A stretch of 64,000 nucleotides of DNA from Dactylosporangium siamense (lineage in GTDB: Bacteria; Actinomycetota; Actinomycetes; Mycobacteriales; Micromonosporaceae): the NCBI RefSeq assembly GCF_016862795.1, contig NZ_BONQ01000168.1, forward strand, positions 1 through 64,000, written 5' to 3'. Below the pieces are notes generated by a model that saw only the letters and a list, made by a program, of their open reading frames with translations, was not told the origin of the DNA and did not search any database. This document shows, in pieces, positions 1 through 64,000 of this stretch (position 1 is its first letter; each line of letters starts with the position of its first letter). The translations under genes and the position numbers were made by a program.

Positions 1-43
1 GAAACTCCTGAACGATGTCACCCAAGTCGTCGCTCACTGCCAC
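1..43 (-). CDS. 5' end of a truncated minus-strand gene, function unknown
   Basis: Reading leftward from a GTG at 43 (or a second in-frame GTG at 37) gives 14 or 12 codons, VAVSDDLGDIVQEF, before the window edge. A purine-rich AAGGGGAG lies just upstream of these starts and would suit the start at 37. The fragment is too short to recognise. It could equally be chance, so this is only a probable gene start. Confidence 0.35.
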   Translation of the reverse strand, partial: MAVSDDLGDIVQEF

Positions 44-52
44 GCTCCCCTT

Positions 53-79
53 CTCCGACGGCCCAATCGACCGTCGGAG
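53..79 (-). terminator. Hairpin downstream of the zinc-ribbon protein gene
   Basis: A perfect 9-bp inverted repeat CTCCGACGG / CCGTCGGAG (53-61 and 71-79) with a 9-nt loop lies 55 bp past the stop of the leftward gene ending at 134. There is no long T tract, as is common in actinomycetes. Terminator role is inferred from position. Confidence 0.45.
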
Positions 80-133
80 GGGGAACCTGAGCAAACAGCG
101 GCCACCCGGCGAGAGCGGCCCGGTCCGGCCGGG

Positions 134-880
134 TTACTGGCGGGCGCTGGTGCGTTTGAGGTCGATGTTCAGGCCCGCGCTCGTGAGGTTCATCGCGACG
201 TTGCCGCAGTTGAGCTTCCGCGGCGGGAGGTTCCGCGCCGAGAGGTTGCGGGTGTAGACGTGCCCGTTGTCGTTGTACAGCAGCTCCGTGCCCTGGGCCC
301 GCGGGTTGCTGTAGATGATCTCGCCGTTCTCGACCCGGTAGGTGTAGCTGATGAATCCGGTGAAGAGGAACTCGTATCGGGAGGATCCCTTGGTGCCGGC
401 CAGGCGGAGGCCGTTGTCGTAGTCGAAGAAGGCCACGCCGTCGTAGCTGTACCGCTGGAACGTGCCGCCGCCGTGGACCGTGACGACGGTGCCGTCGGGG
501 GTCGTGAGGTCCTCGTCGTGCCGTTCCTCGAGCCACACGCCGACGATGCAGGGGTCCCCCGACGGCGACGGACTGGCGCCCGGGCTCGTGCTGTCGCTCG
601 GGCTGGGACCCACGCTCGGGCCGACGGTCGTCTCCGGCGTGCCGGCCGTCGTCACGGGAGCGGCCGTCGGCGCCGCCACGGTGTCGTCGGAGCCGTCGCC
701 GCTGGTGGCCGCGTAGACGATGACGGCGGCGATCATCAGGACCGCCACCACGGCGAAGGCGATGCCGGGAATCAGCAGCGGGTTACGCTGGACCGGAGGG
801 GGCGCCCCGATCCGAAGGCCGCACCGCAGGCACAGTCCCTGCGCGTCGACGCCGGTCGCACCGCATCTCGGACACCGCAT
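134..880 (-). CDS. Zinc-ribbon, single-pass membrane protein with extracytoplasmic domain
   Basis: A 248-residue protein. The first 20 residues carry two CxxC knuckles (C3/C6 and C17/C20), typical of a small cytoplasmic zinc ribbon. One hydrophobic segment follows at about residues 36-58, then a Pro/Ser/Thr-rich linker (about 65-108) and a roughly 140-residue globular C-terminal part that I do not recognise and that should lie outside the cell. The longer upstream reading frame is rejected because the zinc ribbon starts exactly at this ATG; a GTG two codons upstream is the only close alternative. The layout resembles actinobacterial membrane sensors or anchors. Function unknown. Confidence 0.75.
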   Translation of the reverse strand: MRCPRCGATGVDAQGLCLRCGLRIGAPPPVQRNPLLIPGIAFAVVAVLMIAAVIVYAATSGDGSDDTVAAPTAAPVTTAGTPETTVGPSVGPSPSDSTSPGASPSPSGDPCIVGVWLEERHDEDLTTPDGTVVTVHGGGTFQRYSYDGVAFFDYDNGLRLAGTKGSSRYEFLFTGFISYTYRVENGEIIYSNPRAQGTELLYNDNGHVYTRNLSARNLPPRKLNCGNVAMNLTSAGLNIDLKRTSARQ

Positions 881-1019
881 GCGGACACGGTACAGTGCGA
901 CCCCAAGCCACGACACTCCACAGTGGAGTGAGACCCGGTGCGGTAGCATTCGGCTCAGGTGCGCCGGGAAGTCTGGTCGGCAGGACAGGATGAGTCTGCC
1001 CGCTGGAAGGAAACCCGGG

Positions 1020-2219
1020 ATGGCACGTGGCACCGCACGCCGGCTCGACATGCTGCTGGAGTTCCTCCGCCTGGAGACGACCGGTGGCCGGCTGCTCATC
1101 CTCGCGACCGGGGTCGCCCTGCTGTGGGCCAACCTGCCCGGCGGCACCTACGAGCAGTTCTGGTCCCTGCGCCTGCCGTCCTCGGCGGTCCTCGACGCGC
1201 TGCACCTGGACCTGACCCTCGCGGGCTGGGTCACCGACGGACTGCTGACCGTCTTCTTCTTCGTCGCCGGCCTGGAGGTCAAGCGGGAGCTGACGGTCGG
1301 TGAGCTCGCCGGCTGGCGGGTCGCGGCCCTGCCGGTCGTGGCGGCGCTCGGCGGCATGATGGTGCCGGCGGTCGTCGCGATCGCGGTGTCGGGCGGCGCG
1401 GCCGCGCACGGCGGGGCGTGGGCGATCCCGGTCGCCACCGACATCGCGTTCGCGCTGGGGGTCCTGGCCCTCGCGGGCTCGACGCTGCCGTCCGGGGTGC
1501 GGGTGCTCCTGCTGTCCCTCGCCGTCATCGACGACCTCGGTGCGATCGCGCTCGTCGGGGTGTTGTTCGCGCACGACGTGCGGCTCTGGTGGCTGGCCGG
1601 CGGTCTGCTGCTGTGCCTGGGGTACGGGCTGCTGCACCGCCTGCGCTGGACGCCCGCGTGGCTCGTCGTGCCGGTCGCGGTCGGTGCGTGGGTGTGCGTG
1701 CAGGGCGGCGGCGTCCACGCCACCGTGACGGGCATCGTGCTGGGGTTGCTGACGCCGGTCCGGACCCGCGGCGGCGAGGACGAGTCCGCCTGCGACCGGC
1801 TCCTGCACCGGCTACATCCGTTGTCCGCCGGTGTGGTGGTGCCGATCTTCGCGCTCGCCGCCGCCGGAATCCCCCTCGCCGCGGCCGCCGACGCGATCGG
1901 CGACCCGATCGCGCGGGGGGCCGCGGCCGGGCTGCTGCTGGGCAAACCGGTCGGCATCCTGCTCGGCGCGTGGCTGGCGGTGCGGATCCGGCTCGGCGCG
2001 CTGCCGCCCGAGGTCGGCTGGGGTGACGTGCTCCCGGTGGCGATGCTCGGCGGGGTCGGCTACACGGTGAGCCTGCTGATCGCCCGCCTGTCGGTGCCCG
2101 GCGAGGCCGCCGACGCCGCGGCTGCCGCCGTGCTGGCCGCTTCGGTCGTCGCGGCGGTGCTGGCGACGATCCTGGTCCGGCGGCGGGGCAACGCCCGCGA
2201 CAAGCTCCGGAAATGGTGA
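1020..2219 (+). CDS. nhaA: Na+/H+ antiporter NhaA
   Basis: A 399-residue polytopic protein of normal NhaA length, exchanging cytoplasmic Na+ (or Li+) for protons. The family signature VIDDLGAI contains the ion-binding aspartate pair D171/D172, equivalent to E. coli D163/D164. ATDIAF carries D141, equivalent to D133, and FFFVAGLEVKREL (about residues 79-91) is also diagnostic. ATG at 1020 has AAGGAAA seven bases upstream; an ATG at 990 is in frame but begins before the family N-terminus. It is divergent from the zinc-ribbon gene and followed by a hairpin that starts at its stop codon, so it is probably monocistronic. Confidence 0.95.
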   Translation: MARGTARRLDMLLEFLRLETTGGRLLILATGVALLWANLPGGTYEQFWSLRLPSSAVLDALHLDLTLAGWVTDGLLTVFFFVAGLEVKRELTVGELAGWRVAALPVVAALGGMMVPAVVAIAVSGGAAAHGGAWAIPVATDIAFALGVLALAGSTLPSGVRVLLLSLAVIDDLGAIALVGVLFAHDVRLWWLAGGLLLCLGYGLLHRLRWTPAWLVVPVAVGAWVCVQGGGVHATVTGIVLGLLTPVRTRGGEDESACDRLLHRLHPLSAGVVVPIFALAAAGIPLAAAADAIGDPIARGAAAGLLLGKPVGILLGAWLAVRIRLGALPPEVGWGDVLPVAMLGGVGYTVSLLIARLSVPGEAADAAAAAVLAASVVAAVLATILVRRRGNARDKLRKW

Positions 2220-2251
2220 GACCGGCATCCACGGGGGAAGACGCCGGTCTC
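2218..2251 (+). terminator. Intrinsic-type terminator of nhaA
   Basis: A perfect 9-bp inverted repeat GAGACCGGC / GCCGGTCTC (2218-2226 and 2243-2251) with a 16-nt loop, overlapping the nhaA TGA stop codon and followed by GTTG. Position directly at the gene end supports a terminator. Confidence 0.6.
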
Positions 2252-2357
2252 GTTGAAAACGATAAGGCTCGACGGGACTTTGCGCCAGCCGTGCGCCGAG
2301 GCAATCCACCGGAACCGGTTACGGATCTTCGGGCGTGACAGGGGGCGGTATCGTGTC

Positions 2358-2375
2358 GGTCCGTTGATCCGGACC
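2358..2375 (+). promoter_or_regulatory. Inverted repeat upstream of the antiporter start
   Basis: GGTCCG-TTGATC-CGGACC, a perfect 6-bp arm repeat, abuts the ribosome binding site (TTTGGAG, 2376-2382) of the CaCA antiporter gene. It could be an operator or an RNA hairpin that limits access to the ribosome site. No regulator can be named. Confidence 0.3.
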
Positions 2376-2386
2376 TTTGGAGACTG

Positions 2387-3346
2387 ATGTCGACGCTGCT
2401 CGTCGTCGGGCTCGGCCTGGTCGGGCTGGTGCTGCTGACCCTGGGCGCCGACCAGGTGGTGGTGGGTGCGAGCCGCCTCGCGACGCTGCTGCGGGTCGCG
2501 CCGGTCATCGTCGGCGTCGTCGTGATCGGGCTGGGCACCAGCGCCCCGGAGTTCGTGGTGTCCGGCACCGCGGCGGTCCGCGACAACGCGGGCCTGGCGC
2601 TGGGCAACCTCGTCGGCTCCAACATCCTCAACGTGACCCTGGTCCTCGGGGTGGTCGCGGTCGTGTCCCCGGTGATGGTGCGCTCGTCCGTGCCGGTCCG
2701 GGAGGCGCCGCTGATGGCGGCGGCGGTCGCGGTGTTCGGCGCGTTCGCACTGGTCGGGCTGAAGTTCGCGGCCGGGGTGCTGCTGGCGGTGCTCAGCGTC
2801 GGGACGCTCGCGCTGCTGGTGCGGCTGTCCCGGGTCCAGGACGGCGACCCGCTGCCGGACGAGGTCGCCGCGTTCGTGTCGCAGCGGCCGCGCCGCTGGT
2901 GGGTCGAGGCGCTGCGGACCGTCGTGGGGCTCGCCGCGACCCTCGGCGGGGCGCAGCTGCTGGTCGACAACGCGGTCACGCTCGCGCACCGGTGGAACGT
3001 CAGCGACCAGGTCATCGGCTACACCCTGGTCGCGTTCGGCACGTCGCTGCCGGAGCTGATGACGTCGGTCCAGGCGCAGCGGCGCGGCGAGGGCGACCTG
3101 CTGGTCGGCAACCTGTTGGGCAGCAACATCTTCAACAGCCTGATCGGCGGTGCGGTCGTCGGTCTCGCCGCGGGCAGCTCGACGATCGCGCCGTTCGGCT
3201 TCGCCGCGGTCACCGCGATGGTGTTCGCCGCGGTCCTGGCCTGGTTGCTGCTGTGGCGGGGCAGCAGGATCACCCGGCCGGAGGCTTGCGTCCTGCTGGC
3301 CGCCTACGTGTGCGTCCTGCCCCTGCTGATCTCCGCCAACCCGTGA
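2387..3346 (+). CDS. Ca2+/Na+ (CaCA family, YrbG-like) antiporter
   Basis: A 319-residue membrane protein with the two inverted alpha repeats of the CaCA exchanger superfamily. Repeat one has GLGTSAPEF and GNLVGSNILN (about residues 47-80). Repeat two has AFGTSLPEL and GNLLGSNIFN (about residues 217-252). The glutamates in the GTSxPE motifs are the cation ligands in characterised members. Around ten hydrophobic segments are visible, and the size is that of bacterial YrbG-type exchangers. Substrate preference between Ca2+ and other divalent cations cannot be read from sequence. It follows nhaA but a terminator separates the two, so they need not be co-transcribed. Confidence 0.9.
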   Translation: MSTLLVVGLGLVGLVLLTLGADQVVVGASRLATLLRVAPVIVGVVVIGLGTSAPEFVVSGTAAVRDNAGLALGNLVGSNILNVTLVLGVVAVVSPVMVRSSVPVREAPLMAAAVAVFGAFALVGLKFAAGVLLAVLSVGTLALLVRLSRVQDGDPLPDEVAAFVSQRPRRWWVEALRTVVGLAATLGGAQLLVDNAVTLAHRWNVSDQVIGYTLVAFGTSLPELMTSVQAQRRGEGDLLVGNLLGSNIFNSLIGGAVVGLAAGSSTIAPFGFAAVTAMVFAAVLAWLLLWRGSRITRPEACVLLAAYVCVLPLLISANP

Positions 3347-3380
3347 GTTTCCGGTTCCGCTGACTGGGTACGCGACCTCA

Positions 3381-3746
3381 ATGGGCGACGCGATGGTCCG
3401 GACACACCGCTCCGGAGATGTACTTGTGGTGGAAGTGTTGGGCCCGCTGGAAGCGGCCACGGTCGGTGCGCTTCGGTCGGTGGTGCTCGACACCATCGAC
3501 GTCCAGCGTCCGGCGGTCCTCACCGTCGACCTGCGGCGGGTCCCGTTCATGGATTCGATCGGCATCGGCACCCTGGTCGCGATCAACAACAAGACCCGGG
3601 ACGTCGGCGGCCGCATGGAGGTGCGCAGCCCGTCACCGTTCGTGCACCGGCTGCTGCAGGTGACCGGGCTGACGGAGCTGTTCGGGCTGCCGGACCTCCC
3701 GATCGACGCGCCCGTCTCGGGCGCCGGCGCGATCCTGCCCTTGTAG
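3381..3746 (+). CDS. STAS-domain anti-sigma-factor antagonist
   Basis: A 121-residue single STAS domain of SpoIIAA/RsbV type. The phosphorylation loop reads FMDSIGIGTL, with the serine that partner anti-sigma kinases phosphorylate in this family. The protein normally binds an RsbW/SpoIIAB-like kinase and so frees a sigma factor; no such kinase gene is adjacent, so the partner is encoded elsewhere. The start may be ATG 3381 or the in-frame ATG 3393; neither has a strong ribosome site. The gene converges on the next one with three bases between the two ends. Confidence 0.85.
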   Translation: MGDAMVRTHRSGDVLVVEVLGPLEAATVGALRSVVLDTIDVQRPAVLTVDLRRVPFMDSIGIGTLVAINNKTRDVGGRMEVRSPSPFVHRLLQVTGLTELFGLPDLPIDAPVSGAGAILPL

Positions 3747-3749
3747 GTG

Positions 3750-4529
3750 TCAGTACCGGTCGACGACGACGCCGGACACTCCGGCGGTGTTGTCGATCTC
3801 GAACCGGTCGTTCGCGGTGGTGTCCCCGCTCGTGAACGACGCCCCACCGGCCACCCCGTCGTGGCGGGTGCCGTCGAGGGTCACGCTGCCGGCGCCGCCG
3901 CCGGCGACGACCCGGACCGGCCGGCCCTGCGGCAGATGGATCCGGAAGGTGCTGGCGCCGCCGCTCATCCGCACCGGGACCGTCCCCTTCGCGGCGGGAA
4001 GGCTGAGCTCGATGGCGGAGACGCCCCCGATGTACTCCACACCGCCGATCTCGCGCAGGCCGCGCAGGTCGGCGGTGTTGCTCGTGGCACCGGCGGTGAA
4101 CCGGACGGTCCAGCGCACGTCGCGGTTGAGCTCGACGGCGACGACGCCCTTGTCGGCCGCGCCGTTGCCGGTGTCGTTGAGCTGGACGCCGACCCGGCCG
4201 CCGAGGTCGGCGACGCTGGGGACCATGCGGCCGCCGTCGGGGGTGCGCACCCGATACAGCACGTCGCCCAGGTCCGCGGCGGTCACGGTGACCGCGGTGA
4301 CGCCGCTGAGCAGGTCCAGCGTCGCCTCGTCGCGACCGGCCACGGCCGCGGTCACGGTGTGTGACGCCCGGTCTCCGTCCTTGTGCCCGGCGCGCCACAC
4401 GGCGACGGTGACCGCCGCCAGCACGAGGACGGCGAGCAGGATCATGCCGCCGATGAAGAGCACGGTGCGTGGGGGCGGCCCGGCGGCGTGTGCGGGGGCC
4501 GTGGCGCGCGGGCGAGCGGTGGTCACCAT
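3750..4529 (-). CDS. Membrane-anchored protein with a beta-rich extracytoplasmic domain
   Basis: A 259-residue protein with a Pro/Ala-rich cytoplasmic tip, one transmembrane segment at about residues 24-46, and an outside domain of about 210 residues rich in V, G, T, S and D in short alternating stretches. This is the pattern of a beta-helix or of DUF4097-like adhesin repeats. No catalytic motif is visible. It is the only gene between the STAS gene and the hairpin at 4601. Function unknown; a surface or stress-related role would be a guess. Confidence 0.65.
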   Translation of the reverse strand: MVTTARPRATAPAHAAGPPPRTVLFIGGMILLAVLVLAAVTVAVWRAGHKDGDRASHTVTAAVAGRDEATLDLLSGVTAVTVTAADLGDVLYRVRTPDGGRMVPSVADLGGRVGVQLNDTGNGAADKGVVAVELNRDVRWTVRFTAGATSNTADLRGLREIGGVEYIGGVSAIELSLPAAKGTVPVRMSGGASTFRIHLPQGRPVRVVAGGGAGSVTLDGTRHDGVAGGASFTSGDTTANDRFEIDNTAGVSGVVVDRY

Positions 4530-4600
4530 GTCGATGTGGTCTCCGCGCGCTCATGCATCGAAACGCGTCTCGGCCTGACCGGCCGCCCGGGATTCAAGAC

Positions 4601-4634
4601 CGGGGCCGCCGCCACGGGGGAAGCGGCGGCCCCG
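4601..4634 (-). terminator. Strong GC hairpin after the eIF2B-like gene
   Basis: Perfect 12-bp inverted repeat CGGGGCCGCCGC / GCGGCGGCCCCG (4601-4612 and 4623-4634) with a 10-nt loop. It lies downstream of the leftward gene ending at 4780 and upstream of the one starting at 4529, so it most likely separates the two transcripts. Confidence 0.6.
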
Positions 4635-4779
4635 GCGTCCTTGGATGCAACGCAATGTACTCCCAACGTGAGCCACTGCACAGCCCCCAATCCGTGCCGT
4701 CTTACCAGTGTCGGAGAACCGTCCAATGTAGAACGTCCAGCCGACGTAACCACACAGATTCACACACGTTCGGTGGGCC

Positions 4780-5439
4780 TCAGCTGAGCGCGGCCGCGCG
4801 ACGGCCGACCTCGGCCGGGGTCAGCAGCTCGCCGTCGAGGACGACGGCCCAGAAGGCGGTGAGGGGGATCCGCTCGAACAGTGGCGAGCCGAGCCCGTCG
4901 AACACCCGCTCCGGCACCAGCTTCAACGACGTGGTGACCACGACCGTGGGGATGCCCTGCGCGAGCTTGAGGGTGCCCTTGATGTTGAGCACCCGGGTGG
5001 GGCTGATCGCGTCGGCCCCGGCCAGCCCCGTCACGGGCAGGAGCCCCTCGGTGCCGGGCGCGTCGACGGTGCCGGTGGGCAGCTGCGCTGCGACGGCCTT
5101 CACCAGCGCGCTGCTGGGCGCGGTGCGGGCCCAGCCGCCGCGCTGGTGCAGCAGGCGGGTCGCGGTGGCGACGCTCGCCTCGACGTCGCGGTCGAGCTGC
5201 TCCCGGATCGCGCGCAGGGCAGGGCCCGGGTCATCGGCGTTGGCCGCACGGGCGATGTGCCACATCGAGGCGTACCCCGGCAGCAGCCCCGGCAACGGCG
5301 CCACCACCTGGCGCAGCGTGACGGGATCGTGCACGAATTCCGCCAGGCCGTCGAGGACCTGCCGGGCCACTCCGGTCGCTCCGGAGGTCCTGTCCTGCAC
5401 TGCCGCGGTGAGTAGCGGCGACAACGTTGGCGCGCTCAT
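4780..5439 (-). CDS. eIF2B/methylthioribose-1-P isomerase-like small protein
   Basis: A 219-residue soluble protein. The C-terminal half reads GADAISPTRVLNIKGTLKLA, then a TSLKLVPE-like segment, then VVLDGELLTPAEV. This matches the order of conserved blocks in the IF-2B fold (translation initiation factor 2B subunits, ribose-1,5-bisphosphate and methylthioribose-1-phosphate isomerases). It is much shorter than those enzymes (usually over 300 residues) and lacks their N-terminal domain, so catalysis is doubtful; a sugar-phosphate-binding or regulatory role is possible. The ATG at 5439 has GGGGAGA upstream. It follows gltA on the same strand but a hairpin lies between them. Confidence 0.5.
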   Translation of the reverse strand: MSAPTLSPLLTAAVQDRTSGATGVARQVLDGLAEFVHDPVTLRQVVAPLPGLLPGYASMWHIARAANADDPGPALRAIREQLDRDVEASVATATRLLHQRGGWARTAPSSALVKAVAAQLPTGTVDAPGTEGLLPVTGLAGADAISPTRVLNIKGTLKLAQGIPTVVVTTSLKLVPERVFDGLGSPLFERIPLTAFWAVVLDGELLTPAEVGRRAAALS

Positions 5440-5471
5440 GAAAACCGGTCTCCCCTGTCGAAAACGGACAA

Positions 5472-5511
5472 CGACCCCAGATGGACCTCATGTATGAGAC
5501 AGCCGGGGTCG
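5472..5511 (-). terminator. Nested inverted repeat downstream of citrate synthase
   Basis: Outer arms CGACCCC / GGGGTCG (5472-5478, 5505-5511) enclose an inner palindrome CTCAT-GT-ATGAG (5487-5498), nearly coaxial. It lies about 50 bp past the gltA stop and just upstream of the next gene's start, so it is either the gltA terminator or a control site for the downstream gene. Confidence 0.4.
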
Positions 5512-5560
5512 ATCTCCGTCAAGGTACAAACGAGGTAGAACCGGTTGACGCTGCGGGTCT

Positions 5561-6847
5561 TTACCGACCAGCAATCGGAGCGTAATCCCGTGCGCCGTAA
5601 CCGATATACACCTGACGCGGACGGCCGATCTTGGTCTCCGGGTCGTTGATCATCTCACGCCACTGGGCGATCCAGCCGGGCAGCCGGCCGAGCGCGAAGA
5701 GGACGGTGAACATCGTGGTCGGGAAGCCCATCGCCTTGTAGATGAGGCCCGTGTAGAAGTCGACGTTCGGGTACAGCTTGCGGGAGACGAAGTACTCGTC
5801 CGACAGCGCGATCTCCTCGAGCTGCATCGCCAGGTCCAGCAGCGGGTCGGGCTTCGCCATCCGGCCGAGCACCTCCTGCGCGGCCTTCTTCACCAGTGCC
5901 GCGCGGGGGTCGTAGTTCTTGTACACACGGTGACCGAAGCCCATGAGGCGGGTGGCGGTGTCCTTCTTGTCCTTGACCCTGCTGACGAACTTGGCGACGT
6001 CGCCGCCGTCCTCGCGGATCACCTGGAGCATCTCCAGGACCGCCTGGTTGGCACCGCCGTGCAGCGGGCCGAACAGCGCGTTGACGCCGGCGGACACCGA
6101 CGCGAACAGGTTCGCCTGGCTGGAGCCGACGAGCCGGACCGTGGACGTCGAGCAGTTCTGCTCGTGGTCCGCGTGCAGCAGCAGGAGCATGTCGAGGACC
6201 TTGACCGCGACCGGGTCGATCTCGTACGGGGTCGCCGGGACGCCGAACGTCATGCGCAGGAAGTTCTCGACGTAGCCGAGAGAGTTGTCCGGGTACAGCA
6301 TCGGCTGCCCGATCGCCTTCTTGTAGGCGTAGGACGCGATGGTCGGTACCTTCGCCATCAGCCGGATCGTGGAGATCTCGACCTGCTCCTGGTCGAACGG
6401 GTTGAGGCTGTCCTGGTAGAACGTGGACAGCGCGCTGACCGCGGAGGACAGCACCGCCATCGGGTGGGCGTCGCGCGGGAAGCCGTCGAAGAAGCGGCGC
6501 ATCTCCTCGTGCAGCAGCGTGTGGTGCTGGATGCGGGAGGTGAAGTCCTCGAGCTGGGCCGGCGTCGGCAGCTCGCCGTGGATGAGCAGGTAGGAGCTCT
6601 CCAGGAAGGTCGACCGCTCGGCGAGCTGCTCGATCGGGTAGCCCCGGTATCGCAGGATGCCGGCGTCGCCGTCGATGTACGTGATCGACGATACACAGGA
6701 GGCGGTGTTGACGAATCCGGTGTCGAGCGTGACCTGACCGGTGTCCTTGAGCAGTTTGCCGATCTCGAGACCAGCGGGCCCTTCCGTTGCCTTGCGTGCC
6801 GGCAGGTCGAGCTCGCCGTCCGGGTAGGTGATCTTGTACTCACTCAT
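5561..6847 (-). CDS. gltA: Citrate synthase (type II, hexameric-type)
   Basis: A 428-residue enzyme condensing acetyl-CoA and oxaloacetate to citrate, the entry step of the TCA cycle. The catalytic residues are visible: H263 in GPLHGGANQ, H306 in GFGHRVYK and D363 in NVDFYTG. Length and N-terminal beta-rich extension fit the type II enzymes common in actinobacteria and Gram-negatives. The ATG at 6847 begins the conserved N-terminus (MSEYKITYPDG); the 43 codons upstream are not family sequence. Transcribed alone leftward, with about 290 bp of upstream DNA shared with the divergent surface-protein gene. Confidence 0.96.
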   Translation of the reverse strand: MSEYKITYPDGELDLPARKATEGPAGLEIGKLLKDTGQVTLDTGFVNTASCVSSITYIDGDAGILRYRGYPIEQLAERSTFLESSYLLIHGELPTPAQLEDFTSRIQHHTLLHEEMRRFFDGFPRDAHPMAVLSSAVSALSTFYQDSLNPFDQEQVEISTIRLMAKVPTIASYAYKKAIGQPMLYPDNSLGYVENFLRMTFGVPATPYEIDPVAVKVLDMLLLLHADHEQNCSTSTVRLVGSSQANLFASVSAGVNALFGPLHGGANQAVLEMLQVIREDGGDVAKFVSRVKDKKDTATRLMGFGHRVYKNYDPRAALVKKAAQEVLGRMAKPDPLLDLAMQLEEIALSDEYFVSRKLYPNVDFYTGLIYKAMGFPTTMFTVLFALGRLPGWIAQWREMINDPETKIGRPRQVYIGYGARDYAPIAGR

Positions 6848-7141
6848 CAGCGTCGTTCCCGTCTCGTCCCGCAGTCCGGCTTCTGGCCGCGGCCGCCATT
6901 GCCCACGACCGGCGCTTATGGCGCCGACGCGCAGGATTTCAGACGCTCGGGCCGCGCCGCCACGCGGGGCGCTCACGTGCGATATTTCCTACTCGTTACC
7001 TCATCCTCGCACCGGAGGAAGTGCGGGACCAACCGCACCTTTCTGGAAACTCTCAAGTTTACCGGGTGACCCCAGTGTCATGTTGCCACTCCTCCGCGGA
7101 AGGTGTTCGGCGATCACCCCGGTGCGGCGGCAAATGGGAAC
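6848..7141. promoter_or_regulatory. Divergent intergenic region between gltA and the surface-protein gene
   Basis: 294 bp without a convincing gene, holding the promoters for both divergent genes. It is less GC-rich than its surroundings between about 6975 and 7075. I cannot pick unambiguous -35/-10 boxes. Confidence 0.35.
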
Positions 7142-7615
7142 ATGCGAAGAATCCTGCTGTCCGGCGCCATGCTCGCCGGTACGACGGCCGCGCTCGCCCT
7201 CCCTGGCGTGGCCGCGGCCGAGGGCGCCGGCGCGGTCACCCCCGAGACGGTCAAACCGGGCGGGCGCGTCACGTTCAGTACCGTGTGCGCCGACGGGGTG
7301 AAGTCCGCGGACGTCGCCGGGACCACGCTCGGACTGGCCGCTCGCATCCCGATGGAGGCCGGCAAGTCGCCCGGCACCTTCTCCGTCTCGGTCGACATCC
7401 CGGCGACGATCAGCGCCGGCACCTTCAACGTCAGCATCGACTGCGCGGACGGCAGCTCGTCGCTGGTCAAGCTGGTCGTGTCGCCGTCGGGCGGGATCCC
7501 GACCGGCGGCGGTTCCACCGCGCAGGGCCCGAACCGCACGCTCATGGCCGCCGGCGGAGGCCTGCTGCTGGTCGGCGCGGCCGGCGCCCTGGCGCTGCGC
7601 CGCCGGTCGGTGTGA
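7142..7615 (+). CDS. Secreted, C-terminally anchored surface protein upstream of a sortase
   Basis: A 157-residue protein with a Sec signal peptide (MRRILLSGAMLAGTTAAL..., ending near the AAA at residues 23-25). A beta-rich domain of about 100 residues contains two cysteines that could form a disulfide. A Gly/Ser/Thr linker leads to a C-terminal hydrophobic segment ending in ALRRRSV. This is the layout of a cell-wall-sorted protein, yet no LPxTG-like pentapeptide precedes the hydrophobic segment (the linker reads GGGSTAQGPNRTL). The sortase gene overlaps its stop codon, so the two are translationally coupled and probably linked in function. Exact role unknown. Confidence 0.75.
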   Translation: MRRILLSGAMLAGTTAALALPGVAAAEGAGAVTPETVKPGGRVTFSTVCADGVKSADVAGTTLGLAARIPMEAGKSPGTFSVSVDIPATISAGTFNVSIDCADGSSSLVKLVVSPSGGIPTGGGSTAQGPNRTLMAAGGGLLLVGAAGALALRRRSV

Positions 7616-8277
7616 CGCCGAGGCACCGGCCGCGGCACATGCTCGTCAGGTCCAACGGGACCTGGCGGGGCGGCACCGTGGTCGGCGTCATCACCCTGGC
7701 CGTCAGCGGTGTCTCGTTGATCGGCGCCGGCTACGGCACGCCCGCACCGCCGCCGGTCGTGGAGTCCAGCGCCTCCACCGGACTGGGTTCCGCCACGCAG
7801 GCTCCCGCCTCGCCGCCGGTCGGGCTCAGCATCGCGGCGATCTCCGTCGACGCGCCGGTCGAGCGGGTCGACGTCGACCGCGACGGCACCCTGATCCCGC
7901 CGTCGCTGCGGACGGCCTCCCAGGTCGGCTGGTATGAACGGGGGCCCACCCCCGGCGAGACCGGCAACGCCGTGCTCGTCGGCCACGTCGACACCGCCAA
8001 CAGCGGACCGGCGGTGTTCTACCTGCTCGGCCGGCTCAAACCCGGCGATCTCGTCACGGTGCGCCGCAGGGACCATTCGACGGTCACGTTCGCCGTCGAC
8101 GGCGTGCGCCTCTACCCGAAGCAGGCGTTCCCGGCCGACCTGGTCTACGGCCCCGCGGACCGGCCCCAGCTGCGGCTGGTCACCTGCGGCGGCACCTTCG
8201 ACCGGGCGACCACGACCTACTCCGGCAACACCGTGATCACCGCGACGATGGTGTCCTGGCGAGCCGCTCCAGGGTGA
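7612..8277 (+). CDS. Class F-type sortase
   Basis: A 221-residue protein: short cytoplasmic tail, transmembrane anchor (about residues 20-40), Pro/Ser/Ala linker, then the sortase beta-barrel. The catalytic histidine is H125 in LVGHVDT and the nucleophile is C192 in LVTCGGTFD. Short spacing and a TCGG motif fit actinobacterial class E/F enzymes rather than housekeeping SrtA. The GTG at 7612 overlaps the upstream stop as GTGA; an ATG at 7639 is the alternative start. Its last 41 bases overlap, on the opposite strand, the end of the flavohemoglobin-like gene. Confidence 0.85.
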   Translation: MTPRHRPRHMLVRSNGTWRGGTVVGVITLAVSGVSLIGAGYGTPAPPPVVESSASTGLGSATQAPASPPVGLSIAAISVDAPVERVDVDRDGTLIPPSLRTASQVGWYERGPTPGETGNAVLVGHVDTANSGPAVFYLLGRLKPGDLVTVRRRDHSTVTFAVDGVRLYPKQAFPADLVYGPADRPQLRLVTCGGTFDRATTTYSGNTVITATMVSWRAAPG

Positions 8278-9532
8278 CCGAGTGGATCCGGCCGGCCGGC
8301 ACCGACCGCTCCAGCAGCATGTTGCGCATCACGCCGACGCCGAAGGGGGTGCCGCACAAATAGACGTCGTGGGAGGTCCACTCGGCGAAGTCGACCACCA
8401 CCTGGGGCAGCGACCCGCTGAGGTACGGGTGCGCCGGCCCCCTCGCCACGACCGCGTGCACGGTGGCGTGCGCGCACTGAGCGGCGTGGGCCCGCAGCGA
8501 CTCCAGGTCGTACAGGTCCTCACGGGTCGACACGCCCCAGAACAGGTGCACCACCCGCTCGTCCTGGCGGGCCGCCAGCTCGTCGAGCAACGCCTTCACC
8601 GGGGCGACGTGCACGTCCTCGGCGACGATGAGGATCGCCCGGCCGTGCTTCTCGATGACGAACTCGCCCTCGGCCCGGTGCAGCCGCACCCGGTCGCCGA
8701 CCCGGGTGCCGTGCACCAGCGCGCCGGTCGCGTCGTCGCTGGGCATGGCCTGGACGTGCAGCTCCAGGCGGTTGTCGTCGGTCGGCGGGGCGGAGATCCA
8801 GCAGGACCGCCACGAGCCCGGCACCATCGGGTGCTCGACGACGGCCCGCTGTCCGGAGCGCGCCGGATACGGCAGGTCCGTCGCCAGGCGCAGCACCGCC
8901 ACGTCGTCGCGGCGCTGGTCGTGCGCCAGGACGGTGGCCGTCCAGAACGGGATCTGCTCCTGCTGCAACGACTTGGCCTGGCGCAGCCACCCGACGACGA
9001 AACGCCAGCCTTCGCGCCACGAGCCGTCGTTGTCGTCGCTCCATTCGCCGCGGTACGTGTCGCGAACGGCCGCCACGAGCGCCTCGCCGAACAGGTCCAG
9101 CTGCCGGCTCCGCGGCCCGATCAGCGCGTCGAGCGCCGGGGCCAGCTGGGCGAAGTGCGGCACGACGGCGCTCGGCTGGTCGAAGTGCTCCAGCAGCCAG
9201 ACGAACCCGCGCTCGGCGGCCGCGGGGTCGGCGGCGATCGCGCTGTGCAGGACGGTGCGCTGCTCCGCCGGCACCTCCGCGAGCCGGGCCACGACGGCCC
9301 GCTCCTTCACGGTTTCCCGGAGGCGCTGCTGGAGCTGCGTCAGATAGCCCTGATCGCCGGGTTTCGGCCCGTCCGTGGGACCGTCCTGTGCAAGACTGTC
9401 CTTCGGCTGATCTTGCACCCGCCTGGGCCTGGGCGACGCCGCCCGATCGTGCTGCTCGAGCTGGGCCTGCCGCCACGCCCAGAGCACCGTCAACGGCTCG
9501 CCACCAGTTCCGACCGGTCCCACGTGTGCCAC
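8237..9532 (-). CDS. Flavohemoglobin-like protein: degenerate globin plus FAD/NAD reductase domains
   Basis: 431 residues. The first 60 are polar and probably disordered. Residues about 65-200 resemble a globin, ending EALVAAVRDTYRGEW and WRFVVGWLRQA, which align with the G/H helices of bacterial hemoglobins. The rest is a ferredoxin-reductase-like module: beta-barrel FAD region (about 210-310), then a nucleotide-binding region with ILIVAEDVHVAPVKALLDEL and a C-terminal VYLCGTPFGVGVMRNML. The family normally detoxifies NO or reduces O2 with NAD(P)H. I cannot find a clear proximal histidine before the EALVAAV helix, so heme binding is uncertain. It is divergent from ung. Confidence 0.75.
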   Translation of the reverse strand: MAHVGPVGTGGEPLTVLWAWRQAQLEQHDRAASPRPRRVQDQPKDSLAQDGPTDGPKPGDQGYLTQLQQRLRETVKERAVVARLAEVPAEQRTVLHSAIAADPAAAERGFVWLLEHFDQPSAVVPHFAQLAPALDALIGPRSRQLDLFGEALVAAVRDTYRGEWSDDNDGSWREGWRFVVGWLRQAKSLQQEQIPFWTATVLAHDQRRDDVAVLRLATDLPYPARSGQRAVVEHPMVPGSWRSCWISAPPTDDNRLELHVQAMPSDDATGALVHGTRVGDRVRLHRAEGEFVIEKHGRAILIVAEDVHVAPVKALLDELAARQDERVVHLFWGVSTREDLYDLESLRAHAAQCAHATVHAVVARGPAHPYLSGSLPQVVVDFAEWTSHDVYLCGTPFGVGVMRNMLLERSVPAGRIHSVTLERLARTPSSR

Positions 9533-9637
9533 GGGTCCAGTCTCCCGGGTTCAGCGCGTCAATGTTGCCAATTCCGACATACCTCCGCGTTTTGCCCCTG
9601 CTGCTTTTTGTCGTACCGCTTTCGTAGAGTGCGGTGC

Positions 9638-10312
9638 ATGTCGTTGGATTTGCTCGAGCTGCTCCCCGCCGGCTGGCGGGACCTGATGAAGCCGCACCTG
9701 GACCTCGAGATCGTGCACAAGCTCGAGGCGTTCGTGGAGGCGGAGTATGCGGCCGGCCCGGTCTATCCCCCGCTGCCGGACCTGTTCACCGCCTTCCGGC
9801 TCTGCTCGCCGGAGGCCGCGCGGGTGCTCATCCTCGGCCAGGACCCCTACTTCAAGGAGGGCCAGGCCCACGGGTTGAGCTTCTCGGTGCGCCCCGGCGT
9901 GTCGATCCCGCCGTCCCTGCGCAATGTCTACAAGGAGCTTCGCGAGGACCTCGGCGTCACCCCTCCCACCAACGGTGACCTCACCGGCTGGGCGAGCGAC
10001 GGCGTCCTGCTGCTCAACGCGGTCCTGACCGTCCGCGCCGGCAAGGCCGCCTCCCACGCCAACAAGGGCTGGGAGCACTTCACCGACGCCGCCATCGCCG
10101 CCCTCAACGCGATGCCCCGCCGGGTCGTGTTCGTCCTGTGGGGCAGCTATGCCCGCAAGAAGGCCGTCCTGGTCACCAACCCCCAGCACAAGATCGTCGA
10201 GGCCGGCCACCCCAGCCCGATGAACCCCGCCGGCTTCCTGGGCTCCAAGCCCTTCAGCCAGACCGACGCCGCGCTCATCGAGGCCGGCCTGCCCCCGGTC
10301 CGCTGGGTCTGA
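9638..10312 (+). CDS. ung: Uracil-DNA glycosylase, family 1
   Basis: A 224-residue enzyme that removes uracil from DNA as the first step of base-excision repair. Family-1 motifs are all present: motif A GQDPYFKEGQAHGLSFSV with the catalytic aspartate D69, LLLNAVLTVRAG (about 124-135), and motif B GHPSPMN with H191. The residue after Y in motif A is F72 where most family members have His. The ATG at 9638 starts right at the family N-terminus; the long in-frame extension upstream is antisense to the flavohemoglobin-like gene and is rejected. The macS-type gene begins 8 bp after its stop, so the two may share a transcript. Confidence 0.93.
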   Translation: MSLDLLELLPAGWRDLMKPHLDLEIVHKLEAFVEAEYAAGPVYPPLPDLFTAFRLCSPEAARVLILGQDPYFKEGQAHGLSFSVRPGVSIPPSLRNVYKELREDLGVTPPTNGDLTGWASDGVLLLNAVLTVRAGKAASHANKGWEHFTDAAIAALNAMPRRVVFVLWGSYARKKAVLVTNPQHKIVEAGHPSPMNPAGFLGSKPFSQTDAALIEAGLPPVRWV

Positions 10313-10319
10313 CCCCACC

Positions 10320-11582
10320 ATGAAGGCCCTCGAGGGACCGCTGTGGCGGGCGCTGCTCGTCTTCCGCATCGCCGCGCTCGGCTATGCGGCGGTGCTGATG
10401 ATCGGCAACTTCCAGCACTATTACTGGCCCCTCGGCGGCTGGCTGATCCTGTCCGTCATGGCCGCCTGGACGGTGGTGAGCAGCCTGGCCTATGCCCGCC
10501 CCGAGCGGCGCGACTGGCCCCTGCTCATCACCGACCTCGCGGTCACGGCCGGCTGCCTGCTCGCCACCCGCTGGATCGTCCAGCCCGACGGTCTCGGCGT
10601 CGGCGCACCCACCCTGCCGATGGCGTGGGTGGCCAGCCCCGTCGTGGCCTGGGCCATCTCCGGCGGGCGGCGCCGCGGCGCGATCGCCGCGCTGCTGATG
10701 AGCGGCGCCGACGTGGTCGTCCGCGACGGCTTCTCCCAGGCCACCGTCAACGGCCCGGTCCTCATGGTCCTGGCCGGCATCGGCATCGGCCACATCGCCC
10801 GGCTCGCCATCGACGCCGAGGCCCGCCTGCAGCGCGCGACCGAGCTCGAGGCCGCCACCCGCGAGCGCGAGCGCCTCGCCCGCGGCATCCACGACTCCGT
10901 CCTGCAGGTCCTCGCCCTCCTGCAGCGCCGTGGCGCCGAACTCGGCGGCGAGGCAGCCGAGCTGGGCCGCCTCGCGGGCGAGCAGGAGGCCACCCTGCGC
11001 TCCCTGGTCACGTCCAGCGGACCCCCGCCCGCCGCCACGACCCGCCGCCGCACCACGTCCGCGGCGCCCCAGCCACCCGGCCGCCGCTCGTTCCGCCTTC
11101 CGGCCAGCCTGTCCCGTTCGCCGTCCACCACCCAGCGCGCCACGCCGGCCGCACGCGCCACCGCCGCAGCCGGCGTGCGCGGAGCGTCCTCCGCCGACCT
11201 CGTCGACCTGCGGACCCTGCTCGCCGGCTACAGCGCCATGGGCGTCAGCGTCGCCGCTCCGGCCACCGAGGTCCTGCTGCCGGCCGCGATCGCCGCCGAG
11301 GTCGCGGCCGCCGTCGCCGCCGCCGTCGACAACGTCCAGCTGCACGCCGGCCCGGACGCCAGGGCGTGGCTGCTGGTGGAGGAGCTCGACGACACGGTCA
11401 CCGTCACGATCCGCGACAACGGCCCCGGCATCCCGGACGGCCGCCTCACCGAGGCCGAGCAGGCCGGCCGCCTCGGCCTGGCCCAGTCGATCCGCGGCCG
11501 CATCCGCGACCTGGGCGGCACGACCACCATCACCAGCACCCCCACCACGGGCACCGAGATCGAGCTCCAGGTCCCCCGCTGA
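10320..11582 (+). CDS. macS: MacS-family sensor histidine kinase
   Basis: 420 residues. Five or six hydrophobic helices (about 8-165) form a membrane input domain without a large outside loop. The HisKA_3 dimerisation helix has RERERLARGIHDSVLQVLAL with phospho-acceptor H191. A Pro/Ser/Thr/Arg-rich, probably unstructured insert (about 235-290) precedes the HATPase domain, whose N box is degenerate (AAAVDNVQLHA) and whose G1 box is DNGPGIPDG. The H-box followed by a block rich in ELGGEAAELG is characteristic of MacS proteins of the NarL-type MacRS system. The partner response regulator is about 1 kb downstream instead of adjacent because an IS110 remnant lies between them. Confidence 0.88.
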   Translation: MKALEGPLWRALLVFRIAALGYAAVLMIGNFQHYYWPLGGWLILSVMAAWTVVSSLAYARPERRDWPLLITDLAVTAGCLLATRWIVQPDGLGVGAPTLPMAWVASPVVAWAISGGRRRGAIAALLMSGADVVVRDGFSQATVNGPVLMVLAGIGIGHIARLAIDAEARLQRATELEAATRERERLARGIHDSVLQVLALLQRRGAELGGEAAELGRLAGEQEATLRSLVTSSGPPPAATTRRRTTSAAPQPPGRRSFRLPASLSRSPSTTQRATPAARATAAAGVRGASSADLVDLRTLLAGYSAMGVSVAAPATEVLLPAAIAAEVAAAVAAAVDNVQLHAGPDARAWLLVEELDDTVTVTIRDNGPGIPDGRLTEAEQAGRLGLAQSIRGRIRDLGGTTTITSTPTTGTEIELQVPR

Positions 11583-11639
11583 CCCCTCCACCCGCTGGCC
11601 GACCCGCAACCCCGATCCGCCCCGCGCCACTCCGCGCCG

Positions 11640-11990
11640 AGAGTTGGGGATGTGTTCGGAGTTCTTGGTGCGTCGGCGAGGAGCGCTCGGTAGACGACGT
11701 CGGAGAGTAGGCGTTTGAGTGCGCGCAGGGATTCGCTGGTGCTGTCTGCGTTGGGAGAGTCGATGGCGTTCTTGGTTGGCTGACCAGACGGGTAGTGGTG
11801 CTGTGCCGTTGTGTCGGGCGTAGGCGTGGCGGGAGCGGAACCTGCGGATGTCAGCGGTCTCGCCGAGGATCTTCGCGGCGGTCAGGGTGGCGCATCCGCG
11901 GATCGTGAGCAGGGTGGGCGCCAGGCGGTCGACGAGTTCCTCGAGCTCTTGCTCGAGAGCATTGCAAGAGCGGACATGGCCACCGCCGGA
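11640..11990 (-). pseudogene. IS110-family transposase, C-terminal remnant with frameshift
   Basis: Reading leftward from about 11965, one frame gives LEELVDRLAPTLLTIRGCAT, LTAAKILGETADIRRFRS and HAYARHNGTAPLPVWSA. These are the helix-hairpin-helix and central blocks of the IS110 (Transposase_20) domain. After about 11745 homology continues in another frame as SESLRALKRLLSDVVYRALL (about 11670-11725), the family C-terminus. The N-terminal DEDD catalytic domain is missing, there is at least one frameshift, and no ends are seen. It is a dead fragment. Confidence 0.8.
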
Positions 11991-12611
11991 GCGGGGCATG
12001 CCGTGGTGGAGCGAGTCCGCCGGACACCACGAAGCTAGTCACTGACTGCGGTGGTGTGCGGCCGCGTGCTGGATCGAAGTCGCCCCGTAGCCCGTCCGGA
12101 CGGCCGGGCCGCGACTTCGAACTGTGCAGGGCCCCAGCGGCATGGCGCGACAAGCGGAACCATTTCCGGGGTCAGGTGCCCTGGGATCCTTCCGGTTGTG
12201 GAGAAGTCCGGCGACGACCCCCGCACGTCCGGCTCGCGATCCGGCGTTGCCGAGGACCGGGTCAGCGCCTTCGCCCGTCTGCACTCCGCCGGGAGCGGAT
12301 CTTTCCCTGGCGATCGAGGTCGCGGGCCGGGGCACCGTGCGGATGTCCGCCAGAAAGCGTGAAGGTGGGGGCGTGTAGACGCCCCGGTGCTGCACGCCTT
12401 CACCGAAACTCGGCCGGCTCGTTCGTGATCCAAGGCGCCACCCGACCGCTCGCACACCACCGCAGCGGACACGACCAGTGGATCTCCCCGGCGGCAGGAT
12501 CGGACCGTGCGATGTGCGGCCGGATCGACCAGCTCGTGGTCCGGGTGCTTGTTTCCCGGTGACCGGCGGGCGGGTGGACACGGGCAGCCGGCGGGGAAAC
12601 GGACCTATAGG
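11991..12611. other. Gene-free stretch between IS110 remnant and macR
   Basis: About 620 bp in which all six frames have only short open stretches with no recognisable domain or actinomycete-like codon bias. It may be decayed insertion DNA plus the promoter region of the response regulator. No terminal inverted repeat or target duplication could be identified. Confidence 0.5.
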
Positions 12612-12620
12612 GTGCTGGGT

Positions 12621-13280
12621 GTGGACGCAGCGGGACGGCTCCGGGTGATGGTGGTCGATGACCACCCGATGTGGCGTGAGGGTGTCGCCCGGGATCTGGC
12701 CGAGGCCGGCTATGAGGTCGTCGCCGCTGTCGGTGAAGGAGCGCAGGCGGTCCGGATCGCGGGGTCGGTGCGGCCCGACGTGGTGGTGCTCGACCTGCAG
12801 CTGCCCGACCGGTCCGGCGTCGAGGTCATCCAGGGGTTGCTGGCGTCGTGCCCCGAGGTGCGGATCCTGATGCTGTCGGCGAGCGGCGAGCAGCAGGACG
12901 TCCTCGACGCGGTCAAGGCCGGTGCCACCGGCTACCTGGTGAAGTCGGCGGCCCGGGAGGAGTTCCTGGCCGCGGTGAGCCGGACGGCCGAGGGGGACGC
13001 CGTGTTCACGCCCGGGCTGGCGGGGCTGGTGCTCGGGGAGTTCCGCCGGCTGGCGACGGTGACGCGGGCCGAGGACCCCGACGCGCCGCGGCTGACCGAG
13101 CGGGAGACCGAGGTGCTGCGGCTGGTGGCGAAGGGCGTCACCTACAAGGAGATCGCCGAGCGGCTGGTGCTGTCGCATCGCACGGTGCAGAACCACGTGC
13201 AGAACACGCTCGGCAAGCTGCAGTTGCACAGCCGGGTCGATCTGGTGCGGTATGCGATCGAGCGCGGGCTGGACGAGTAG
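12621..13280 (+). CDS. macR: MacR-family (NarL-type) response regulator
   Basis: 219 residues. The N-terminal receiver domain starts RVMVVDDHPMWREGV, with acidic pair D13/D14 and phosphorylatable D58 in VVVLDLQLPD. The C-terminal LuxR-type HTH (about 150-215) reads LTERETEVLRLVAKG and AERLVLSHRTVQNHVQNTLG. It is the expected partner of the MacS kinase upstream. GTG 12621 is chosen as start; GTG 12612 and ATG 12648 are in frame, and none has a strong ribosome site. Confidence 0.9.
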   Translation: MDAAGRLRVMVVDDHPMWREGVARDLAEAGYEVVAAVGEGAQAVRIAGSVRPDVVVLDLQLPDRSGVEVIQGLLASCPEVRILMLSASGEQQDVLDAVKAGATGYLVKSAAREEFLAAVSRTAEGDAVFTPGLAGLVLGEFRRLATVTRAEDPDAPRLTERETEVLRLVAKGVTYKEIAERLVLSHRTVQNHVQNTLGKLQLHSRVDLVRYAIERGLDE

Positions 13281-13319
13281 TCCACCACCGGGTGGTCGCG
13301 CCGGTCCAGTGCCGGATGG

Positions 13320-13619
13320 TCACACGCCGTAGATGTCGAGCAGGTAGTGGCCCAGGACGGTCTCGGTGCGCAGGTCGAGGACGAGGACCAGGAACACGTT
13401 CGGGGTCTCGCAGTTCACCAGGACGTGTTGCAGTTTGCCGAGGGGCATCTGCCAGGCGTAGTTGACGCTGCCTTCGCTGAAGTCGTGGCCGCCGAGGTGC
13501 GCCTCGGGGATGGCGTCGAAGTAGGGCCAGAAGTCGAACGGCGGCTCGTCGTCCGGACCGATCTGTATCGGTTCGGGCTCCATCGTCGCCTTGTACTCAG
13601 CCTCGGTGAGCAACCGCAT
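13320..13619 (-). CDS. Small conserved-looking hypothetical protein
   Basis: A 99-residue soluble protein with balanced composition, many aromatics (FDFWPYFD) and hydrophobic C-terminal strands (LVLVLDLRTETVLGHYLLDIYG). Codon third positions are GC-rich, as in real genes here. No motif identifies a function, and no signal peptide or membrane segment is present. It lies between macR (convergent) and the divergent SCO7613-type gene. Confidence 0.65.
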   Translation of the reverse strand: MRLLTEAEYKATMEPEPIQIGPDDEPPFDFWPYFDAIPEAHLGGHDFSEGSVNYAWQMPLGKLQHVLVNCETPNVFLVLVLDLRTETVLGHYLLDIYGV

Positions 13620-13728
13620 CCCGCCAGCATGCCGCGTCGCTCACGGGACAGGAAGATCTCACTACTCAGACGAGGATGAGTAGGGCACCCGATACGCACA
13701 ATGCCCTTGCGGGATCATCCTGATCGGC

Positions 13729-16700
13729 ATGATGACGTATCCGTGCCCGTTCTGCGGCGGCCAGGCCGACCTGGAGGCCGGCTGTGCCGGCTGCGGTCGG
13801 GCGCCGTTCCCGGATGCCGCCGAGGTGGTACGGCTCGGTGTCCGCGCCGACGAGCTCCTCGCCGAGGTCGAGGCGGCCCGCGCGGAGTTCGACGAGGCAC
13901 GCAGCAGGTACAACGCGGCGGTCCAGCGGCTGAACGCGGTGCGCGCACAGCGCAACATGCTTGCGGCGCGGGTGAGCCAGGTGGTGCAGGCGGCCAAGCG
14001 CGCGCTGTCTCCGGCAGCGCTGGCGCCCGCCGCGCCTCAGCAGCCGCCGGCCGGAGCCGTGCCCGCGCCGGGTGGCCGCGGGCCGGTCCTTGCGCCGGGT
14101 GGCCGCGGGCCGGTGCTCACGCCGGTGGGGCGGGCCGAGGCCAGTCCCGGGACGGTGCAGAACCTGCTGTTCGTCCTCGGTGGCCTGTTGCTCGGCAGTG
14201 CGGCGATCGTGTTCACGGCGGTCGCCTGGGCGAGCTTCGGAGTGCTCGGGCGGGCCGCGATCCTGGCGACGGTCACGCTGATCACCCTCGCGGTGCCGCC
14301 GGTCGCGCTCGCGCGGGGTTTGCGGTCCACGGCGGAGACGTTCGCCGCGCTGGGGCTGCTGCTCGTGCTGCTGGACGGATACGCCGCCTGGTACGTCAAC
14401 CTCGCCGGGCTCGCCGACACGACCCGGCCGAACACGTACGCGGGACTGGTCTTCACGGTCACCGCCGTCGTCGCCGGTGGGTACGCCGTCGCAACCGGCT
14501 TGCGGGGGCCTCGCTTCGCGGCCGTCCTCGCGGCCCAGCCGGTGCTGCCGTTGCTCGCCGCCGAACGGTCGTTCGAGGCGACGGGCTGGACGTTCACGTT
14601 CGTCGCGATCGCCGCGCTCGACATGCTCCTCGCCCGGACGGTGGAGAAGGCCGCGTGGGTCGGGGCCGGCCTCGCGGTCGCGGCCGCGGGGCTGCAGGGA
14701 CTGGTCGCGCTGTCCACGGTGGACGGCGTGACCGGAGCGCTCGGCGCGGGCGCCGCGATGCTGTCGCTGGCCGCGGTCATCGTGATCGCCGGTCTCCTGC
14801 ACCGGGACACGGCGCACGCCGGCGCCGGGGTGGCGGTCGGCATCGTCGCGCTCGTCGCGGTGCGGATCCTCGCGGAGGTCGTGCCGGACCAGCAGGTCGT
14901 CGCGTTCGCCTGCGTGCCGGTCCTGGTCGCGCTCGCCGTCATGGTGCTGCCGGACCGGGTCCGAGCCGGCGCCCGGGCCGGAGCGCTGGTGGTCGCCGGT
15001 GTGACTGCCCTCCCGTACACCGGCGCCGCCCTGCTCGCCGCCGCCTCCGCCGTCGACTGGGCCCTGCCCGCCTGGAACGGCCCGATGTCCACCATGGACG
15101 GACTGTTCTCCTGGCAGGTTCCGGTGGCCCTGCTGCCGGTCGCCGCGGCGTTCTTCGTGCTGACCCGGTTCCGCTGGGTGGTGTGGCCGGCGGTGGTGCT
15201 GGTCGCGTTCGCCGTCCCGGGAGCGTTCGACGCGCCGCTGCCGGTCGTGTCCGTCCTGGACTTCGCCGTCCTCGCCGGCCTGTCCGTCGCCGCGCTGCGC
15301 CGGTCCGCGCAGCGCGCGACCCCGCCCGCCACCGCGGTCACGACCGGAGACGGTGAGCCGGCCGCCGGAACCATCACGACGACACCGGCGGGCGGCGTGG
15401 GACAACCGGCCGCCGCGGGGCTGCCAGGAGTCAACCTGCCGGGCGGGTGGTGGGCGACGGTGGGGCTGCCGGTCGTGGCGACGCACGCCGTCCTCGTCGG
15501 GCTGGACACGCCGGCGGCGACGCTGCTCAGCATGGTCGGCCTGGTCGCGGTGTGCGTGCTGCTCGCCGCGAAGAGCGGGACGGTCCAGCTCACGGCGCCC
15601 GCGGTCACCGTCGGGCTGGCGGGGCTGCCGCTGCTCGTCACGGCGGCGGTCCGGCTGACCTGGTCCGGCGGCGCGCTGTCGGTGCCGGCGCCGATGTTCG
15701 GTGCGGCTGCCGGGCTGGTGCTCGCGACGGTCCTGGTCGCCGTGGCCCGGACCAGATCCGGCGCGTCCGGCACTGCGAGGGCGTCCGGTGCGATGGGGGT
15801 GTCCGGTGCTGCGGTGCTGGCGGGCGTGGCGGGGGTGTTCGGCGTGACGCTGGGCGGTCTCGGGGTGACCCTGGCCGCGGTTGTGCTGTCCGCGTCGGAC
15901 GGCGGGCGCCTGCCGTTCGGGGTGTTCGCGGCCGCGGCTGTGTTGTCGGTCTGGCTCGTCGCGGCCGGGGTCACCCGCCGGTCGGAGCCTGACAACGGCG
16001 CTCCTCCCTCGGCAGGACTCGTGCCTGCACGGTTCGTGCCGGCGACGCTGCTCGCGGTCATCCCTGCGGTGGTGGCGGTGGTGGCGGTGGCGCCGGCGGT
16101 GTTCGAGACGCTGCTGCGGCCGTACCGGTGGCTCGGCGCCGTCTGGCAGGGTGCGCCGGACGGGGTCGGGCTCGACCCGACGGGGCGCTGGTGGGCCGAT
16201 GAGGCGCAGGCATTCGGGCCGGGTCCGGCCGCCGTGGCGCTCGGGTTCGTCGCTGTGCTGGCGGTGCTCATCGGGCGGCGCACCCGGACCCTGGTGTGGA
16301 CCCTCGCGGGGGCACCCGTGACCCTGGCCGTGGTGCTCGGCTGTCTGGCCGCCGAGGCGCCGTGGCCCGTGGTGCCGGCCGTCACGCTCGCCGGTGGGCT
16401 GGTCACGGCCCTGTCCGCGGCGCTGGTCGGGCCCGGGTCTCGGGTGCTGCCGGTCAATGTGGGGGCGTTCACGTGCTGGTTCACCGCCGGGGCGGGGTTC
16501 GCCGGCTGCCTCGCGACGCGGCCCGCGACGCTGTCCGCCCTGGCGGCGGTCCTCGTGACCGGCGCGGTCGCCGGTGCCGCCGGACGGACCGCGACGGCGC
16601 GGGTCCTCGGCTGGCTGGTCGGTGCGGTCAGCGCCGGGTGGCTGGCGTTCGCGGCGGCCCGCGCGGCGGACCTGCCGCTGCGGTGGACCGGATACTGGGT

Positions 16701-17757
16701 GCTGCTGGCCGCCTTCCTCGTCCTCGCGGCGTCGGTCGTCATCCGCCGGCTCCGGCCGGCTGCAAGCCTCGTGCAGCCGGGCTCCGCGCTGCTTGAGACA
16801 CCGGGTCAAGGTCCGACCCCGGCATCCAGTCAGGATCCGGCGCAGGCGCACAGCCAAGGTCCGGCGCAGGCGCAGGCGCAGGCGCAGGGACCGGCACAAG
16901 CGCAAGGACCGGCACAAGCGCAAGGGCTGGCACAAGCGCACAGCCAAGGTCCGGCGCAGGCGCAGGGTCCGGCGCAAGCCCAGGGGCTGGCACAAGCGCA
17001 CGGCCAAGGCCTGGCGCAGGCGCAGGGTCCGGCGCAAGCCCAGGGGCTGGCACAAGCGCACGGCCAAGGCCTGGCGCAGGGGCAGGGGCAGTTGCCCGGT
17101 GAGGCGCAGGTGCTCGAGGTGGTCGCCCACGCCACCGCTGTGGTGGCGTTCCTGCTCACCAGTGGCGACCTCGCCGCGATGGCCGGAATCAGCAGCCTCT
17201 GGGGCGTGGCGCTCGGCCTGCGGGCCCTCACCGGCGGGCCCCGGATCGCGTTCGCCGGGGCGGCGGCCGCCGCGCAGCTGGTCGCGTACTGGCTGGTGCT
17301 CGCGTCCAACGAGGTCGCCATGCTGGAGGCGTACACGCTGCCGGCCGGTGCGGTCGCCGCCGCCGTCGGGTGGTACGCGGTCCACCGCCACCCGGCCGGT
17401 CAGGAGCCGCTCGGCAGCTGGGTGGCCTACGGGCCCGCGCTGTTCGCCGCGTTCGGGCCCAGCCTCGGGTCGGTGCTGGTGAGCGAGGGCGAGCCGACCC
17501 GGCGGTTGCTGCTCGGCGTCGGTGCGCTCGCCGTCGTCGTCCTGGGGGCGGTGCGGCGGCTGCAGGCCCCGGCCGTCGCCGGCGGCGTGGTCCTGGTGGT
17601 CATCGCGTTGCACGAGATCGCCGTGTACTGGGACCTGCTGCCGAGGTGGGCGCCCCTCGCGGTGGCCGGCCTGGTGCTGGTCGCCCTGGCCACCACCTAC
17701 GAGCGGCGCATCCGCGACGTCCGCCGCCTCCGGGCAGCGGTCACCCGCATGCACTGA
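13729..17757 (+). CDS. Giant polytopic membrane protein with N-terminal zinc ribbon (SCO7613 type)
   Basis: 1342 residues. An N-terminal zinc ribbon (CPFCGG...CAGCG, about residues 6-22) is followed by a coiled coil (about 35-90) and a Pro/Ala/Gly linker. About 30 hydrophobic helices follow in a long array from about 140, interrupted by a Gln/Ala/His/Gly-rich loop at about 1035-1120 that is encoded by 60-bp tandem repeats; four to six further helices close the protein. This layout matches the SCO7613-type membrane proteins of actinomycetes, whose function is not known. ATGATG gives starts at 13729 or 13732. It converges on the Gfo/Idh gene. The frame is fully open despite the repeats. Confidence 0.8.
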   Translation: MMTYPCPFCGGQADLEAGCAGCGRAPFPDAAEVVRLGVRADELLAEVEAARAEFDEARSRYNAAVQRLNAVRAQRNMLAARVSQVVQAAKRALSPAALAPAAPQQPPAGAVPAPGGRGPVLAPGGRGPVLTPVGRAEASPGTVQNLLFVLGGLLLGSAAIVFTAVAWASFGVLGRAAILATVTLITLAVPPVALARGLRSTAETFAALGLLLVLLDGYAAWYVNLAGLADTTRPNTYAGLVFTVTAVVAGGYAVATGLRGPRFAAVLAAQPVLPLLAAERSFEATGWTFTFVAIAALDMLLARTVEKAAWVGAGLAVAAAGLQGLVALSTVDGVTGALGAGAAMLSLAAVIVIAGLLHRDTAHAGAGVAVGIVALVAVRILAEVVPDQQVVAFACVPVLVALAVMVLPDRVRAGARAGALVVAGVTALPYTGAALLAAASAVDWALPAWNGPMSTMDGLFSWQVPVALLPVAAAFFVLTRFRWVVWPAVVLVAFAVPGAFDAPLPVVSVLDFAVLAGLSVAALRRSAQRATPPATAVTTGDGEPAAGTITTTPAGGVGQPAAAGLPGVNLPGGWWATVGLPVVATHAVLVGLDTPAATLLSMVGLVAVCVLLAAKSGTVQLTAPAVTVGLAGLPLLVTAAVRLTWSGGALSVPAPMFGAAAGLVLATVLVAVARTRSGASGTARASGAMGVSGAAVLAGVAGVFGVTLGGLGVTLAAVVLSASDGGRLPFGVFAAAAVLSVWLVAAGVTRRSEPDNGAPPSAGLVPARFVPATLLAVIPAVVAVVAVAPAVFETLLRPYRWLGAVWQGAPDGVGLDPTGRWWADEAQAFGPGPAAVALGFVAVLAVLIGRRTRTLVWTLAGAPVTLAVVLGCLAAEAPWPVVPAVTLAGGLVTALSAALVGPGSRVLPVNVGAFTCWFTAGAGFAGCLATRPATLSALAAVLVTGAVAGAAGRTATARVLGWLVGAVSAGWLAFAAARAADLPLRWTGYWVLLAAFLVLAASVVIRRLRPAASLVQPGSALLETPGQGPTPASSQDPAQAHSQGPAQAQAQAQGPAQAQGPAQAQGLAQAHSQGPAQAQGPAQAQGLAQAHGQGLAQAQGPAQAQGLAQAHGQGLAQGQGQLPGEAQVLEVVAHATAVVAFLLTSGDLAAMAGISSLWGVALGLRALTGGPRIAFAGAAAAAQLVAYWLVLASNEVAMLEAYTLPAGAVAAAVGWYAVHRHPAGQEPLGSWVAYGPALFAAFGPSLGSVLVSEGEPTRRLLLGVGALAVVVLGAVRRLQAPAVAGGVVLVVIALHEIAVYWDLLPRWAPLAVAGLVLVALATTYERRIRDVRRLRAAVTRMH
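16921..17080 (+). repeat. 60-bp in-frame tandem repeat, about 2.7 copies
   Basis: Units start at 16921, 16981 and 17041. Units two and three are identical from CAGGGGCTGGCACAAGCG through CCTGGCGCAGG; unit one differs at a few bases. Degenerate half-units extend upstream to about 16834. The encoded peptide is AQGLAQAHGQGLAQAQGPAQ per unit (20 residues), so copy number changes keep the frame. Confidence 0.9.
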
Positions 17758-17773
17758 ACCGCCCCGCGCAAAA

Positions 17774-17789
17774 CGCGGCAAGTGCCGCG
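17774..17789. terminator. Bidirectional hairpin between convergent genes
   Basis: CGCGGC-AAGT-GCCGCG, a perfect 6-bp stem in the 57 bp between the ends of the convergent SCO7613-type and Gfo/Idh genes. Confidence 0.5.
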
Positions 17790-17814
17790 AAAGACGCGGC
17801 AAGCGTCGGAACCG

Positions 17815-18708
17815 TCAGACGGGGACGATCATCTGGGTGCGGCGGGCCTGGTCCGCCGCACTCAGGATCCCGGTGATGGAGGCCCCGTACCGCACGTCGC
17901 ACGGATGTGGCGTGCCGCCCGCCGCGCCGATCAGGGCCGTCACCGCATGGCCGAAGGCGGTGACGGGGGTGTCGTCGCCCCAGGCGGGCAGCGTGAGTGC
18001 GCCGTGCTCGCCGAAGTACGAGAACCCGAACGACGTCGCGTCCGGCGCCGCGTCGAGCGTCAGCGACAGCGTGCTCGCCGCTCCGCTGTCGTGCCGCAGG
18101 AGGAGGTGCACGGTGTCGTGGGGGCCGTCGGCGGCGCTGAGGTCGACGACGGGGCCGAGCAGCGGCAGCACCACCGACAGGGCGTGCGGGCCGAGGTCCC
18201 ACAGCCCGCCGTGCTCCTTGCGCCAGGTCGAGCCCGCATAGGGGTTGCCGGGCTGGAAGATCGAGGCGTACATGGTGGCGTGCGCGGCGTACCAGCCACC
18301 GAGGGCGGCGTTGTCGCGCAGGAAGGCGTCGACGGCCGGGATGAACCGGTTGGTGAAGAAGACCACGGACGCGACGCCGCTGGACGTGACCGCGTCGACG
18401 ACCTCGGTGGCGGACTCGACGGTCAGTGCCAGGGGCTTGTCGAGCAGGAGGTGCTTGCCGGCGCGGGCGGCCCGGACGGCGAGGTCGGCCTGGATCTGCG
18501 GCGGGAGGGCGATCGCGACCGCGTCGACGGCGGAGAGCAGCGCGTCGACGTCGTCGAACGCGGTGGTCCCGAACGACTCGGCGAACTCGGCGGTCTTGGC
18601 CGGGGATCGGCCCCAGACACCGGTGAGGGTGGCGTCGGGGTGCGCCGCCAGCGCCACCGCCTGCGTCGTCCTAGCCCAGTGGCCCGTGCCCAGCACCCCG
18701 AATCGCAT
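17815..18708 (-). CDS. Gfo/Idh/MocA-family NAD(P)-dependent oxidoreductase
   Basis: 297 residues. The Rossmann N-terminus starts MRFGVLGTGHWARTT (GxGxxA dinucleotide-binding loop) and the EKP-like motif reads GKHLLLDKPLALTVESA, with K101 as the usual catalytic lysine. The C-terminal domain holds GGLWDLGPHAL, the family H-containing helix. Members act on sugars, inositols or related polyols; substrate cannot be deduced. The ATG at 18708 matches the family N-terminus, and the upstream in-frame codons run through a tandem repeat and are not coding. Probably a single-gene transcript. Confidence 0.88.
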   Translation of the reverse strand: MRFGVLGTGHWARTTQAVALAAHPDATLTGVWGRSPAKTAEFAESFGTTAFDDVDALLSAVDAVAIALPPQIQADLAVRAARAGKHLLLDKPLALTVESATEVVDAVTSSGVASVVFFTNRFIPAVDAFLRDNAALGGWYAAHATMYASIFQPGNPYAGSTWRKEHGGLWDLGPHALSVVLPLLGPVVDLSAADGPHDTVHLLLRHDSGAASTLSLTLDAAPDATSFGFSYFGEHGALTLPAWGDDTPVTAFGHAVTALIGAAGGTPHPCDVRYGASITGILSAADQARRTQMIVPV

Positions 18709-18757
18709 CCGGCCATTCTCCACGAACGCCGCACCACGGACGCACGAGGGCCGCGCC

Positions 18758-18836
18758 AGCACGACGGGCCGCGCAACGAAACGAGCACGACGGGCCGCGC
18801 CACAAAACAGCACGACGGGCCGCGCCACGAAACGAC
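18758..18836. repeat. Short tandem repeat, three units of 25-28 bp
   Basis: Units begin AGCACGACGGGCCGCGC at 18758, 18784 and 18809, followed by an A-rich tail (AACGAAACG, CACAAAAC, CACGAAACGAC). A weaker unit is seen at about 18740. It lies between the stop of the PlsC gene and the start of the Gfo/Idh gene. Confidence 0.8.
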
Positions 18837-18849
18837 AGGGTCGCGGCGG

Positions 18850-19842
18850 TCAGGCCGGGCCGTGCTGGTCGATCCACGCGTCGATGCGGGCCCACCACTC
18901 GTACAGCCAGTCGACCCGCTGCTCGTGACCCACCGGCACGTCCGCCGCGTCCACGGACCACCACCGCATCGTGATGGTCAGGTCGAGCGGGAGGTGCCGC
19001 CACAGGTCCGCGACCGTCAGCAGCTTGTCGAGGCCGGTGTGCGCGACCCAGATGACCCCGGCCTCGGGTGCGGCGTCGAGCGCGGCGAGCGTCCCGCCGG
19101 GCCGGGGCGCGAGGACGTGCCGCATCCGGGCGGCGCGTTCGGCCATCGCGTGCAGGCCGAGGTCGCGCAGCCGCTGGATGGCGCGTTCCCGCCGGGTTGG
19201 GGTGAAGTTGCCGCCCTCCGGGAAGAGCACGAGGGCGTCGTTGTCGTCGAGGCCGGTCGCGAGGCGGGCCACGTGCGACGGGTCGCCGCCGCCGGCGGTG
19301 AGGAACTGGTTGGGCAGCCGGTTGAGCATGACGTCGATGACCGGGTCCCACTGCAGGGTGTGCTTGAGGACGATGCGTGGCTCCCGGTCGAACCAGTTGA
19401 CCAGCGCGTGGATGATCAGGAACGAGTCGCCGGGGCCGGCGTGCCGGCAGAACACCAGCTCCGGCTGGCCGGGCGCGGCGACGTCGGGGTCGGTGCCGAC
19501 GACCGCGACCTTGACGCCGAGCGCCCAGCGGGCCTGCCCGTACAGCACCCGCAGGAACCGACCGGTCAGCACGTAGTGGATCCGCTGGAAGCGCGGGCCC
19601 CGCAGGCGGAGGCCGAACCCGCTGCCGACCCAGAGCCCGAAGAGCACCACCAGCGCGACCGCTTCCAGCAGCAGGTAGACGGCGAGCATCCAGGTGACCC
19701 GCAGGGCGCGCAGCCGTCCGGTCCCGAACGGTGCGCACAGGGCCGCGACGAGCAGCCAGACCGGCATGGTGAGCAGGACCGCGACGATGACCACGAGGAA
19801 GACCGGGGTGAGCACGACCCGTCGCAGCCACCGGGGCGGCAT
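18850..19842 (-). CDS. PlsC-family 1-acylglycerol-phosphate acyltransferase-like protein
   Basis: 330 residues with two or three N-terminal hydrophobic helices, then the acyltransferase domain. The catalytic HxxxxD motif reads CRHAGPGDSF and the substrate-binding block reads LFPEGGNFTP. The family esterifies lysophosphatidic acid or similar lysolipids. The start at 19842 gives a TGATG overlap with the patatin gene stop; an ATG nine codons further up is also in frame. Coupling to a phospholipase implies deacylation-reacylation of membrane lipids. Last gene of the kinase-patatin-PlsC operon. Confidence 0.85.
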   Translation of the reverse strand: MPPRWLRRVVLTPVFLVVIVAVLLTMPVWLLVAALCAPFGTGRLRALRVTWMLAVYLLLEAVALVVLFGLWVGSGFGLRLRGPRFQRIHYVLTGRFLRVLYGQARWALGVKVAVVGTDPDVAAPGQPELVFCRHAGPGDSFLIIHALVNWFDREPRIVLKHTLQWDPVIDVMLNRLPNQFLTAGGGDPSHVARLATGLDDNDALVLFPEGGNFTPTRRERAIQRLRDLGLHAMAERAARMRHVLAPRPGGTLAALDAAPEAGVIWVAHTGLDKLLTVADLWRHLPLDLTITMRWWSVDAADVPVGHEQRVDWLYEWWARIDAWIDQHGPA

Positions 19843-20678
19843 CAGGAAGCCGCTTGCAGGTAGTGACACGAGGCGTCATACGCGCGGTCGATGCGGGCCC
19901 GGGCGAGGGCCATGTTCCGGTAGGACAGCGGTGAGTCGTCGCGTGTGGTGCCGCCGCCGGTGGGCAGGACGTGGACGGTCACCGAAGGCGGCGCCTCGGA
20001 CAGCTCGCGGGCGAAGCGGTGCCGCCGGGCGACCTCGAACGCGACCTGCGCGACCTCCCACGGCCGGCGCGGTGGGCGTAGCGGGCGTTCGATCCGGCCG
20101 ACCTGCATGACGAAGACGGTCTTCGCGCCGAGGGCGACGGCGCGGCCGACGGGCACGGAGTTGACGATCCCGCCGTCGATGAAGTGCTCATCCTCGAGGT
20201 GTACGGGTGGCAGCAACCCGGGCACCGCGGAGCTTGCCAGGACCGCCTCGACGAGGGGTCCCTTGGCGAACCAGTGCTCCGCGGCCCGTTCGATGCTGGC
20301 CGCGCAGCACTGGAACGGCACGGGGAGGTCGTCGAAGGTGGTGTCGGCGCCGAGCTCCCGGGTCAGCAGCCGGCGCAGCGGTGCCGGGGAGTGCAGGTGG
20401 GTCCGGCGGGCGAAGCGGCCCAGTTGCCGGGGCAGCGAGTCGCCGTAGACGGTGCGGGCCTCCGGTGACACCCACAGCTCGGTCAGGCGGTCGGCGACCC
20501 GCTCGTCCGGGGAGGCGGCGACGGCCGCGCCGTTGAACGCGCCGATCGACGTGCCGACGACGAGGTCGGGGCGGATCCCGGCGTGCAGCAGGGCGCGGGC
20601 CATGCCGACCTCGACCGCGCCGAGGACGCCGCCGCCGCCGAAGACGAACCCGACGGGTCCGGGAAACCGTTCACGCAC
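19842..20678 (-). CDS. Patatin-like phospholipase
   Basis: 278 residues. The oxyanion loop GFVFGGGGVLGAVEVGM, nucleophile elbow VGTSIGAFNG (GxSxG, Ser about residue 44) and catalytic aspartate in FIDGGIVNSVPVG form the Ser-Asp dyad of bacterial patatins, which release fatty acids from phospholipids. No signal peptide, so it acts on the inner leaflet. GTG start; its first 8 bases overlap the end of the kinase gene, and its stop overlaps the PlsC start. It is therefore the middle gene of a tightly coupled operon. Confidence 0.92.
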   Translation of the reverse strand: MRERFPGPVGFVFGGGGVLGAVEVGMARALLHAGIRPDLVVGTSIGAFNGAAVAASPDERVADRLTELWVSPEARTVYGDSLPRQLGRFARRTHLHSPAPLRRLLTRELGADTTFDDLPVPFQCCAASIERAAEHWFAKGPLVEAVLASSAVPGLLPPVHLEDEHFIDGGIVNSVPVGRAVALGAKTVFVMQVGRIERPLRPPRRPWEVAQVAFEVARRHRFARELSEAPPSVTVHVLPTGGGTTRDDSPLSYRNMALARARIDRAYDASCHYLQAAS

Positions 20679-22332
20679 GGCTCACAACGTAACTCGGTGG
20701 CGCGGACGCCGCAGAACTCGACGGCCGCCCGGACGGCGGAGGACCGCCACCCTCCCCGGGCGGCGGGCCACCACCAGGGCCGCCACCACCAGGGCCGCCG
20801 CCCCCGGGGCCGCCACCACCGGGCGGCGGCGGGGGGCGGTCGTCCTTGCCCGGCCGGTCCTTGTCCTTGGGGGCCGGGACCAGGTCGGTCATCGGTGGGA
20901 GCGCGGAGCCCGGCGGGCGCTGGGAGATCCGGGTGTCGCAGTCGACGTCGTTGACGGTGAAGTTGCTCGGCGGGCTGGGGTTGCCACCGCTGCCGGCCAG
21001 GCCGACGGTGAGCGCCTTGCCCGGTGGCAGCGCGTAGGCGCCGATCATCTTTACCCCACCGCCGATGCGGTCCCACGTGGCGATCGCGCCGTCGATCCGG
21101 TCGACGTCCTGCCCGCCGGGCAGCAGGAAGTGCAGCGTCCACGGGTCGACCGGCCGGTTGCCGGTGTTGGCGACGGTGACCCTGGCCGAGAACGGGCGGT
21201 CGCCGTCGGCGTCCATTTCGGGATGGATGTAGAAGTCCACGTTGCAACCGGCTCTCGGCGCCCACGGCTTCCAGTACGCGAGCCAGCCCGCGCCGACGGC
21301 GACCACGACCGCGGCGATCGAGGCGGCCAGGGCGCGGCGGCTGCGCCGGCGGGCGGCCCGGCGGCGGCGCGGGACGGTCACCTCACGGCCGAACGTCGCG
21401 TCGGCCGGCTCGCGGTGCCGGGCCCCGATCACGTGGGGCACGTGCACCTCCTGGGTGGAGGAGCCGTCCTCCCCGGGGAGGACGACGTGGATGCCGGTGG
21501 CGGCGGCGAGGACCCCAGCGACCTCGGCGGCGGACGGCCGGTCCTCGGGGTCCTTGGCCAGGCAGCGGGCGACGAGCCGGCCGATCTCCGCCGGGAGGCC
21601 GGCGATCTCCGGCAGCGGGTGCGGCGGCTCGTACACGTGGTTGGCGATCATCTGGGTCGGCGTGTCCGCGTGCCACGGCAGCCGGTCGGTGAGGCACCGG
21701 TAGACGAGCAGGCCGACGGTGTACACGTCGGTCGCGGGGACGACGCCGCCGCCGAGCAGCCGCTCGGGGGCCAGGTAGGCGGGGGTGCCGAAGACGGTGC
21801 CGTCCTCGTCGTCGGGGTCGAACGAGCCGGTGAGCCCGGCGACACCGAAGTCGAGGATCTTCGCACCGGCGGCGGTGAGCATGATGTTGCTGGGCTTGAT
21901 GTCACGGTGCACGACGTGCCGCTCGTGCGCGGCGGCGAGCCCGGCGGCGACCTGGGCGCAGATCTGGGTCGCGCGGCGCCACGACATGGGTCCGCTGCGT
22001 AGCCGGTTGGACAGCAGTTCGCCTTCGAGGAGCTCCATCACGACGTACGGCCGGCGGCCGTGGCGGCCCACCGTGAACGCGTCGCCGGCCTCGCCGTAGT
22101 CGTGCACGGCGGTGATGTTGGGGTGCTGGAGCCGGGCGACGACCTGTGCCTCGGCCCGGATGCGCTCCCGGTTGCCGGGTTTGTTCGCGAGCTCCTCGGC
22201 GAGGAGTTTGATCGCGACGTCCCGATCGAGCACGAGGTCCTGGGCCCGCCACACGACCGCCATGCCACCGGTGCCGACGGGTGCGATGAGCCGGTACCTG
22301 TTGCCGAGGACCTCGTCAGCCGTCCCGCTCAC
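20671..22332 (-). CDS. Transmembrane Ser/Thr protein kinase with CBM2-like extracellular domain
   Basis: 553 residues. Kinase domain about 12-275: VGTGGMAVVW P-loop, AIKLL K42, VHRDIKPSNIML (catalytic D143), DFG at 161-163, FGTPAYLAPE activation segment. An Arg-rich juxtamembrane stretch and one transmembrane helix (about 333-353) follow. Outside is a domain of about 100 residues with two cysteines (GCNVDFYIHP ... VNDVDCD), VTVANTGN and WTLHFLLPGGQ, the pattern of a family-2 carbohydrate-binding fold. The Trp usually exposed near its N-terminus is absent, so cellulose binding is uncertain. The C-terminal tail is Gly/Pro-rich. GTG start. The gene overlaps the patatin gene by 8 bases. Confidence 0.88.
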   Translation of the reverse strand: MSGTADEVLGNRYRLIAPVGTGGMAVVWRAQDLVLDRDVAIKLLAEELANKPGNRERIRAEAQVVARLQHPNITAVHDYGEAGDAFTVGRHGRRPYVVMELLEGELLSNRLRSGPMSWRRATQICAQVAAGLAAAHERHVVHRDIKPSNIMLTAAGAKILDFGVAGLTGSFDPDDEDGTVFGTPAYLAPERLLGGGVVPATDVYTVGLLVYRCLTDRLPWHADTPTQMIANHVYEPPHPLPEIAGLPAEIGRLVARCLAKDPEDRPSAAEVAGVLAAATGIHVVLPGEDGSSTQEVHVPHVIGARHREPADATFGREVTVPRRRRAARRRSRRALAASIAAVVVAVGAGWLAYWKPWAPRAGCNVDFYIHPEMDADGDRPFSARVTVANTGNRPVDPWTLHFLLPGGQDVDRIDGAIATWDRIGGGVKMIGAYALPPGKALTVGLAGSGGNPSPPSNFTVNDVDCDTRISQRPPGSALPPMTDLVPAPKDKDRPGKDDRPPPPPGGGGPGGGGPGGGGPGGGPPPGEGGGPPPSGRPSSSAASAPPSYVVSRA

Positions 22333-22448
22333 CCAGTCGCCGTCCTGATCGATTCCGGTCGCTGTACCCCAGAGACCCTAATCGTGAACCGGCCGGTATG
22401 CGAGACCCCAAAAGCGAACAGCCCCGGCAAACTTCCCGTCGAGGCCAA

Positions 22449-22614
22449 CCGGGCGCGCGTTGCGGTAGAGGCCGGGCTGCGGCGGGCCCAGGTGCCGCCT
22501 GGAACCACGCCGGTCACGTCCGGATACAACCCCGGTATCCGGACGCACCCGGCGCGGCCCCAGCCGACGCCTGGACCTCGCCTCGCACCGGCCTCTACCG
22601 CAACGCGCGCCCGG
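22449..22614. repeat. 166-bp near-perfect palindromic element (MITE-like or giant hairpin)
   Basis: 27-bp perfect inverted repeats at 22449-22475 and 22588-22614 (starting CCGGGCGCGCGTTGCGG) enclose a second perfect 10-bp repeat GTCCGGATAC / GTATCCGGAC at 22518-22527 and 22535-22544. Both share the same centre (about 22531). The intervening arms also align in inverted orientation at 27 of 42 positions, most differences being transitions. It ends 9 bp after the stop of the GT4 gene. No target-site duplication or ORF is visible. It could be a mobile miniature element, a terminator or a structured RNA. Confidence 0.85.
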
Positions 22615-22623
22615 ACATCCGAC

Positions 22624-23895
22624 TTAAATCGTCAAAAGGTTGCCGTCGGGCACGACGATCTGCGGCCGGCCGTGCTCGAGGACCGCGGCGGCCTGCCGGG
22701 CGGCGAAGCCGGGCGCCTCGTTGATGGCCGTGCGGTAGACGTCGGCGGTGTTGGCCGCGATGGTGGACCAGCCGTACTTGCGGCCGACCATGGTGCGGGC
22801 CTTCTTCGCGACCCGGCGGGCGAACGGCTCGTCCTCGAGGAGGGTGCCGACGGACGCGGCGAGCGCCTCGGGGCTCTTCGCCGGGAACGTCACACCGGTC
22901 TCGCCGGGTTCGACGATCTCGGCCAGGCCACCGGTCGCGGCGACCGCGAGGGGCGCACCCGCGGAGGCGCCTTCCAGGGCGACCATGCCGAACGGCTCGT
23001 AGATGCTCGGCACCACCAGGGCGTCGGTGGCCGCCATGAGCGCCGGCAGCTCGCCCTCGCCCATGAAGCCGGCGAAGCTGACCGCCCGTTGCAGCCGCAG
23101 CCGCCGCACGTCCTCCTGGAGCTCGCCCCGGTGCGGGCCGTCGCCGGCGATGACGACCCGCAGGCCGTTGTGCCTGGCCCGCAGCTCCGGCAGGGCGGCG
23201 ATGAGGTCCTGCACGCCCTTCTCGTAGACCAGGCGGCCGGCGTAGCCGAGGAGCGGACCCTCGCCGGCGAACCTGGCGCGGGCGGCGTTGACGGCTCGCG
23301 ACGGGGCCTTCCAGACGCTGGAGTCGACGCCGTTGGCGACGACGGAGACGCGGCCGGGCACGAGGTCGAGCAGCCGGGTCACCTCCCAGCGCATGTACTC
23401 GGAGCAGACCACCACCCGGCAGGCCTCGTGTCCCAGCCACCACTCGACGGAGTGGATGCACTTGTTCATCTCGTCGGGCAGCCAACCCTGGTGCCGGCCG
23501 GCCTCGGTGGCGTGGATGGTCGCGACCAGCGGCAGGTCGAGGCACTCCTTGAGGGTCACGGCGGTGTGCGTGACGAGCCAGTCGTGGGCGTGGATGAGGT
23601 CATACTCGCCGGTGGCCGCGGCGCGCAGGGCGGCCCTGGTGAGCGTGTGGTTGAAGGCCATCGTCCAGGCCAGCAGCGTGGAGGTCGCCAGGGGGAACAG
23701 CGGCGGGTCCTCCGCCGCGCGGACGATGCGGACGCCCTCGGAATACTCCTCCAGCGGAGCGCCGGGCGCGTGCCGCGTGACGACGGTGACCTCGTGGCCC
23801 GCCGTCACCAGTGAGGTGGCGAGCGCGTGCACGTGCCGTCCCAGCCCGCCGACCACGACGGGTGGGTACTCCCACGAGAGCATCAGGATCCGCAT
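22624..23895 (-). CDS. GT4-family glycosyltransferase, glycogen-type (alpha-glucan or maltose-1-phosphate synthase-like)
   Basis: 423 residues in GT-B fold. The N-terminal domain starts MRILMLSWEYPPVVVGGLGRH, the glucan-synthase-like GGLGRHV donor loop. HAHDWL and HATEAGRHQG follow, and the C-terminal domain has GYAGRLVYEKG and the sugar-nucleotide motif PSIYEPFGMVALE with the paired glutamates. These fit actinobacterial GlgA/GlgM-like enzymes that extend alpha-1,4-glucans or make maltose-1-phosphate. The ATG at 23895 starts the family domain; the 51 upstream codons are rejected. Neighbouring debranching and GH63-like genes support a glucan role. Confidence 0.85.
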   Translation of the reverse strand: MRILMLSWEYPPVVVGGLGRHVHALATSLVTAGHEVTVVTRHAPGAPLEEYSEGVRIVRAAEDPPLFPLATSTLLAWTMAFNHTLTRAALRAAATGEYDLIHAHDWLVTHTAVTLKECLDLPLVATIHATEAGRHQGWLPDEMNKCIHSVEWWLGHEACRVVVCSEYMRWEVTRLLDLVPGRVSVVANGVDSSVWKAPSRAVNAARARFAGEGPLLGYAGRLVYEKGVQDLIAALPELRARHNGLRVVIAGDGPHRGELQEDVRRLRLQRAVSFAGFMGEGELPALMAATDALVVPSIYEPFGMVALEGASAGAPLAVAATGGLAEIVEPGETGVTFPAKSPEALAASVGTLLEDEPFARRVAKKARTMVGRKYGWSTIAANTADVYRTAINEAPGFAARQAAAVLEHGRPQIVVPDGNLLTI

Positions 23896-24101
23896 CGGTG
23901 TCGCCGCACTGCCGATGGTCTGGTCCACGTGGCCGCCCCCACAGTCGAGTTGTTGATCGAAAACGCCCGCCCTGCTACCCACGCGCGCCAACGCTGACAC
24001 ACGCATATCAGACTCGCGTGTGACGAGGTGGGTGGGCTTGAGACTCATCCTGCCGGGCGAGGGTTACCAGGGAGGCAAATCTCATTTCTGGGGTGTAACG
24101 G

Positions 24102-26021
24102 TCAGCCGAAGATTCGCCGGACCCGCAGGGTTTCCGCGACAGACCACGCCTGGAACGGGCACCCGGTGCCCCGGTGTGGGGCATGTCCGTCTGCTGTCTC
24201 GCTGACCGAACCTACACCCCACTCCCACAGATGCGCCTCGATACCGGCCAACAACTCACGGTGATTTTTTAACTGAGTGTGGTGGACCGCATCGATGTAG
24301 GGACCGGTCAGCCAGGGCCAGACCGTCCCCTGGTGATAGGCCCGGTCGCGGTCGCCGGGAGACCCCCGGTGCAGGCCGGTGAACGCCGGGTCGTCCATCG
24401 CGAGCGACCGCGGCCCAAGCGGCGTGAACAGCGAAAACAGTGCATCTGGCACCGGTGTGCCGCGCAGCGGGCCGTGCGGCAGGCTCCAGGCCAGCAGCTG
24501 GTTCGGCCGGGTCGAGGGATCGTCTCCGTCCGGGCCGTCGACCACGTCGAAGAGGGGGGCTGCATCCTGCACGCCGCTTGCAGAGTGCAACATCCGGTAG
24601 CGGGCGCCGAAGCTCGCCGTGGCCCGTTCGCGGAGCCGGTGCAGCCCGCTCGCGTCGCCCCCGAGCCGCTCCTTGAGCCCGGCGACGGCGGCGAGCCCGT
24701 TGATCCACAGCGCGTTGACCTCGACCGGTTTGCCGACCCTCGGTGTGACAGGGATCCCGTCGACACGTGCGTCCATCCAGGTGAGGGCGACCCCGGGGGC
24801 GCCCTGCGTGACGAGACCGTCGGCCGGGTCGACGCGGATGCCGAACCGGGTCCCGGCGACGTGCGCGGCGATCACCTGCTCGAGGCCCGGCAGGACCTCC
24901 CGTGCCAGGTCCTCGTCGTCGGTGGCCATGACGTGCCGCTCGACGGCGTGCAGGAACCACAGTGTGCCGTCGACCGTGTTGTACTCCGTCTGCCCGGTGT
25001 CGGCGGTGTTGGCGAGCATGCCCTCGGACAGGGTGGCCGCGTAGGCGCGCAGCAGCTCGCGGCCCTCGTCGCACCAGCCGGTCGAGAGGAACAGCCCCTC
25101 GTAGCTGATCATGGTGTCGCGGGCCCAGGTGCCGAACCACGGGTATCCCGCCACCACGTCGGGCGCGCCCTGCGCGCCGGCGACCACGAAGGCGTCCGCC
25201 GCGAGTACCAGCGCCGCATCCACCGCATCGGAAGCGTCGTGCGTCAACGATCGGTGCCGCTCCTCCGCACGGAGGACGACCCGCTGCGCGCCGAGCGCCT
25301 CGCCCTCACCGGCCCACGCCTCCACTTCGAGGGCCTCTCCGGCGTGCAACCGCGCGCTGAACTCCCCGGCGTACCACAGGTCCTCGGTCGCGTTCAGCCC
25401 GCGGGCGGCCTCCTCGCGGGCGTAGGCACCCCGGTACCACTGACCACCCGGCTGCCAGGAAGGGCCTTGCAAGCGGAACGCCCGCTCGACGACGGCGCCG
25501 CCGGAATCCGACGCCACCGCGGGCGGCGGCCCGGCGGCACCCCGCTCGCCGTGCGCGTCGCGCCACGTGACGAGGGCCTTCAGCGTGAGCGTCACCGGGC
25601 CGGGCGCGCTGAGCAGGCGGTGCACCACGCCGACGTGCGGGCTGCCGTGGACCATCGCGAGGCGGCGCTCCAGGACGACCGGCCCGATCCGCCAGCGCCA
25701 CCGCGGCAGGCCGTCGACGATCTCGAAGCGCTCCAGCAGCGTGTGGCCCTCGGGGCTGACCACGCCGCCGTCCCACTCGTGCGTGGCGAGGGACACAGTG
25801 GCCCCGGACGGCAGCGTCAGGACCGGGTCGAGCGCGGCCAGCCCGAGGTGCCGGCGGGCAGGCTGGCCGGGTTCGGCGACCACGAGCAGGCCGTGGTACC
25901 TGCGGGTTCGCAGCCCGGACACGGTGCCCATGGCGTAGCCGCCGGTCCCGTCCGGCACCAGCCACTCCCGGGTCGCTCCGGCCGACAAATCACCGCATAC
26001 CTGCGCACCGAACACCACCAT
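24102..26021 (-). CDS. Amylo-alpha-1,6-glucosidase family glycogen debranching enzyme
   Basis: 639 residues. The N-terminal beta-sandwich starts REWLVPDGTGGYAMGTVSG and RTRRYHGLLV, diagnostic of bacterial debranching-enzyme N domains. The C-terminal (alpha/alpha)6 GDE domain has WFGTWARDTMISYEGL (catalytic Asp region), NTVDGTLWFLHAV, PNQLLAWSLP and YHQGTVWPWLTGPY. It should hydrolyse alpha-1,6 branch stubs of glycogen. ATG 26021 is chosen; a TTG at 26072 is also in frame. It is divergent from the GH63-like gene across 120 bp and lies upstream of the GT4 gene on the same strand. Confidence 0.9.
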   Translation of the reverse strand: MVVFGAQVCGDLSAGATREWLVPDGTGGYAMGTVSGLRTRRYHGLLVVAEPGQPARRHLGLAALDPVLTLPSGATVSLATHEWDGGVVSPEGHTLLERFEIVDGLPRWRWRIGPVVLERRLAMVHGSPHVGVVHRLLSAPGPVTLTLKALVTWRDAHGERGAAGPPPAVASDSGGAVVERAFRLQGPSWQPGGQWYRGAYAREEAARGLNATEDLWYAGEFSARLHAGEALEVEAWAGEGEALGAQRVVLRAEERHRSLTHDASDAVDAALVLAADAFVVAGAQGAPDVVAGYPWFGTWARDTMISYEGLFLSTGWCDEGRELLRAYAATLSEGMLANTADTGQTEYNTVDGTLWFLHAVERHVMATDDEDLAREVLPGLEQVIAAHVAGTRFGIRVDPADGLVTQGAPGVALTWMDARVDGIPVTPRVGKPVEVNALWINGLAAVAGLKERLGGDASGLHRLRERATASFGARYRMLHSASGVQDAAPLFDVVDGPDGDDPSTRPNQLLAWSLPHGPLRGTPVPDALFSLFTPLGPRSLAMDDPAFTGLHRGSPGDRDRAYHQGTVWPWLTGPYIDAVHHTQLKNHRELLAGIEAHLWEWGVGSVSETADGHAPHRGTGCPFQAWSVAETLRVRRIFG

Positions 26022-26141
26022 GGGCACAATCTTGGTGGCAAGAGGTGGCAGAGTGCGAGCGACTCGCGACAAGATTATTGATCAAGGCAAGATTGGGGGG
26101 CGACAAAACAGACATCAGGCTAGACCAGGACCGCGCTCAAC
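26022..26141. promoter_or_regulatory. Divergent promoter region between two glucan genes
   Basis: 120 bp between the debranching and GH63-like genes. It contains an AT-richer segment AAGATTATTGATCAAGG (26070-26086) that could hold a -10 element for either direction. Shared control of both genes is inferred. Confidence 0.4.
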
Positions 26142-28832
26142 TTGAGCGAAACATCTGCGACGGAGAATGACTTCGTGATCGAGGACGATGGGAACGCGGA
26201 ACGCCGCCGGCTCGCTGAGGCCGACAGCGGGGAGCGCCCATGGCGGGGGTGGGGGCCCTACCTGTCCGAGCGCGCCTGGGGCACGGTCCGCGAGGACTAC
26301 AGCGCCCACGGCACGGCCTGGGACTATTTTCCGCACGACCAGGCCCGCTCCCGCGCGTACCGGTGGAACGAAGACGGCATGGCGGGCATCTGCGACGACC
26401 GCCAGACGTTCTGCTTCGCCCTCGCCCTGTGGAACGGCAAGGACCCGATCCTCAAGGAGCGGATGTTCGGCCTCGGCGGTGACCTCGGCAACCACGGCGA
26501 GGACGTCAAGGACTACTGGTGGTACATGGACTCCACGCCCACCCATTCGTGGATGAAGTGGCGGTACCACTACCCGCAGCAGGCGTTCCCCTACGACGAC
26601 CTGGTCGCCGAGAACTGCCGCCGCGGCCGGGACGAGCCCGAGTACGAGCTGGTCGACACCGGCATCTTCGACGAGGACCGCTACTGGGCCGTCGAGGTCG
26701 ACTACGCCAAGGCCGGCCCGACCGACGTGTGCATGCGGATCACCATCCAGAACATGGGCCCCGAGCCGGCCAGCCTGCACGTGCTGCCGACCCTGTGGTT
26801 CCGCAACACCTGGGCCTGGGGGCTGCCCGGCCGCGACTACATGCCCGAGATCCGCGCCAAGGACAACGGGCTGCTCGCCGAGCACCGGCTCCTCGGCCGC
26901 CTCGCGCTCACCGGCGACGGCGCGCCCCGCCCGCTGTTCTGCAACAACGACACCAACGGCGACCGGATCTGGGGCAAGCCGGGCCGCGAGTTCCCGAAGG
27001 ACGGCATCAACGACCACATCCTGCACGGCAAGGACACGGTCAACCCCGACCTCGTCGGCACCAAGGCCGCCCTGCATTACCTCGTCTCTGTGCCCGCCGG
27101 CGGCACCCACGAGATCCGGCTCCGGCTGAACCTCAACGCCCCCGGCGCCAAGGACCTCGCCCCGGCCGACCTGCGCACCGACTTCGACACGACGATGTCG
27201 CGGCGCTCCGCCGAGGCCGACGAGTACTTCGGCGCGCTGGTCCCGCCCACCGCCACCCCCGAGGAGGCGATGATCGTCCGGCAGGGCGTCGCCGGTCTCA
27301 TGTGGGGCAAGCAGTTCTTCCACTTCGACGTCGCGCGCTGGCTGGAGGGCGACCCCGTCTCCGAGCCACCGCCGGACAGCCGCCGCCACGGCCGCAACAG
27401 CCACTGGTGGCACATGAACAGCTGCGACGTCCTGTCGATGCCCGATCCGTGGGAATACCCCTGGTATGCGGCCTGGGACCTGGCCTTCCATTGCGTGGCC
27501 ATCGCCCGCGTCGACCCCGGATTCGCCAAGGACCAACTGCTTCTGCTGCTGCGGGAGTGGTACATGCATCCGAACGGCCAGATTCCCGCCTACGAGTGGG
27601 CCTTCGGTGATGTGAACCCGCCCGTGCACGCCTGGGCCGCGCTGCGGGTCTTCGCGATCGACGGCTCCAAGGACTTCGACTTCCTCGCCCGCGTCCTGCA
27701 CAAGCTGCTGCTCAACTTCACCTGGTGGGTCAACCGCAAGGACGCCGAGGGCAACAACGTCTTCGAGGGCGGCTTCCTCGGCCTGGACAACGTCGGCCCC
27801 TTCGACCGCTCCGCCGCCCTTCCCGTCGGCGGCCGCCTCGAACAGTCCGACGGCACGGCATGGATGGCGATGTACGCCCTCAACATGCTCGACATGTCCC
27901 TCACCCTCGCGGTGCACGACCGCGTCTACGAGGACATCGCCGCGAAGTTCCTCGAACACTTCGCGTACATCGCCGACGCCGCCTACGAGTTCGGCCTGTG
28001 GGACGAGGAGGAGGCCTTCTTCTACGACGTCCTGCGCACCGCCGACGGCCAGCGCATCCCGCTCAAGGTCCGCTCCGTCGTCGGTCTGCTCCCCCTCACC
28101 GCCACCACCATCATCAGCTCCTCCACCCTGCGCCGCCTGCCCGACGTCGCCGCCCGCCTGCGCTGGTTCCTCACCAACAAACCCGAGTACGGCGACGTCG
28201 TCGGCGCGAAGAAGAGCCGCGGCGGCCAGCAGCTGCGCCTGCTGTCGATGGTCGGCCCCGACCAGCTGATCCGCATCCTGCAGCGGATGCTCGACGAGGA
28301 GGAGTTCCTCTCCCCCTACGGCCTGCGGACCCTTTCCCGGGCCCACAAGGACGAGCCCTTCACCGTGCACGTCGGCGAGGCGGACTACACCGTCGGCTAC
28401 GAGCCCGGCGAGTCGACCAGCGGCCTCTTCGGCGGCAACTCCAACTGGCGCGGCCCGATCTGGTTCCCGGTCAACTACATCCTGATCGAGGCGGTCCGCC
28501 GTTTCTCCGAGTTCTTCGGCGACGACCTGCAGGTGGAGTACCCGGCGGGCAGCGGCAAGATGGCGACGCTGGCCGCCGTGGCCGACGACCTGTCCCGCCG
28601 GCTGGTGAACCTGTTCCGCAACGACGACTCGGGGCGGCGGCCGGTGTTCGGGGACGTGCCGCTGTTCCAGAACGATCCCGGGTGGCATGACCTGTTGCTG
28701 TACTACGAGTACTTCCACGGGGATACCGGGGCGGGTCTCGGGGCGGCGCATCAGACCGGGTGGACGGCGCTGGTCATCGACCTGATCCTGAACCTGCACG
28801 CACCACCGCATCCCCGGCCCGCTGACTACTGA
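26142..28832 (+). CDS. GH63-like / MGH1-like glycoside hydrolase
   Basis: 896 residues, cytoplasmic (no signal peptide). The N-terminal half is beta-rich with RERAWGTVREDYS-like opening blocks (LSERAWGTVREDYSAHG). The C-terminal (alpha/alpha)6 barrel contains MPDPWEYPWYAAWDLAFH, QIPAYEWAFGDVNPPVHAW, EGGFLGLDNVGPFDRS, EQSDGTAWMAMYAL and NSNWRGPIWFPVNYILIEA. These are the acid/base blocks of the GH63 superfamily (mannosylglycerate or glucosylglycerate hydrolases and related alpha-glucosidases). The substrate is probably an alpha-glucoside. A TTG start at 26142 is assumed; a GTG around residue 12 is possible. Next to debranching enzyme and GT4. Confidence 0.8.
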   Translation: MSETSATENDFVIEDDGNAERRRLAEADSGERPWRGWGPYLSERAWGTVREDYSAHGTAWDYFPHDQARSRAYRWNEDGMAGICDDRQTFCFALALWNGKDPILKERMFGLGGDLGNHGEDVKDYWWYMDSTPTHSWMKWRYHYPQQAFPYDDLVAENCRRGRDEPEYELVDTGIFDEDRYWAVEVDYAKAGPTDVCMRITIQNMGPEPASLHVLPTLWFRNTWAWGLPGRDYMPEIRAKDNGLLAEHRLLGRLALTGDGAPRPLFCNNDTNGDRIWGKPGREFPKDGINDHILHGKDTVNPDLVGTKAALHYLVSVPAGGTHEIRLRLNLNAPGAKDLAPADLRTDFDTTMSRRSAEADEYFGALVPPTATPEEAMIVRQGVAGLMWGKQFFHFDVARWLEGDPVSEPPPDSRRHGRNSHWWHMNSCDVLSMPDPWEYPWYAAWDLAFHCVAIARVDPGFAKDQLLLLLREWYMHPNGQIPAYEWAFGDVNPPVHAWAALRVFAIDGSKDFDFLARVLHKLLLNFTWWVNRKDAEGNNVFEGGFLGLDNVGPFDRSAALPVGGRLEQSDGTAWMAMYALNMLDMSLTLAVHDRVYEDIAAKFLEHFAYIADAAYEFGLWDEEEAFFYDVLRTADGQRIPLKVRSVVGLLPLTATTIISSSTLRRLPDVAARLRWFLTNKPEYGDVVGAKKSRGGQQLRLLSMVGPDQLIRILQRMLDEEEFLSPYGLRTLSRAHKDEPFTVHVGEADYTVGYEPGESTSGLFGGNSNWRGPIWFPVNYILIEAVRRFSEFFGDDLQVEYPAGSGKMATLAAVADDLSRRLVNLFRNDDSGRRPVFGDVPLFQNDPGWHDLLLYYEYFHGDTGAGLGAAHQTGWTALVIDLILNLHAPPHPRPADY

Positions 28833-28864
28833 TATGCGGCCGGTATCTCCTGCGTGGAAGGGCG

Positions 28865-29308
28865 CTACGTCAGCCACTCGCCGCCGACCATCAGGTCCCG
28901 TCCGGCGATCTCGTTGACCTCGCGCCAGGCCTGGATCAGTGCCGGCCGGATGCGGAAGTACGGGTAGTCGCGCTGCTCGCGGGGGTCGAACCCGGTCTTG
29001 GTCGCGAACGCGTCGGCGACCTCGTCGGTGATCCTGTCGGCGACGACCGCGGATCCTTCGATCAGGACCACGTCGCGGGTCGGCCCGATCGTGAGCCGGA
29101 CCCGGCCGCCGGCACGGAGATTGCGGGCCGTGGGGTTGCCGGCCGCCGTCGAGATCAACAGCGTCTCACCGTCCCAGAGGAACGACAGCGGCACCAGATG
29201 TGGCGTACCCGCCCGGTCGGCGGTGGCCACCCAGGCGTCGACGTCTTCGTCGAGGCGGCGTCGGGCGTCCTGCACGCGCTGCCCGCGCGGTCGGGGTGCG
29301 GCGGTCAT
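28865..29308 (-). CDS. Pyridoxamine 5'-phosphate oxidase-fold, F420/FMN-binding protein
   Basis: 147 residues. The split-barrel domain shows HLVPLSFLWDGETLLIST, PTARNLRAGGRVRLTIG and DVVLIEGSAVV, the pattern of actinobacterial PPOX-class F420-dependent oxidoreductases (Rv1155 type). These use F420 or FMN to reduce small molecules; substrate unknown. The start at 29308 has AGGAGG ten bases upstream, one of the clearest ribosome sites here. It converges on the GH63-like gene with 32 bp between the ends. Confidence 0.85.
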   Translation of the reverse strand: MTAAPRPRGQRVQDARRRLDEDVDAWVATADRAGTPHLVPLSFLWDGETLLISTAAGNPTARNLRAGGRVRLTIGPTRDVVLIEGSAVVADRITDEVADAFATKTGFDPREQRDYPYFRIRPALIQAWREVNEIAGRDLMVGGEWLT

Positions 29309-29391
29309 GGTGTCGAGCCTCCTGTTTCGGCTACGGGTGGTGAGGAAGGCCGGTCGCTGTTTCGGCGCCGCTTCCCGCACCGGGGTCACCG

Positions 29392-29431
29392 CCGTCCGGG
29401 ACGGCAGCGGCACGCGCTGCCGTCCCGACGG
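29392..29431 (-). terminator. Strong hairpin downstream of the VOC genes
   Basis: CCGTCCGGGACGGCAGCG (29392-29409) pairs with CGCTGCCGTCCCGACGG (29415-29431) over 17 bp with one bulged base and a 5-nt loop. It lies 20 bp past the stop of the leftward VOC gene. Confidence 0.65.
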
Positions 29432-29451
29432 CTGTGGGACAACGATCGCGG

Positions 29452-29865
29452 CTACTCCGCGTAGGGCTGGTCGGTTCCCTGGCTGCTGTAGCCGAGACTC
29501 CAGATGTAGCCGTCCGGGTCGGCGAAGGTGCCGCCGTACCCGCCCCACGACAGAGCGCCGGCGGGCTTGAGGACCGTGGCGCCGGCCTTCTCGGCCTCCG
29601 CCATGATCTCGTCGACCCGCGCCTCACTGCGCACGACATAGGTCAGCACCAGTCCGCTGAAGCCGCTGCCCTCCTGGTCCGCGCCCACCTGAGCGGCCAG
29701 GCCTTCGCGGCGGTAGAAGCCGACGGGCGAGGCGCCGTCCGACTCGAAGAACACCGAAATGCCGAAGTCGCTCCGAATCGTCCAGCCGAGCCCCTCGGTG
29801 TAGAACTGCTTGGCCCGGTCCATGTCCCGGACGCCAAGAAGGATCGAGCTGACGTGTGCCTTCAT
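29452..29865 (-). CDS. VOC-family (glyoxalase/bleomycin-resistance fold) protein
   Basis: 137 residues with the paired beta-alpha-beta-beta-beta modules of the vicinal-oxygen-chelate superfamily: GVRDMDRAKQFYTEGLGW at the N-terminus, FADPDGYIWSLGY at the end. These proteins bind a metal or sequester a small molecule; catalytic identity cannot be read. AAGGAG sits nine bases before ATG 29865. It follows a second VOC gene on the same strand with 65 bp between, so the pair is likely co-transcribed. Confidence 0.88.
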   Translation of the reverse strand: MKAHVSSILLGVRDMDRAKQFYTEGLGWTIRSDFGISVFFESDGASPVGFYRREGLAAQVGADQEGSGFSGLVLTYVVRSEARVDEIMAEAEKAGATVLKPAGALSWGGYGGTFADPDGYIWSLGYSSQGTDQPYAE

Positions 29866-29930
29866 TGTCGTACTCCTTCTGCGTAGATGATCATGTGATG
29901 CATGGGTGAAGCTGGTTGCGAGCGCGGTGC

Positions 29931-30266
29931 TCACTGGTCCTGAATGAGGCCGAGGACGTTGCCGTCGGGATCGGTGAAAGTGGCCACCAGGCGGCCGCCG
30001 CCGACGTCGTGCGCCGCCTCCCGCACCGTGGCCCCGGCGGCGGTCACCTCGGCGAGCTTCGCCTCGATGTCCGGTACGTGCCAGTAGGCGACCGGGGCGG
30101 TCATGCCCTGCGGTCCACCGTTCGGCACCAGCCCGATGTGCTGACCGTCGGCCTCGAAGCCGACGTAGTAAGGAGTGTCGTTCTCCGGTTCACGGCCGAG
30201 CAGGGCCGCGTAGACCTCCTTGGCCTTGGCCAGGTCGGACACGGGGTGCAGCACAGTCCTGATCAT
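29931..30266 (-). CDS. VOC-family protein, shorter paralog
   Basis: 111 residues: MIRTVLHPVSDLAKAKEVYA opening, VAYWHVPDIEAKLAEV centre and FTDPDGNVLGLIQDQ close, all typical of VOC domains. Identity with the neighbouring VOC protein is low, so they are separate subfamilies rather than a recent duplication. GGGAG precedes the ATG. It is divergent from the LuxR-type ATPase regulator, which may control it. Confidence 0.87.
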   Translation of the reverse strand: MIRTVLHPVSDLAKAKEVYAALLGREPENDTPYYVGFEADGQHIGLVPNGGPQGMTAPVAYWHVPDIEAKLAEVTAAGATVREAAHDVGGGRLVATFTDPDGNVLGLIQDQ

Positions 30267-30386
30267 GGTTGCTCCCGTCGGCGCGATCTGTTGTGCTCCT
30301 AGCTTTCAGCCCGTCCCGCTCGGTGGGCATCCGTGGTGACCACGGAACCGACCACGGATCGCCGGCACGGATGGCACACGGAGCGG

Positions 30387-33194
30387 ATGCGACAGAATGT
30401 GACCATGGCGATCGAAGGTGACATCTCCCCGAGGGAGGCCGAGGTGTTGGAGCTCCTCGGCGCTCACCGCAGCAACGCTGAGATCGCGGCGCAACTGTTC
30501 ATCTCGGTGCGCACCGTCGAAAGCCACGTCTCCTCACTGCTGCGCAAGCTGGACCTGCCGGATCGGCGAGCGCTCGCCCGGCACGCAGCCGTCGACCGGC
30601 CGCATCGGGAACCGGTCCCCCTGCCGGGCCCGTTGACCTCGTTCATCGGCCGGGCCAGGGAGCGGGCCGCGCTGGCCGAGATGATCATGGCGCATCGTCA
30701 GGTGACTGCGGTCGGTCCCGGCGGCGTGGGCAAGACCCGGCTCGCGTTGGCGGTAGCAGCGGAGGTAGCCGGCCGGCACGCCGATGGGGTGTGGTTCGTC
30801 GACCTGATCCCGGTCACCGATCCCGGCCTGATCGCGACCGCTGTCGCGGGTGCGCTGGGACTCGGCGAGCAGCCCGGCCGCGACCTGATCGAGTCGGTGG
30901 TCGCCGCGCTGACCGACCGTCAGGCGTTGCTGGTGCTCGACAACTGCGAGCATGTTGTGGACGGGGTGGCGCTGTTTCTCGAGCGGCTGCTCACGGCCTG
31001 CCCTCGAGTGACCGTTCTGGCGACCAGCCAGGCCCGGCTGATGGTGCCGTTCGAGCGGGTGTATCAGGTCCCGCCGTTGTCGCTGGCCGGCGAGTCGGAC
31101 GCGGTCGCGTTGTTCATGGAGCGGGCGCAGGCGGCCGGCTGGCCCCTGGAGCCGTCACAGCACGACCAGGTCGCCGCGATCTGCGCGCGGCTGGACGGCA
31201 TGGCGCTGGCGATCGAGCTGGCCGCAGCCCGCCTTCCGACGTTGGGGCTGGACGGCATCACCGCCGCCGTGTCGCACCCGCTTCGGATGCTCATCGGCGG
31301 CTCCCGTGCCGATAAGCGGCACCGCTCAGTCCGGGCCGTGCTGGACTGGAGTCACGCCCTGCTGGAGCCGGACGACCAGGAGCTCCTGCACCGCGTGTCG
31401 ATCTTCGTAGCGCCCTTCACCGTGTCGGCGGCGGCCGAGGTTTCCGGATCCGCGACAGGCGTGGTCGCCGACGGACTGGCCCGACTTGCCGAGCAGAGCC
31501 TGCTGGGGGTGACGGCATCCCCGAAGGGCACCCGCTACCGGGCCTTGGAGACCATCCGCCAGTACGGGACGGAACGGCTCAGCCAGGCCGGTGAGCTGGC
31601 CGGCGCCCGGGCCCGGCACCTGCGCTGGTGCCTCACTCAGGCCGCCGACCTGGCGGTGGCCGGGCCGGACTGGCGGGCCCGGTTCGACGCGGCGGCGGAC
31701 GAGCTCCGCGCATCGCTGAGATGGGCGGCGAGCGAGCCGGAGCAGCGCGCGGACGCCTACCGCCTGGCCCGGCAGCTGGCCGAGCTGACGTTCACCCGCC
31801 ATCTGATCGGGGAGTCGCAGCAGCGATACGAGCAGGCGTCCACACTCGCCGACGAACCCGCCGCCACCGCGTCCATGCTCCGGCAGGCCGCGGAGGTGGC
31901 CGGCTGCCGCACCCGCGGCGATGACCTGTATCGCCTCTACCGCGCCGCCGCGGACGCCGCTCGCCGTGCCGGGGACAGCGCCGGCGCCGCCGTGGACCTG
32001 GCCACCGCCGCCACCGCCGCGTATCGGTTCTCGAGCACGTTCGGGCAGATCCCGCCCGAGGCAGAGGCGATCGCCCTGGTCGGCGAGGCCCGCGAGCTGG
32101 GAGGCGACGACCCGGCCGCCGAGGCGGCGGTGGCGCTGGCGGAGGCCGGGGTGCTCAGCGACGCGTTCGGCGCGGTGCAGGGCCCGGCCGACAACGCCGT
32201 GCCGGAGACGCTTGCGCGCGCCGGACGTGCGGTCGAGCTGGCTCGCCGGCTCGGCAACCCGCTCGCGGAGTCCGCTGCGCTCGACGCGCTCACCGCGGCA
32301 CACGCCTGGGCCGGTGACACGTTCGCTTGCGCAGCCACGGCCGGGCGCCGGATCACGCTGCTCTCCACCATGGCGGACCAGCCGGAGACGCCGGGCGGTA
32401 TCCACGAGCTGATCGACGGGCTCGGCATGGCCGTGCAGACCAGCCTCGGCGTGGGAAACCTGGCAGCCGCCCGGCGGAGGGGACGCCAGCTGGCCGACCA
32501 TCCGGCACTGGCCGAGGTCGGCCATCGGGCCACGAGCTGGCTCCTGGTCACCGACGCGCTGGCGGGCAACGTCGAGGAACTGCTCGCCGGCAGCACGCGC
32601 TTCCTCGACGCGTGGCGGCGTGCGGGCAGCCCGGCCAAGGCGACCCTCGGCCCGGCGGCTGCCGCAGTGGCGATGATCCACAACTTCCGCGGCGACCACG
32701 ACGCCGAGCGCGAATGGCAGGTGGTGCTGGATCGGCTCGGCGACTCATCCGAGCGCACGTATGGCTATGGGGCACTGTTCGACGGGATGCGGATGCTCCA
32801 TCACGGGCGCGCCGGGGAGGCCATGGAGCGGATGGCGCCCGAACCCGGCGAGGTGTGGAAGTGGGTGACCTGGATCTGGCTTCACTGGTACGTGGCGATA
32901 CGCGCCGAGGCAACCGTGCTCGCCGGAAGTCCCGAGGCGCGCGACCGCCTGACCGACGCCCGCGCCGTCACTGCCGGCAACCCGGTCGCCGGCGCCATCG
33001 TGGAGCGGGCGGAGTCCGTCCTCGACCAGGACCACAAGCGCCTGCTCGCCACCGCGGACGTATTCGAGGCCGCCGGTTGCCGCTACCAGGCAGCCCGGAC
33101 GATGGTGCTCGCCGGTGGCGAGCATGCCGCCCGTGGCGCCGCCGTCCTGGCTGCTCTCGGGCTCGACCCGCAGGCGATGGTGCTCGTTCGTTGA
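30387..33194 (+). CDS. LuxR-HTH / NB-ARC ATPase transcriptional regulator
   Basis: 935 residues. The HTH is N-terminal (about 10-65): ISPREAEVLELLGAHRSNAE and LFISVRTVESHVSSLLRKL. A STAND-type ATPase follows: Walker A GPGGVGKTRLA, Walker B ALLVLDNCEH, then GxP-like DGMALAIELAAARLPTL. The rest is an alpha-helical, TPR-like region of about 500 residues. This order (HTH first) is less common than C-terminal LuxR-HTH ATPases. It should bind DNA when a ligand or partner triggers ATP-dependent change. ATG 30387 has GGAG upstream; ATG 30405 is the alternative. Divergent from the VOC pair, a likely target. Confidence 0.88.
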   Translation: MRQNVTMAIEGDISPREAEVLELLGAHRSNAEIAAQLFISVRTVESHVSSLLRKLDLPDRRALARHAAVDRPHREPVPLPGPLTSFIGRARERAALAEMIMAHRQVTAVGPGGVGKTRLALAVAAEVAGRHADGVWFVDLIPVTDPGLIATAVAGALGLGEQPGRDLIESVVAALTDRQALLVLDNCEHVVDGVALFLERLLTACPRVTVLATSQARLMVPFERVYQVPPLSLAGESDAVALFMERAQAAGWPLEPSQHDQVAAICARLDGMALAIELAAARLPTLGLDGITAAVSHPLRMLIGGSRADKRHRSVRAVLDWSHALLEPDDQELLHRVSIFVAPFTVSAAAEVSGSATGVVADGLARLAEQSLLGVTASPKGTRYRALETIRQYGTERLSQAGELAGARARHLRWCLTQAADLAVAGPDWRARFDAAADELRASLRWAASEPEQRADAYRLARQLAELTFTRHLIGESQQRYEQASTLADEPAATASMLRQAAEVAGCRTRGDDLYRLYRAAADAARRAGDSAGAAVDLATAATAAYRFSSTFGQIPPEAEAIALVGEARELGGDDPAAEAAVALAEAGVLSDAFGAVQGPADNAVPETLARAGRAVELARRLGNPLAESAALDALTAAHAWAGDTFACAATAGRRITLLSTMADQPETPGGIHELIDGLGMAVQTSLGVGNLAAARRRGRQLADHPALAEVGHRATSWLLVTDALAGNVEELLAGSTRFLDAWRRAGSPAKATLGPAAAAVAMIHNFRGDHDAEREWQVVLDRLGDSSERTYGYGALFDGMRMLHHGRAGEAMERMAPEPGEVWKWVTWIWLHWYVAIRAEATVLAGSPEARDRLTDARAVTAGNPVAGAIVERAESVLDQDHKRLLATADVFEAAGCRYQAARTMVLAGGEHAARGAAVLAALGLDPQAMVLVR

Positions 33195-33213
33195 CCGAAG
33201 GCGGTGTTCAGCC

Positions 33214-35883
33214 TCAGAACAACCGAGCCCGATGCCGCTCCAGAAACGCCTCGACGTGCTCGGCGTGGTCCGGCCGGCTCAGCAGGAACCCCTGCCCCAG
33301 CTGGCACCCCGCCGCCCGCACCACGTCGACATGCGACTCGGTCTCCAGCCCGCACGCCACCACGTCGATCCCCAGCCGCCGGGCCAGACCGACCACCACG
33401 TCGACGATCGGGGTCGCCGGGGCCCGCTGCCCGGCCGGCTCGCTGAACAGGACCTGGTCGATCTTCAGGACGTCGACGGGAAGGCGGCGCAGGTGGGCGA
33501 GTGCGGTCGGGCCGGTGCCGAAGTGGTCGATCGCGGTGCGCACGCCGAGTGCCCGCAGGCCCGCGAGCTGCTCGATCGCGCCCGCGTCGTCGGGCAGTGC
33601 GGCCTCGGCGACCTCGACGATCAGCGACTCGGCGGGGACGCAGTGGGTGTCGATGGCGGTGGCGACGGTGGCGAGCCAGCCGGGGGCGGCGAGCTGGCGG
33701 GCGGAGGCGTTGACCGACATCCACAGGTCGCGGCCGTCGCCACGCCAGCGGGACAGTTGGCGGCAGGCCTGGTGCAGGGCCCACTCGCCGAGCTCCTCGG
33801 CGAGGCCGAGCTCCTCGGCGACGGGCAGGAACTCCTGCGGTGGGACGGCGCCGAGGCGGGGGTGCCGCCAGCGCAGCAGGGCCTCGGCGCCGACGGGGCG
33901 GCGCGTGACGAGGTCGACGACGGGCTGGTAGACGAGGTCGAGCTCGCCGCGGCCGACCACGCCGGGGAGCTGCTGCTCCAGGTCGGTGCGGCGGACGAGG
34001 GCGGCCTCGAAGGACTTGTCGTAGCACTCGACGCGGCCGCCGTCGCGGCCCCGGGAGAGCTGCCGGGCGCGGCGGCGGGCGATGTCGGCGTGGCGGAGGG
34101 CGTCCTCGGCGTCGGTGGCGCCGAGCAGGTCGGCGACGCCGACGTCGGCGGTGAGGTGCACGGTGTGGCCGGGCAGGTGGAACGGCTCGGCGAAGGCGGT
34201 GGCGAGGCGGGTGGCGAGCGCGAACGCGTGCACGAGCGGCGCGTCGGTGAGGACCGCGAACCCGGCACTGGCGAGGCGGGCGGGCAGGTCGTCGCGGCCG
34301 ACGCCGGTGCGCAGCCGGCGGGCGGCCTCGACGAGCACGGCGTTGGCGACGGTCGGGCCGTGCAGGTCGGCGACGCTCTCGAAGCGGTCGAGCTCGACGA
34401 CGAGCACGGAGCCGGCGTCGGCGGTGGCGGTGCGATGCGCCTCGGTGACGCTCGCCAGGAACTTGCGCCGGTTGGCGAGGCCGGTCTGGTCGTCGGTCCA
34501 GGTGGCCTCGTCGAGGCTGCGCTGCAGCTGGGCCCGGTCGCCGACGTCGCGGACGTGGACGACGACGCCGGCCACCTCGGGGGCGGCGCGCTGGTCGCTG
34601 ACGGTGGACTCGGTGTCGCGCCAGCGGCCGAAGCCGTCGCGGAGGCGGGCCTGGACGAGCACGTGCTGGCGGCCGGCGAGGACGGCGTGCAGCGCCTCGG
34701 TGGCCGGGGCCGCGTCGGCGGGGTGCAGCAGGTCGGTGAGGGGGCGGCCGAGGACGTCCTGGTCGGAGAGGCTGAACTGGCGGGCCGCGGCCGGTGACTG
34801 CCACCGCACGACGAGGTCGGCGTCCAGGACGACGGTGACGTCGGTCGAGCCGGCGACGAGGGTCTTGAAGTGCGCCTCGCGGGTGGCGAGGACCCGGGCG
34901 TAGCTGCGGATGTCGCGGGCGGCGAGGGCCTCGCGGAGCGCGACGGCGACGACGGCGGCGAAGCCGAGGCCGAGCGCGGCCCGGTCGAACCGGCCGCCGG
35001 TGAGCAGGTGCAGCACGGACACCGCGATGGCGAGCAGGGCCGGGCCGACGAGCAGCGGGTAGCCGGCGAGGGTGCCGCTGCTGTCGGCGGCGTGCGGGCT
35101 GGTGGGCACGTCGTCGGCACGGCGGGCGCCGGTGACGATGAGGAACGGGCCGGCGATCAGGGCGAGCCCGGCGGCGACGAGGCCGGCGGCGACCCAGTCG
35201 GCGGTGGGGCCGAACGGGTGGTCGGGGCTGCGCAGCGCGGACAGCAGGACCGTGAAGACGCCGAGCCCGACGATCGATAGCGCGGCTCCGCCGGCGCAGG
35301 CGATCGCGGCGGGGCGGTGCCGGACGGCGCGCAGGCCGGTGACCACGGCGACGGAGACCGCGACGCAGCAGGTGACGGCGACGGTCAGCGGCAGCGGGCC
35401 GGCGAGGGCGGAGGCGGCCGGCCCGGAGGCGAGGACCCAGACGCTGTAGCACAGGGTCACGCCGATCCCGGCGCCGTCGAGGAGGCGGCGCAGCCGGGCG
35501 CTGACCGTCGGCGCGGTGCCGGGCAGCAGGAGCAGGCCGAGCAGGAACGTGGGCGCGGCGACGAGGGTGGTGACGGCGGCGACGAGGCCGGGCGCGGCGA
35601 TCGACGGGGTCAGCGCGGCGACGCCGGTGGCGGCCACGCCGAGGCCGGTGAACAGGGCGCCCATGCCGAGGAACCCGGCACCACGGCACGGCCCGAAGGA
35701 ACGGCGGCCGTGGTGGATCCGCAGGGCGAGGCGGATCAGCGAGCCGGCGTGGACGAGCGAGCCGGCGGTGACGCCGGCGGCGACGGCGCCGAAGGACAGC
35801 TCCGGACCGGCGGAGGCCGCGGCGCTGAACGCGGCCATCGCGGTGACCAGGACGAGCCAGAACATGCGCGGGTTGCTGACCAC
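33214..35883 (-). CDS. Membrane PAS-GGDEF-EAL protein with degenerate catalytic sites
   Basis: 889 residues. About eight to ten membrane helices (1-310), a PAS domain (about 330-440), a GGDEF-type domain (about 455-610) and an EAL domain (about 625-885). The GGDEF signature is replaced by ASAGF (LASAGFAVLTDA), so cyclase activity is unlikely. The EAL domain keeps AEALLRWRHP and VNASARQL. The usual DDFGTG reads IDHFGTG and the usual AEGVE reads ACGLE, so phosphodiesterase activity is doubtful too. It may bind c-di-GMP or act as a scaffold. GTG 35883 is taken as start; TTG 35907 and ATG 35865 are possible. Confidence 0.85.
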   Translation of the reverse strand: MVSNPRMFWLVLVTAMAAFSAAASAGPELSFGAVAAGVTAGSLVHAGSLIRLALRIHHGRRSFGPCRGAGFLGMGALFTGLGVAATGVAALTPSIAAPGLVAAVTTLVAAPTFLLGLLLLPGTAPTVSARLRRLLDGAGIGVTLCYSVWVLASGPAASALAGPLPLTVAVTCCVAVSVAVVTGLRAVRHRPAAIACAGGAALSIVGLGVFTVLLSALRSPDHPFGPTADWVAAGLVAAGLALIAGPFLIVTGARRADDVPTSPHAADSSGTLAGYPLLVGPALLAIAVSVLHLLTGGRFDRAALGLGFAAVVAVALREALAARDIRSYARVLATREAHFKTLVAGSTDVTVVLDADLVVRWQSPAAARQFSLSDQDVLGRPLTDLLHPADAAPATEALHAVLAGRQHVLVQARLRDGFGRWRDTESTVSDQRAAPEVAGVVVHVRDVGDRAQLQRSLDEATWTDDQTGLANRRKFLASVTEAHRTATADAGSVLVVELDRFESVADLHGPTVANAVLVEAARRLRTGVGRDDLPARLASAGFAVLTDAPLVHAFALATRLATAFAEPFHLPGHTVHLTADVGVADLLGATDAEDALRHADIARRRARQLSRGRDGGRVECYDKSFEAALVRRTDLEQQLPGVVGRGELDLVYQPVVDLVTRRPVGAEALLRWRHPRLGAVPPQEFLPVAEELGLAEELGEWALHQACRQLSRWRGDGRDLWMSVNASARQLAAPGWLATVATAIDTHCVPAESLIVEVAEAALPDDAGAIEQLAGLRALGVRTAIDHFGTGPTALAHLRRLPVDVLKIDQVLFSEPAGQRAPATPIVDVVVGLARRLGIDVVACGLETESHVDVVRAAGCQLGQGFLLSRPDHAEHVEAFLERHRARLF

Positions 35884-35960
35884 GGTCGTGTCGCTTTCGC
35901 GAGGCAATGGGCACGGGGGGATTCGTGCTCAACTCGCTCAACGATCCGAGCCGCCTGAGG

Positions 35961-36476
35961 TTACCGCCGGGTTGTGACAATCTCCTGGACGGCGGCGAGC
36001 CGGGCGGCGCGCTGCTCGTCGGTGACGGTGCCGCGGATCAGCTCGTCGAGCAGCAGCCCGTCGATGAGGGCGATCGCCAGCCTGGCCCGCTCCGCCGAGC
36101 CGAACAGCGCGGTCCCCTGCTCCACGAACCCGTCGGCCAGCCGGGCCGCGGAGGGGCCGAGCTCGGCCCGGGCCTGCGGGTCGAGCATGAGCATGAATCG
36201 CGCGCGGGTGCGGGCCGCGTCGCCGTGCACCCAGCCCCGGAGCACGTCGGCAAGGTCCCCCGCGCGGGAGTCAGCACCATCCAGCAACGCGATGCGGGTC
36301 AGCGCGGCGGTCAGCAGCGCGGCGCGGCTGGGGAAGTGGTAGCCGCACGTCCCCTGCGGCAGCCCGGCCCGCGTGTCGACGGCCCGGTGGGTCAGCGCCC
36401 GGACGCCGCCGGTGCCGATCACCTCGATCGCCGCGTCGGCCAGGCGGGTCTTGCGATCCGCGTCACGAGCGTTCAC
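35961..36476 (-). CDS. TetR-family transcriptional repressor
   Basis: 171 residues. The HTH covers about 8-55, with ALTHRAVDTRAGLPQGTCGYHFPSR as recognition region; the C-terminal ligand-binding part is helical. Read in two parts, RAVDTRAGLPQGTCGYHF is the family signature. GTG start, 9 bp from the nearest operator half-site. It is divergent from the FAD monooxygenase across 59 bp holding two similar palindromes, the classical arrangement of a repressor controlling itself and its neighbour. Confidence 0.9.
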   Translation of the reverse strand: MNARDADRKTRLADAAIEVIGTGGVRALTHRAVDTRAGLPQGTCGYHFPSRAALLTAALTRIALLDGADSRAGDLADVLRGWVHGDAARTRARFMLMLDPQARAELGPSAARLADGFVEQGTALFGSAERARLAIALIDGLLLDELIRGTVTDEQRAARLAAVQEIVTTRR

Positions 36477-36484
36477 ACCACGAT

Positions 36485-36498
36485 GCTACAGGTGTAGC
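36485..36498. promoter_or_regulatory. TetR operator 1
   Basis: GCTACAGGTGTAGC, arms GCTACA/TGTAGC perfectly complementary with a 2-bp centre. Same core as operator 2, with centres 22 bp apart (two helical turns). Nearer to the TetR gene, suggesting autoregulation. Confidence 0.7.
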
Positions 36499-36507
36499 GT
36501 GAAGTCA

Positions 36508-36519
36508 CTACAGCTGTAG
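36508..36519. promoter_or_regulatory. TetR operator 2
   Basis: CTACAGCTGTAG, a perfect 12-bp palindrome sharing CTACA/TGTAG with operator 1. It lies 17 bp before the monooxygenase ATG, just upstream of its ribosome site, so binding would block transcription start or early elongation. Confidence 0.7.
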
Positions 36520-36535
36520 CAACAGGGAGGAAGAC

Positions 36536-37648
36536 ATGCACGCGATCGTGGTCGGCGGCGGCATCGGCGGGCTGGCGACGGCCCGCGGGCTCGGACAGCA
36601 GGGCTGGGACGTCACGGTCCTGGAGCGGCAGCCCGACCTTCGGCAGATCGGCGCCGGCATCTCCCTGTGGCCCAACGCGCTGCGGGCGCTGCACCACCTC
36701 GGCCTCGCCGACGCCGTCGAACGCGCCGGCGGCCGCGTCCGCGGCGGCGGGCTGCGCACCTGGGACGGTCGCTGGCTCAGCCGGGTCGAGCTCGGCGCGC
36801 CCCCGCTCATGCTGCACCGCGCCGACCTGCACGAGATCCTGCTCGACGGCCTGCCGGCGACAGTCAGGACGGCAAGCCCCGTCACCGACGTCCATGCGCT
36901 CGACGCGGACCTGATCGTCGGCGCCGACGGCATCCGCAGCGCCGTGCGGACGGCGTACACGCCGAAAACGAAGATCCGTGACAGCGGTCAGGTGTCCTGG
37001 CGCGCGGTGGTGGCGGCCGAGACATCAGGCGGCGGCGAGACCATGGGCCGGCGTGGCTGGCGTTTCGGGTATGCGCCGACCGGCCACGGCACCGTCTACT
37101 GGTACGTCGCCGCGCCCGGCCCGCTGCGCACCGGCACCCCGGCCGAACAGCTCGCCGAGCTCCGCGGCGAACTCGGGAGCTGGCACGACCCGGTCGGCCG
37201 CCTGCTGGACGCCACCACGCCCGAGCACCTGCTGCACCACCCGCTGCTGGAGCTGCACCCGGTCGCCCCGATGCGCTTCGGCGAGCGGGTGGCGCTGGTT
37301 GGCGACGCCGCACACGCCATGACGCCCAACCTCGGCCAGGGCGCCTGCCAGGCCCTCGAGGACGCGGTCACCCTGGCGCTCCTGCTGCCGAAGGGTGCTT
37401 CGCTTCCGCCGGCATTGGAGGTGTACGACCAGCAGCGCCGCGCCCGCACCGCCGCGATCTCACGGCAGTCCCGGCAGATCGGCCGGCTGGTCGGCGCGAA
37501 GGGCAGGCTCAGCGGCGCGCTGGTGCGGACGCTGTTGCGCCTCACCCCGGACCGGCTGGCCGCCGCCGGCGCGCAACGGGTCGCCACCTGGTCCCCTGAG
37601 GACGTCAACCGCGCCGCCGGCGTCAGGCCGGCAGGCGGGCGCCGTTGA
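36536..37648 (+). CDS. FAD-dependent aromatic-ring monooxygenase (PHBH family)
   Basis: 370 residues. FAD-binding GGGIGGLATARGL at the N-terminus, the DG motif LIVGADGIRSAVR (about 121-133), and the second FAD motif VALVGDAAHAMTPNLGQG with following ACQALEDA identify a group A flavoprotein monooxygenase. It should hydroxylate an aromatic compound with NAD(P)H and O2; substrate unknown. AGGGAGGAAG precedes the ATG. It is under the two TetR operators, so induced by the TetR ligand, plausibly its own substrate. Its last 26 bases overlap the end of the convergent phosphatase gene. Confidence 0.9.
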   Translation: MHAIVVGGGIGGLATARGLGQQGWDVTVLERQPDLRQIGAGISLWPNALRALHHLGLADAVERAGGRVRGGGLRTWDGRWLSRVELGAPPLMLHRADLHEILLDGLPATVRTASPVTDVHALDADLIVGADGIRSAVRTAYTPKTKIRDSGQVSWRAVVAAETSGGGETMGRRGWRFGYAPTGHGTVYWYVAAPGPLRTGTPAEQLAELRGELGSWHDPVGRLLDATTPEHLLHHPLLELHPVAPMRFGERVALVGDAAHAMTPNLGQGACQALEDAVTLALLLPKGASLPPALEVYDQQRRARTAAISRQSRQIGRLVGAKGRLSGALVRTLLRLTPDRLAAAGAQRVATWSPEDVNRAAGVRPAGGRR

Positions 37649-38444
37649 CCTCGTCGCGGCCGAGCCAGCTCTTCAACCGGTGCCGCAGCCCCTTCGGCTC
37701 GGGCACGTCGTCACCCACGATGTCGGCCACGACCGCGGTGATGTTGTCCGGCCCGCCCGCCCGCATGGCGAGGTCCACGAGCCGGTCCGCGCACTCGGCG
37801 ACGTCGTCGTGCTCCCGCAGGACCTCCTCGATCGTCTCCGCCCGCAGCACACCGGACAGGCCGTCGCTGCACAGCAGATACCGGTCGCCGGCCCGCGCCG
37901 GGACCACCGAGTAGACCGGGTCGGTCGGCTGGCCCTGCAGGACCCGGCTGACCAGGGACCGCTGCGGGTGCGTCGCGGCCTCCTCGAGCGTGATGCGGCC
38001 CTCGTCGACCAGCATCTGCACATACGTGTCGTCGCGGGTCACCTGGTCGAAGTCCTCGCCGCGCAGCAGATACGCCCGGGAGTCACCGATGTGGACGAGC
38101 CCGACCCGGTCGCCGGAGAACAGGATCGCGGTGAGCGTCGTGCCCATCCCCTGCTTCTCCGGGTCCGCCTCGACCTCGTCGCGGATGCGCCGGTTGGCGT
38201 CGGAAACGGCGGTGCGCAACGCGGTCAGCAGGTCGCTGCCGGCGAACTCCTCGTCGAGCGGCGTCATCGCCTCGATCGCGAGCCGGCTGGCGACGTCGCC
38301 GGCAGCCATGCCGCCCATGCCGTCGGCGACCGCGAGGAGCCGGCCACCGGCGAACATCGAGTCCTGGTTGTTGCTGCGGACCATCCCGACCTCGGTCCGG
38401 GCGGCCCACTCCAGCGCGAGGGGGCGCGGCTGCGACTCTTCCAT
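37623..38444 (-). CDS. PP2C-family Ser/Thr protein phosphatase
   Basis: 273 residues. Metal-binding motifs of bacterial PP2C enzymes are present: SNNQDSMF near the N-terminus, LAVADGMGGMAAG, MGTTLTAILF, HIGDSRAYLLRG, LCSDGLSG and GGPDNITAVV. It is the PstP/Stp type without a transmembrane segment, and it should dephosphorylate substrates of the several Ser/Thr kinases in this window and elsewhere. ATG 38444 begins the family domain. Divergent from the large LuxR regulator; convergent and overlapping with the monooxygenase. Confidence 0.93.
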   Translation of the reverse strand: MEESQPRPLALEWAARTEVGMVRSNNQDSMFAGGRLLAVADGMGGMAAGDVASRLAIEAMTPLDEEFAGSDLLTALRTAVSDANRRIRDEVEADPEKQGMGTTLTAILFSGDRVGLVHIGDSRAYLLRGEDFDQVTRDDTYVQMLVDEGRITLEEAATHPQRSLVSRVLQGQPTDPVYSVVPARAGDRYLLCSDGLSGVLRAETIEEVLREHDDVAECADRLVDLAMRAGGPDNITAVVADIVGDDVPEPKGLRHRLKSWLGRDEVNGARLPA

Positions 38445-38507
38445 GGCCGTCAGCGTGCCCGATCGACACAGACAGCGTCTGTACGCACTTCTGCGTATCG
38501 TGGCCGC

Positions 38508-41500
38508 ATGCCCGCCACCCCGTTCATCGGACGAGCCGAGGAGCTCGCCGAGATCACGGGTGCCTGGACGGCCCAGACCGGGGCGGCGTCCGGCAACGGC
38601 CCACGGGTCGTGCTGGTCACGGGCGAGGCCGGCAGCGGGAAGAGCAGGCTGGTCGCGGAGGTCCTGGAGCGCCTCGACCCGCCGCCACCGGTCGTGCTGG
38701 CCGGCGCGGCCCGAACCCTCGGCGCTGCACCGCACGACTGGCTGGCCTCCGTGCTCAGCGGGCACCCCCTCGACGGCGGCGTGCCGGCCGAGCTCGCGCA
38801 GCGCTCCCCCGCCCCCGGCGCCGGGACCCGGCTGGCGCCCGCCGCGATGCTGCGGGCCGCGGTCGACGTGGTCCGCACCCTGCTCGACGGGCGCTGCGGC
38901 GTCCTCGTCGTGGAGGACCTGCACGACCTCGACCCGGCCAGCCTGACGCTCATCGGCGAGCTCGCCGCGACCGCCGCCCTGCCGGCGCTGCTGCTGGTCA
39001 CGACCCGCCCGCCGCAGGAGGCCGCGTTCGCACCGGCCGCCGCGCGGACCCTGCGCCGACTCAGCGGCGCACCCTCGGTGGTCCGGGCGCACCTCGCGCC
39101 GTTCAACGCCCGCGAGACGGCCGAACTGATCGAGGCGCACCGCGGCGGCGCACCGGCCCCGGAGACGGTCCGGGCGCTGCTGACCCGCACCGGCGGCAAC
39201 CCGTTCTGGCTGACCGAGCTGGTCACCGCCCGCGGCGACCTGGCCGGCGCGCCACTGCCCGCGCACGTCGCCGGCCTCCTCGTCGAACCCCTCGCCGGCG
39301 AGCCGGCCCTGGTCGGGCGGGTCGCCCGCGCCGCGGCGCTGCTCGGCGACCCGGTCGAGACCGACGTCCTCGTGCACGTCTGCGAGGGCGAGATCGAACC
39401 CGCGCTGCGCCGGCTGCTGGACCTCGGCATGCTGGTCATCGCCCCCGACCTGGCCCCGGCCGGCCCGCTGCGGTTCCGGCACCCGCTGCTGCGCGACGCC
39501 CTCGCCCGCAGCGCCCTGCCGAGCGAGCGGGCCAGGGTCCACGGCCTGGCCCGGGCCCTGGCGGTCGAGCTCGGCGACGACGCCGCCCTCGCCAGGCACG
39601 CGGCCGCCCTCGGGCGACTGGGTGAGGCGAGTGCGGCAGCGGTGCGCGGTGCCCAGGCCAGCCTGGCCGCCGGCCTACCGGACGCCGCCCTCGAACTGGT
39701 CGACCTCGGCCTGCGCGCCGGGGACCCCGCCGACCCGGCCCGGCCCGATCCGACCCGCCGCGACCTGGCTCGCGTCGGCGCGGCCGCGGCCTTCGTGGCG
39801 GGCCGGTTCACCGCCGCGGAACGGCACGCGGCGGACTGGCTGCGCCAGGCGGCCGACCCGGCCGGGCGCTCCGACGCGCACCGGCTCCTCGCCGAGATCC
39901 GCTGGTGTCTCGCCGACCGCGCCGGCCACCTGGCCGCCCTCGCCGACGCCCGCGCCGCCCTCACCGCGCCGGGGGACAGCACCGGGAGCGGTGGTGCGGC
40001 CGCGGGGGTGGGGGCGCGGCAGGCGGCGGCGGAGGCGGCGAGCGCGTTGCGCCTGTCCGAGCCGGCGCAGGTGGTGCCCCTGGCGGAGGCGGCGATGGTG
40101 GTCGCCGAACGGACCGGGGAGAGCATCGCGTCGGCCGGGGTCACGCTCGGGACCGCACTGGCGTTCAGCGGGGCGCACGACCGGGGCGTTGCCCTGCTGC
40201 ACGCCTGCCGCCAGATCGCCGAGCACGACCGGGACCCGGTGACCGTCGGCCGGGCCGTCAACAACCTCGTGGCGGTCAGCCTGCCCCGGCTCGGCGACGT
40301 GACCGGGCGGCGGTTGTTCGACGAGGCGATGGCCGCGATCGGCCGGGCCGGCCTGGAGTTCTGCGCGGGACGCACGACCGCGCTCGGCGTCGCGCACGCG
40401 CTGCGGACCGGCGACCTCTCCCGTGCGGAGACGCTGGTGTGGTCCCGGCTGCCGATCGAGACCGACCCCGTCGAACGGGTCCGGTTCGCGGCGACCGCCG
40501 GACTCCTCGCGGTCGAACGCGGCGACGATCCCCTCGCCGTGCGGCTCCTCGCCCGCGCCGACGGCGAGGGTCGTGACGTGGGCCTGGTCCGGGTGCTGCG
40601 GGTGGCGGTCGCGGCCCGGGGCGTCCACCCCGTCGACCCGGCGCTCGCCCTCGCGGATTGCGTCGGCCGGTGCCGGCCGGCCCGCCTGGTCGAGGCGGCG
40701 CGGTGGGCCCTGCACGGTGGCGTGCCGGCCGCGACGGTCGAGGACCTCGTCGGCGACGCCGTCGGCGCGGCGCCGCAGCTGCGGCTGCTCCTGGCGGTCG
40801 CGGCGGGCCGGGACGCGGCCGCCGTCGACCTGCTGCCCGCCGCCCTGCACCACGGCCACCCGGCCAGGCCCAACCACGGCGACCAGACCCGGCCCGATCA
40901 CCGCGACCCGGGCCGGTCCAACCACAGCAACCCGACCCGACCCGACCACGGCGACCCGAGGCGGCTCGACCACGGCGACGCGGGCCGGCTCGACCACGGC
41001 GGCCCGGGGCGGCCCAACCACGCCGGCCCGGGCCGGCCTAACCACCGCGACGCGGGGCGGCTCGACCACCGCGACGCGGGTCGGCTCGACCACGGTGACC
41101 CGGCTGCGGTGGGCGGCGGCGGGGGCGGCACCGTCGAGGTGGTGGAGGCCGCACCGTACGACGCCGCGGTGCACACCGCCGTCGCGCACGCCCTGCTGCG
41201 GCTCGGCCGCGCCGGCGACGCCCGGCAGCACGCGGAGCGGGCGGTCGCGCTGCTCGTGCACTGGCCCGGCTGGCGGCTCGCCGAGGCGGAGACCCTGCTG
41301 CACAGCCTGCGGGCCGGCGGCGACCTCACCGCCCGGGAGATCGAGGTGCTCGGCTGCCTCGCCGCGGGCATGTCGAACCAGCAGGTCGCCAGCTCACTGG
41401 GCATCTCGATCAGGACCGTCACCGTGCACGTGTCCAACCTGCTGCGCAAGACGGGCGCGGCGTCGCGGACCGAGGCGGCGATGTGGGCGGTCCGGCATCG

Positions 41501-41519
41501 GGTCGTCACACCGAGCTGA
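38508..41519 (+). CDS. Large LuxR-family ATPase regulator (LAL type) with octapeptide repeat
   Basis: 1003 residues. The N-terminal AAA-like ATPase has Walker A VTGEAGSGKSRL and Walker B GVLVVEDLHDLDP. A helical TPR-like middle of about 600 residues follows. A C-terminal LuxR HTH (about 935-1000) has LTAREIEVLGCLAAGMSNQQ and LGISIRTVTVHVSNLLRK. Between middle and HTH is a tenfold octapeptide repeat (about 787-866) of type RLDHGDAG, encoded by 24-bp tandem repeats. LAL regulators activate sugar or antibiotic genes. The ATG at 38508 begins MPATPFIGRAEE, the usual family start. Confidence 0.88.
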   Translation: MPATPFIGRAEELAEITGAWTAQTGAASGNGPRVVLVTGEAGSGKSRLVAEVLERLDPPPPVVLAGAARTLGAAPHDWLASVLSGHPLDGGVPAELAQRSPAPGAGTRLAPAAMLRAAVDVVRTLLDGRCGVLVVEDLHDLDPASLTLIGELAATAALPALLLVTTRPPQEAAFAPAAARTLRRLSGAPSVVRAHLAPFNARETAELIEAHRGGAPAPETVRALLTRTGGNPFWLTELVTARGDLAGAPLPAHVAGLLVEPLAGEPALVGRVARAAALLGDPVETDVLVHVCEGEIEPALRRLLDLGMLVIAPDLAPAGPLRFRHPLLRDALARSALPSERARVHGLARALAVELGDDAALARHAAALGRLGEASAAAVRGAQASLAAGLPDAALELVDLGLRAGDPADPARPDPTRRDLARVGAAAAFVAGRFTAAERHAADWLRQAADPAGRSDAHRLLAEIRWCLADRAGHLAALADARAALTAPGDSTGSGGAAAGVGARQAAAEAASALRLSEPAQVVPLAEAAMVVAERTGESIASAGVTLGTALAFSGAHDRGVALLHACRQIAEHDRDPVTVGRAVNNLVAVSLPRLGDVTGRRLFDEAMAAIGRAGLEFCAGRTTALGVAHALRTGDLSRAETLVWSRLPIETDPVERVRFAATAGLLAVERGDDPLAVRLLARADGEGRDVGLVRVLRVAVAARGVHPVDPALALADCVGRCRPARLVEAARWALHGGVPAATVEDLVGDAVGAAPQLRLLLAVAAGRDAAAVDLLPAALHHGHPARPNHGDQTRPDHRDPGRSNHSNPTRPDHGDPRRLDHGDAGRLDHGGPGRPNHAGPGRPNHRDAGRLDHRDAGRLDHGDPAAVGGGGGGTVEVVEAAPYDAAVHTAVAHALLRLGRAGDARQHAERAVALLVHWPGWRLAEAETLLHSLRAGGDLTAREIEVLGCLAAGMSNQQVASSLGISIRTVTVHVSNLLRKTGAASRTEAAMWAVRHRVVTPS
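40866..41105 (+). repeat. 24-bp minisatellite, ten in-frame units
   Basis: Ten consecutive 24-bp units of consensus CGGCTCGACCACGGCGACGC plus four bases, each encoding R-(L/P)-(D/N)-H-(G/R)-D-(P/A)-(G/R). Substitutions are mostly C/T or C/G within codons, and every unit is exactly 24 bp, so the frame is kept. Lies between the TPR-like region and the DNA-binding domain of the LuxR regulator. Confidence 0.9.
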
Positions 41520-41643
41520 GGCGGGGCCCGGGATTGCTGTCGTCACACCGGGCCTGGTTCGTCACACCCTGCCTGGGTCGTCACACCTGCCTGGGTCGTC
41601 ACACCGAGCTGAGGCGGGGCCCGGGATTGCTGTCGTCACACCG
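41501..41643. repeat. 50-bp direct repeat spanning the LuxR stop codon
   Basis: Copies at 41501-41550 and 41594-41643 are identical (start GGTCGTCACACCGAGCTGAG). The first copy contains the last codons and stop of the LuxR gene. The spacer has two copies of TGCCTGGGTCGTCACACC-like sequence, so the block looks like repeated slippage of a GTCGTCACACC unit. The 244 bp from 41520 to 41763 contain no gene. Confidence 0.85.
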
Positions 41644-41744
41644 GCCTGAGGCGGACCTGGGATTGCTCCTGCATGGGTCCAGGAGCTACGTCAGGTGCGG
41701 CCAGGCTGCTTTCACACCGTAACATCGCCCATCTAATCGACCTT

Positions 41745-41762
41745 GCGGAAATTACCTTCCGC
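41745..41762 (-). terminator. Short hairpin at the end of the Ser/Thr kinase gene
   Basis: GCGGAA-ATTACC-TTCCGC, a perfect 6-bp stem directly beyond the stop of the leftward kinase gene. Small, so only a possible terminator. Confidence 0.35.
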
Positions 41763-41763
41763 G

Positions 41764-43113
41764 TCAGGTCAGTGACGCGGCGAACGCGGCCACGGCGGCG
41801 TCGAGTTCATCGTATGCGGCGGCGGTGGTGATGCCGCCCTCGCGACGGCGGTCCACCAGCTGGTTGCGGAGCCGGTCGACGCGCGGCCCGGCGTCGACCG
41901 GCTGTCCCATGATGTTGTTGACCTGGTTGCGGATGTCGCCGGCGACGTCGGTGCGGATCTCGCCGGCGGCGGAGCGGCGGTCGACGACGTCGAGGACGGC
42001 CTGGCCGGCCTGCTGCGGGCTGAGCCTGGACGTCGCCGGCGACGACGGCGGCAGCGACGACGGCTGGCCCGTCGTGGCGCCGGCGGACGGGGTGCGGCCC
42101 CGGGTCGGCGTGGGGGTGGCCGCCGGCGTCGGCTGGACCGTGACCGCCGGTGGGATCGACACGACGATGCTCACCTTCGGGGCCGGGGCGGTGGTGTCGC
42201 GCCGTGCACTGTCGCGCCACACGTAGCCGAGCCCGGCCAGCACCGACGCCGCCAGGACGACGGCGAGCACCGTGACCCACCGGCGGCGGCCGCGTTCTGA
42301 CGCCGATTCCAGGATGGCCGCGACCTCGGCGGCGGTGGGACGTTCCGTGGGGTCGGTGGCGAGGCAGCGCAGGCAGGCGGAGGCGACGGCGGGCGGGAGG
42401 CCGGGCACGTTGAGGGCGGGCCGCTGGTCCAGAGCGACGGCCCGCTCGAGCTCGTCCCAGGTGCCGGCCTGCACGGGCGGTGCGCCGGTGAGCATCTCGA
42501 ACAGCAGCACGCCGAGCGCGTACACGTCGGTGGAGCCGCTGGCGGGCGCGCCGACGAGCCGCTCCGGCGCGACGTAGGGCGGGGTGCCGAACGTCAGCGT
42601 GTCGCGCTGGCCGACGTCGGCGGCGATGCCGAAGTCGAGCAGCTTGACGCCGTCGGTGGTCAGCATGACGTTCTCGGGGGTGACGTCGCGGTGCACGACG
42701 CCGCGGCGGTGCGCGGCGTGCAGCACGTCGGCGACGGTGGCGGCGACCGCGACGGCGTCCACCCAGGGCAGCGGGCCCTCGGCGAGCCGGCCGGCGAGGG
42801 AGACGCCGTCGAGCAGCTGCATGACGACGTACGCGGCGATGCGCCCGTGCGGGGTGACCGTCTCGCCGTAGTCGTAGACGCCGATCGCGTTGGGGTGCTC
42901 GATCCGTGCGGCGGCGCGGGCCTCGCGGCGGATCCGCTCCCGCTGGCCGCCGTCGGTGCCGACCGGGCCGTCGAGGACCTTGACGGCGACGGTGCGCTCC
43001 AGGTTGGAGTCCCAGGCCCGCCACACGACGGACATGCCGCCCGCGCCGACGGGTTGTCTCAGGATGTACCGGCGGGCCAGGACGTCGCCCTGCCGGAGCT
43101 GACCGTCATGCAT
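41764..43113 (-). CDS. Transmembrane Ser/Thr protein kinase
   Basis: 449 residues. Kinase domain about 14-270: VGAGGMSVVW, AVKVL with K45, catalytic loop VHRDVTPENVML, DFG, FGTPPYVAPE. The lysine usual at HRDxK is Thr. One transmembrane helix at about 277-300 leads to a Pro/Thr/Ser-rich stalk and an outside helical domain of about 90 residues (SPQQAGQAVLDVVDRR ... YDELDAAVAAF). ATG 43113 is chosen; GTG 43116 is adjacent and in frame. It begins only a few bases after the LacI gene stop, so the two form an operon. Confidence 0.88.
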   Translation of the reverse strand: MHDGQLRQGDVLARRYILRQPVGAGGMSVVWRAWDSNLERTVAVKVLDGPVGTDGGQRERIRREARAAARIEHPNAIGVYDYGETVTPHGRIAAYVVMQLLDGVSLAGRLAEGPLPWVDAVAVAATVADVLHAAHRRGVVHRDVTPENVMLTTDGVKLLDFGIAADVGQRDTLTFGTPPYVAPERLVGAPASGSTDVYALGVLLFEMLTGAPPVQAGTWDELERAVALDQRPALNVPGLPPAVASACLRCLATDPTERPTAAEVAAILESASERGRRRWVTVLAVVLAASVLAGLGYVWRDSARRDTTAPAPKVSIVVSIPPAVTVQPTPAATPTPTRGRTPSAGATTGQPSSLPPSSPATSRLSPQQAGQAVLDVVDRRSAAGEIRTDVAGDIRNQVNNIMGQPVDAGPRVDRLRNQLVDRRREGGITTAAAYDELDAAVAAFAASLT

Positions 43114-43120
43114 CACGTCG

Positions 43121-44113
43121 TTAGCTTGATGCCCGCACGACGAGCTCGGTCGGCAGGACGGGGCTGTCCTCCGAGCCTTCCAGCAGCAGCGCGGCGGCGA
43201 CCGCGCCGAGGTCGGAGACCGGCTGGCGCACGGTGGTCAGCGCCGGCGTGGTGTAGGAGGCCAGGGGCGCGTCGTCGAAGCCGACCACGGCGACGTCCTC
43301 GGGGACGCGCCGGCCGGCCTTGCGCAGCGCCTGCAGCGCACCGGCGGCCATCGCGTCGGAGGCGACGAAGAGCGCGTCCAGCCGGGGCATGCGGTCCAGC
43401 AGCCAGGCGGCGGCGTGGCCACCCGAGGCGGTGGTGAAGTCACCGTACGCCACGGCGGGGGCACGGCCCGCGGCCTCGACGGTGCGGCGGTAGCCGTCGA
43501 GGCGGTCGGCGGCGGCGGCCGAGTCCGGTGGCCCGGCGATGGTCGCGATGGCGCGCCGGCCGCGCAGCATGAGGTGCTCGACGGCCTGCCGTGCGCCGTC
43601 GTGGTTGTCGACGTCGACGAACGGGATCTCGAGGCCCTCGGCGGGGCGGCCGGTGGCCCGCAGCGGCACCCGGGACGCGGCGAGGGAGACCGCGAGGGGG
43701 TGGCTGCTGTGCCCGCCGAGCAGCAGCACGCCGCCGACGCCCCCGGTGGTCAGGAACTGGGTCGCCGAGGCGATCGTGCCGCGGGTCGCGGACATCGTCA
43801 GCAGCGGGATGCCGTGGCGGGTCAGCTCCTCCTCGGCGCCGGCGAGCAGCCGGGCGGAGAAGGTGTCGTGGAACAGCCGGGCGGTGGGCTCGAAGACGAG
43901 GGCCGCGACGGGGAGCCGCTGCGCCACGCGGTCGGGCCGGCGCGGCCCGCGGTGGCGGACGTAGCCGAGCTGTGCGATGGCGTCGTGCACCGACACCCGG
44001 GCCGAGGTGCTGACCCTGACCCGGCCGGTGAGGACGCGCGACACGGTCGCCGCGGAGACCCCCGCGGCGGCGGCGACCTCGGTGACGGTTGGTGGCGATG
44101 GCTCGTCAGGCAT
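43121..44113 (-). CDS. LacI-family transcriptional regulator
   Basis: 330 residues. The N-terminal HTH reads TVTEVAAAAGVSAATVSRVL, followed by the hinge, then a periplasmic-binding-protein-like core (VAALVFEPTARLFHD ... VVGFDDAPLASYTTPALTTV). The last block is a strong family mark. The ligand is probably a sugar. AGGAGACGGG precedes ATG 44113. The Ser/Thr kinase follows within 8 bp, an unusual operon pairing. A perfect LacI-type operator exists at 50129 in front of a GH88 gene, a candidate target. Confidence 0.92.
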   Translation of the reverse strand: MPDEPSPPTVTEVAAAAGVSAATVSRVLTGRVRVSTSARVSVHDAIAQLGYVRHRGPRRPDRVAQRLPVAALVFEPTARLFHDTFSARLLAGAEEELTRHGIPLLTMSATRGTIASATQFLTTGGVGGVLLLGGHSSHPLAVSLAASRVPLRATGRPAEGLEIPFVDVDNHDGARQAVEHLMLRGRRAIATIAGPPDSAAAADRLDGYRRTVEAAGRAPAVAYGDFTTASGGHAAAWLLDRMPRLDALFVASDAMAAGALQALRKAGRRVPEDVAVVGFDDAPLASYTTPALTTVRQPVSDLGAVAAALLLEGSEDSPVLPTELVVRASS

Positions 44114-44304
44114 CCCGTCTCCTGTAGAGCGATTCCTGCGGCCAGCGTCAGCCACGGTTACCCGGATGTCAACTATGGGTTTCGATCGGCTGTGTGGTTC
44201 CTTTGGTGGACCCGACATATCCGTATTTATCGCATCGACACGGGCTGTGGTAAACGTCGCTGGGACTTCCGCGATCGGGACCGAATAGGGAATAGTCGGC
44301 GATT

Positions 44305-45123
44305 GTGTCGGAGATCGAGCTGGGGCGCCGGGTGCTGGAGCGCTTCCTGCTCGTCCGACCCATCGCTCGCGGCGGCATGTCACTCGTCTATGAGGCCGTC
44401 GACCTCGAGGAGCTGCGCCCCGCCGCGGTGAAGGTCCTCGCACCGGCGTTCGCCAACAACGGCCGGGCCGTCCACTCCGCCCGCCGGGAACCCCTGCTCA
44501 TGCAGCGGATGCGGCATCCCACGGTGCCCAAGATCTTCGGGTACGGCGAGCTCGACACCGGCCGCGCCAGCGTCCCGTGCGTAGCGATGGAGCTGCTCAA
44601 CGGCGTACCGCTGACAAAACGGCTGGCCGAGGGACCGCTGCCGTGGCAGCACGCCGTCGAGATCGCCGCGTCCGTCGCCGAGCTCCTCGCCGTGGCGCAC
44701 CGCCGGGGCATCGCGCACCGCGACCTGACCGCCGACAACGTCATGCTGACCACCGCCGGCGTGAAGATCATCGACTTCGGGCTCGCGGTGCCCTTCGCGC
44801 ACCCGGCGGCCTCCCGCATCGAGCACGCCCCGGCCTGGGACGTCTACGCCCTGGGTGTGCTGCTGTACCAGATGCTCACCGGACGCTCACCGCACGCGCC
44901 GGGCGCCAGGTTGCTGCAACCGGTGGCCACGCCGGTCCTGCTCGCGCCCGGACTACCACGCTCCGTAGCGGAGCTGTGCCGGCAGTGCATGGCCAAGCGG
45001 CCGGCGGACCGACCCGAGAGTGCCAGGGTCGCCCTGTCGCTCTGGGCAGAGTTCGCACCCGACTGGCAACACCCCACGTCCTTCACTGAGAGCTACCGCA
45101 CACAGTCGCACCACTCTGCGTAG
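44305..45123 (+). CDS. Soluble, atypical Ser/Thr kinase-like protein lacking the APE motif
   Basis: 272 residues, no transmembrane helix. P-loop IARGGMSLVYEA, AAVKVL lysine, RREPLLMQRM helix C glutamate, loop AHRDLTADNVML (Thr for the usual Lys) and DFGLA are present. After DFG the chain goes through FAHPAASRIEHAPAWDVYAL, skipping the GTPxYxAPE activation and P+1 segment entirely. Activity is therefore uncertain; it may be a pseudokinase or use an unusual substrate site. GTG start. Divergent from the LacI-kinase operon and upstream of the polysaccharide cassette. Confidence 0.8.
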   Translation: MSEIELGRRVLERFLLVRPIARGGMSLVYEAVDLEELRPAAVKVLAPAFANNGRAVHSARREPLLMQRMRHPTVPKIFGYGELDTGRASVPCVAMELLNGVPLTKRLAEGPLPWQHAVEIAASVAELLAVAHRRGIAHRDLTADNVMLTTAGVKIIDFGLAVPFAHPAASRIEHAPAWDVYALGVLLYQMLTGRSPHAPGARLLQPVATPVLLAPGLPRSVAELCRQCMAKRPADRPESARVALSLWAEFAPDWQHPTSFTESYRTQSHHSA

Positions 45124-45165
45124 TCGCCGAGTTTTGCCTGCGTAAGGGCTCTGTCAGGTCGTTGG

Positions 45166-45180
45166 GCGGACTTGGTCCGC
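45166..45180 (+). terminator. Small hairpin after the atypical kinase
   Basis: GCGGAC-TTG-GTCCGC, a perfect 6-bp stem with 3-nt loop 43 bp past the stop. It could end the kinase transcript before the polysaccharide cassette. Confidence 0.35.
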
Positions 45181-45313
45181 TCGGGTGCATCCGACCATCC
45201 TCACCCATTGTGATTGCCCCTCGGTCGTTCCAAGCTTCTCGGACAAGGTGCACAACGGTTGCCAGCAAGGAGCCGGGAAGCACCGCCGGAGAGATAGCCG
45301 AGGGGAAGCTGTC
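45181..45313 (+). promoter_or_regulatory. Leader region of the polysaccharide cassette
   Basis: 133 bp before the LPVTG microprotein gene, with lower GC around 45195-45250. GGTGC (45248-45252) and GCACC (45287-45291) could pair across a purine-rich interior, suggesting a structured leader. I could not match it to a known riboswitch class. AGGGGAAG (45301-45308) is the ribosome site. Confidence 0.35.
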
Positions 45314-45481
45314 ATGTCAGGTACGAAGGTCACCGGCGTCGTCGTGACCGGTGGATCCACCGCCGCGTCGCTGCCAGTCACCGGAAGCCCCGTCTTCGCC
45401 ATCGTCGTCGCAGGTGTCGCGCTCGTCGTCACCGGCTTCCTGATGGTGCGGGCGTCCCGCTTCAACCGCAGCGCCGCCTGA
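45314..45481 (+). CDS. 55-residue LPXTG-type microprotein
   Basis: Sequence features: a 19-residue polar N-terminus (MSGTKVTGVVVTGGSTAAS), then LPVTG at 20-24, a hydrophobic segment SPVFAIVVAGVALVVTGFLM and a basic tail RASRFNRSAA. This is a complete C-terminal cell-wall sorting signal with almost no mature protein in front and no N-terminal signal peptide. The GT2 synthase starts 3 bp after its stop, so they are co-translated. A sortase (one is encoded at 7612) would release about 20 residues. It may instead act as a small membrane partner of the synthase. AGGGGAAG precedes the ATG. Confidence 0.75.
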   Translation: MSGTKVTGVVVTGGSTAASLPVTGSPVFAIVVAGVALVVTGFLMVRASRFNRSAA

Positions 45482-45484
45482 CGC

Positions 45485-46795
45485 ATGACGGCGATCCTTC
45501 TGGTCGGCTTCGCGCTGCTGACGCTCTGGCCGGCATACAACCTGGCGCTGGTGGCCTTCACCACCCGCGACTCGGCCACTGCCGGCCGGCGCCGCCGGCG
45601 CGACGCCGTCGCGCCGAACCAGCACGAGCCGCTGACCTTCTGGATCGTCGTGCCCGCCCTCAACGAGGAACGGGTTGTCGGCCGGACCGTCTCCGCCGCA
45701 CTGGCGTTGGCGGGCCCGGCGGGCACACGCACCAGGGTCCTGGTGGTCGATGACGGATCGGACGACGGCACCCCGGACGTCCTCGCCGCCATCGACCACC
45801 CGGGTTTGACCGTGCTGCGCCGGGACTTCCCCAACGCCCGCAAGGGCAAGGGCGAGGCGCTCAACGCGGCCTTCCGGACGATCCGCGACCTGACCCTGCG
45901 CTACGGCGAGGACCCGGCGCTGGTCGCGGTCGGCGTCATCGACGGCGACGGGCGGGGCAGCGACAACATCCTCACCGAGGTGTCGCGGCAGATGCGCGAC
46001 CCGCAGGTCGGGGCGGTGCAGACCCGGGTGCGCATCCACAACCGCAACCGCGTCCTGGGCGCCGTGCAGGACCTCGAGTTCGCCGCCATCGCCAACGCCA
46101 GCCAGCTGCTCCGCAACGCCGCGGGGACGGTCGGACTGGGCGGCAACGGGCAGTTCGCCCGGCTGTCGTCGCTGATGCGGCTCGGCGACGCGCCCTGGTC
46201 GCACTGCCTGGTCGAGGACCTCGAGCTCGGGCTGCGCATGCACCTCAACGGCGAGCGCATCCGGTACACCTCGATCGCCAACGTCAGGCAGCAGGGGCTC
46301 GTCGACGTGACGCGGCTGCTGCGCCAGCGCACCCGGTGGGCCCAGGGCAACCTGCAGTGCGTCGGCTACGTGCCGAAGCTGATCGCCTCCCGGAAGATCC
46401 GCAACCACGCCCTGCTGGAAATGCTGTACTACCTGCTCGCGCCGTGGATGAACGCCTTCGGCACGGCCGCGGTCTTCGGCCTCTGGGCGGTCGCGATGTG
46501 GCGGCTGGTCCCCGGCCACGGACGGACCATCATGATCCACTCGTGGTCGCAGATGGGTCACGTCGCACTCTTCTGGGCGCTCGGCATGACCCTCCCCGGC
46601 CTGGTCTGGGCCCTGGTCCACCGCTTCCAGCTCGGCGACGAGAAGCTCTGGCGACTGCTGGTCGCCGCCGTCGCGTACCCCTTCTTCCTCCTGCTCGGCC
46701 TGGTCTCGACCTGGCGGGCGATCGGCCGGCAGGTCAGCCGGCGACAGGCCTGGGCGAAAACCGAACGCCTGGTCGAAGAGCCCGCTCTCTCGTAA
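45485..46795 (+). CDS. Processive GT2 glycosyltransferase (polysaccharide synthase)
   Basis: 436 residues. One N-terminal membrane helix, a cytoplasmic GT-A domain and three or four C-terminal helices. Catalytic motifs: WIVVPALNEE, VVDDGSDDGT, GVIDGDGRGS (metal-binding DxD type), ED in LVEDLELG and the QxxRW-type motif QRTRWAQGN. This is the cellulose/hyaluronan/poly-N-acetylglucosamine synthase group, which polymerises and exports a glycan. Genes for a UDP-GlcNAc 2-epimerase and a secreted deacetylase-like protein follow, suggesting an N-acetylhexosamine polymer. The exact sugar is inferred. Confidence 0.9.
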   Translation: MTAILLVGFALLTLWPAYNLALVAFTTRDSATAGRRRRRDAVAPNQHEPLTFWIVVPALNEERVVGRTVSAALALAGPAGTRTRVLVVDDGSDDGTPDVLAAIDHPGLTVLRRDFPNARKGKGEALNAAFRTIRDLTLRYGEDPALVAVGVIDGDGRGSDNILTEVSRQMRDPQVGAVQTRVRIHNRNRVLGAVQDLEFAAIANASQLLRNAAGTVGLGGNGQFARLSSLMRLGDAPWSHCLVEDLELGLRMHLNGERIRYTSIANVRQQGLVDVTRLLRQRTRWAQGNLQCVGYVPKLIASRKIRNHALLEMLYYLLAPWMNAFGTAAVFGLWAVAMWRLVPGHGRTIMIHSWSQMGHVALFWALGMTLPGLVWALVHRFQLGDEKLWRLLVAAVAYPFFLLLGLVSTWRAIGRQVSRRQAWAKTERLVEEPALS

Positions 46796-46808
46796 AGGAC
46801 GTCAGCAC

Positions 46809-47978
46809 ATGTCTCCCGAAGTCTTCCTCATCGCCGGTACCCGCCCCGAGGCCATCAAGCTGGCGCCCGTCGCCGCCGCGATGCGCGCCGCCGGCCGGCT
46901 CACCCCGGTGCTGGTCGCCAGCGGGCAGCACCCGACGATGGTGACCCAGGCCCTCGACGCGTTCGACGTCCAGGCCGACGTGACCCTGCCGCTGGAGCGG
47001 GTCACCGGCAGCCAGCCCGAGCTCCTCACGTCGATGATCTCCTCCCTGGACGCCCTGCTCGAGGAGCGCAAGCCGGCCGCGGTCGTCGTGCAGGGCGACA
47101 CCACCACGACGCTCGCCGGTGCCATGGCCGCGTTCTGGCGGCGCATCCCGGTCGTGCACCTCGAGGCGGGGCTGCGCTCCGGCGACCTGGACTCCCCGTT
47201 CCCGGAGGAGGCCAACCGCAAGCTCGTCGGCCAGCTCGCCGCGCTGCACCTGGCGCCGACCGCCCTCGCCGCGACGAACCTCCTCGACGAGAGCGTCTCC
47301 CCGGCCAACGTCCTCATCACCGGCAACACGGTCGTGGACGCCGCGCTGGAGATCGCCGGCAAGGCGATGCCGTTCGAGAACCCCTCCGTGGCGGCCGCGG
47401 TCGACGCCGCGACCCATGGTGAGGCCCGGCTCGTGCTGGTCACCGCGCACCGCCGCGAGTCGTGGGGCGAGCCCCTGGACCGCATCCTGAGCGCGGTGCG
47501 CCGCCTGATCGAGGCCTACCCCGACATCCGGGTCGTCCTGCCGGCGCACGCCAACCCCGCGGTCCGCGCCCAGGTCGAGGCCGGCCTCGCCGGGGTGCCC
47601 CGGGTGACGATCACCGACCCGCTGCCCTACCCGGCCCTGGCGCGACTGCTGTCCAACGCGTACCTGGCGCTCACCGACTCCGGTGGCATCCAGGAGGAGG
47701 CGCCGTCGTTCAAGGTGCCGGCCCTGGTCCTGCGTGAGGTCACCGAGCGCGTCGAGTCGCTGCACGCCGGTTGCGCCAAGCTCGTCGGCACGGACGAGGA
47801 CCTGATCGTCGCCGAGGCGGCCCGCCTGCTCGACGACCCGATCCTGCGCCAGTCGATGACCGCCAACGGCAACCCCTACGGCGACGGACTCGCCTCCCAG
47901 CGCACCGAGCAGGCCGTGGCCGCACTCCTGGGCCTCGCCTCGCACCCCGCCCCCATGCCGACCACCGTTTCCGTCTGA
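46809..47978 (+). CDS. wecB: UDP-N-acetylglucosamine 2-epimerase (non-hydrolysing)
   Basis: 389 residues, standard WecB/MnaA length. Motifs: IAGTRPEAIKLAPV, VVQGDTTTTLA, VHLEAGLRSGD, EEANRKL, ITGNTVVDA, VTAHRRESWG and LTDSGGIQEEAP. It interconverts UDP-GlcNAc and UDP-ManNAc in the cytosol. AAAGGA lies ahead of ATG 46809, 13 bp after the GT2 stop. Located between the synthase and the deacetylase-like gene, it should supply UDP-ManNAc to this cassette. Confidence 0.95.
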   Translation: MSPEVFLIAGTRPEAIKLAPVAAAMRAAGRLTPVLVASGQHPTMVTQALDAFDVQADVTLPLERVTGSQPELLTSMISSLDALLEERKPAAVVVQGDTTTTLAGAMAAFWRRIPVVHLEAGLRSGDLDSPFPEEANRKLVGQLAALHLAPTALAATNLLDESVSPANVLITGNTVVDAALEIAGKAMPFENPSVAAAVDAATHGEARLVLVTAHRRESWGEPLDRILSAVRRLIEAYPDIRVVLPAHANPAVRAQVEAGLAGVPRVTITDPLPYPALARLLSNAYLALTDSGGIQEEAPSFKVPALVLREVTERVESLHAGCAKLVGTDEDLIVAEAARLLDDPILRQSMTANGNPYGDGLASQRTEQAVAALLGLASHPAPMPTTVSV

Positions 47979-47998
47979 ATTAGGGATCTCGTACCGAC

Positions 47999-49600
47999 AT
48001 GCGCAAGCTGATCAGTTCGCTCGCCGCCGTCACCGTGGCCGCGTCGCTCGCTCTCACCGTGCCGGCCACCCAGGCCTTCGCCGCCGCGCCCACCGCGACG
48101 CGCTCCGGCACCGGCGCCCCCGGCTCCAACGCCGCGACCAAGACGCTCGTCCTGTACGACAACACCGGCCCGTACTCGTGGCTCGGTGAGGACTACGGGA
48201 CGATGGCGACGAACCTCGTCTCGCACTTCGGCTCCTGGACCGCGCACCCGGTCGGCGCCTACAAGGCCGGCGAGATGGCCGCGTACTCCGCCGTCGTCTA
48301 CGTGGGCTCCACCTACGACGAGCCGCTGCCGACCGCGTTCCTCGACGACACCCTCGCGGGCACCAAGCCGGTCGTCTGGATGTACAACAACATCTGGCAG
48401 CTGACCGCGCGCTCCGCCGACTTCGTCGCCAAGTACGGGTACACCTGGAAGGGCTACGACACCTCCGCCGTCTCCACCATCGAGTACAACGGCACGAAGA
48501 TGACCCGCGACGTGCGCAACGCCGGCGGCATCATGGACTACGTCATCTCCGACCCGGCCAAGGCCGTCGCCGTCGGCACCGCGGTCGGCGCCGACGGCAC
48601 CACGTTCCCGTGGGGCATCAAGTCCGGCAACCTGACCTACCTCGGCGAGATCCCGCTGTCCTACATCACGTCGAACGACCGCTACCTGGCGTTCTCCGAC
48701 CTGCTGTACTCGGTCCTCGCGCCGCAGACCGCCGCCCGCCACCGGGCCCTGGTCCGCATCGAGGACGTCGGCCCCGACGCCGACCCGGCCGAGCTGCGCG
48801 CCGTCGCCGACTACCTGTCGTCGAAGAACGTCCCGTTCACCGTCGCCGTCTACAGCCGCTACCGTGACCCGAAAGGTGTGAACAACAATGGCAAGGCCGA
48901 GGACTACACGCTGCGCCAGCGGCCACTGGTGGTCAGCGCCCTGAAGTACATGCAGAGCAAGGGCGGCACCCTGCTCCAGCACGGCTACACCCACCAGCTC
49001 GACGCGCTCAACAACCCCTACGACGGGGTCAGCGCCAACGACTTCGAGTTCTTCATGGCCCACGTCGACGCCAACGACGCCGTCATCTACGACGGCCCGG
49101 TGAAGAACGACTCGGCGCTCAACGTCACCGCCCGCGTCCTGGCCTCCCGCGCCGACTGGATGCTCGCCGGCCTGAAGCAGCCGACCATCTTCGAGTTCCC
49201 GCACTACGCGGCGAGCGCCCTGGACTACAAGACGATCAACTCGCTCTACAGCACCCGCTACGAGCGCGGCCTGTACTTCCCGGGCGTCCTGTCCGGCGGC
49301 ACCGTCGACAACAGCACCGCGCGCATGGTCGGGCAGTTCTTCCCCTACACCGTCCGCGACGTCTACGGCACGACCGTCGTCCCGGAGAACATCGGCAACA
49401 TCGAGCCCGAGCCGTTCAACCAGCACCCGGCGGTCCTGCCGGCCGACCTGATCGCGAACGCGAAGACCAACCTGGCGGTCCGGGACGGCGTGGCGAGCTT
49501 CTTCTACCACCCGTACCTCGGCACCGACTACCTCAAGCAGACCGTGGAAGGCATCCAGGGTCTGGGCTACACCTTCGTCTCCGCCGCCGCGATGTCGTAA
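47999..49600 (+). CDS. Secreted DUF2334-type polysaccharide-deacetylase-like protein
   Basis: 533 residues. Sec signal peptide MRKLISSLAAVTVAASLALT, cleavage near AFAAAP (about residue 30). The N-terminal 220 residues resemble a glutamine-amidotransferase-like or sensor fold. The C-terminal part is a DUF2334/NodB-like barrel with LVRIEDVGPDADPAEL (metal aspartate), LLQHGYTHQLDALNNPYDG (metal His pair), FEFPHYAAS and FFYHPYLG. It probably deacetylates or hydrolyses the exported glycan outside the membrane, as IcaB/PgaB do. It is the last gene of the cassette, followed by a strong terminator. Confidence 0.85.
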   Translation: MRKLISSLAAVTVAASLALTVPATQAFAAAPTATRSGTGAPGSNAATKTLVLYDNTGPYSWLGEDYGTMATNLVSHFGSWTAHPVGAYKAGEMAAYSAVVYVGSTYDEPLPTAFLDDTLAGTKPVVWMYNNIWQLTARSADFVAKYGYTWKGYDTSAVSTIEYNGTKMTRDVRNAGGIMDYVISDPAKAVAVGTAVGADGTTFPWGIKSGNLTYLGEIPLSYITSNDRYLAFSDLLYSVLAPQTAARHRALVRIEDVGPDADPAELRAVADYLSSKNVPFTVAVYSRYRDPKGVNNNGKAEDYTLRQRPLVVSALKYMQSKGGTLLQHGYTHQLDALNNPYDGVSANDFEFFMAHVDANDAVIYDGPVKNDSALNVTARVLASRADWMLAGLKQPTIFEFPHYAASALDYKTINSLYSTRYERGLYFPGVLSGGTVDNSTARMVGQFFPYTVRDVYGTTVVPENIGNIEPEPFNQHPAVLPADLIANAKTNLAVRDGVASFFYHPYLGTDYLKQTVEGIQGLGYTFVSAAAMS

Positions 49601-49619
49601 GCCTCTGCAGTTTTCAAGT

Positions 49620-49651
49620 GGCCGGGCCCTGTCCAGGGGGCCCGGCCTCTT
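49620..49651 (+). terminator. Terminator of the polysaccharide cassette
   Basis: GGCCGGGCCC / GGGCCCGGCC, perfect 10-bp arms (49620-49629, 49638-49647) with an 8-nt loop and TCTTTC after, 20 bp past the DUF2334 gene stop. Confidence 0.8.
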
Positions 49652-49713
49652 TCAGTGTGCAGGACCGGTCGGATGCCGACGGCTGCCGCTCGGGAGCATT
49701 CCGGGAGCGGGCC

Positions 49714-50079
49714 TCAGGTTTCGAGGAGGAGCTCGGGCATGAGGCGTTCGACGGCATACAGGTCGTAGACGCGGCGGACCTCGCAGATCAGGCCCGACTC
49801 CGTCAGCACCAGGAACTCGGCGAGGCGGAACTGCTCCGCGTCGACCGCGCAGTCGTAGACGAGGGCGACGCGCCGGTCGATCACGGTCCGGGAGAAGACC
49901 GAGACCGACGTCAGGGCGGCGGCGTAGCCGGTGAGCTTCTCGATGAAGTCGCCGTCGGGGTCCAGGTTGGACTCGACCCGGGCGCCGGCGGCGAGCAGCA
50001 TGAACAGCCCGCTGGTGCGGCCGGTGGTCCAGGCCGCGACCCAGCGCGCGGCGACATCCTCAACAGCGGTCGCGTCCAT
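49714..50079 (-). CDS. NTF2-like (SnoaL-type) protein
   Basis: 121 residues: helix EDVAARWVAAWTTGRTSGLF followed by a strand-rich half (VESNLDPDGDFIEKL ... RRVALVYDCAVDAEQFRLAEFLVL split over strands). This is the cone-shaped NTF2 fold used by SnoaL-type isomerases and stress proteins. No catalytic residues can be assigned. ATG 50079; the in-frame GTG at 50082 is less likely. Divergent from the GH88 gene, with the LacI-type operator between them. Confidence 0.7.
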   Translation of the reverse strand: MDATAVEDVAARWVAAWTTGRTSGLFMLLAAGARVESNLDPDGDFIEKLTGYAAALTSVSVFSRTVIDRRVALVYDCAVDAEQFRLAEFLVLTESGLICEVRRVYDLYAVERLMPELLLET

Positions 50080-50128
50080 CACGCGTCATCCTGCCACGCG
50101 CAGGTTCGTCCCCACCCCGGGGTTCTCA

Positions 50129-50142
50129 GGAAAGCGCTTTCC
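50129..50142. promoter_or_regulatory. LacI-family operator
   Basis: GGAAAGCGCTTTCC, a perfect 14-bp palindrome with central CG, the consensus form for LacI/GalR-family sites. It lies 16 bp before the GH88 start and in the promoter of the divergent NTF2-like gene. A LacI-family regulator is encoded 6 kb away at 43121-44113; whether it binds here is inference. Confidence 0.7.
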
Positions 50143-50158
50143 CCTTATCCTCGGGGGC

Positions 50159-51493
50159 ATGTTGCGCATCGATGACGAACTCACAGCCAAAGACCTGCTG
50201 CCCGCGGTCGGGCGGATGTGGGAGCTGTCCGCCGGGAAGATCGACGCGATCGACCGGTCCAGCCCGCCGGGCGGCAGCCAGGGCGCGCCCGTGTTCACCG
50301 TTGAGGGCCGATACACCGCGCGCGGCTGGACGGAGTGGACGCAGGGGTTCCAGGTGGGCTCGGCGCTGCTGCAGTTCGACGCGACCGGCGACCGCCACTT
50401 CTACGAGCAGGGCCGCCGCCACACGATCGGCGTGATGGCGCCGCACGTCAGCCACATCGGCGTGCACGACCACGGGTTCAACAACATCAGCACCTACGGG
50501 ACGCTGCGCCGGCTGATCGGCGAGGGCCGCGTCGATGACCGGGATCTGCTGATGGCGGAGCTGGCGCTGAAGGTCAGCGGTGCCGTGCAGGCGTCCCGCT
50601 GGAGCAGGACCGCGGACGGCGGCGGGTACATCTACTCGTTCAACGGTCCGCAGTCGCTGTTCGTGGACACGATCCGCTCGTGCCGGTCCCTGGCGGTGGC
50701 GCACCGGCTCGGGCACGTGCTGATGGGCGAGCACGACGAGCGGATCGACCTCCTGGAGCGGCTGCGGCAGCACGCGGCGAGCACGGCGAAGCACAACGTC
50801 TACTTCGGCGACGGCCGCGACGTGTACGACATCCGCGGGCGCACCGTGCACGAGGCGCTGTTCAACGTCAACGACGGGCGGTTCCGCGCGCCGAGCACGC
50901 AGCAGGGGTACTCACCGTTCTCCACGTGGACCCGCGGGCTGGCGTGGGCGATGCTGGGCTTCGCCGAGCTCCTCGAGTTCCACGAGTCCGACCTGTTCCG
51001 GACCGCGGCGCAAGCGACGTGCGACTTCTACATCGAGCACTCCCCCGCCGACGGCGTGCCGTACTGGGACACGGGCGCGCCGGGCCTGGTGCACCTGGAC
51101 GTGGACGCGCCCGCGGACCCGTTCAACGCCCACGAGCCGGTCGACTCGAGCGCCGCCGCGATCGCCGCGCAGGGACTGCTGCGGCTCGGGCGGGTCACGG
51201 GCGAGGACCGGTACACCCAGGCGGGGCTCACCGTCGCAAGGACGTTGCTGCAGGAGCCCTACCTGTCGGTGGACCCGCGGCACGAGGGGCTGCTGCTGCA
51301 CTCCGTCTACCACCGGCCCAACGGCTGGGACCACGTCGCGCCGGGCCAGTCGGTGCCGAACGGCGAGTCGAGCATGTGGGGCGACTACCACCTGCGGGAG
51401 CTGGCGCTGTACGTCGGCCGGCTGGTCGACGGGCCGTACTACACGTTCTTCGGCGGCCCGCCCGCCACCAGCGGTGCGGGGGTGTCGCAGTGA
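50159..51493 (+). CDS. GH88-family unsaturated glucuronyl/galacturonyl hydrolase-like protein
   Basis: 444 residues, (alpha/alpha)6 barrel, no signal peptide. HDHGFNN with D104 and LFVDTIRSC with D170 correspond to the two catalytic aspartates of GH88 enzymes. [16 protein letters not shown] and [17 protein letters not shown] are further family blocks. The enzymes hydrate and open unsaturated uronyl ends of lyase-cleaved polysaccharides in the cytoplasm. The SDR gene overlaps its stop as GTGA, so the two are one operon under the LacI-type operator. Confidence 0.9.
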
Positions 51494-52245
51494 GCGCGGC
51501 ACTGGTGACCGGGGCGTCCCGCGGGATCGGCCGGGGCATCGCCCTCGCCCTGGCGAAAGCCGGCTTCGACGTGGTCGTCAACTACGCGTCCAACCTCGGC
51601 GCCGCCGAGGACACCGCCGCCGAGATCGAGAAGCTCGGCGTCCGCGCCGCACTCGTCCGCGCGGACGTCGGTGACGCCGAGGACCGCGCAAGGCTCGTGG
51701 ACGAGGCGCACGAAGCGCTCGGCGCCCTCGACCTCCTGGTCAACAACGCGGGTGTGGCGCCGAAGGTCCGTGCGGACCTCCTCGAGGCGACCGAGGAGTC
51801 CTTCGACCGGCTGGTCGGCATCAACCTCAAGGGCCCGTACTTCCTCACCCAGCAGGTCGCCCGCCGGATGATCGAGCACGGCACGCCGGGGAAGATCGTC
51901 ACGATCTCCTCGATGAGCGCCTACACCGCGAGCGTCAACCGGGGCGACTACTGCGTGACCAAGGCCGGCCTCGGCATGATGACGAAGCTGTTCGCGGCCC
52001 GGCTCGCCGAGCACGGCATCACCGTGTTCGAGGTCCGGCCCGGGATCATCGCCACCGACATGACCAGCGCCGTGCAGGAGAAGTACGACAAGCTCATCCT
52101 CACCGACGGCATCACCCCGATCCGGCGCTGGGGCACCCCCGAGGACGTCGGCCGCGCGGTGGTGGCGATCGCCACGGACCTGCTGCCGTTCTCCACCGGC
52201 CAGGTCATCGACGTGGATGGAGGGTTCCACCTGCGGACTCTGTAG
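51490..52245 (+). CDS. Short-chain dehydrogenase/reductase (sugar/uronate catabolic type)
   Basis: 251 residues. Cofactor loop [14 protein letters not shown] motif LVNNAGVAP, catalytic Ser in [10 protein letters not shown] and YxxxK in YCVTKAG, C-terminal GQVIDVDGG. Annotation pipelines often call such proteins 3-ketoacyl-ACP reductase. Coupling to a GH88 gene favours a role in uronate or keturonate reduction (KduD-like). GTG start inside the preceding stop. Its last 41 bases overlap the convergent MFS gene. Confidence 0.88.
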
Positions 52246-53608
52246 CGGCGCGGGTGCGCAGCAGCTCGTGCACCGCCTCGATGTCGGCCGGGGCGGTGCG
52301 GGAGGCGCGCCAGTACATGACCCCGGTCGGGATGAAGAAGACCTGGAACGCGGCGAGGCCCACGGCGAGGTTCGTCGGTGGCGGGAAACTGCGGGCGAGC
52401 GCGGCGAAGACCGCCCCGACGAGCCCGTTGCCGGCGGCCCGGCCGACGCCGTTGACGAGGTTGCCGAGGGAGTAGACGGTGCCGCGGTGCTCGGGCGGGT
52501 TGACGTCGGCGATGAGCGCGAACCAGTTCGGCGAGTTCGCCGACGTGAGCGCGAGGGCCAGCAGCGCGCACAGGAACGCCGCCAGGAGGCTCGGCGTGGT
52601 GAACAGCGCGCCGAGGACCAGCACCGTCGCCGTCCGTCCGTCCGGGGCGGGCAGGGTCAGCGGCGCGAAGAACAGCAGCACGTACAGGGGAACACCGGCG
52701 AGGATCCCGATCGCGGCGACCTTGGCCCGCCCGCCGGCGTCCCGCCGCTGCCAGCGGTCGCCGATCATCCCACCCACGACGGACAGCACCCCGCCGAGCT
52801 GGAACAGTGTTGCGAGGATGCCGCCGATCTGGATGGCGGACTGCTCGTCGTAGCCCTGCGCCTCGGCCTTGGCCTGGAACAGCCGCGGCAGCCACACCAG
52901 GGAGCCGAACGCCGCCTGGGCGGTGAGCCCCTGCAGGATCAGCCAGACGTTGGTCCGGCGGGCGACGATGCCGGGCAGGTCGCCGCGGGAGATGCGGTGC
53001 TCGTACTCCTCACCGGCGGCGAACACCGCGGCGAGGTCCGGTTCGCTCTGCCCGCGGCGGATGTCGGCGGTGGTGAAGTACGCCAAGGAGGCGAGGACCC
53101 CGAGGACCGCGAGCACGAGGAACGGCCGCCGCCAGTCCGCGCCGCCGAGCTGGCTGGCGACGAGGACCCCGGCCAGGGTCCCGATCCCCTGCGACAGCCC
53201 CCACAGGCTCATCACGAGCCCGCGGCGGCGGGGTGAGATGAGGTCGCTGACGACGGAGAAGCCGACCGAGCCGACGGCGCCGAGGCCGACCGCGGCGACC
53301 AGCTGCGCGGCGAGGAACGTCCAGTAGCCGCCGGCGAACACGGTGCCGACCGCGCCGCCGGCCCAGATGAGCGTGCCGATCATGAGGACGGGTTTGCGGT
53401 CGGTGCGGTCGCCGGCATACGCCCAGCCGACGGCGGCGACCGCGGTCACGAGGTAGCCGACCGCGGTCACCACGCCGAGCGCTCCCTCGCCGACGCCGAG
53501 GGAGCGGCTGATCGGCGAGTAGAGCGGCGGCACCAGGCTGATCGCCACGTTGTCCAGCGACGCCAGCACGATGAAGACGGCGACGCTGTAGACGCGGTGG
53601 AAGCTCAT
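52205..53608 (-). CDS. Major facilitator superfamily transporter
   Basis: 467 residues with 12 predicted helices. Motif A-like [18 protein letters not shown] lies between helices 2 and 3 and a second loop [14 protein letters not shown] lies after helix 8. A long cytoplasmic loop divides the halves. The group resembles sugar/glycoside or phthalate-type permeases; substrate not deducible. Facing the GH88-SDR operon, it might import the oligosaccharide used there. ATG 53608 has GGAGGTGGC upstream; the 16 upstream codons are rejected. Confidence 0.9.
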
Positions 53609-53734
53609 GCCGCCACCTCCACCGCGCTCCGGCGTCGGCCCGAGCCGATACGGCAATGCTGGTTGTCGGCTCCTGCGCTCCGCTCCGGCCCGCTCACATG
53701 CGGACGGTAGCCCCTCGCACCGGCGGCCGCGACG

Positions 53735-54448
53735 TCAGCCCGTCTCGCCCGCGACGGCGAACGTCCGCAGTTTCTGCACCGCGAGCGCCGTCATCCCGAC
53801 GGTGAAGACGCCGGCCATCACGAAACTCACCGGCACCGACACCGAGCCGGCGAGGATGTCGGTCGGTGCCAGCCAGTCGACGATCGTCCGCACGTACTGC
53901 TGGATGCTGAGCTTCGCCGTGCCCGACATGATGTTGCCGAGCAGGCCCTCCCACAGCACGACGTACACCAGGCCGAGCAGCACCGGCCGGCGGGTGAGCA
54001 CGCTGATCGCCAGGAACAGCGCCGAGTAGGCGAGGGCGCCGACGAACGCGCCGACGACCAGCGCGAAGGCCAGCGGGGTCGAGTCGGCCAGGAGCCCGAC
54101 CACGAACAGCGGCACCCCGGCGAACCCGCCGGTCACCCCGACCGCGACCGCGAGCTTCGTGAACACGATCTCGGAGCGTGGCAGCGGCTTGGACAGGATG
54201 TGGGTGATCGTGCCGTCGTCGATCTCGGAGCCGAGCACGCCGGTGCCCACGATGAGCGCGATGACGGGCAGCACGGCGGTGAAGCCGAGCCCGACGATGA
54301 CGGGCTCACCCCACTCTGCCGGCGGCTCGCCGAACGCGCGGGCCGCCCACGCGAAGCCGATGAGGAGGATCGGCAGCGGCACCAGCAGCCAGATCCGCCG
54401 GCGGCCGAGCAGGCCGCGCAGGGTGATGCGGGCGATGGTCGGATTCAT
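53735..54448 (-). CDS. ABC-2 type transporter permease
   Basis: 237 residues with six hydrophobic helices (first IWLLVPLPILLIGFAWAA). GSEIDDGTITHILSKPLPRSEIVFTK is the typical ABC-2 permease segment between helices 2 and 3, read here in two parts. It should pair with the ATPase encoded immediately upstream, whose stop overlaps this start (TGATG). Last gene of the four-gene ABC operon. Exported substrate unknown. Confidence 0.88.
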   Translation of the reverse strand: MNPTIARITLRGLLGRRRIWLLVPLPILLIGFAWAARAFGEPPAEWGEPVIVGLGFTAVLPVIALIVGTGVLGSEIDDGTITHILSKPLPRSEIVFTKLAVAVGVTGGFAGVPLFVVGLLADSTPLAFALVVGAFVGALAYSALFLAISVLTRRPVLLGLVYVVLWEGLLGNIMSGTAKLSIQQYVRTIVDWLAPTDILAGSVSVPVSFVMAGVFTVGMTALAVQKLRTFAVAGETG

Positions 54449-55359
54449 CAGGCACCCACCAGGTAGGAGAAGACGCTTTCCAGGGACTCGTCGGCGGGCA
54501 GCAGCTGGCGCACCCGGACGCCCTCCTTGAGCGCGATGCGGGGCAACGCCCGGGTGAACGTGCCGTAGTCGGACGCGCGCACCTGCAGGCCCGTCGCGTC
54601 GACGTCGACACCCGCGACGGATGCCTGGCCGATGAGCGCCACCGCGAGGCGGCGGTCGTCGCTGGACCGGATGGAGAACACGTGCGGCCGGTTGGTCATC
54701 AGCCGGCGGATGGTGCGGAAGTCACCGGAGGCGGCGAGCCGGCCGGCGACCATGACCTGCACGGTGCCGGACACCTGCTCGACCTCCTCCAGGATGTGCG
54801 AGGAGAACAGCACGGTGCGGCCGTCGTCGCCCATCTTGTGCAGCAGGTCCATCATGTGGAAGCGCTGGCGCGGGTCCATGCCGTTGAACGGCTCGTCCAG
54901 CAGCAGCACGCCCGGGTCGTGCACGAGCGCGGCCGCGACCCGGATCCGCTGCCGCATGCCCTTGCTGTAGGTGTCGATCCGCCGGTCCTGCGCCGGCTCC
55001 ATCTCCACCATCGCCAGGGCGCGGCGGGCCGCCTCCTCCGGGTTGGCCAGGCGGAACAGCCGCGCGCTGGCGACCACGAACTCCTTGCCGGTGAGGAAGC
55101 CGTGCACCGCCTCCCGCTCGCTGACCAGGCCGAGGGTCCGGTACACGTCGGGGTTGCGCCACGACGGCGCGCCGTCGACGGTGAGCGTGCCCTTCGACGG
55201 GGCGAGGAAGCCCGACATCATGTGCAGCAGCGTGGTCTTGCCCGCGCCGTTCGGGCCCAGCAGGCCCGTCACGCCCGGACCGAGGGTCATCGTGACGTCG
55301 TTGACGGCGACGACGTTGCCGTACCAGCGCGACACGTGTTGCAGGTCGACGGTGCCCAT
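54448..55359 (-). CDS. ABC transporter ATP-binding protein
   Basis: 303 residues. Walker A LLGPNGAGKTTLL, signature YSKGMRQRIRV, Walker B VLLLDEPFNGMDP and H-loop LFSSHILEEVEQ. A C-terminal extension of about 90 residues beyond the ATPase is common in exporters of drugs or lantibiotics. Start and stop overlap both flanking permease genes as TGATG, so it is translated together with them. Confidence 0.93.
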   Translation of the reverse strand: MGTVDLQHVSRWYGNVVAVNDVTMTLGPGVTGLLGPNGAGKTTLLHMMSGFLAPSKGTLTVDGAPSWRNPDVYRTLGLVSEREAVHGFLTGKEFVVASARLFRLANPEEAARRALAMVEMEPAQDRRIDTYSKGMRQRIRVAAALVHDPGVLLLDEPFNGMDPRQRFHMMDLLHKMGDDGRTVLFSSHILEEVEQVSGTVQVMVAGRLAASGDFRTIRRLMTNRPHVFSIRSSDDRRLAVALIGQASVAGVDVDATGLQVRASDYGTFTRALPRIALKEGVRVRQLLPADESLESVFSYLVGA

Positions 55360-56237
55360 CAGGCGGCCACCTTCCGGTAACGAAGCAGCAGGAGACCGAG
55401 GCAGCCGGCGAGCAGGACCAGGGTGGCGGCGCCGTAGAAGGGGCCGTAGTCGCCGAGCGGCATGCCCCCGCCCTGATCCCGCTCCGCCCCGAACAGCCAC
55501 TGGTCCAGCCCGATGAGCAGGGTCATCGGGTTCACCGCGAACGAGAGGCTGGCCAGCGCGCTGCCCTCGCCGCCGATGACGTTGAGGATGCCGACCATCG
55601 GCGTGGTGATGATGAACACGCCGACGATGAACGCCGCCGCGAACGCCCGCCGGCCCGTCAGCGACGCGACGAGCAGCGCGATCGCGGCCAGGACCAGCGC
55701 CCGGATGAAGGCGCCGACGAGGCCCGGGCCCATGTCGCCGAGCTCCTTCATGGCGCCGGAGAACCCGTCGGTGCGGGTGAAGACCGCGCCGATGTACATG
55801 AGCAGCTGCGGCACGGCGAGCAGCAGCAGGATCACGGTGGCCAGGGCGCCGTACTTCGCCAGGGCGTAGTCGGTGCGGGCCAGGGGCCGGCTGAAGTACA
55901 GCGGCAGCGTGCGGTCCCGCAGATCGCGGGAGACCAGCTCGGGCGCGACGATGGCGAGGAACAGCATCACCGGGAACGCGATGGTGGCCGCGAACCCCCG
56001 ATAGGTGATGAACGACTGGTCGGTGAGCGACCGGACCGCGATCTGGATGACGGCGACGCTGAGCGCGATGCCGATCACCATCCACGGGAAGATCTTCGCC
56101 TTGGCGCCCCGGCCGATGCCGAAGGCCGTGCGCAGGCTCTGCTCGTAGAGGGAGCGGTTGGCGTACCAGCGGCCGAGCCGGGGCCCCTTGTAGCGCTGGT
56201 AGCCGATGTCATGGATGACGCTAGTTGGCTGCGCCAT
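55359..56237 (-). CDS. ABC-2 family transporter permease
   Basis: 292 residues, six or more helices, with APELVSRDLRDRTLPLYFSRPL, an ABC-2 permease landmark, here from about residue 99 (quoted in part: SRDLRDRTLPLYFSRPL). An N-terminal cytoplasmic segment of about 50 residues (GYQRYKGPRLGRWYANRSL) precedes the first helix. The start overlaps the end of the first ATPase gene by 17 bp. Confidence 0.88.
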   Translation of the reverse strand: MAQPTSVIHDIGYQRYKGPRLGRWYANRSLYEQSLRTAFGIGRGAKAKIFPWMVIGIALSVAVIQIAVRSLTDQSFITYRGFAATIAFPVMLFLAIVAPELVSRDLRDRTLPLYFSRPLARTDYALAKYGALATVILLLLAVPQLLMYIGAVFTRTDGFSGAMKELGDMGPGLVGAFIRALVLAAIALLVASLTGRRAFAAAFIVGVFIITTPMVGILNVIGGEGSALASLSFAVNPMTLLIGLDQWLFGAERDQGGGMPLGDYGPFYGAATLVLLAGCLGLLLLRYRKVAA

Positions 56238-57186
56238 GGCCGACCTCCTGTGCTGCCGGTCCGGCCTGTCCGTTCGGCCCGGTCACTGACGGGGTTTGGA
56301 AGAGCTCAGCGACGCGGTGCCGGCGCTGGTCGAGGCGGTGCAGCGGCAGGTCCAGCTCGGCCACTGCGACGAGGATCTGGTCGTACACCTCCTCGCTGTC
56401 CAACGGCACCATGAGCGCGGCGCCGTCACGGGTCACCGGCAGGCCCTGCTCCGCGAGGCGGGCGACGAGCAGCTCCACGCCCTCGCTCACCTCGACGGTG
56501 AGCACGTCGCGGCTGGTCGTCATGTCCGACACGGTCGCGGAGCGCAGCAGCTTGCCGCCGTCGATCGCGATCAGCGACGTGCAGATCCGCTCGACCTCGC
56601 CGAGCAGGTGCGAGCACACGACGATGGAGATGCCGAACTCGGTGCCGATGCGGTAGACCAGCTCCAGCATGGCGTCCCGGCCGGCCGGGTCGAGGCCGTT
56701 GGTCGGCTCGTCCAGCAGCAGCAGGTCCGGGTCGTGCGCGAGCGCCTGCGCCAGCTTGACCCGCTGCTTCATGCCGGTCGAGTAGCCGCCGATCTGGCGG
56801 TACCGCTCCTCGTAGAGCCCGACGTGCCGCAGCGCCTCCGACGCCCGTTCCCGGGCGGCGTTGGCGGGCAGCCCGCTCATCCGCGCCAGGTGCGTCACGT
56901 ACTCGGCGGCCGACGTCTCGCTCGGCAGGCAGTCGTGCTCGGGCATGTAGCCGACCCGCTGCCGCACCTGCACCGACTGCGTCGTCGGGTCGAGCCCGAG
57001 CACCCGCAGGTCGCCGCCGGACGGCTGGAGCAGCCCCAGCATGATCTTGATGAAGGTGGACTTGCCGGCGCCGTTCGCGCCGACCAGCCCGATGATCCCT
57101 GGCTCCACCGCCAGGGAAAGTTCCGAAAGGGCGGTGACGCCACCCCCGTAGCGCTTCGTCAGCGCACGCGTCTCGATGAGTGCCAC
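56221..57186 (-). CDS. ABC transporter ATP-binding protein, first gene of operon
   Basis: 321 residues. Walker A LVGANGAGKSTFI, signature YSTGMKQRVKL, Walker B LLLLDEPTNGLDP, H-loop VVCSHLLGEVER, and a C-terminal extension of about 85 residues. GTG 57186 with AAGG upstream is preferred over an in-frame TTG at 57210. With the second ATPase and two permeases it makes a heteromeric exporter with two distinct ATPases, or two half-systems working together. Confidence 0.92.
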   Translation of the reverse strand: MALIETRALTKRYGGGVTALSELSLAVEPGIIGLVGANGAGKSTFIKIMLGLLQPSGGDLRVLGLDPTTQSVQVRQRVGYMPEHDCLPSETSAAEYVTHLARMSGLPANAARERASEALRHVGLYEERYRQIGGYSTGMKQRVKLAQALAHDPDLLLLDEPTNGLDPAGRDAMLELVYRIGTEFGISIVVCSHLLGEVERICTSLIAIDGGKLLRSATVSDMTTSRDVLTVEVSEGVELLVARLAEQGLPVTRDGAALMVPLDSEEVYDQILVAVAELDLPLHRLDQRRHRVAELFQTPSVTGPNGQAGPAAQEVGHGAAN

Positions 57187-57260
57187 GTCGCCGACCTTAC
57201 GGACCGTCAACCCTGAGGACTATCCGGAACGCACCTGAAAGCGTCCACCTAGGGGTCCAA

Positions 57261-57300
57261 CCTGAGATTTTCCTCAGATTGCCTCAGATCCTTCTCAGGT
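57261..57300 (+). promoter_or_regulatory. Four 10-bp CTCAG-type repeats upstream of the diguanylate cyclase
   Basis: Consecutive 10-bp blocks CCTGAGATTT, TCCTCAGATT, GCCTCAGATC, CTTCTCAGGT fill 57261-57300, ending 27 bp before the GTG start. Spacing of one helical turn and the related cores suggest cooperative binding by a regulator with direct-repeat sites. Confidence 0.45.
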
Positions 57301-57327
57301 TCGGTTACTCGCGGTCGACGTGGGGGC

Positions 57328-58353
57328 GTGGATCTGCCCCTGCTCCGGTTCCGGCGCAGCATCGAGTGGGCCGGACTGATCAGCCGGTCCGGCTCCGTGC
57401 TGTGGGTGGTGTGCACCGTGGTGCTGCTCCCGGTGCCCAACACGCTCACGCTGTGGGCGGCGCCGCTCGTGCTGACCAACATTCTGGCCTGGTACGCGCT
57501 CCGCAACGTCGGACATGTCTCGTATACACGGATAAGTGCGGTTCTGGTGGCTTTGGACACCGCAACGACGATCGGCGCGATCATGGGCACGATCCGCTAC
57601 ACCGACGTCACCCTCTGGCCGATCTTCGTCATCCCCATCGTCGTGGGCGCCTTCCGCAACCAGCTCACCGGCGCCCTGCTCACCTGGCTCGCGACCTCGC
57701 TGAGCTGCGTCGCGCTCTACGGCTGGGCCGAGCCGATCGCCGGCCGCCCGCTGCCCAACGAGCTGGTCTCCCTGGCCCCGGCCCTGCACCTGGTCGTGGC
57801 CGTCCTGGCCGGCCTGCTGTCCCGCGGCCACCGCAACCATCTGCGCCAGCTCGGCGAGGCCCGCGCGGAGCTGCGCCACCAGGCGCTGCACGACCCGCTG
57901 ACCGGCCTGGGCAACCGCAACCTGCTGGAGGAGTTCACCCGCTCCGGGCTCAGGCCCGGCGTCCGGGCGTCCGTGCTCGTGCTCGACCTCGACGGGTTCA
58001 AGGCCGTCAACGACACCCTCGGCCACGCCGCCGGCGACGAGCTGCTGCGCGTCGTCGCCTCGCGGCTGCGCGCGCACGCCCGCGAGGGCGACCTGGTCGC
58101 CCGGCTCGGCGGCGACGAGTTCGTGGTCCTGCTCCCCGACGCCGCCGACGACGTGGCGGCCGAGGTGGCGGCGCGGCTGCGGTTCGCGCTGATCGCCCCG
58201 ATCCGCATCGACGGCCGGTTCGTCCAGGTCGACGCGAGCATCGGCGCCGCGACGGCCACGGAGGGCACCCTCGACGCGCTACTGCGGGCCGCGGACGCCG
58301 AGATGTACCGCGAGAAGGCGGCCCGCCGCCACCCCGCCGTCCAGCCGGCATAG
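57328..58353 (+). CDS. Membrane-bound diguanylate cyclase
   Basis: 341 residues. Five or six hydrophobic helices (about 17-165) form a membrane sensor, followed by a short coiled linker and a GGDEF domain (about 183-335). The signature ARLGGDEFVVLLPD is intact and DLDGFKAVNDTLGHAAGDELL is the substrate-binding block (quoted in part: DLDGFKAVNDTLGHAAG). It should make c-di-GMP from GTP. No RxxD inhibitory site is seen before GGDEF. GTG start. A probable active counterpart of the degenerate GGDEF-EAL protein in this window. Confidence 0.92.
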   Translation: MDLPLLRFRRSIEWAGLISRSGSVLWVVCTVVLLPVPNTLTLWAAPLVLTNILAWYALRNVGHVSYTRISAVLVALDTATTIGAIMGTIRYTDVTLWPIFVIPIVVGAFRNQLTGALLTWLATSLSCVALYGWAEPIAGRPLPNELVSLAPALHLVVAVLAGLLSRGHRNHLRQLGEARAELRHQALHDPLTGLGNRNLLEEFTRSGLRPGVRASVLVLDLDGFKAVNDTLGHAAGDELLRVVASRLRAHAREGDLVARLGGDEFVVLLPDAADDVAAEVAARLRFALIAPIRIDGRFVQVDASIGAATATEGTLDALLRAADAEMYREKAARRHPAVQPA

Positions 58354-58423
58354 CGGGCCGGCCCGTCGTTCGTCAGACCGCGGCCATGTGCTCGCCGGGC
58401 AGCTCTACCAGCACGTTACACCC

Positions 58424-58523
58424 GCCGACCTAATCGATCTCAGCTCGCGTAACGACACCGTCGCGCACTGTCAGCCGACCTAATCGACCTCAGCTCGCGT
58501 AACGACACCGTCGCGCACTGTCA
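58424..58523. repeat. 50-bp tandem duplication
   Basis: Copies at 58424-58473 and 58474-58523 abut and differ at one base (T at 58437, C at 58487). They begin GCCGACCTAATCGA and contain AACGACACCGTCGCGCACTG. Downstream, GCGCGGTTGA occurs twice more (58527-58556 region). No gene lies between 58354 and 58591. Confidence 0.9.
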
Positions 58524-58591
58524 ATCGCGCGGTTGAGCAATCGCGTGCGCGGTTGACATGAGAGTCGCGCGGCAAGCGTATCGTCATTCGC

Positions 58592-58849
58592 ATGTCGTGG
58601 TCGCTGACCACCCTCCTCGCCGCGTGGTCCTCGGTGACCTCGCCGGCCGACGCCGTCGCCATGGCGACGGCGGTCCTCGCCGCGCTCGCGATCGTGCTCG
58701 CGGCGCGCCTGCTCACCGGCGCGCCCACCGCGGCGCAGCGCGCCATCCCCGTGCCGGCGCGGGCCCGTTCCCGCCGCGCGCAGCCCACCAGGGCGATGGA
58801 CCCCGACGCGGCCGGGCGGCCGCGGCCCCGCGCGCCCGGACAGCGGTAG
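58592..58849 (+). CDS. DUF6412-type small membrane protein
   Basis: 85 residues: one hydrophobic helix (about 22-42, VAMATAVLAALAIVLAARLL), a basic stretch, and the C-terminal signature MDPDAAGRPRPRAPG. This ending is typical of actinobacterial DUF6412 proteins, which are commonly encoded beside a YidC/Oxa1 paralog, as here. Function unknown; a small partner of the insertase is likely. Confidence 0.75.
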   Translation: MSWSLTTLLAAWSSVTSPADAVAMATAVLAALAIVLAARLLTGAPTAAQRAIPVPARARSRRAQPTRAMDPDAAGRPRPRAPGQR

Positions 58850-58909
58850 TCCCTCCCGACTCCCGCTCGTCCATCTCCGCGCATCCCGGACCCCTACGGT
58901 GGCCGGCGC

Positions 58910-59524
58910 GTGCGCGCATCCCGCCGAAGGGCTCCCATCGTGCTGCACCATGTCCTCGTCCTGCTCGCCTCCACCACCGGATCCGTCGCCGCCGCCATCG
59001 TCATCGCCACCCTCGCCGTCCGCGCGGCGCTGCTCCCGCTCAGCCTGCGGGCGTACCGCGCCGAGAAGGTCCGTGCCAGGCTCGCCCCGCAACTGACCGC
59101 CCTGCGGGAGCGGCACAGCAAGGACCCCGTCGCCCTCGCCGAGAAGACCACCGAGCTCATGCGGGCCGAAGGGTCCGGCCCGCTCGCCGGCATGCTGCCG
59201 ATGCTCGCTCAGGCGCCCGTCATCTGGCTGCTGTACCGCGAGTTCAGCGGCGACGCCGTCCGCGGGCACAGCCTGCTCGGCGCCGACCTGACCGCCCGGC
59301 TCCTCGACCACCCGGCCCTGCTCACCGGCTGGCTCATCGTCGCCGCCCTCGCCGCGATCGCCGGCTGGAACGTCCGGCAGCTGCCGGAGGGCTCACCGGC
59401 CCTGGTCCGTGCCCTGTCGTTCGGGACCGTGGTATTCGCCGTCTTCACGCCCGTCGCGGCCGGGATCTACCTCGTCACCTCCGGGCTGTGGACAGCCGTC
59501 GAGCGCTTCGTCGCACGGCGATGA
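58910..59524 (+). CDS. YidC/Oxa1-family membrane insertase paralog
   Basis: 204 residues, shorter than housekeeping YidC. Helices at about 18-42, 100-110, 135-155 and 170-190, with the cytoplasmic helical hairpin AEKVRARLAPQLTALRERH and GMLPMLAQAPVIWLLYREF, the family core. The hydrophilic-groove arginine position is probably in LAVRAALLPLSLRAYR. GTG 58910; GTG 58940 is an alternative. Its stop overlaps the ATG of the 53-codon ORF (ATGA). A specialised insertase for few substrates is inferred. Confidence 0.87.
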   Translation: MRASRRRAPIVLHHVLVLLASTTGSVAAAIVIATLAVRAALLPLSLRAYRAEKVRARLAPQLTALRERHSKDPVALAEKTTELMRAEGSGPLAGMLPMLAQAPVIWLLYREFSGDAVRGHSLLGADLTARLLDHPALLTGWLIVAALAAIAGWNVRQLPEGSPALVRALSFGTVVFAVFTPVAAGIYLVTSGLWTAVERFVARR

Positions 59525-59682
59525 GCCACAACGCTTTTGCACGCACAGGCGCAAAGTTTTTTTGGTTTGTAGAAAAGTTCGGTTGCCACTGGCGGAAGGA
59601 AGGCATCGAGTTCTACGCTCCCAAATCAGCGACAGTCGGCGATGTCGCCCACAAGATCGTCACACAACTCCAACCGCCATAG
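59521..59682 (+). CDS. Possible 53-residue protein with AT-rich codons
   Basis: MSHNAFARTGAKFFWFVEKF begins an ORF that overlaps the YidC-paralog stop as ATGA and ends 9 bp before the next gene. Codons such as TTT, GCA, AAA and GTA are unlike all neighbours (a run GCAAAGTTTTTTTGG is present), suggesting recent acquisition or a non-coding role such as a transcription pause site. The peptide is basic and aromatic, with no domain I know. Its stop-start spacing supports translation. Confidence 0.45.
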   Translation: MSHNAFARTGAKFFWFVEKFGCHWRKEGIEFYAPKSATVGDVAHKIVTQLQPP

Positions 59683-59691
59683 GAGGGCCCG

Positions 59692-60807
59692 GTGCGAACG
59701 GGTGTGTGGCTGGTAGGCGCGCGCGGTTCCGTCGCCGTCACCAGCATCGTCGGCGCTGCCGCTGTGCGCGCCGGGCTCACCGAGCCGATCGGTTGTGTCA
59801 CCGAGCATCCGGTGCTGCGCAGTGATGCGCTGCCCGGGTTCGGCGACCTCGTCTTCGGCGGCCACGACATCGCCACGATCAGCGTGGCGAAGAAGGCCGA
59901 GGCCCTGGCCGAGGCCGGGGTCGTGCCGGGAAGACTGGTCGCCACACTGCACGACGAGCTGCTGGCGGTGGACGAGGAGATCCGTCCGCTGCCGCACGGC
60001 ACCGCGGCCGAGGTCGCCGCCGCCGTCACCGCCGACCTGCTGGACTTCCAGCGGCGGCACGACCTGGCGCGGGTGGTGGTCGTCAACGTCGCCTCCACCG
60101 AGGCCGCGGCGGCGCCACACCCCGCGCACACGTCGCTGGAGACGCTGCGCGACGCCCTGGACACGCTGCCACCGAGCTCGTTGATGGCGTACGCGGCCTT
60201 CGAGGCGGGCTGCTCGTTCGTCGACTTCACGCCGTCGACGGGCGCCCGCCTGCCGGCACTGCACGAGTTGGCGCAGATCCGGAACGTCGCCTACGCCGGC
60301 CACGACGGCAAGACCGGTGAGACGCTGATCAAGTCGGTGCTCGCGCCGATGTTCGCGATGCGCAACCTGCGGGTGAAGTCCTGGTCCGGGACCAACCTGC
60401 TGGGCGGCGGCGACGGGGCGACCCTCGCCGAGCCCGCCGCCAACGCGGCCAAGTCCGCCAGCAAGCAGCGGGTGCTCAGCGAGACCCTCGGGTATCAGCC
60501 CGACGGGCACACCCGCATCGAATACGTGCCGGACATCGGCGACTTCAAGACCGCCTGGGACCTCATCACGTTCGCCGGGTTCCTCGGCACGCCGATGCGG
60601 ATGGAGTTCACCTGGCACGGCTGCGACTCCGCGCTCGCCGCGCCGCTGGTGCTGGACCTGGCCCGGCTCACCGCCGCCGCGCACGGGGCCGGGCGGGCGG
60701 GGCCGCTGACCGAGCTCGCGTTCTTCTTCAAGGACCCGCTCGGCGAGGTGGACCACGCGCTGGGCGCGCAGTTCGAGGCGCTTGCCGTGTTCGTGCGGTC
60801 GCTGTGA
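59692..60807 (+). CDS. Inositol-3-phosphate synthase family protein
   Basis: 371 residues. N-terminal NAD loop VWLVGARGSVAVTS, VVVVNVASTEA, and the family blocks SSLMAYAAFEAG, AGHDGKTGETLIKSVLAPMF and LRVKSWSGTNLLGG, ending in FTWHGCDSALAAPLVLDLAR (quoted in part: TWHGCDSALAAPLVLD). These place it in the MIPS family, which converts glucose-6-phosphate to inositol-3-phosphate. GGAGGG precedes GTG 59692. As first enzyme of an ebo-type operon it may make a polyol headgroup for the lipid-linked product. The UbiA-like gene overlaps its end. Confidence 0.88.
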   Translation: MRTGVWLVGARGSVAVTSIVGAAAVRAGLTEPIGCVTEHPVLRSDALPGFGDLVFGGHDIATISVAKKAEALAEAGVVPGRLVATLHDELLAVDEEIRPLPHGTAAEVAAAVTADLLDFQRRHDLARVVVVNVASTEAAAAPHPAHTSLETLRDALDTLPPSSLMAYAAFEAGCSFVDFTPSTGARLPALHELAQIRNVAYAGHDGKTGETLIKSVLAPMFAMRNLRVKSWSGTNLLGGGDGATLAEPAANAAKSASKQRVLSETLGYQPDGHTRIEYVPDIGDFKTAWDLITFAGFLGTPMRMEFTWHGCDSALAAPLVLDLARLTAAAHGAGRAGPLTELAFFFKDPLGEVDHALGAQFEALAVFVRSL

Positions 60808-61667
60808 GCCCCGACTGGCGGACCCTCGCCGAGCTGGTGCGGGCGCCCGCCGCGTTGAGCGTGCCGGGTGACGTGGTCGCGGGGGCCGCCGCCGCGGGGA
60901 CGCTCGGGCCGCGCACGCCGCTGCTCGCCTCGTCGTCGGTGCTGTTGTACTGGGCGGGCATGGCCGCCAACGACTGGTCCGACCGGGAGCTCGACGCCGA
61001 GGAACGCCCGGAGCGGCCGATCCCGTCGGGCCGGATCACGCCCCGGACCGCGTTCGGGGTCGCGGCCGGGCTGACCGCCGCCGGTGTGGCCCTCGCCGGC
61101 CTCGCGGGCGGCCGCCGGGCCCTGGCCGTCGCCGTCCCCCTGGCCGGCGCCGTCTGGGCCTACGACCTCAAGCTCAAGAACACCCCGGCGGGCCCCGCGG
61201 CCATGGCGGCCTGCCGCGCCCTGGACGTGCTCCTCGGCGCGAGCGGCGGGCGGTTGCGCTCCGCCGCGTTCCCGGCCGCGACGGTGTTCGCGCACACGTA
61301 CACCGTGACCGCCCTGTCCCGCGCGGAGGTGCACGGCTCCACGCCGGCCCTGCCGGCCGCCACCCTCGCCGGGTCCGCCGCGGTGGCCGTGTCCGCGGCG
61401 CTGCCGTCGCGGCCGTTCGGGTGGCGGTCGCTCATCCCCGTCGCACTGTCCGGTTGGTACGCCAAGCGCTACGGCGAGGCGCAGCTCAAGGCCCTCGACA
61501 AACCGACGGCCGGCCACATCCGCGCGTCCGTCGGCGCCGGGATCGTCAACCTGCCGACGCTGCAGGGCGCGCTGACCGCACGGGCCGGCGCGCCGATCGC
61601 CGGGATCGCCGTCGCGGCCGCCGCGCCACTGGGCCGGCACCTCGCGAAACGGCTGTCACCGACATGA
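60804..61667 (+). CDS. eboC: UbiA-like prenyltransferase, EboC/SCO3242 type
   Basis: 287 residues with about eight hydrophobic helices. The prenyl-diphosphate motif reads NDWSDRELDAEERPERPIPSG (quoted in part: NDWSDRELDAEERPERP), and a second acidic region is YDLKLKNTPAG. It resembles the EboC branch of the UbiA superfamily. The EboC substrate is not established; transfer of a polyprenyl group to a polar acceptor is the family chemistry. GTG start overlapping the previous stop (GTGA); its own stop overlaps the next start (ATGA). Confidence 0.85.
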   Translation: MSPDWRTLAELVRAPAALSVPGDVVAGAAAAGTLGPRTPLLASSSVLLYWAGMAANDWSDRELDAEERPERPIPSGRITPRTAFGVAAGLTAAGVALAGLAGGRRALAVAVPLAGAVWAYDLKLKNTPAGPAAMAACRALDVLLGASGGRLRSAAFPAATVFAHTYTVTALSRAEVHGSTPALPAATLAGSAAVAVSAALPSRPFGWRSLIPVALSGWYAKRYGEAQLKALDKPTAGHIRASVGAGIVNLPTLQGALTARAGAPIAGIAVAAAAPLGRHLAKRLSPT

Positions 61668-62524
61668 GCCTGCGGTTCGGGTACGGGACGAACGGCTTCA
61701 GCAACCACCGCCTCGACGACGCGCTGACCGTCATCGCCGGGCTCGGATACACCGGTGTGGCCCTGACCCTGGACCACCATCATCTGGACCCGTACGACAG
61801 CAACCTGTGGCGGCACGTCCGCGCGCTCGGCCACCGCCTCAACGAGCTCGGCCTCGGCGTCGTCATCGAGACCGGCGCCCGGTACCTGCTCGACCCGTGG
61901 CACAAGCACTCGCCGACGCTGCTGGACGACGAACCCGACGCGCGGATCGACTTCCTGCGCCGGGCCGTGCGGATCGGCTCCGACCTCGGCGCGGAGGCGG
62001 TCAGCTTCTGGGCCGGGGTCCGCCCGCCGGACCTGCCGCCGGACCTCGCGTGGCGGCGGCTCGTCACCGGCAGCGCCGAGGTGCTCGCCGCCGCCGAGGG
62101 CGCGGAGATGATGCTCGGCTTCGAGCCCGAACCGGGCATGCTGGTCGAGACGATCGACGACTGGGAGCGGCTGCGGGCCGACCTCGGCGCGCCCGTCCAC
62201 TTCGGACTGACCCTCGACATCGGCCACTGCCGCTGCCTGGAGCCGGTGTCCGCGGAGGAGTGCGTGCGCCGCGTCGCCGGCCAGCTCGTCAACGTGCAGA
62301 TCGACGACATGCGCCGCGGGGTGCACGAGCACCTCGAGTTCGGCACCGGCGAGGTCGACTTCCCGGCGGTGCTGCAGGCCCTCAACGACACCGACTACGG
62401 CGGCCTCGTCGCCGTCGAGCTGCCGCGGCACAGCCACGCCGCACCGACCGTGGCCCGGGACTCCCTCGCCTTCCTGCGCGCCGCCGAAGCGCAGTCACTG
62501 GACCGATTCCAGGAGGTGCCATGA
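61664..62524 (+). CDS. Sugar phosphate isomerase/epimerase (xylose isomerase-like TIM barrel)
   Basis: 286 residues: RFGYGTNGFSNHRLDDAL opening, VVIETGARYLLDP, LGFEPEPGMLVETIDDW, LTLDIGHCRCLEP, HEHLEFGTGEVDF and VAVELPRHSH. The E, D, H and E residues in the FEPEPG, LDIGH and VELPRH blocks form the metal site of the AP-endonuclease-2/xylose-isomerase-like barrel. Substrate unknown; in ebo-type operons this member acts on the cluster's sugar or polyol. Coupled by ATGA overlaps on both sides. Confidence 0.85.
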   Translation: MSLRFGYGTNGFSNHRLDDALTVIAGLGYTGVALTLDHHHLDPYDSNLWRHVRALGHRLNELGLGVVIETGARYLLDPWHKHSPTLLDDEPDARIDFLRRAVRIGSDLGAEAVSFWAGVRPPDLPPDLAWRRLVTGSAEVLAAAEGAEMMLGFEPEPGMLVETIDDWERLRADLGAPVHFGLTLDIGHCRCLEPVSAEECVRRVAGQLVNVQIDDMRRGVHEHLEFGTGEVDFPAVLQALNDTDYGGLVAVELPRHSHAAPTVARDSLAFLRAAEAQSLDRFQEVP

Positions 62525-63117
62525 ACCTGTACGACTCCCTCACCGCCGAGCTGACGGACACGGTGTGGCTGGACACGGCGTTGGAGACCGTGGCCCGCCA
62601 GCCGGCCGCGGTCGGCCGGCTCTTCCCCGCCGCGGGGCGCCGCTGCGGCCGGTGGGCCCTCGCGGGGCTGCCGGGCTGGACGGTCGACGACGCGGCCCGG
62701 GTCCTCCTGCTGACCCGGCTGCCGGTCGAGGCCCTGGCGACCGAGCTGGAGCCGCTGTACCGCTACGGCGACGCGGCGGAGAAGCGGGCCGTCCTGCGGG
62801 CGCTGCCGCTGCTGCCGGCCTCGGAGGCGTTCGAACCGATCCTGCTGGACGCGTTGCGCACCAACGACACCCGGCTCGTCGCCGCCGCGCTCGGGCCCGC
62901 CGCCGCGAGCCTGCCCGACGCCGCGTGGCGGCAGGGCGTGCTGAAGGCGGTCTTCATGGGCCTGCCCCTGGCCGCCGTCGCCGACCTCGACGAGCGCGCC
63001 GACGCCGAGCTCGCCACCATGCTCGGCGGGCTCGTCGAGGAGCGCCACGCCGCCGGGCGCGCCGTCGCCGAGGACGCCACGGCACTGCTGCACCGCCTCC
63101 AGGAAAGGGTTTCGTGA
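62521..63117 (+). CDS. eboA: EboA domain-containing protein
   Basis: 198 residues, all-helical. Short helices such as WTVDDAARVLLLTRLP, DAAEKRAVLRALPLLP, SEAFEPILLDALRTND and WRQGVLKAVFMGLPL give the HEAT-like pattern of EboA, the namesake of ebo clusters. In cyanobacteria the ebo genes are needed to move scytonemin precursors to the periplasm; the biochemical role of EboA is unknown. Start overlaps the previous stop (ATGA) and stop overlaps the next start (TGATG). Confidence 0.85.
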   Translation: MNLYDSLTAELTDTVWLDTALETVARQPAAVGRLFPAAGRRCGRWALAGLPGWTVDDAARVLLLTRLPVEALATELEPLYRYGDAAEKRAVLRALPLLPASEAFEPILLDALRTNDTRLVAAALGPAAASLPDAAWRQGVLKAVFMGLPLAAVADLDERADAELATMLGGLVEERHAAGRAVAEDATALLHRLQERVS

Positions 63118-63968
63118 TGCGCATCTTCGATCCACACATCCACATGACGTCACGGACCACCGACGACTACGAGCGGATGGCGGCCGCCGGGGTCCGCGCA
63201 CTCGTCGAGCCCGCGTTCTGGCTCGGGCAGCCGCGCACCAGCGTCGGCTCGTTCACCGACTACTTCGACTCCCTCGTCGGCTGGGAGCCGTTCCGGGCCT
63301 CGCAGTTCGGCATCCGGCACCACTGCACGATCGCGCTGAACCCGAAGGAAGCCAACGACCCGCGGTGCCGCGAGGTGCTGCAGGTGCTGCCGCGATACCT
63401 GGAGAAGGACGGCGTCGTCGCGGTCGGCGAGATCGGCTACGACTCGATGACGCCGGAAGAGGACGAGGTCTTCGCCGCGCAGCTCGCCCTGGCCGTTGAG
63501 CATGACCTGCCGGCGATGGTGCACACCCCGCACCGCGACAAGGCCCGCGGCACCGACCGGACCATCGCCGTGGTCCGCGAGTCCGGCATCGACCCGGGCC
63601 GCGTCGTCGTGGACCACCTCAACGAGGTCACCGTCGCGCGGGTCGCCGAGAGCGGCTGCTGGATGGGCTTCTCCATCTACCCCGACACGAAGATGACGCC
63701 GTCGCGGATGGTGGCGATCCTGCAGGAGCACGGCCTGGACCGGGTCCTGGTCAACTCCGCCGCCGACTGGGGCCGCTCCGACCCGCTGCTGACCCTGCGC
63801 ACCGGCGAGGCGATGCTGGCCGCCGGGTTCACCGACGACGACGTCGACCGGGTGCTATGGCGCAATCCCGTCGAGTTCTACGGCCAGTCGAAGCGCCTCG
63901 ACGTCTCGGACCTTCTCGATGTCGACGCCACCTTCGAGGGGAACTCGATCCTCCGCGGCGGGTCGTGA
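63117..63968 (+). CDS. eboB: TatD-family metal-dependent hydrolase, EboB type
   Basis: 283 residues. Metal-binding HxH in IFDPHIHMTS (H7, H9), VAVGEIGYDSM with the bridging glutamate, MVHTPHRDK and VVVDHLNE with further histidines, and NSAADWGRSDPL with the terminal aspartate form an amidohydrolase-type barrel. TatD relatives hydrolyse phosphoesters or amides; the ebo member's substrate is unknown. ATG 63117 overlaps the eboA stop; a GTG at 63114 is adjacent. The next gene starts inside its stop codon. Confidence 0.87.
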   Translation: MRIFDPHIHMTSRTTDDYERMAAAGVRALVEPAFWLGQPRTSVGSFTDYFDSLVGWEPFRASQFGIRHHCTIALNPKEANDPRCREVLQVLPRYLEKDGVVAVGEIGYDSMTPEEDEVFAAQLALAVEHDLPAMVHTPHRDKARGTDRTIAVVRESGIDPGRVVVDHLNEVTVARVAESGCWMGFSIYPDTKMTPSRMVAILQEHGLDRVLVNSAADWGRSDPLLTLRTGEAMLAAGFTDDDVDRVLWRNPVEFYGQSKRLDVSDLLDVDATFEGNSILRGGS

Positions 63969-64000
63969 TGCGGCTGCGGCACCCTGACGGCCAGGTGGTC
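63968..64000 (+). CDS. eboE: Start of the next ebo-operon gene, probably eboE (truncated)
   Basis: Eleven codons, MRLRHPDGQVV, remain before the window edge. The ATG overlaps the eboB stop as TGATG. The opening resembles the usual N-terminus of EboE (metabolite traffic protein), and the position right after the TatD-like gene fits. Identification rests on few residues. Confidence 0.55.
   Translation, partial: MRLRHPDGQVV

Follow-up and report, generated by a model that had tools for sequence, protein, structure and literature searches.

A conserved GT2, WecB, and DUF2334 gene set preceded by an LPVTG microprotein gene in Dactylosporangium siamense: a candidate synthase-dependent surface-polysaccharide system

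Organization of the locus

The window, i.e., the whole 64-kb stretch of DNA analyzed here, belongs to the 12.7-Mb genome of Dactylosporangium siamense, a soil actinomycete of the Micromonosporaceae. It contains four co-directional genes separated by gaps of 3, 13, and 20 nt. On the plus strand, they encode a 55-aa microprotein with LPVTG at residues 20–24, one transmembrane (TM) helix, and a basic tail (45314–45481), a GT2 synthase (45485–46795; PF13641), WecB (46809–47978; PF02350 and TIGR00236), and a DUF2334 protein with a Sec-type signal peptide (47999–49600; PF10096). The ORFs and family matches agreed with the positions given for the four genes in the preliminary description. The tight spacing that it reported was observed in the window but not throughout the congeners, in which the gap between the GT2 gene and wecB ranged from 17 to 262 nt.

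A Shine–Dalgarno-like GAGGGGA (45300–45306, plus strand) was identified by eye 5' of the microprotein ATG, and a GC-rich hairpin (49620–49647, plus strand), which is a probable terminator, lies 3' of the DUF2334 gene. The hairpin previously called a strong terminator was indeed strong (−36.6 kcal/mol, z −4.5), but its T run is short and it was not listed as a terminator by a poly-T consensus scan. The 190-nt leader (45124–45313), which had been described as structured, folded no better than its shuffles (z +0.19) and had no match in Rfam, and a structured RNA leader was thus ruled out. A reading of the cassette as a defence system was dropped, as no match was found by PADLOC.

The neighbors of the cassette include kinase-like, LacI-type, GH88-like, and SDR genes. 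Directly upstream lies the gene for a small soluble Ser/Thr-kinase-like protein without a TM helix (44305–45123, plus strand); it was kept only in Dactylosporangium (7 of 7) and two related metagenome bins, and its product is possibly a regulator outside the core. A second Ser/Thr-kinase-like gene was found at 41764–43116 (minus strand), and the two kinase-like genes flank the LacI-type regulator upstream of the cassette. On the other side, a gene for a 122-aa protein (49714–50082, minus strand) is convergent to the cassette. This protein had no Pfam match and was NTF2/SnoaL-like by eye only. A homologue was present next to the cassette in 33 of the 47 Micromonosporaceae loci but in none of the 33 Pseudonocardiales-type loci, and it was often co-oriented and directly 3' of the DUF2334 gene; the 122-aa protein is possibly a fifth member of the cassette. 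The window also encodes a sortase domain (7825–8253, plus strand), approximately 37 kb upstream of the microprotein and directly after the end of an ORF with a TM-basic tail. It belongs to one of the ten sortases encoded in the genome.

Families and predicted folds of the three enzymes

The GT2 protein consists of an N-terminal TM helix, a catalytic domain with the DD, DxD, ED, and QxxRW motifs of a processive synthase, and three C-terminal TM helices. The top Foldseek matches of its predicted model (pLDDT 85) were hyaluronan synthases (E 5e-16, TM score 0.72), and the profile alignment with PgaC of E. coli ran from end to end (E 1e-20, 26% identity). A processive fold of the hyaluronan-synthase/PgaC type with a membrane channel is predicted from the model. 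The locus had been likened to the ica/pga logic, and in terms of family membership this did not stand, as the GT2 protein scored 79 bits against an equivalog cut-off of 422 for PgaC/IcaA (TIGR03937). Its score against the XrtP-associated glycosyltransferase model NF053846 was 295 bits, which is under the cut-off of 520.

WecB exceeded the equivalog cut-off of TIGR00236 (394 versus 210 bits), and its best PDB matches were UDP-GlcNAc 2-epimerases. The catalytic residues were found in WecB, and the regions of K17, D97, E119, E133/134, and H214 were conserved with 5dld. Non-hydrolysing UDP-GlcNAc 2-epimerases convert UDP-GlcNAc to UDP-ManNAc. The cassette WecB was the sole copy found in the genome, and three WecG/TagA-type genes located elsewhere are potential users of UDP-ManNAc; thus, the argument connecting WecB to the GT2 synthase is carried by their linkage and not by exclusivity.

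The DUF2334 protein comprises a signal peptide, an N-terminal domain, and a CE4/NodB-type domain (approximately residues 247–533). Its model (pLDDT 83) matched CE4/NodB deacetylases with Z scores of 16–20 over 180–224 residues (rmsd 2.4–3.0). The motif residues E255–D256, H328-x3-H332, H402, and H504 were invariant, and D256, H328, H332, H402, and H504 were invariant in 19 DUF2334 sequences. D256, H328, H332, and H504 make up the putative Asp-His-His metal set and catalytic His. From the modelled structure, the protein is assigned a fold of the CE4/NodB deacetylase type and is a putative deacetylase. The N-terminus of the Actinoplanes DUF2334 protein resembled a Tat signal (by eye). Sequence searches returned neither a PgaB match nor a PDB match for the DUF2334 protein, and kinship with PgaB was dropped for lack of the former. 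YdaL of Bacillus subtilis is presumably a DUF2334 protein, and a PF10096 match in the B. subtilis control genome was consistent with this.

Conservation of the three-gene core

All four genes were syntenic in six other Dactylosporangium species. When named genomes were scanned with a GT2 alignment, 80 loci were retrieved, in which WecB adjoined the GT2 gene in 79 and DUF2334 in 75 (within 8 kb, E<1e-20). DUF2334 was missing from five loci: two from Streptoalloteichus, one from Planosporangium thailandense, and two whose contig is short or ends there. The core was found in two bacterial families. The GT2, WecB, and DUF2334 genes were on the same strand in the Micromonosporaceae loci, while WecB and DUF2334 were divergent from GT2 in most Pseudonocardiales loci, and DUF2334 preceded GT2 in some Amycolatopsis. 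As the linkage survives such rearrangements, it argues for a shared pathway over an inherited gene order. The pairing of GT2 and WecB was also found in most loci of a wider class sample. The neighborhood search therefore bore out the proposed co-conservation for GT2, WecB, and DUF2334; that of the LPxTG microprotein was confined to a single clade, where it held in 13 of 13 relatives. Tandem DUF2334 pairs were observed in some GT2 loci (L240, L242, and L244).

The LPxTG microprotein

The microprotein follows the pattern MSGTKV...SLPVTG-TM-RASRFNRSAA, which contains a sortase-type sorting signal. It scored 17.3 bits against TIGR01167 LPXTG_anchor (cut-off 15.9, E 0.0055) and matched NF058583 LAXTG_small weakly (29.7 bits, cut-off 65). 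Its N-terminus (MSGTKVTGVVVTGGSTAAS) is too weakly hydrophobic for a signal peptide, and the sole TM helix comes after LPVTG. A short N-terminal tail, one TM helix, and a basic C-tail would fit a sortase topology with the N-terminus outside, and insertion in this orientation is assumed here.

The identity of the microprotein ranged from 96 to 76% across the six other Dactylosporangium species, with dN/dS values of 0.12–0.36, similar to those of neighboring genes including GT2. It was the only small ORF of the LPxTG-TM-basic type within the window. A screen for small ORFs with such tails in 1.33 Mb of related loci retrieved 14, each directly upstream of GT2, versus none in shuffled controls. 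A chance ORF was ruled out by the dN/dS range and by this screen. LPxTG was kept in 13 of 13 aligned relatives (Dactylosporangium, Virgisporangium, Planosporangium, and related bins) and was invariant across several genera, while the identity at other positions dropped to approximately 40%.

In 20 Pseudonocardiales-type loci, the same slot was occupied by a single-TM protein of approximately 50–75 aa without LPxTG (one with LAGTG). The alignment of the two microprotein groups by hhalign (P 6.5e-4, probability 28%) was only suggestive of homology between them. No microprotein was present in 34 Actinoplanes-type and 13 Lentzea-type loci with the core, and the ORFs listed upstream of GT2 in Actinoplanes and Lentzea included none suitable as a hidden one. 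No sortase was found at the locus, and no exosortase was found at the locus or in the genome. A second LPVTG microprotein of the same genome (54 aa, without a signal peptide) was located on another contig (C87, L027) at 6232–6396 (minus strand) and follows, with a 6-nt gap, the gene for another GT2 (399 aa).

Distant relatives and exosortases

When the microprotein alignment was used for a profile search across the class and the neighbors were inspected, 17 small-frame matches were retrieved; the sequences behind the profile were in part GT2-linked, and the census is therefore biased. Thirteen of the 17 were short and lacked a signal peptide, and all 13 adjoined a GT2 gene, with the exosortase gene in between in the exosortase loci. 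Six of these short LPxTG/LAxTG microproteins lay by a GT2 of the cassette family and seven by other GT2s. The other four matches were longer than 100 aa, had Sec/Tat-type N-termini, and did not adjoin a GT2 gene.

A microprotein, an exosortase-family protein, and a GT2 were neighbors in eight loci, in one of which the microprotein was recognized by the profile only. WecB was close in seven of the eight and DUF2334 in none. The exosortases matched the XrtP/R/S models, and TIGR04178 was over the cut-off in the two that were scanned against NCBIfam; the N-x-x-R and H-x3-G motifs were present in their alignment. The loci with DUF2334 were conversely without an exosortase, and the Dactylosporangium clade was mixed, having the microprotein and DUF2334 but no exosortase. 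In the GT2 tree, these three states formed one group each; the tree was rooted at the midpoint, and the direction of change is not readable from it. In other actinobacteria, a GT2 gene (357–412 aa) was directly followed by an LAxTG microprotein gene in five loci (L199, L201, L203, L205, and L206), and no exosortase was found next to these pairs.

Proposed function and alternatives

We propose that the cassette encodes a synthase-dependent surface-polysaccharide system made up of WecB, the GT2 synthase, and the DUF2334 protein, with the microprotein as a partner of the synthase. The scheme as a whole is moderately probable. WecB, as a member of its family, would convert UDP-GlcNAc to UDP-ManNAc. 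The GT2 synthase would polymerise ManNAc, possibly mixed with GlcNAc, and export the chain through its own channel. The secreted DUF2334 enzyme would N-deacetylate the polymer as it emerges, using a metal coordinated by Asp256, His328, and His332. The microprotein would be a dedicated GT2 partner, a one-helix membrane protein with its short N-terminus outward, and may descend from or converge on the exosortase-associated microproteins that accompany the same GT2 family. In the least certain step, one of the ten sortases may release or link to the wall the outer peptide of approximately 20 residues, which would keep either the synthase or the polymer that it makes at the wall.

With WecB supplying UDP-ManNAc and with the folds of a synthase and a deacetylase, a ManNAc-containing polymer that is N-deacetylated outside is the best reading of the parts. 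The ManNAc-containing polymer trimmed outside that was suggested earlier is supported by the co-conservation of the three genes and by the fold searches. An alternative is that WecB serves the genome at large, e.g., for wall glycopolymers of the WecG/TagA type, and that the product of the GT2 synthase is a different polymer, for instance a chain of GlcNAc or glucose. The single WecB found and the three WecG/TagA-type genes would agree with this, as would the nearest family models of the GT2 protein, namely the XrtP-associated glycosyltransferase and PgaC, the latter of which uses GlcNAc. A housekeeping role does not predict, however, that WecB stays with GT2 in 79 of 80 loci despite inverted or rearranged gene orders, or that it does so in the distant exosortase-type loci, and we consider this alternative unlikely. 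It is very improbable that the cassette represents the ica/pga system for poly-N-acetylglucosamine, either as such or in a simple variation: the end-to-end alignment with PgaC and the deacetylase fold of DUF2334 point in that direction, but the GT2 score fell far below the PgaC/IcaA cut-off, PgaB was not matched, and WecB was conserved alongside.

The role of the microprotein within the proposed polysaccharide system is a separate matter, and linkage to the wall through it, which was raised earlier as a possibility, may occur but is not essential to the core. The wall-link reading is weakened by the Pseudonocardiales proteins in the same slot that lack LPxTG and by the Actinoplanes and Lentzea loci without a microprotein, and sorting is thus not essential to the core; the distant relatives with adjacent microprotein, exosortase, and GT2 genes strengthen it. 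PgaD is an accessory subunit of PgaC. The microprotein could likewise be purely an accessory GT2 subunit, with a lineage-specific LPxTG and little or no sorting, and the rest of the cassette would be unchanged. The position and strand of the microprotein are always fixed to GT2, single-TM counterparts without LPxTG precede GT2 in the 20 Pseudonocardiales-type loci, and sortases and exosortases are absent locally, all of which this explanation accommodates. It does not account for an LPxTG that is invariant across genera amid otherwise diverging positions or for relatives that pair such microproteins with exosortases, and the GT2 genes kept without any microprotein argue against a strict requirement; a purely accessory role is possible but, in our judgement, somewhat unlikely.

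Relation to known systems and implications

The GT2 synthase belongs by homology to the same family as the XrtP-associated glycosyltransferases (NF053846) of the actinobacterial exosortase P/R/S loci, and in the eight such loci an LPxTG/LAxTG microprotein and usually WecB lie by GT2. They differ from the cassette in lacking DUF2334, and the D. siamense GT2 is below the NF053846 cut-off in a genome without an exosortase found. In Listeria, a GT2 operon (PssA–E) produces a ManNAc-Gal polymer, Pss (PMC4125290, PMC5039582), and ydaJKLMN of B. subtilis makes a related EPS (PMC13274460, PMC5422440). Both share the GT2 synthase with the cassette, which differs from them in lacking a BcsB-like gene and a c-di-GMP receptor, in including WecB, and in the extra microprotein.

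In E. coli, the glycan receptor of phage N4 (NfrA/NfrB) depends on WecB as well as on NfrB, a GT2, and has been proposed to be a ManNAc polymer (PMC8669472). It resembles the cassette in combining a GT2 with WecB; NfrB is not close to the cassette GT2, and their kinship was rejected as too weak a clue to the substrate. We know of no deacetylase or microprotein in the N4 receptor system. PgaC/IcaA systems resemble the cassette in the end-to-end PgaC alignment and in a separate exported deacetylase, but the cassette GT2 is of another subfamily, an epimerase is present, and PgaB is not matched by sequence.

Exosortases have been associated with EPS loci from the start (PMC1569441). In these PEP-CTERM systems, a sorting signal with a TM helix and a basic tail likewise occurs beside EPS genes (PMC1569441), whereas the signal in the cassette is an LPxTG on a 55-aa protein without a signal peptide or an exosortase.

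In a literature search that was thin in subscription papers, no publication was found on the four-gene set or the microprotein class, on XrtP with exosortase, on DUF2334 with glycosyltransferase, or, for Actinobacteria, on exosortase together with LPXTG and a glycosyltransferase. The ManNAc logic of GT2 plus epimerase has precedents (PMC8669472, PMC5039582) and is less novel than the preliminary description suggested. Among synthase-dependent EPS systems, we consider the set a new variant that is accompanied by an apparently undescribed class of microprotein partners.

A broader reading, which we offer tentatively and hold doubtful, is that actinobacteria possess a class of signal-peptide-free LPxTG/LAxTG microproteins (48–75 aa) dedicated to GT2s and processed by exosortases or sortases depending on the lineage, that the peptide tethers the glycan or synthase to the wall, and that the exosortase has been replaced in Dactylosporangium. 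If this is true, glycan assembly and protein sorting would be one coupled system.

The very strong gene linkage ties a family of membrane polymer synthases to UDP-ManNAc and gives a testable product to GT2s for which NCBIfam has no name beyond XrtP-associated. For actinobacterial exosortases and sortases, the microproteins are a minimal candidate substrate that recurs next to glycan synthases, which bears on the reason for the association of exosortases with exopolysaccharide genes (PMC1569441).
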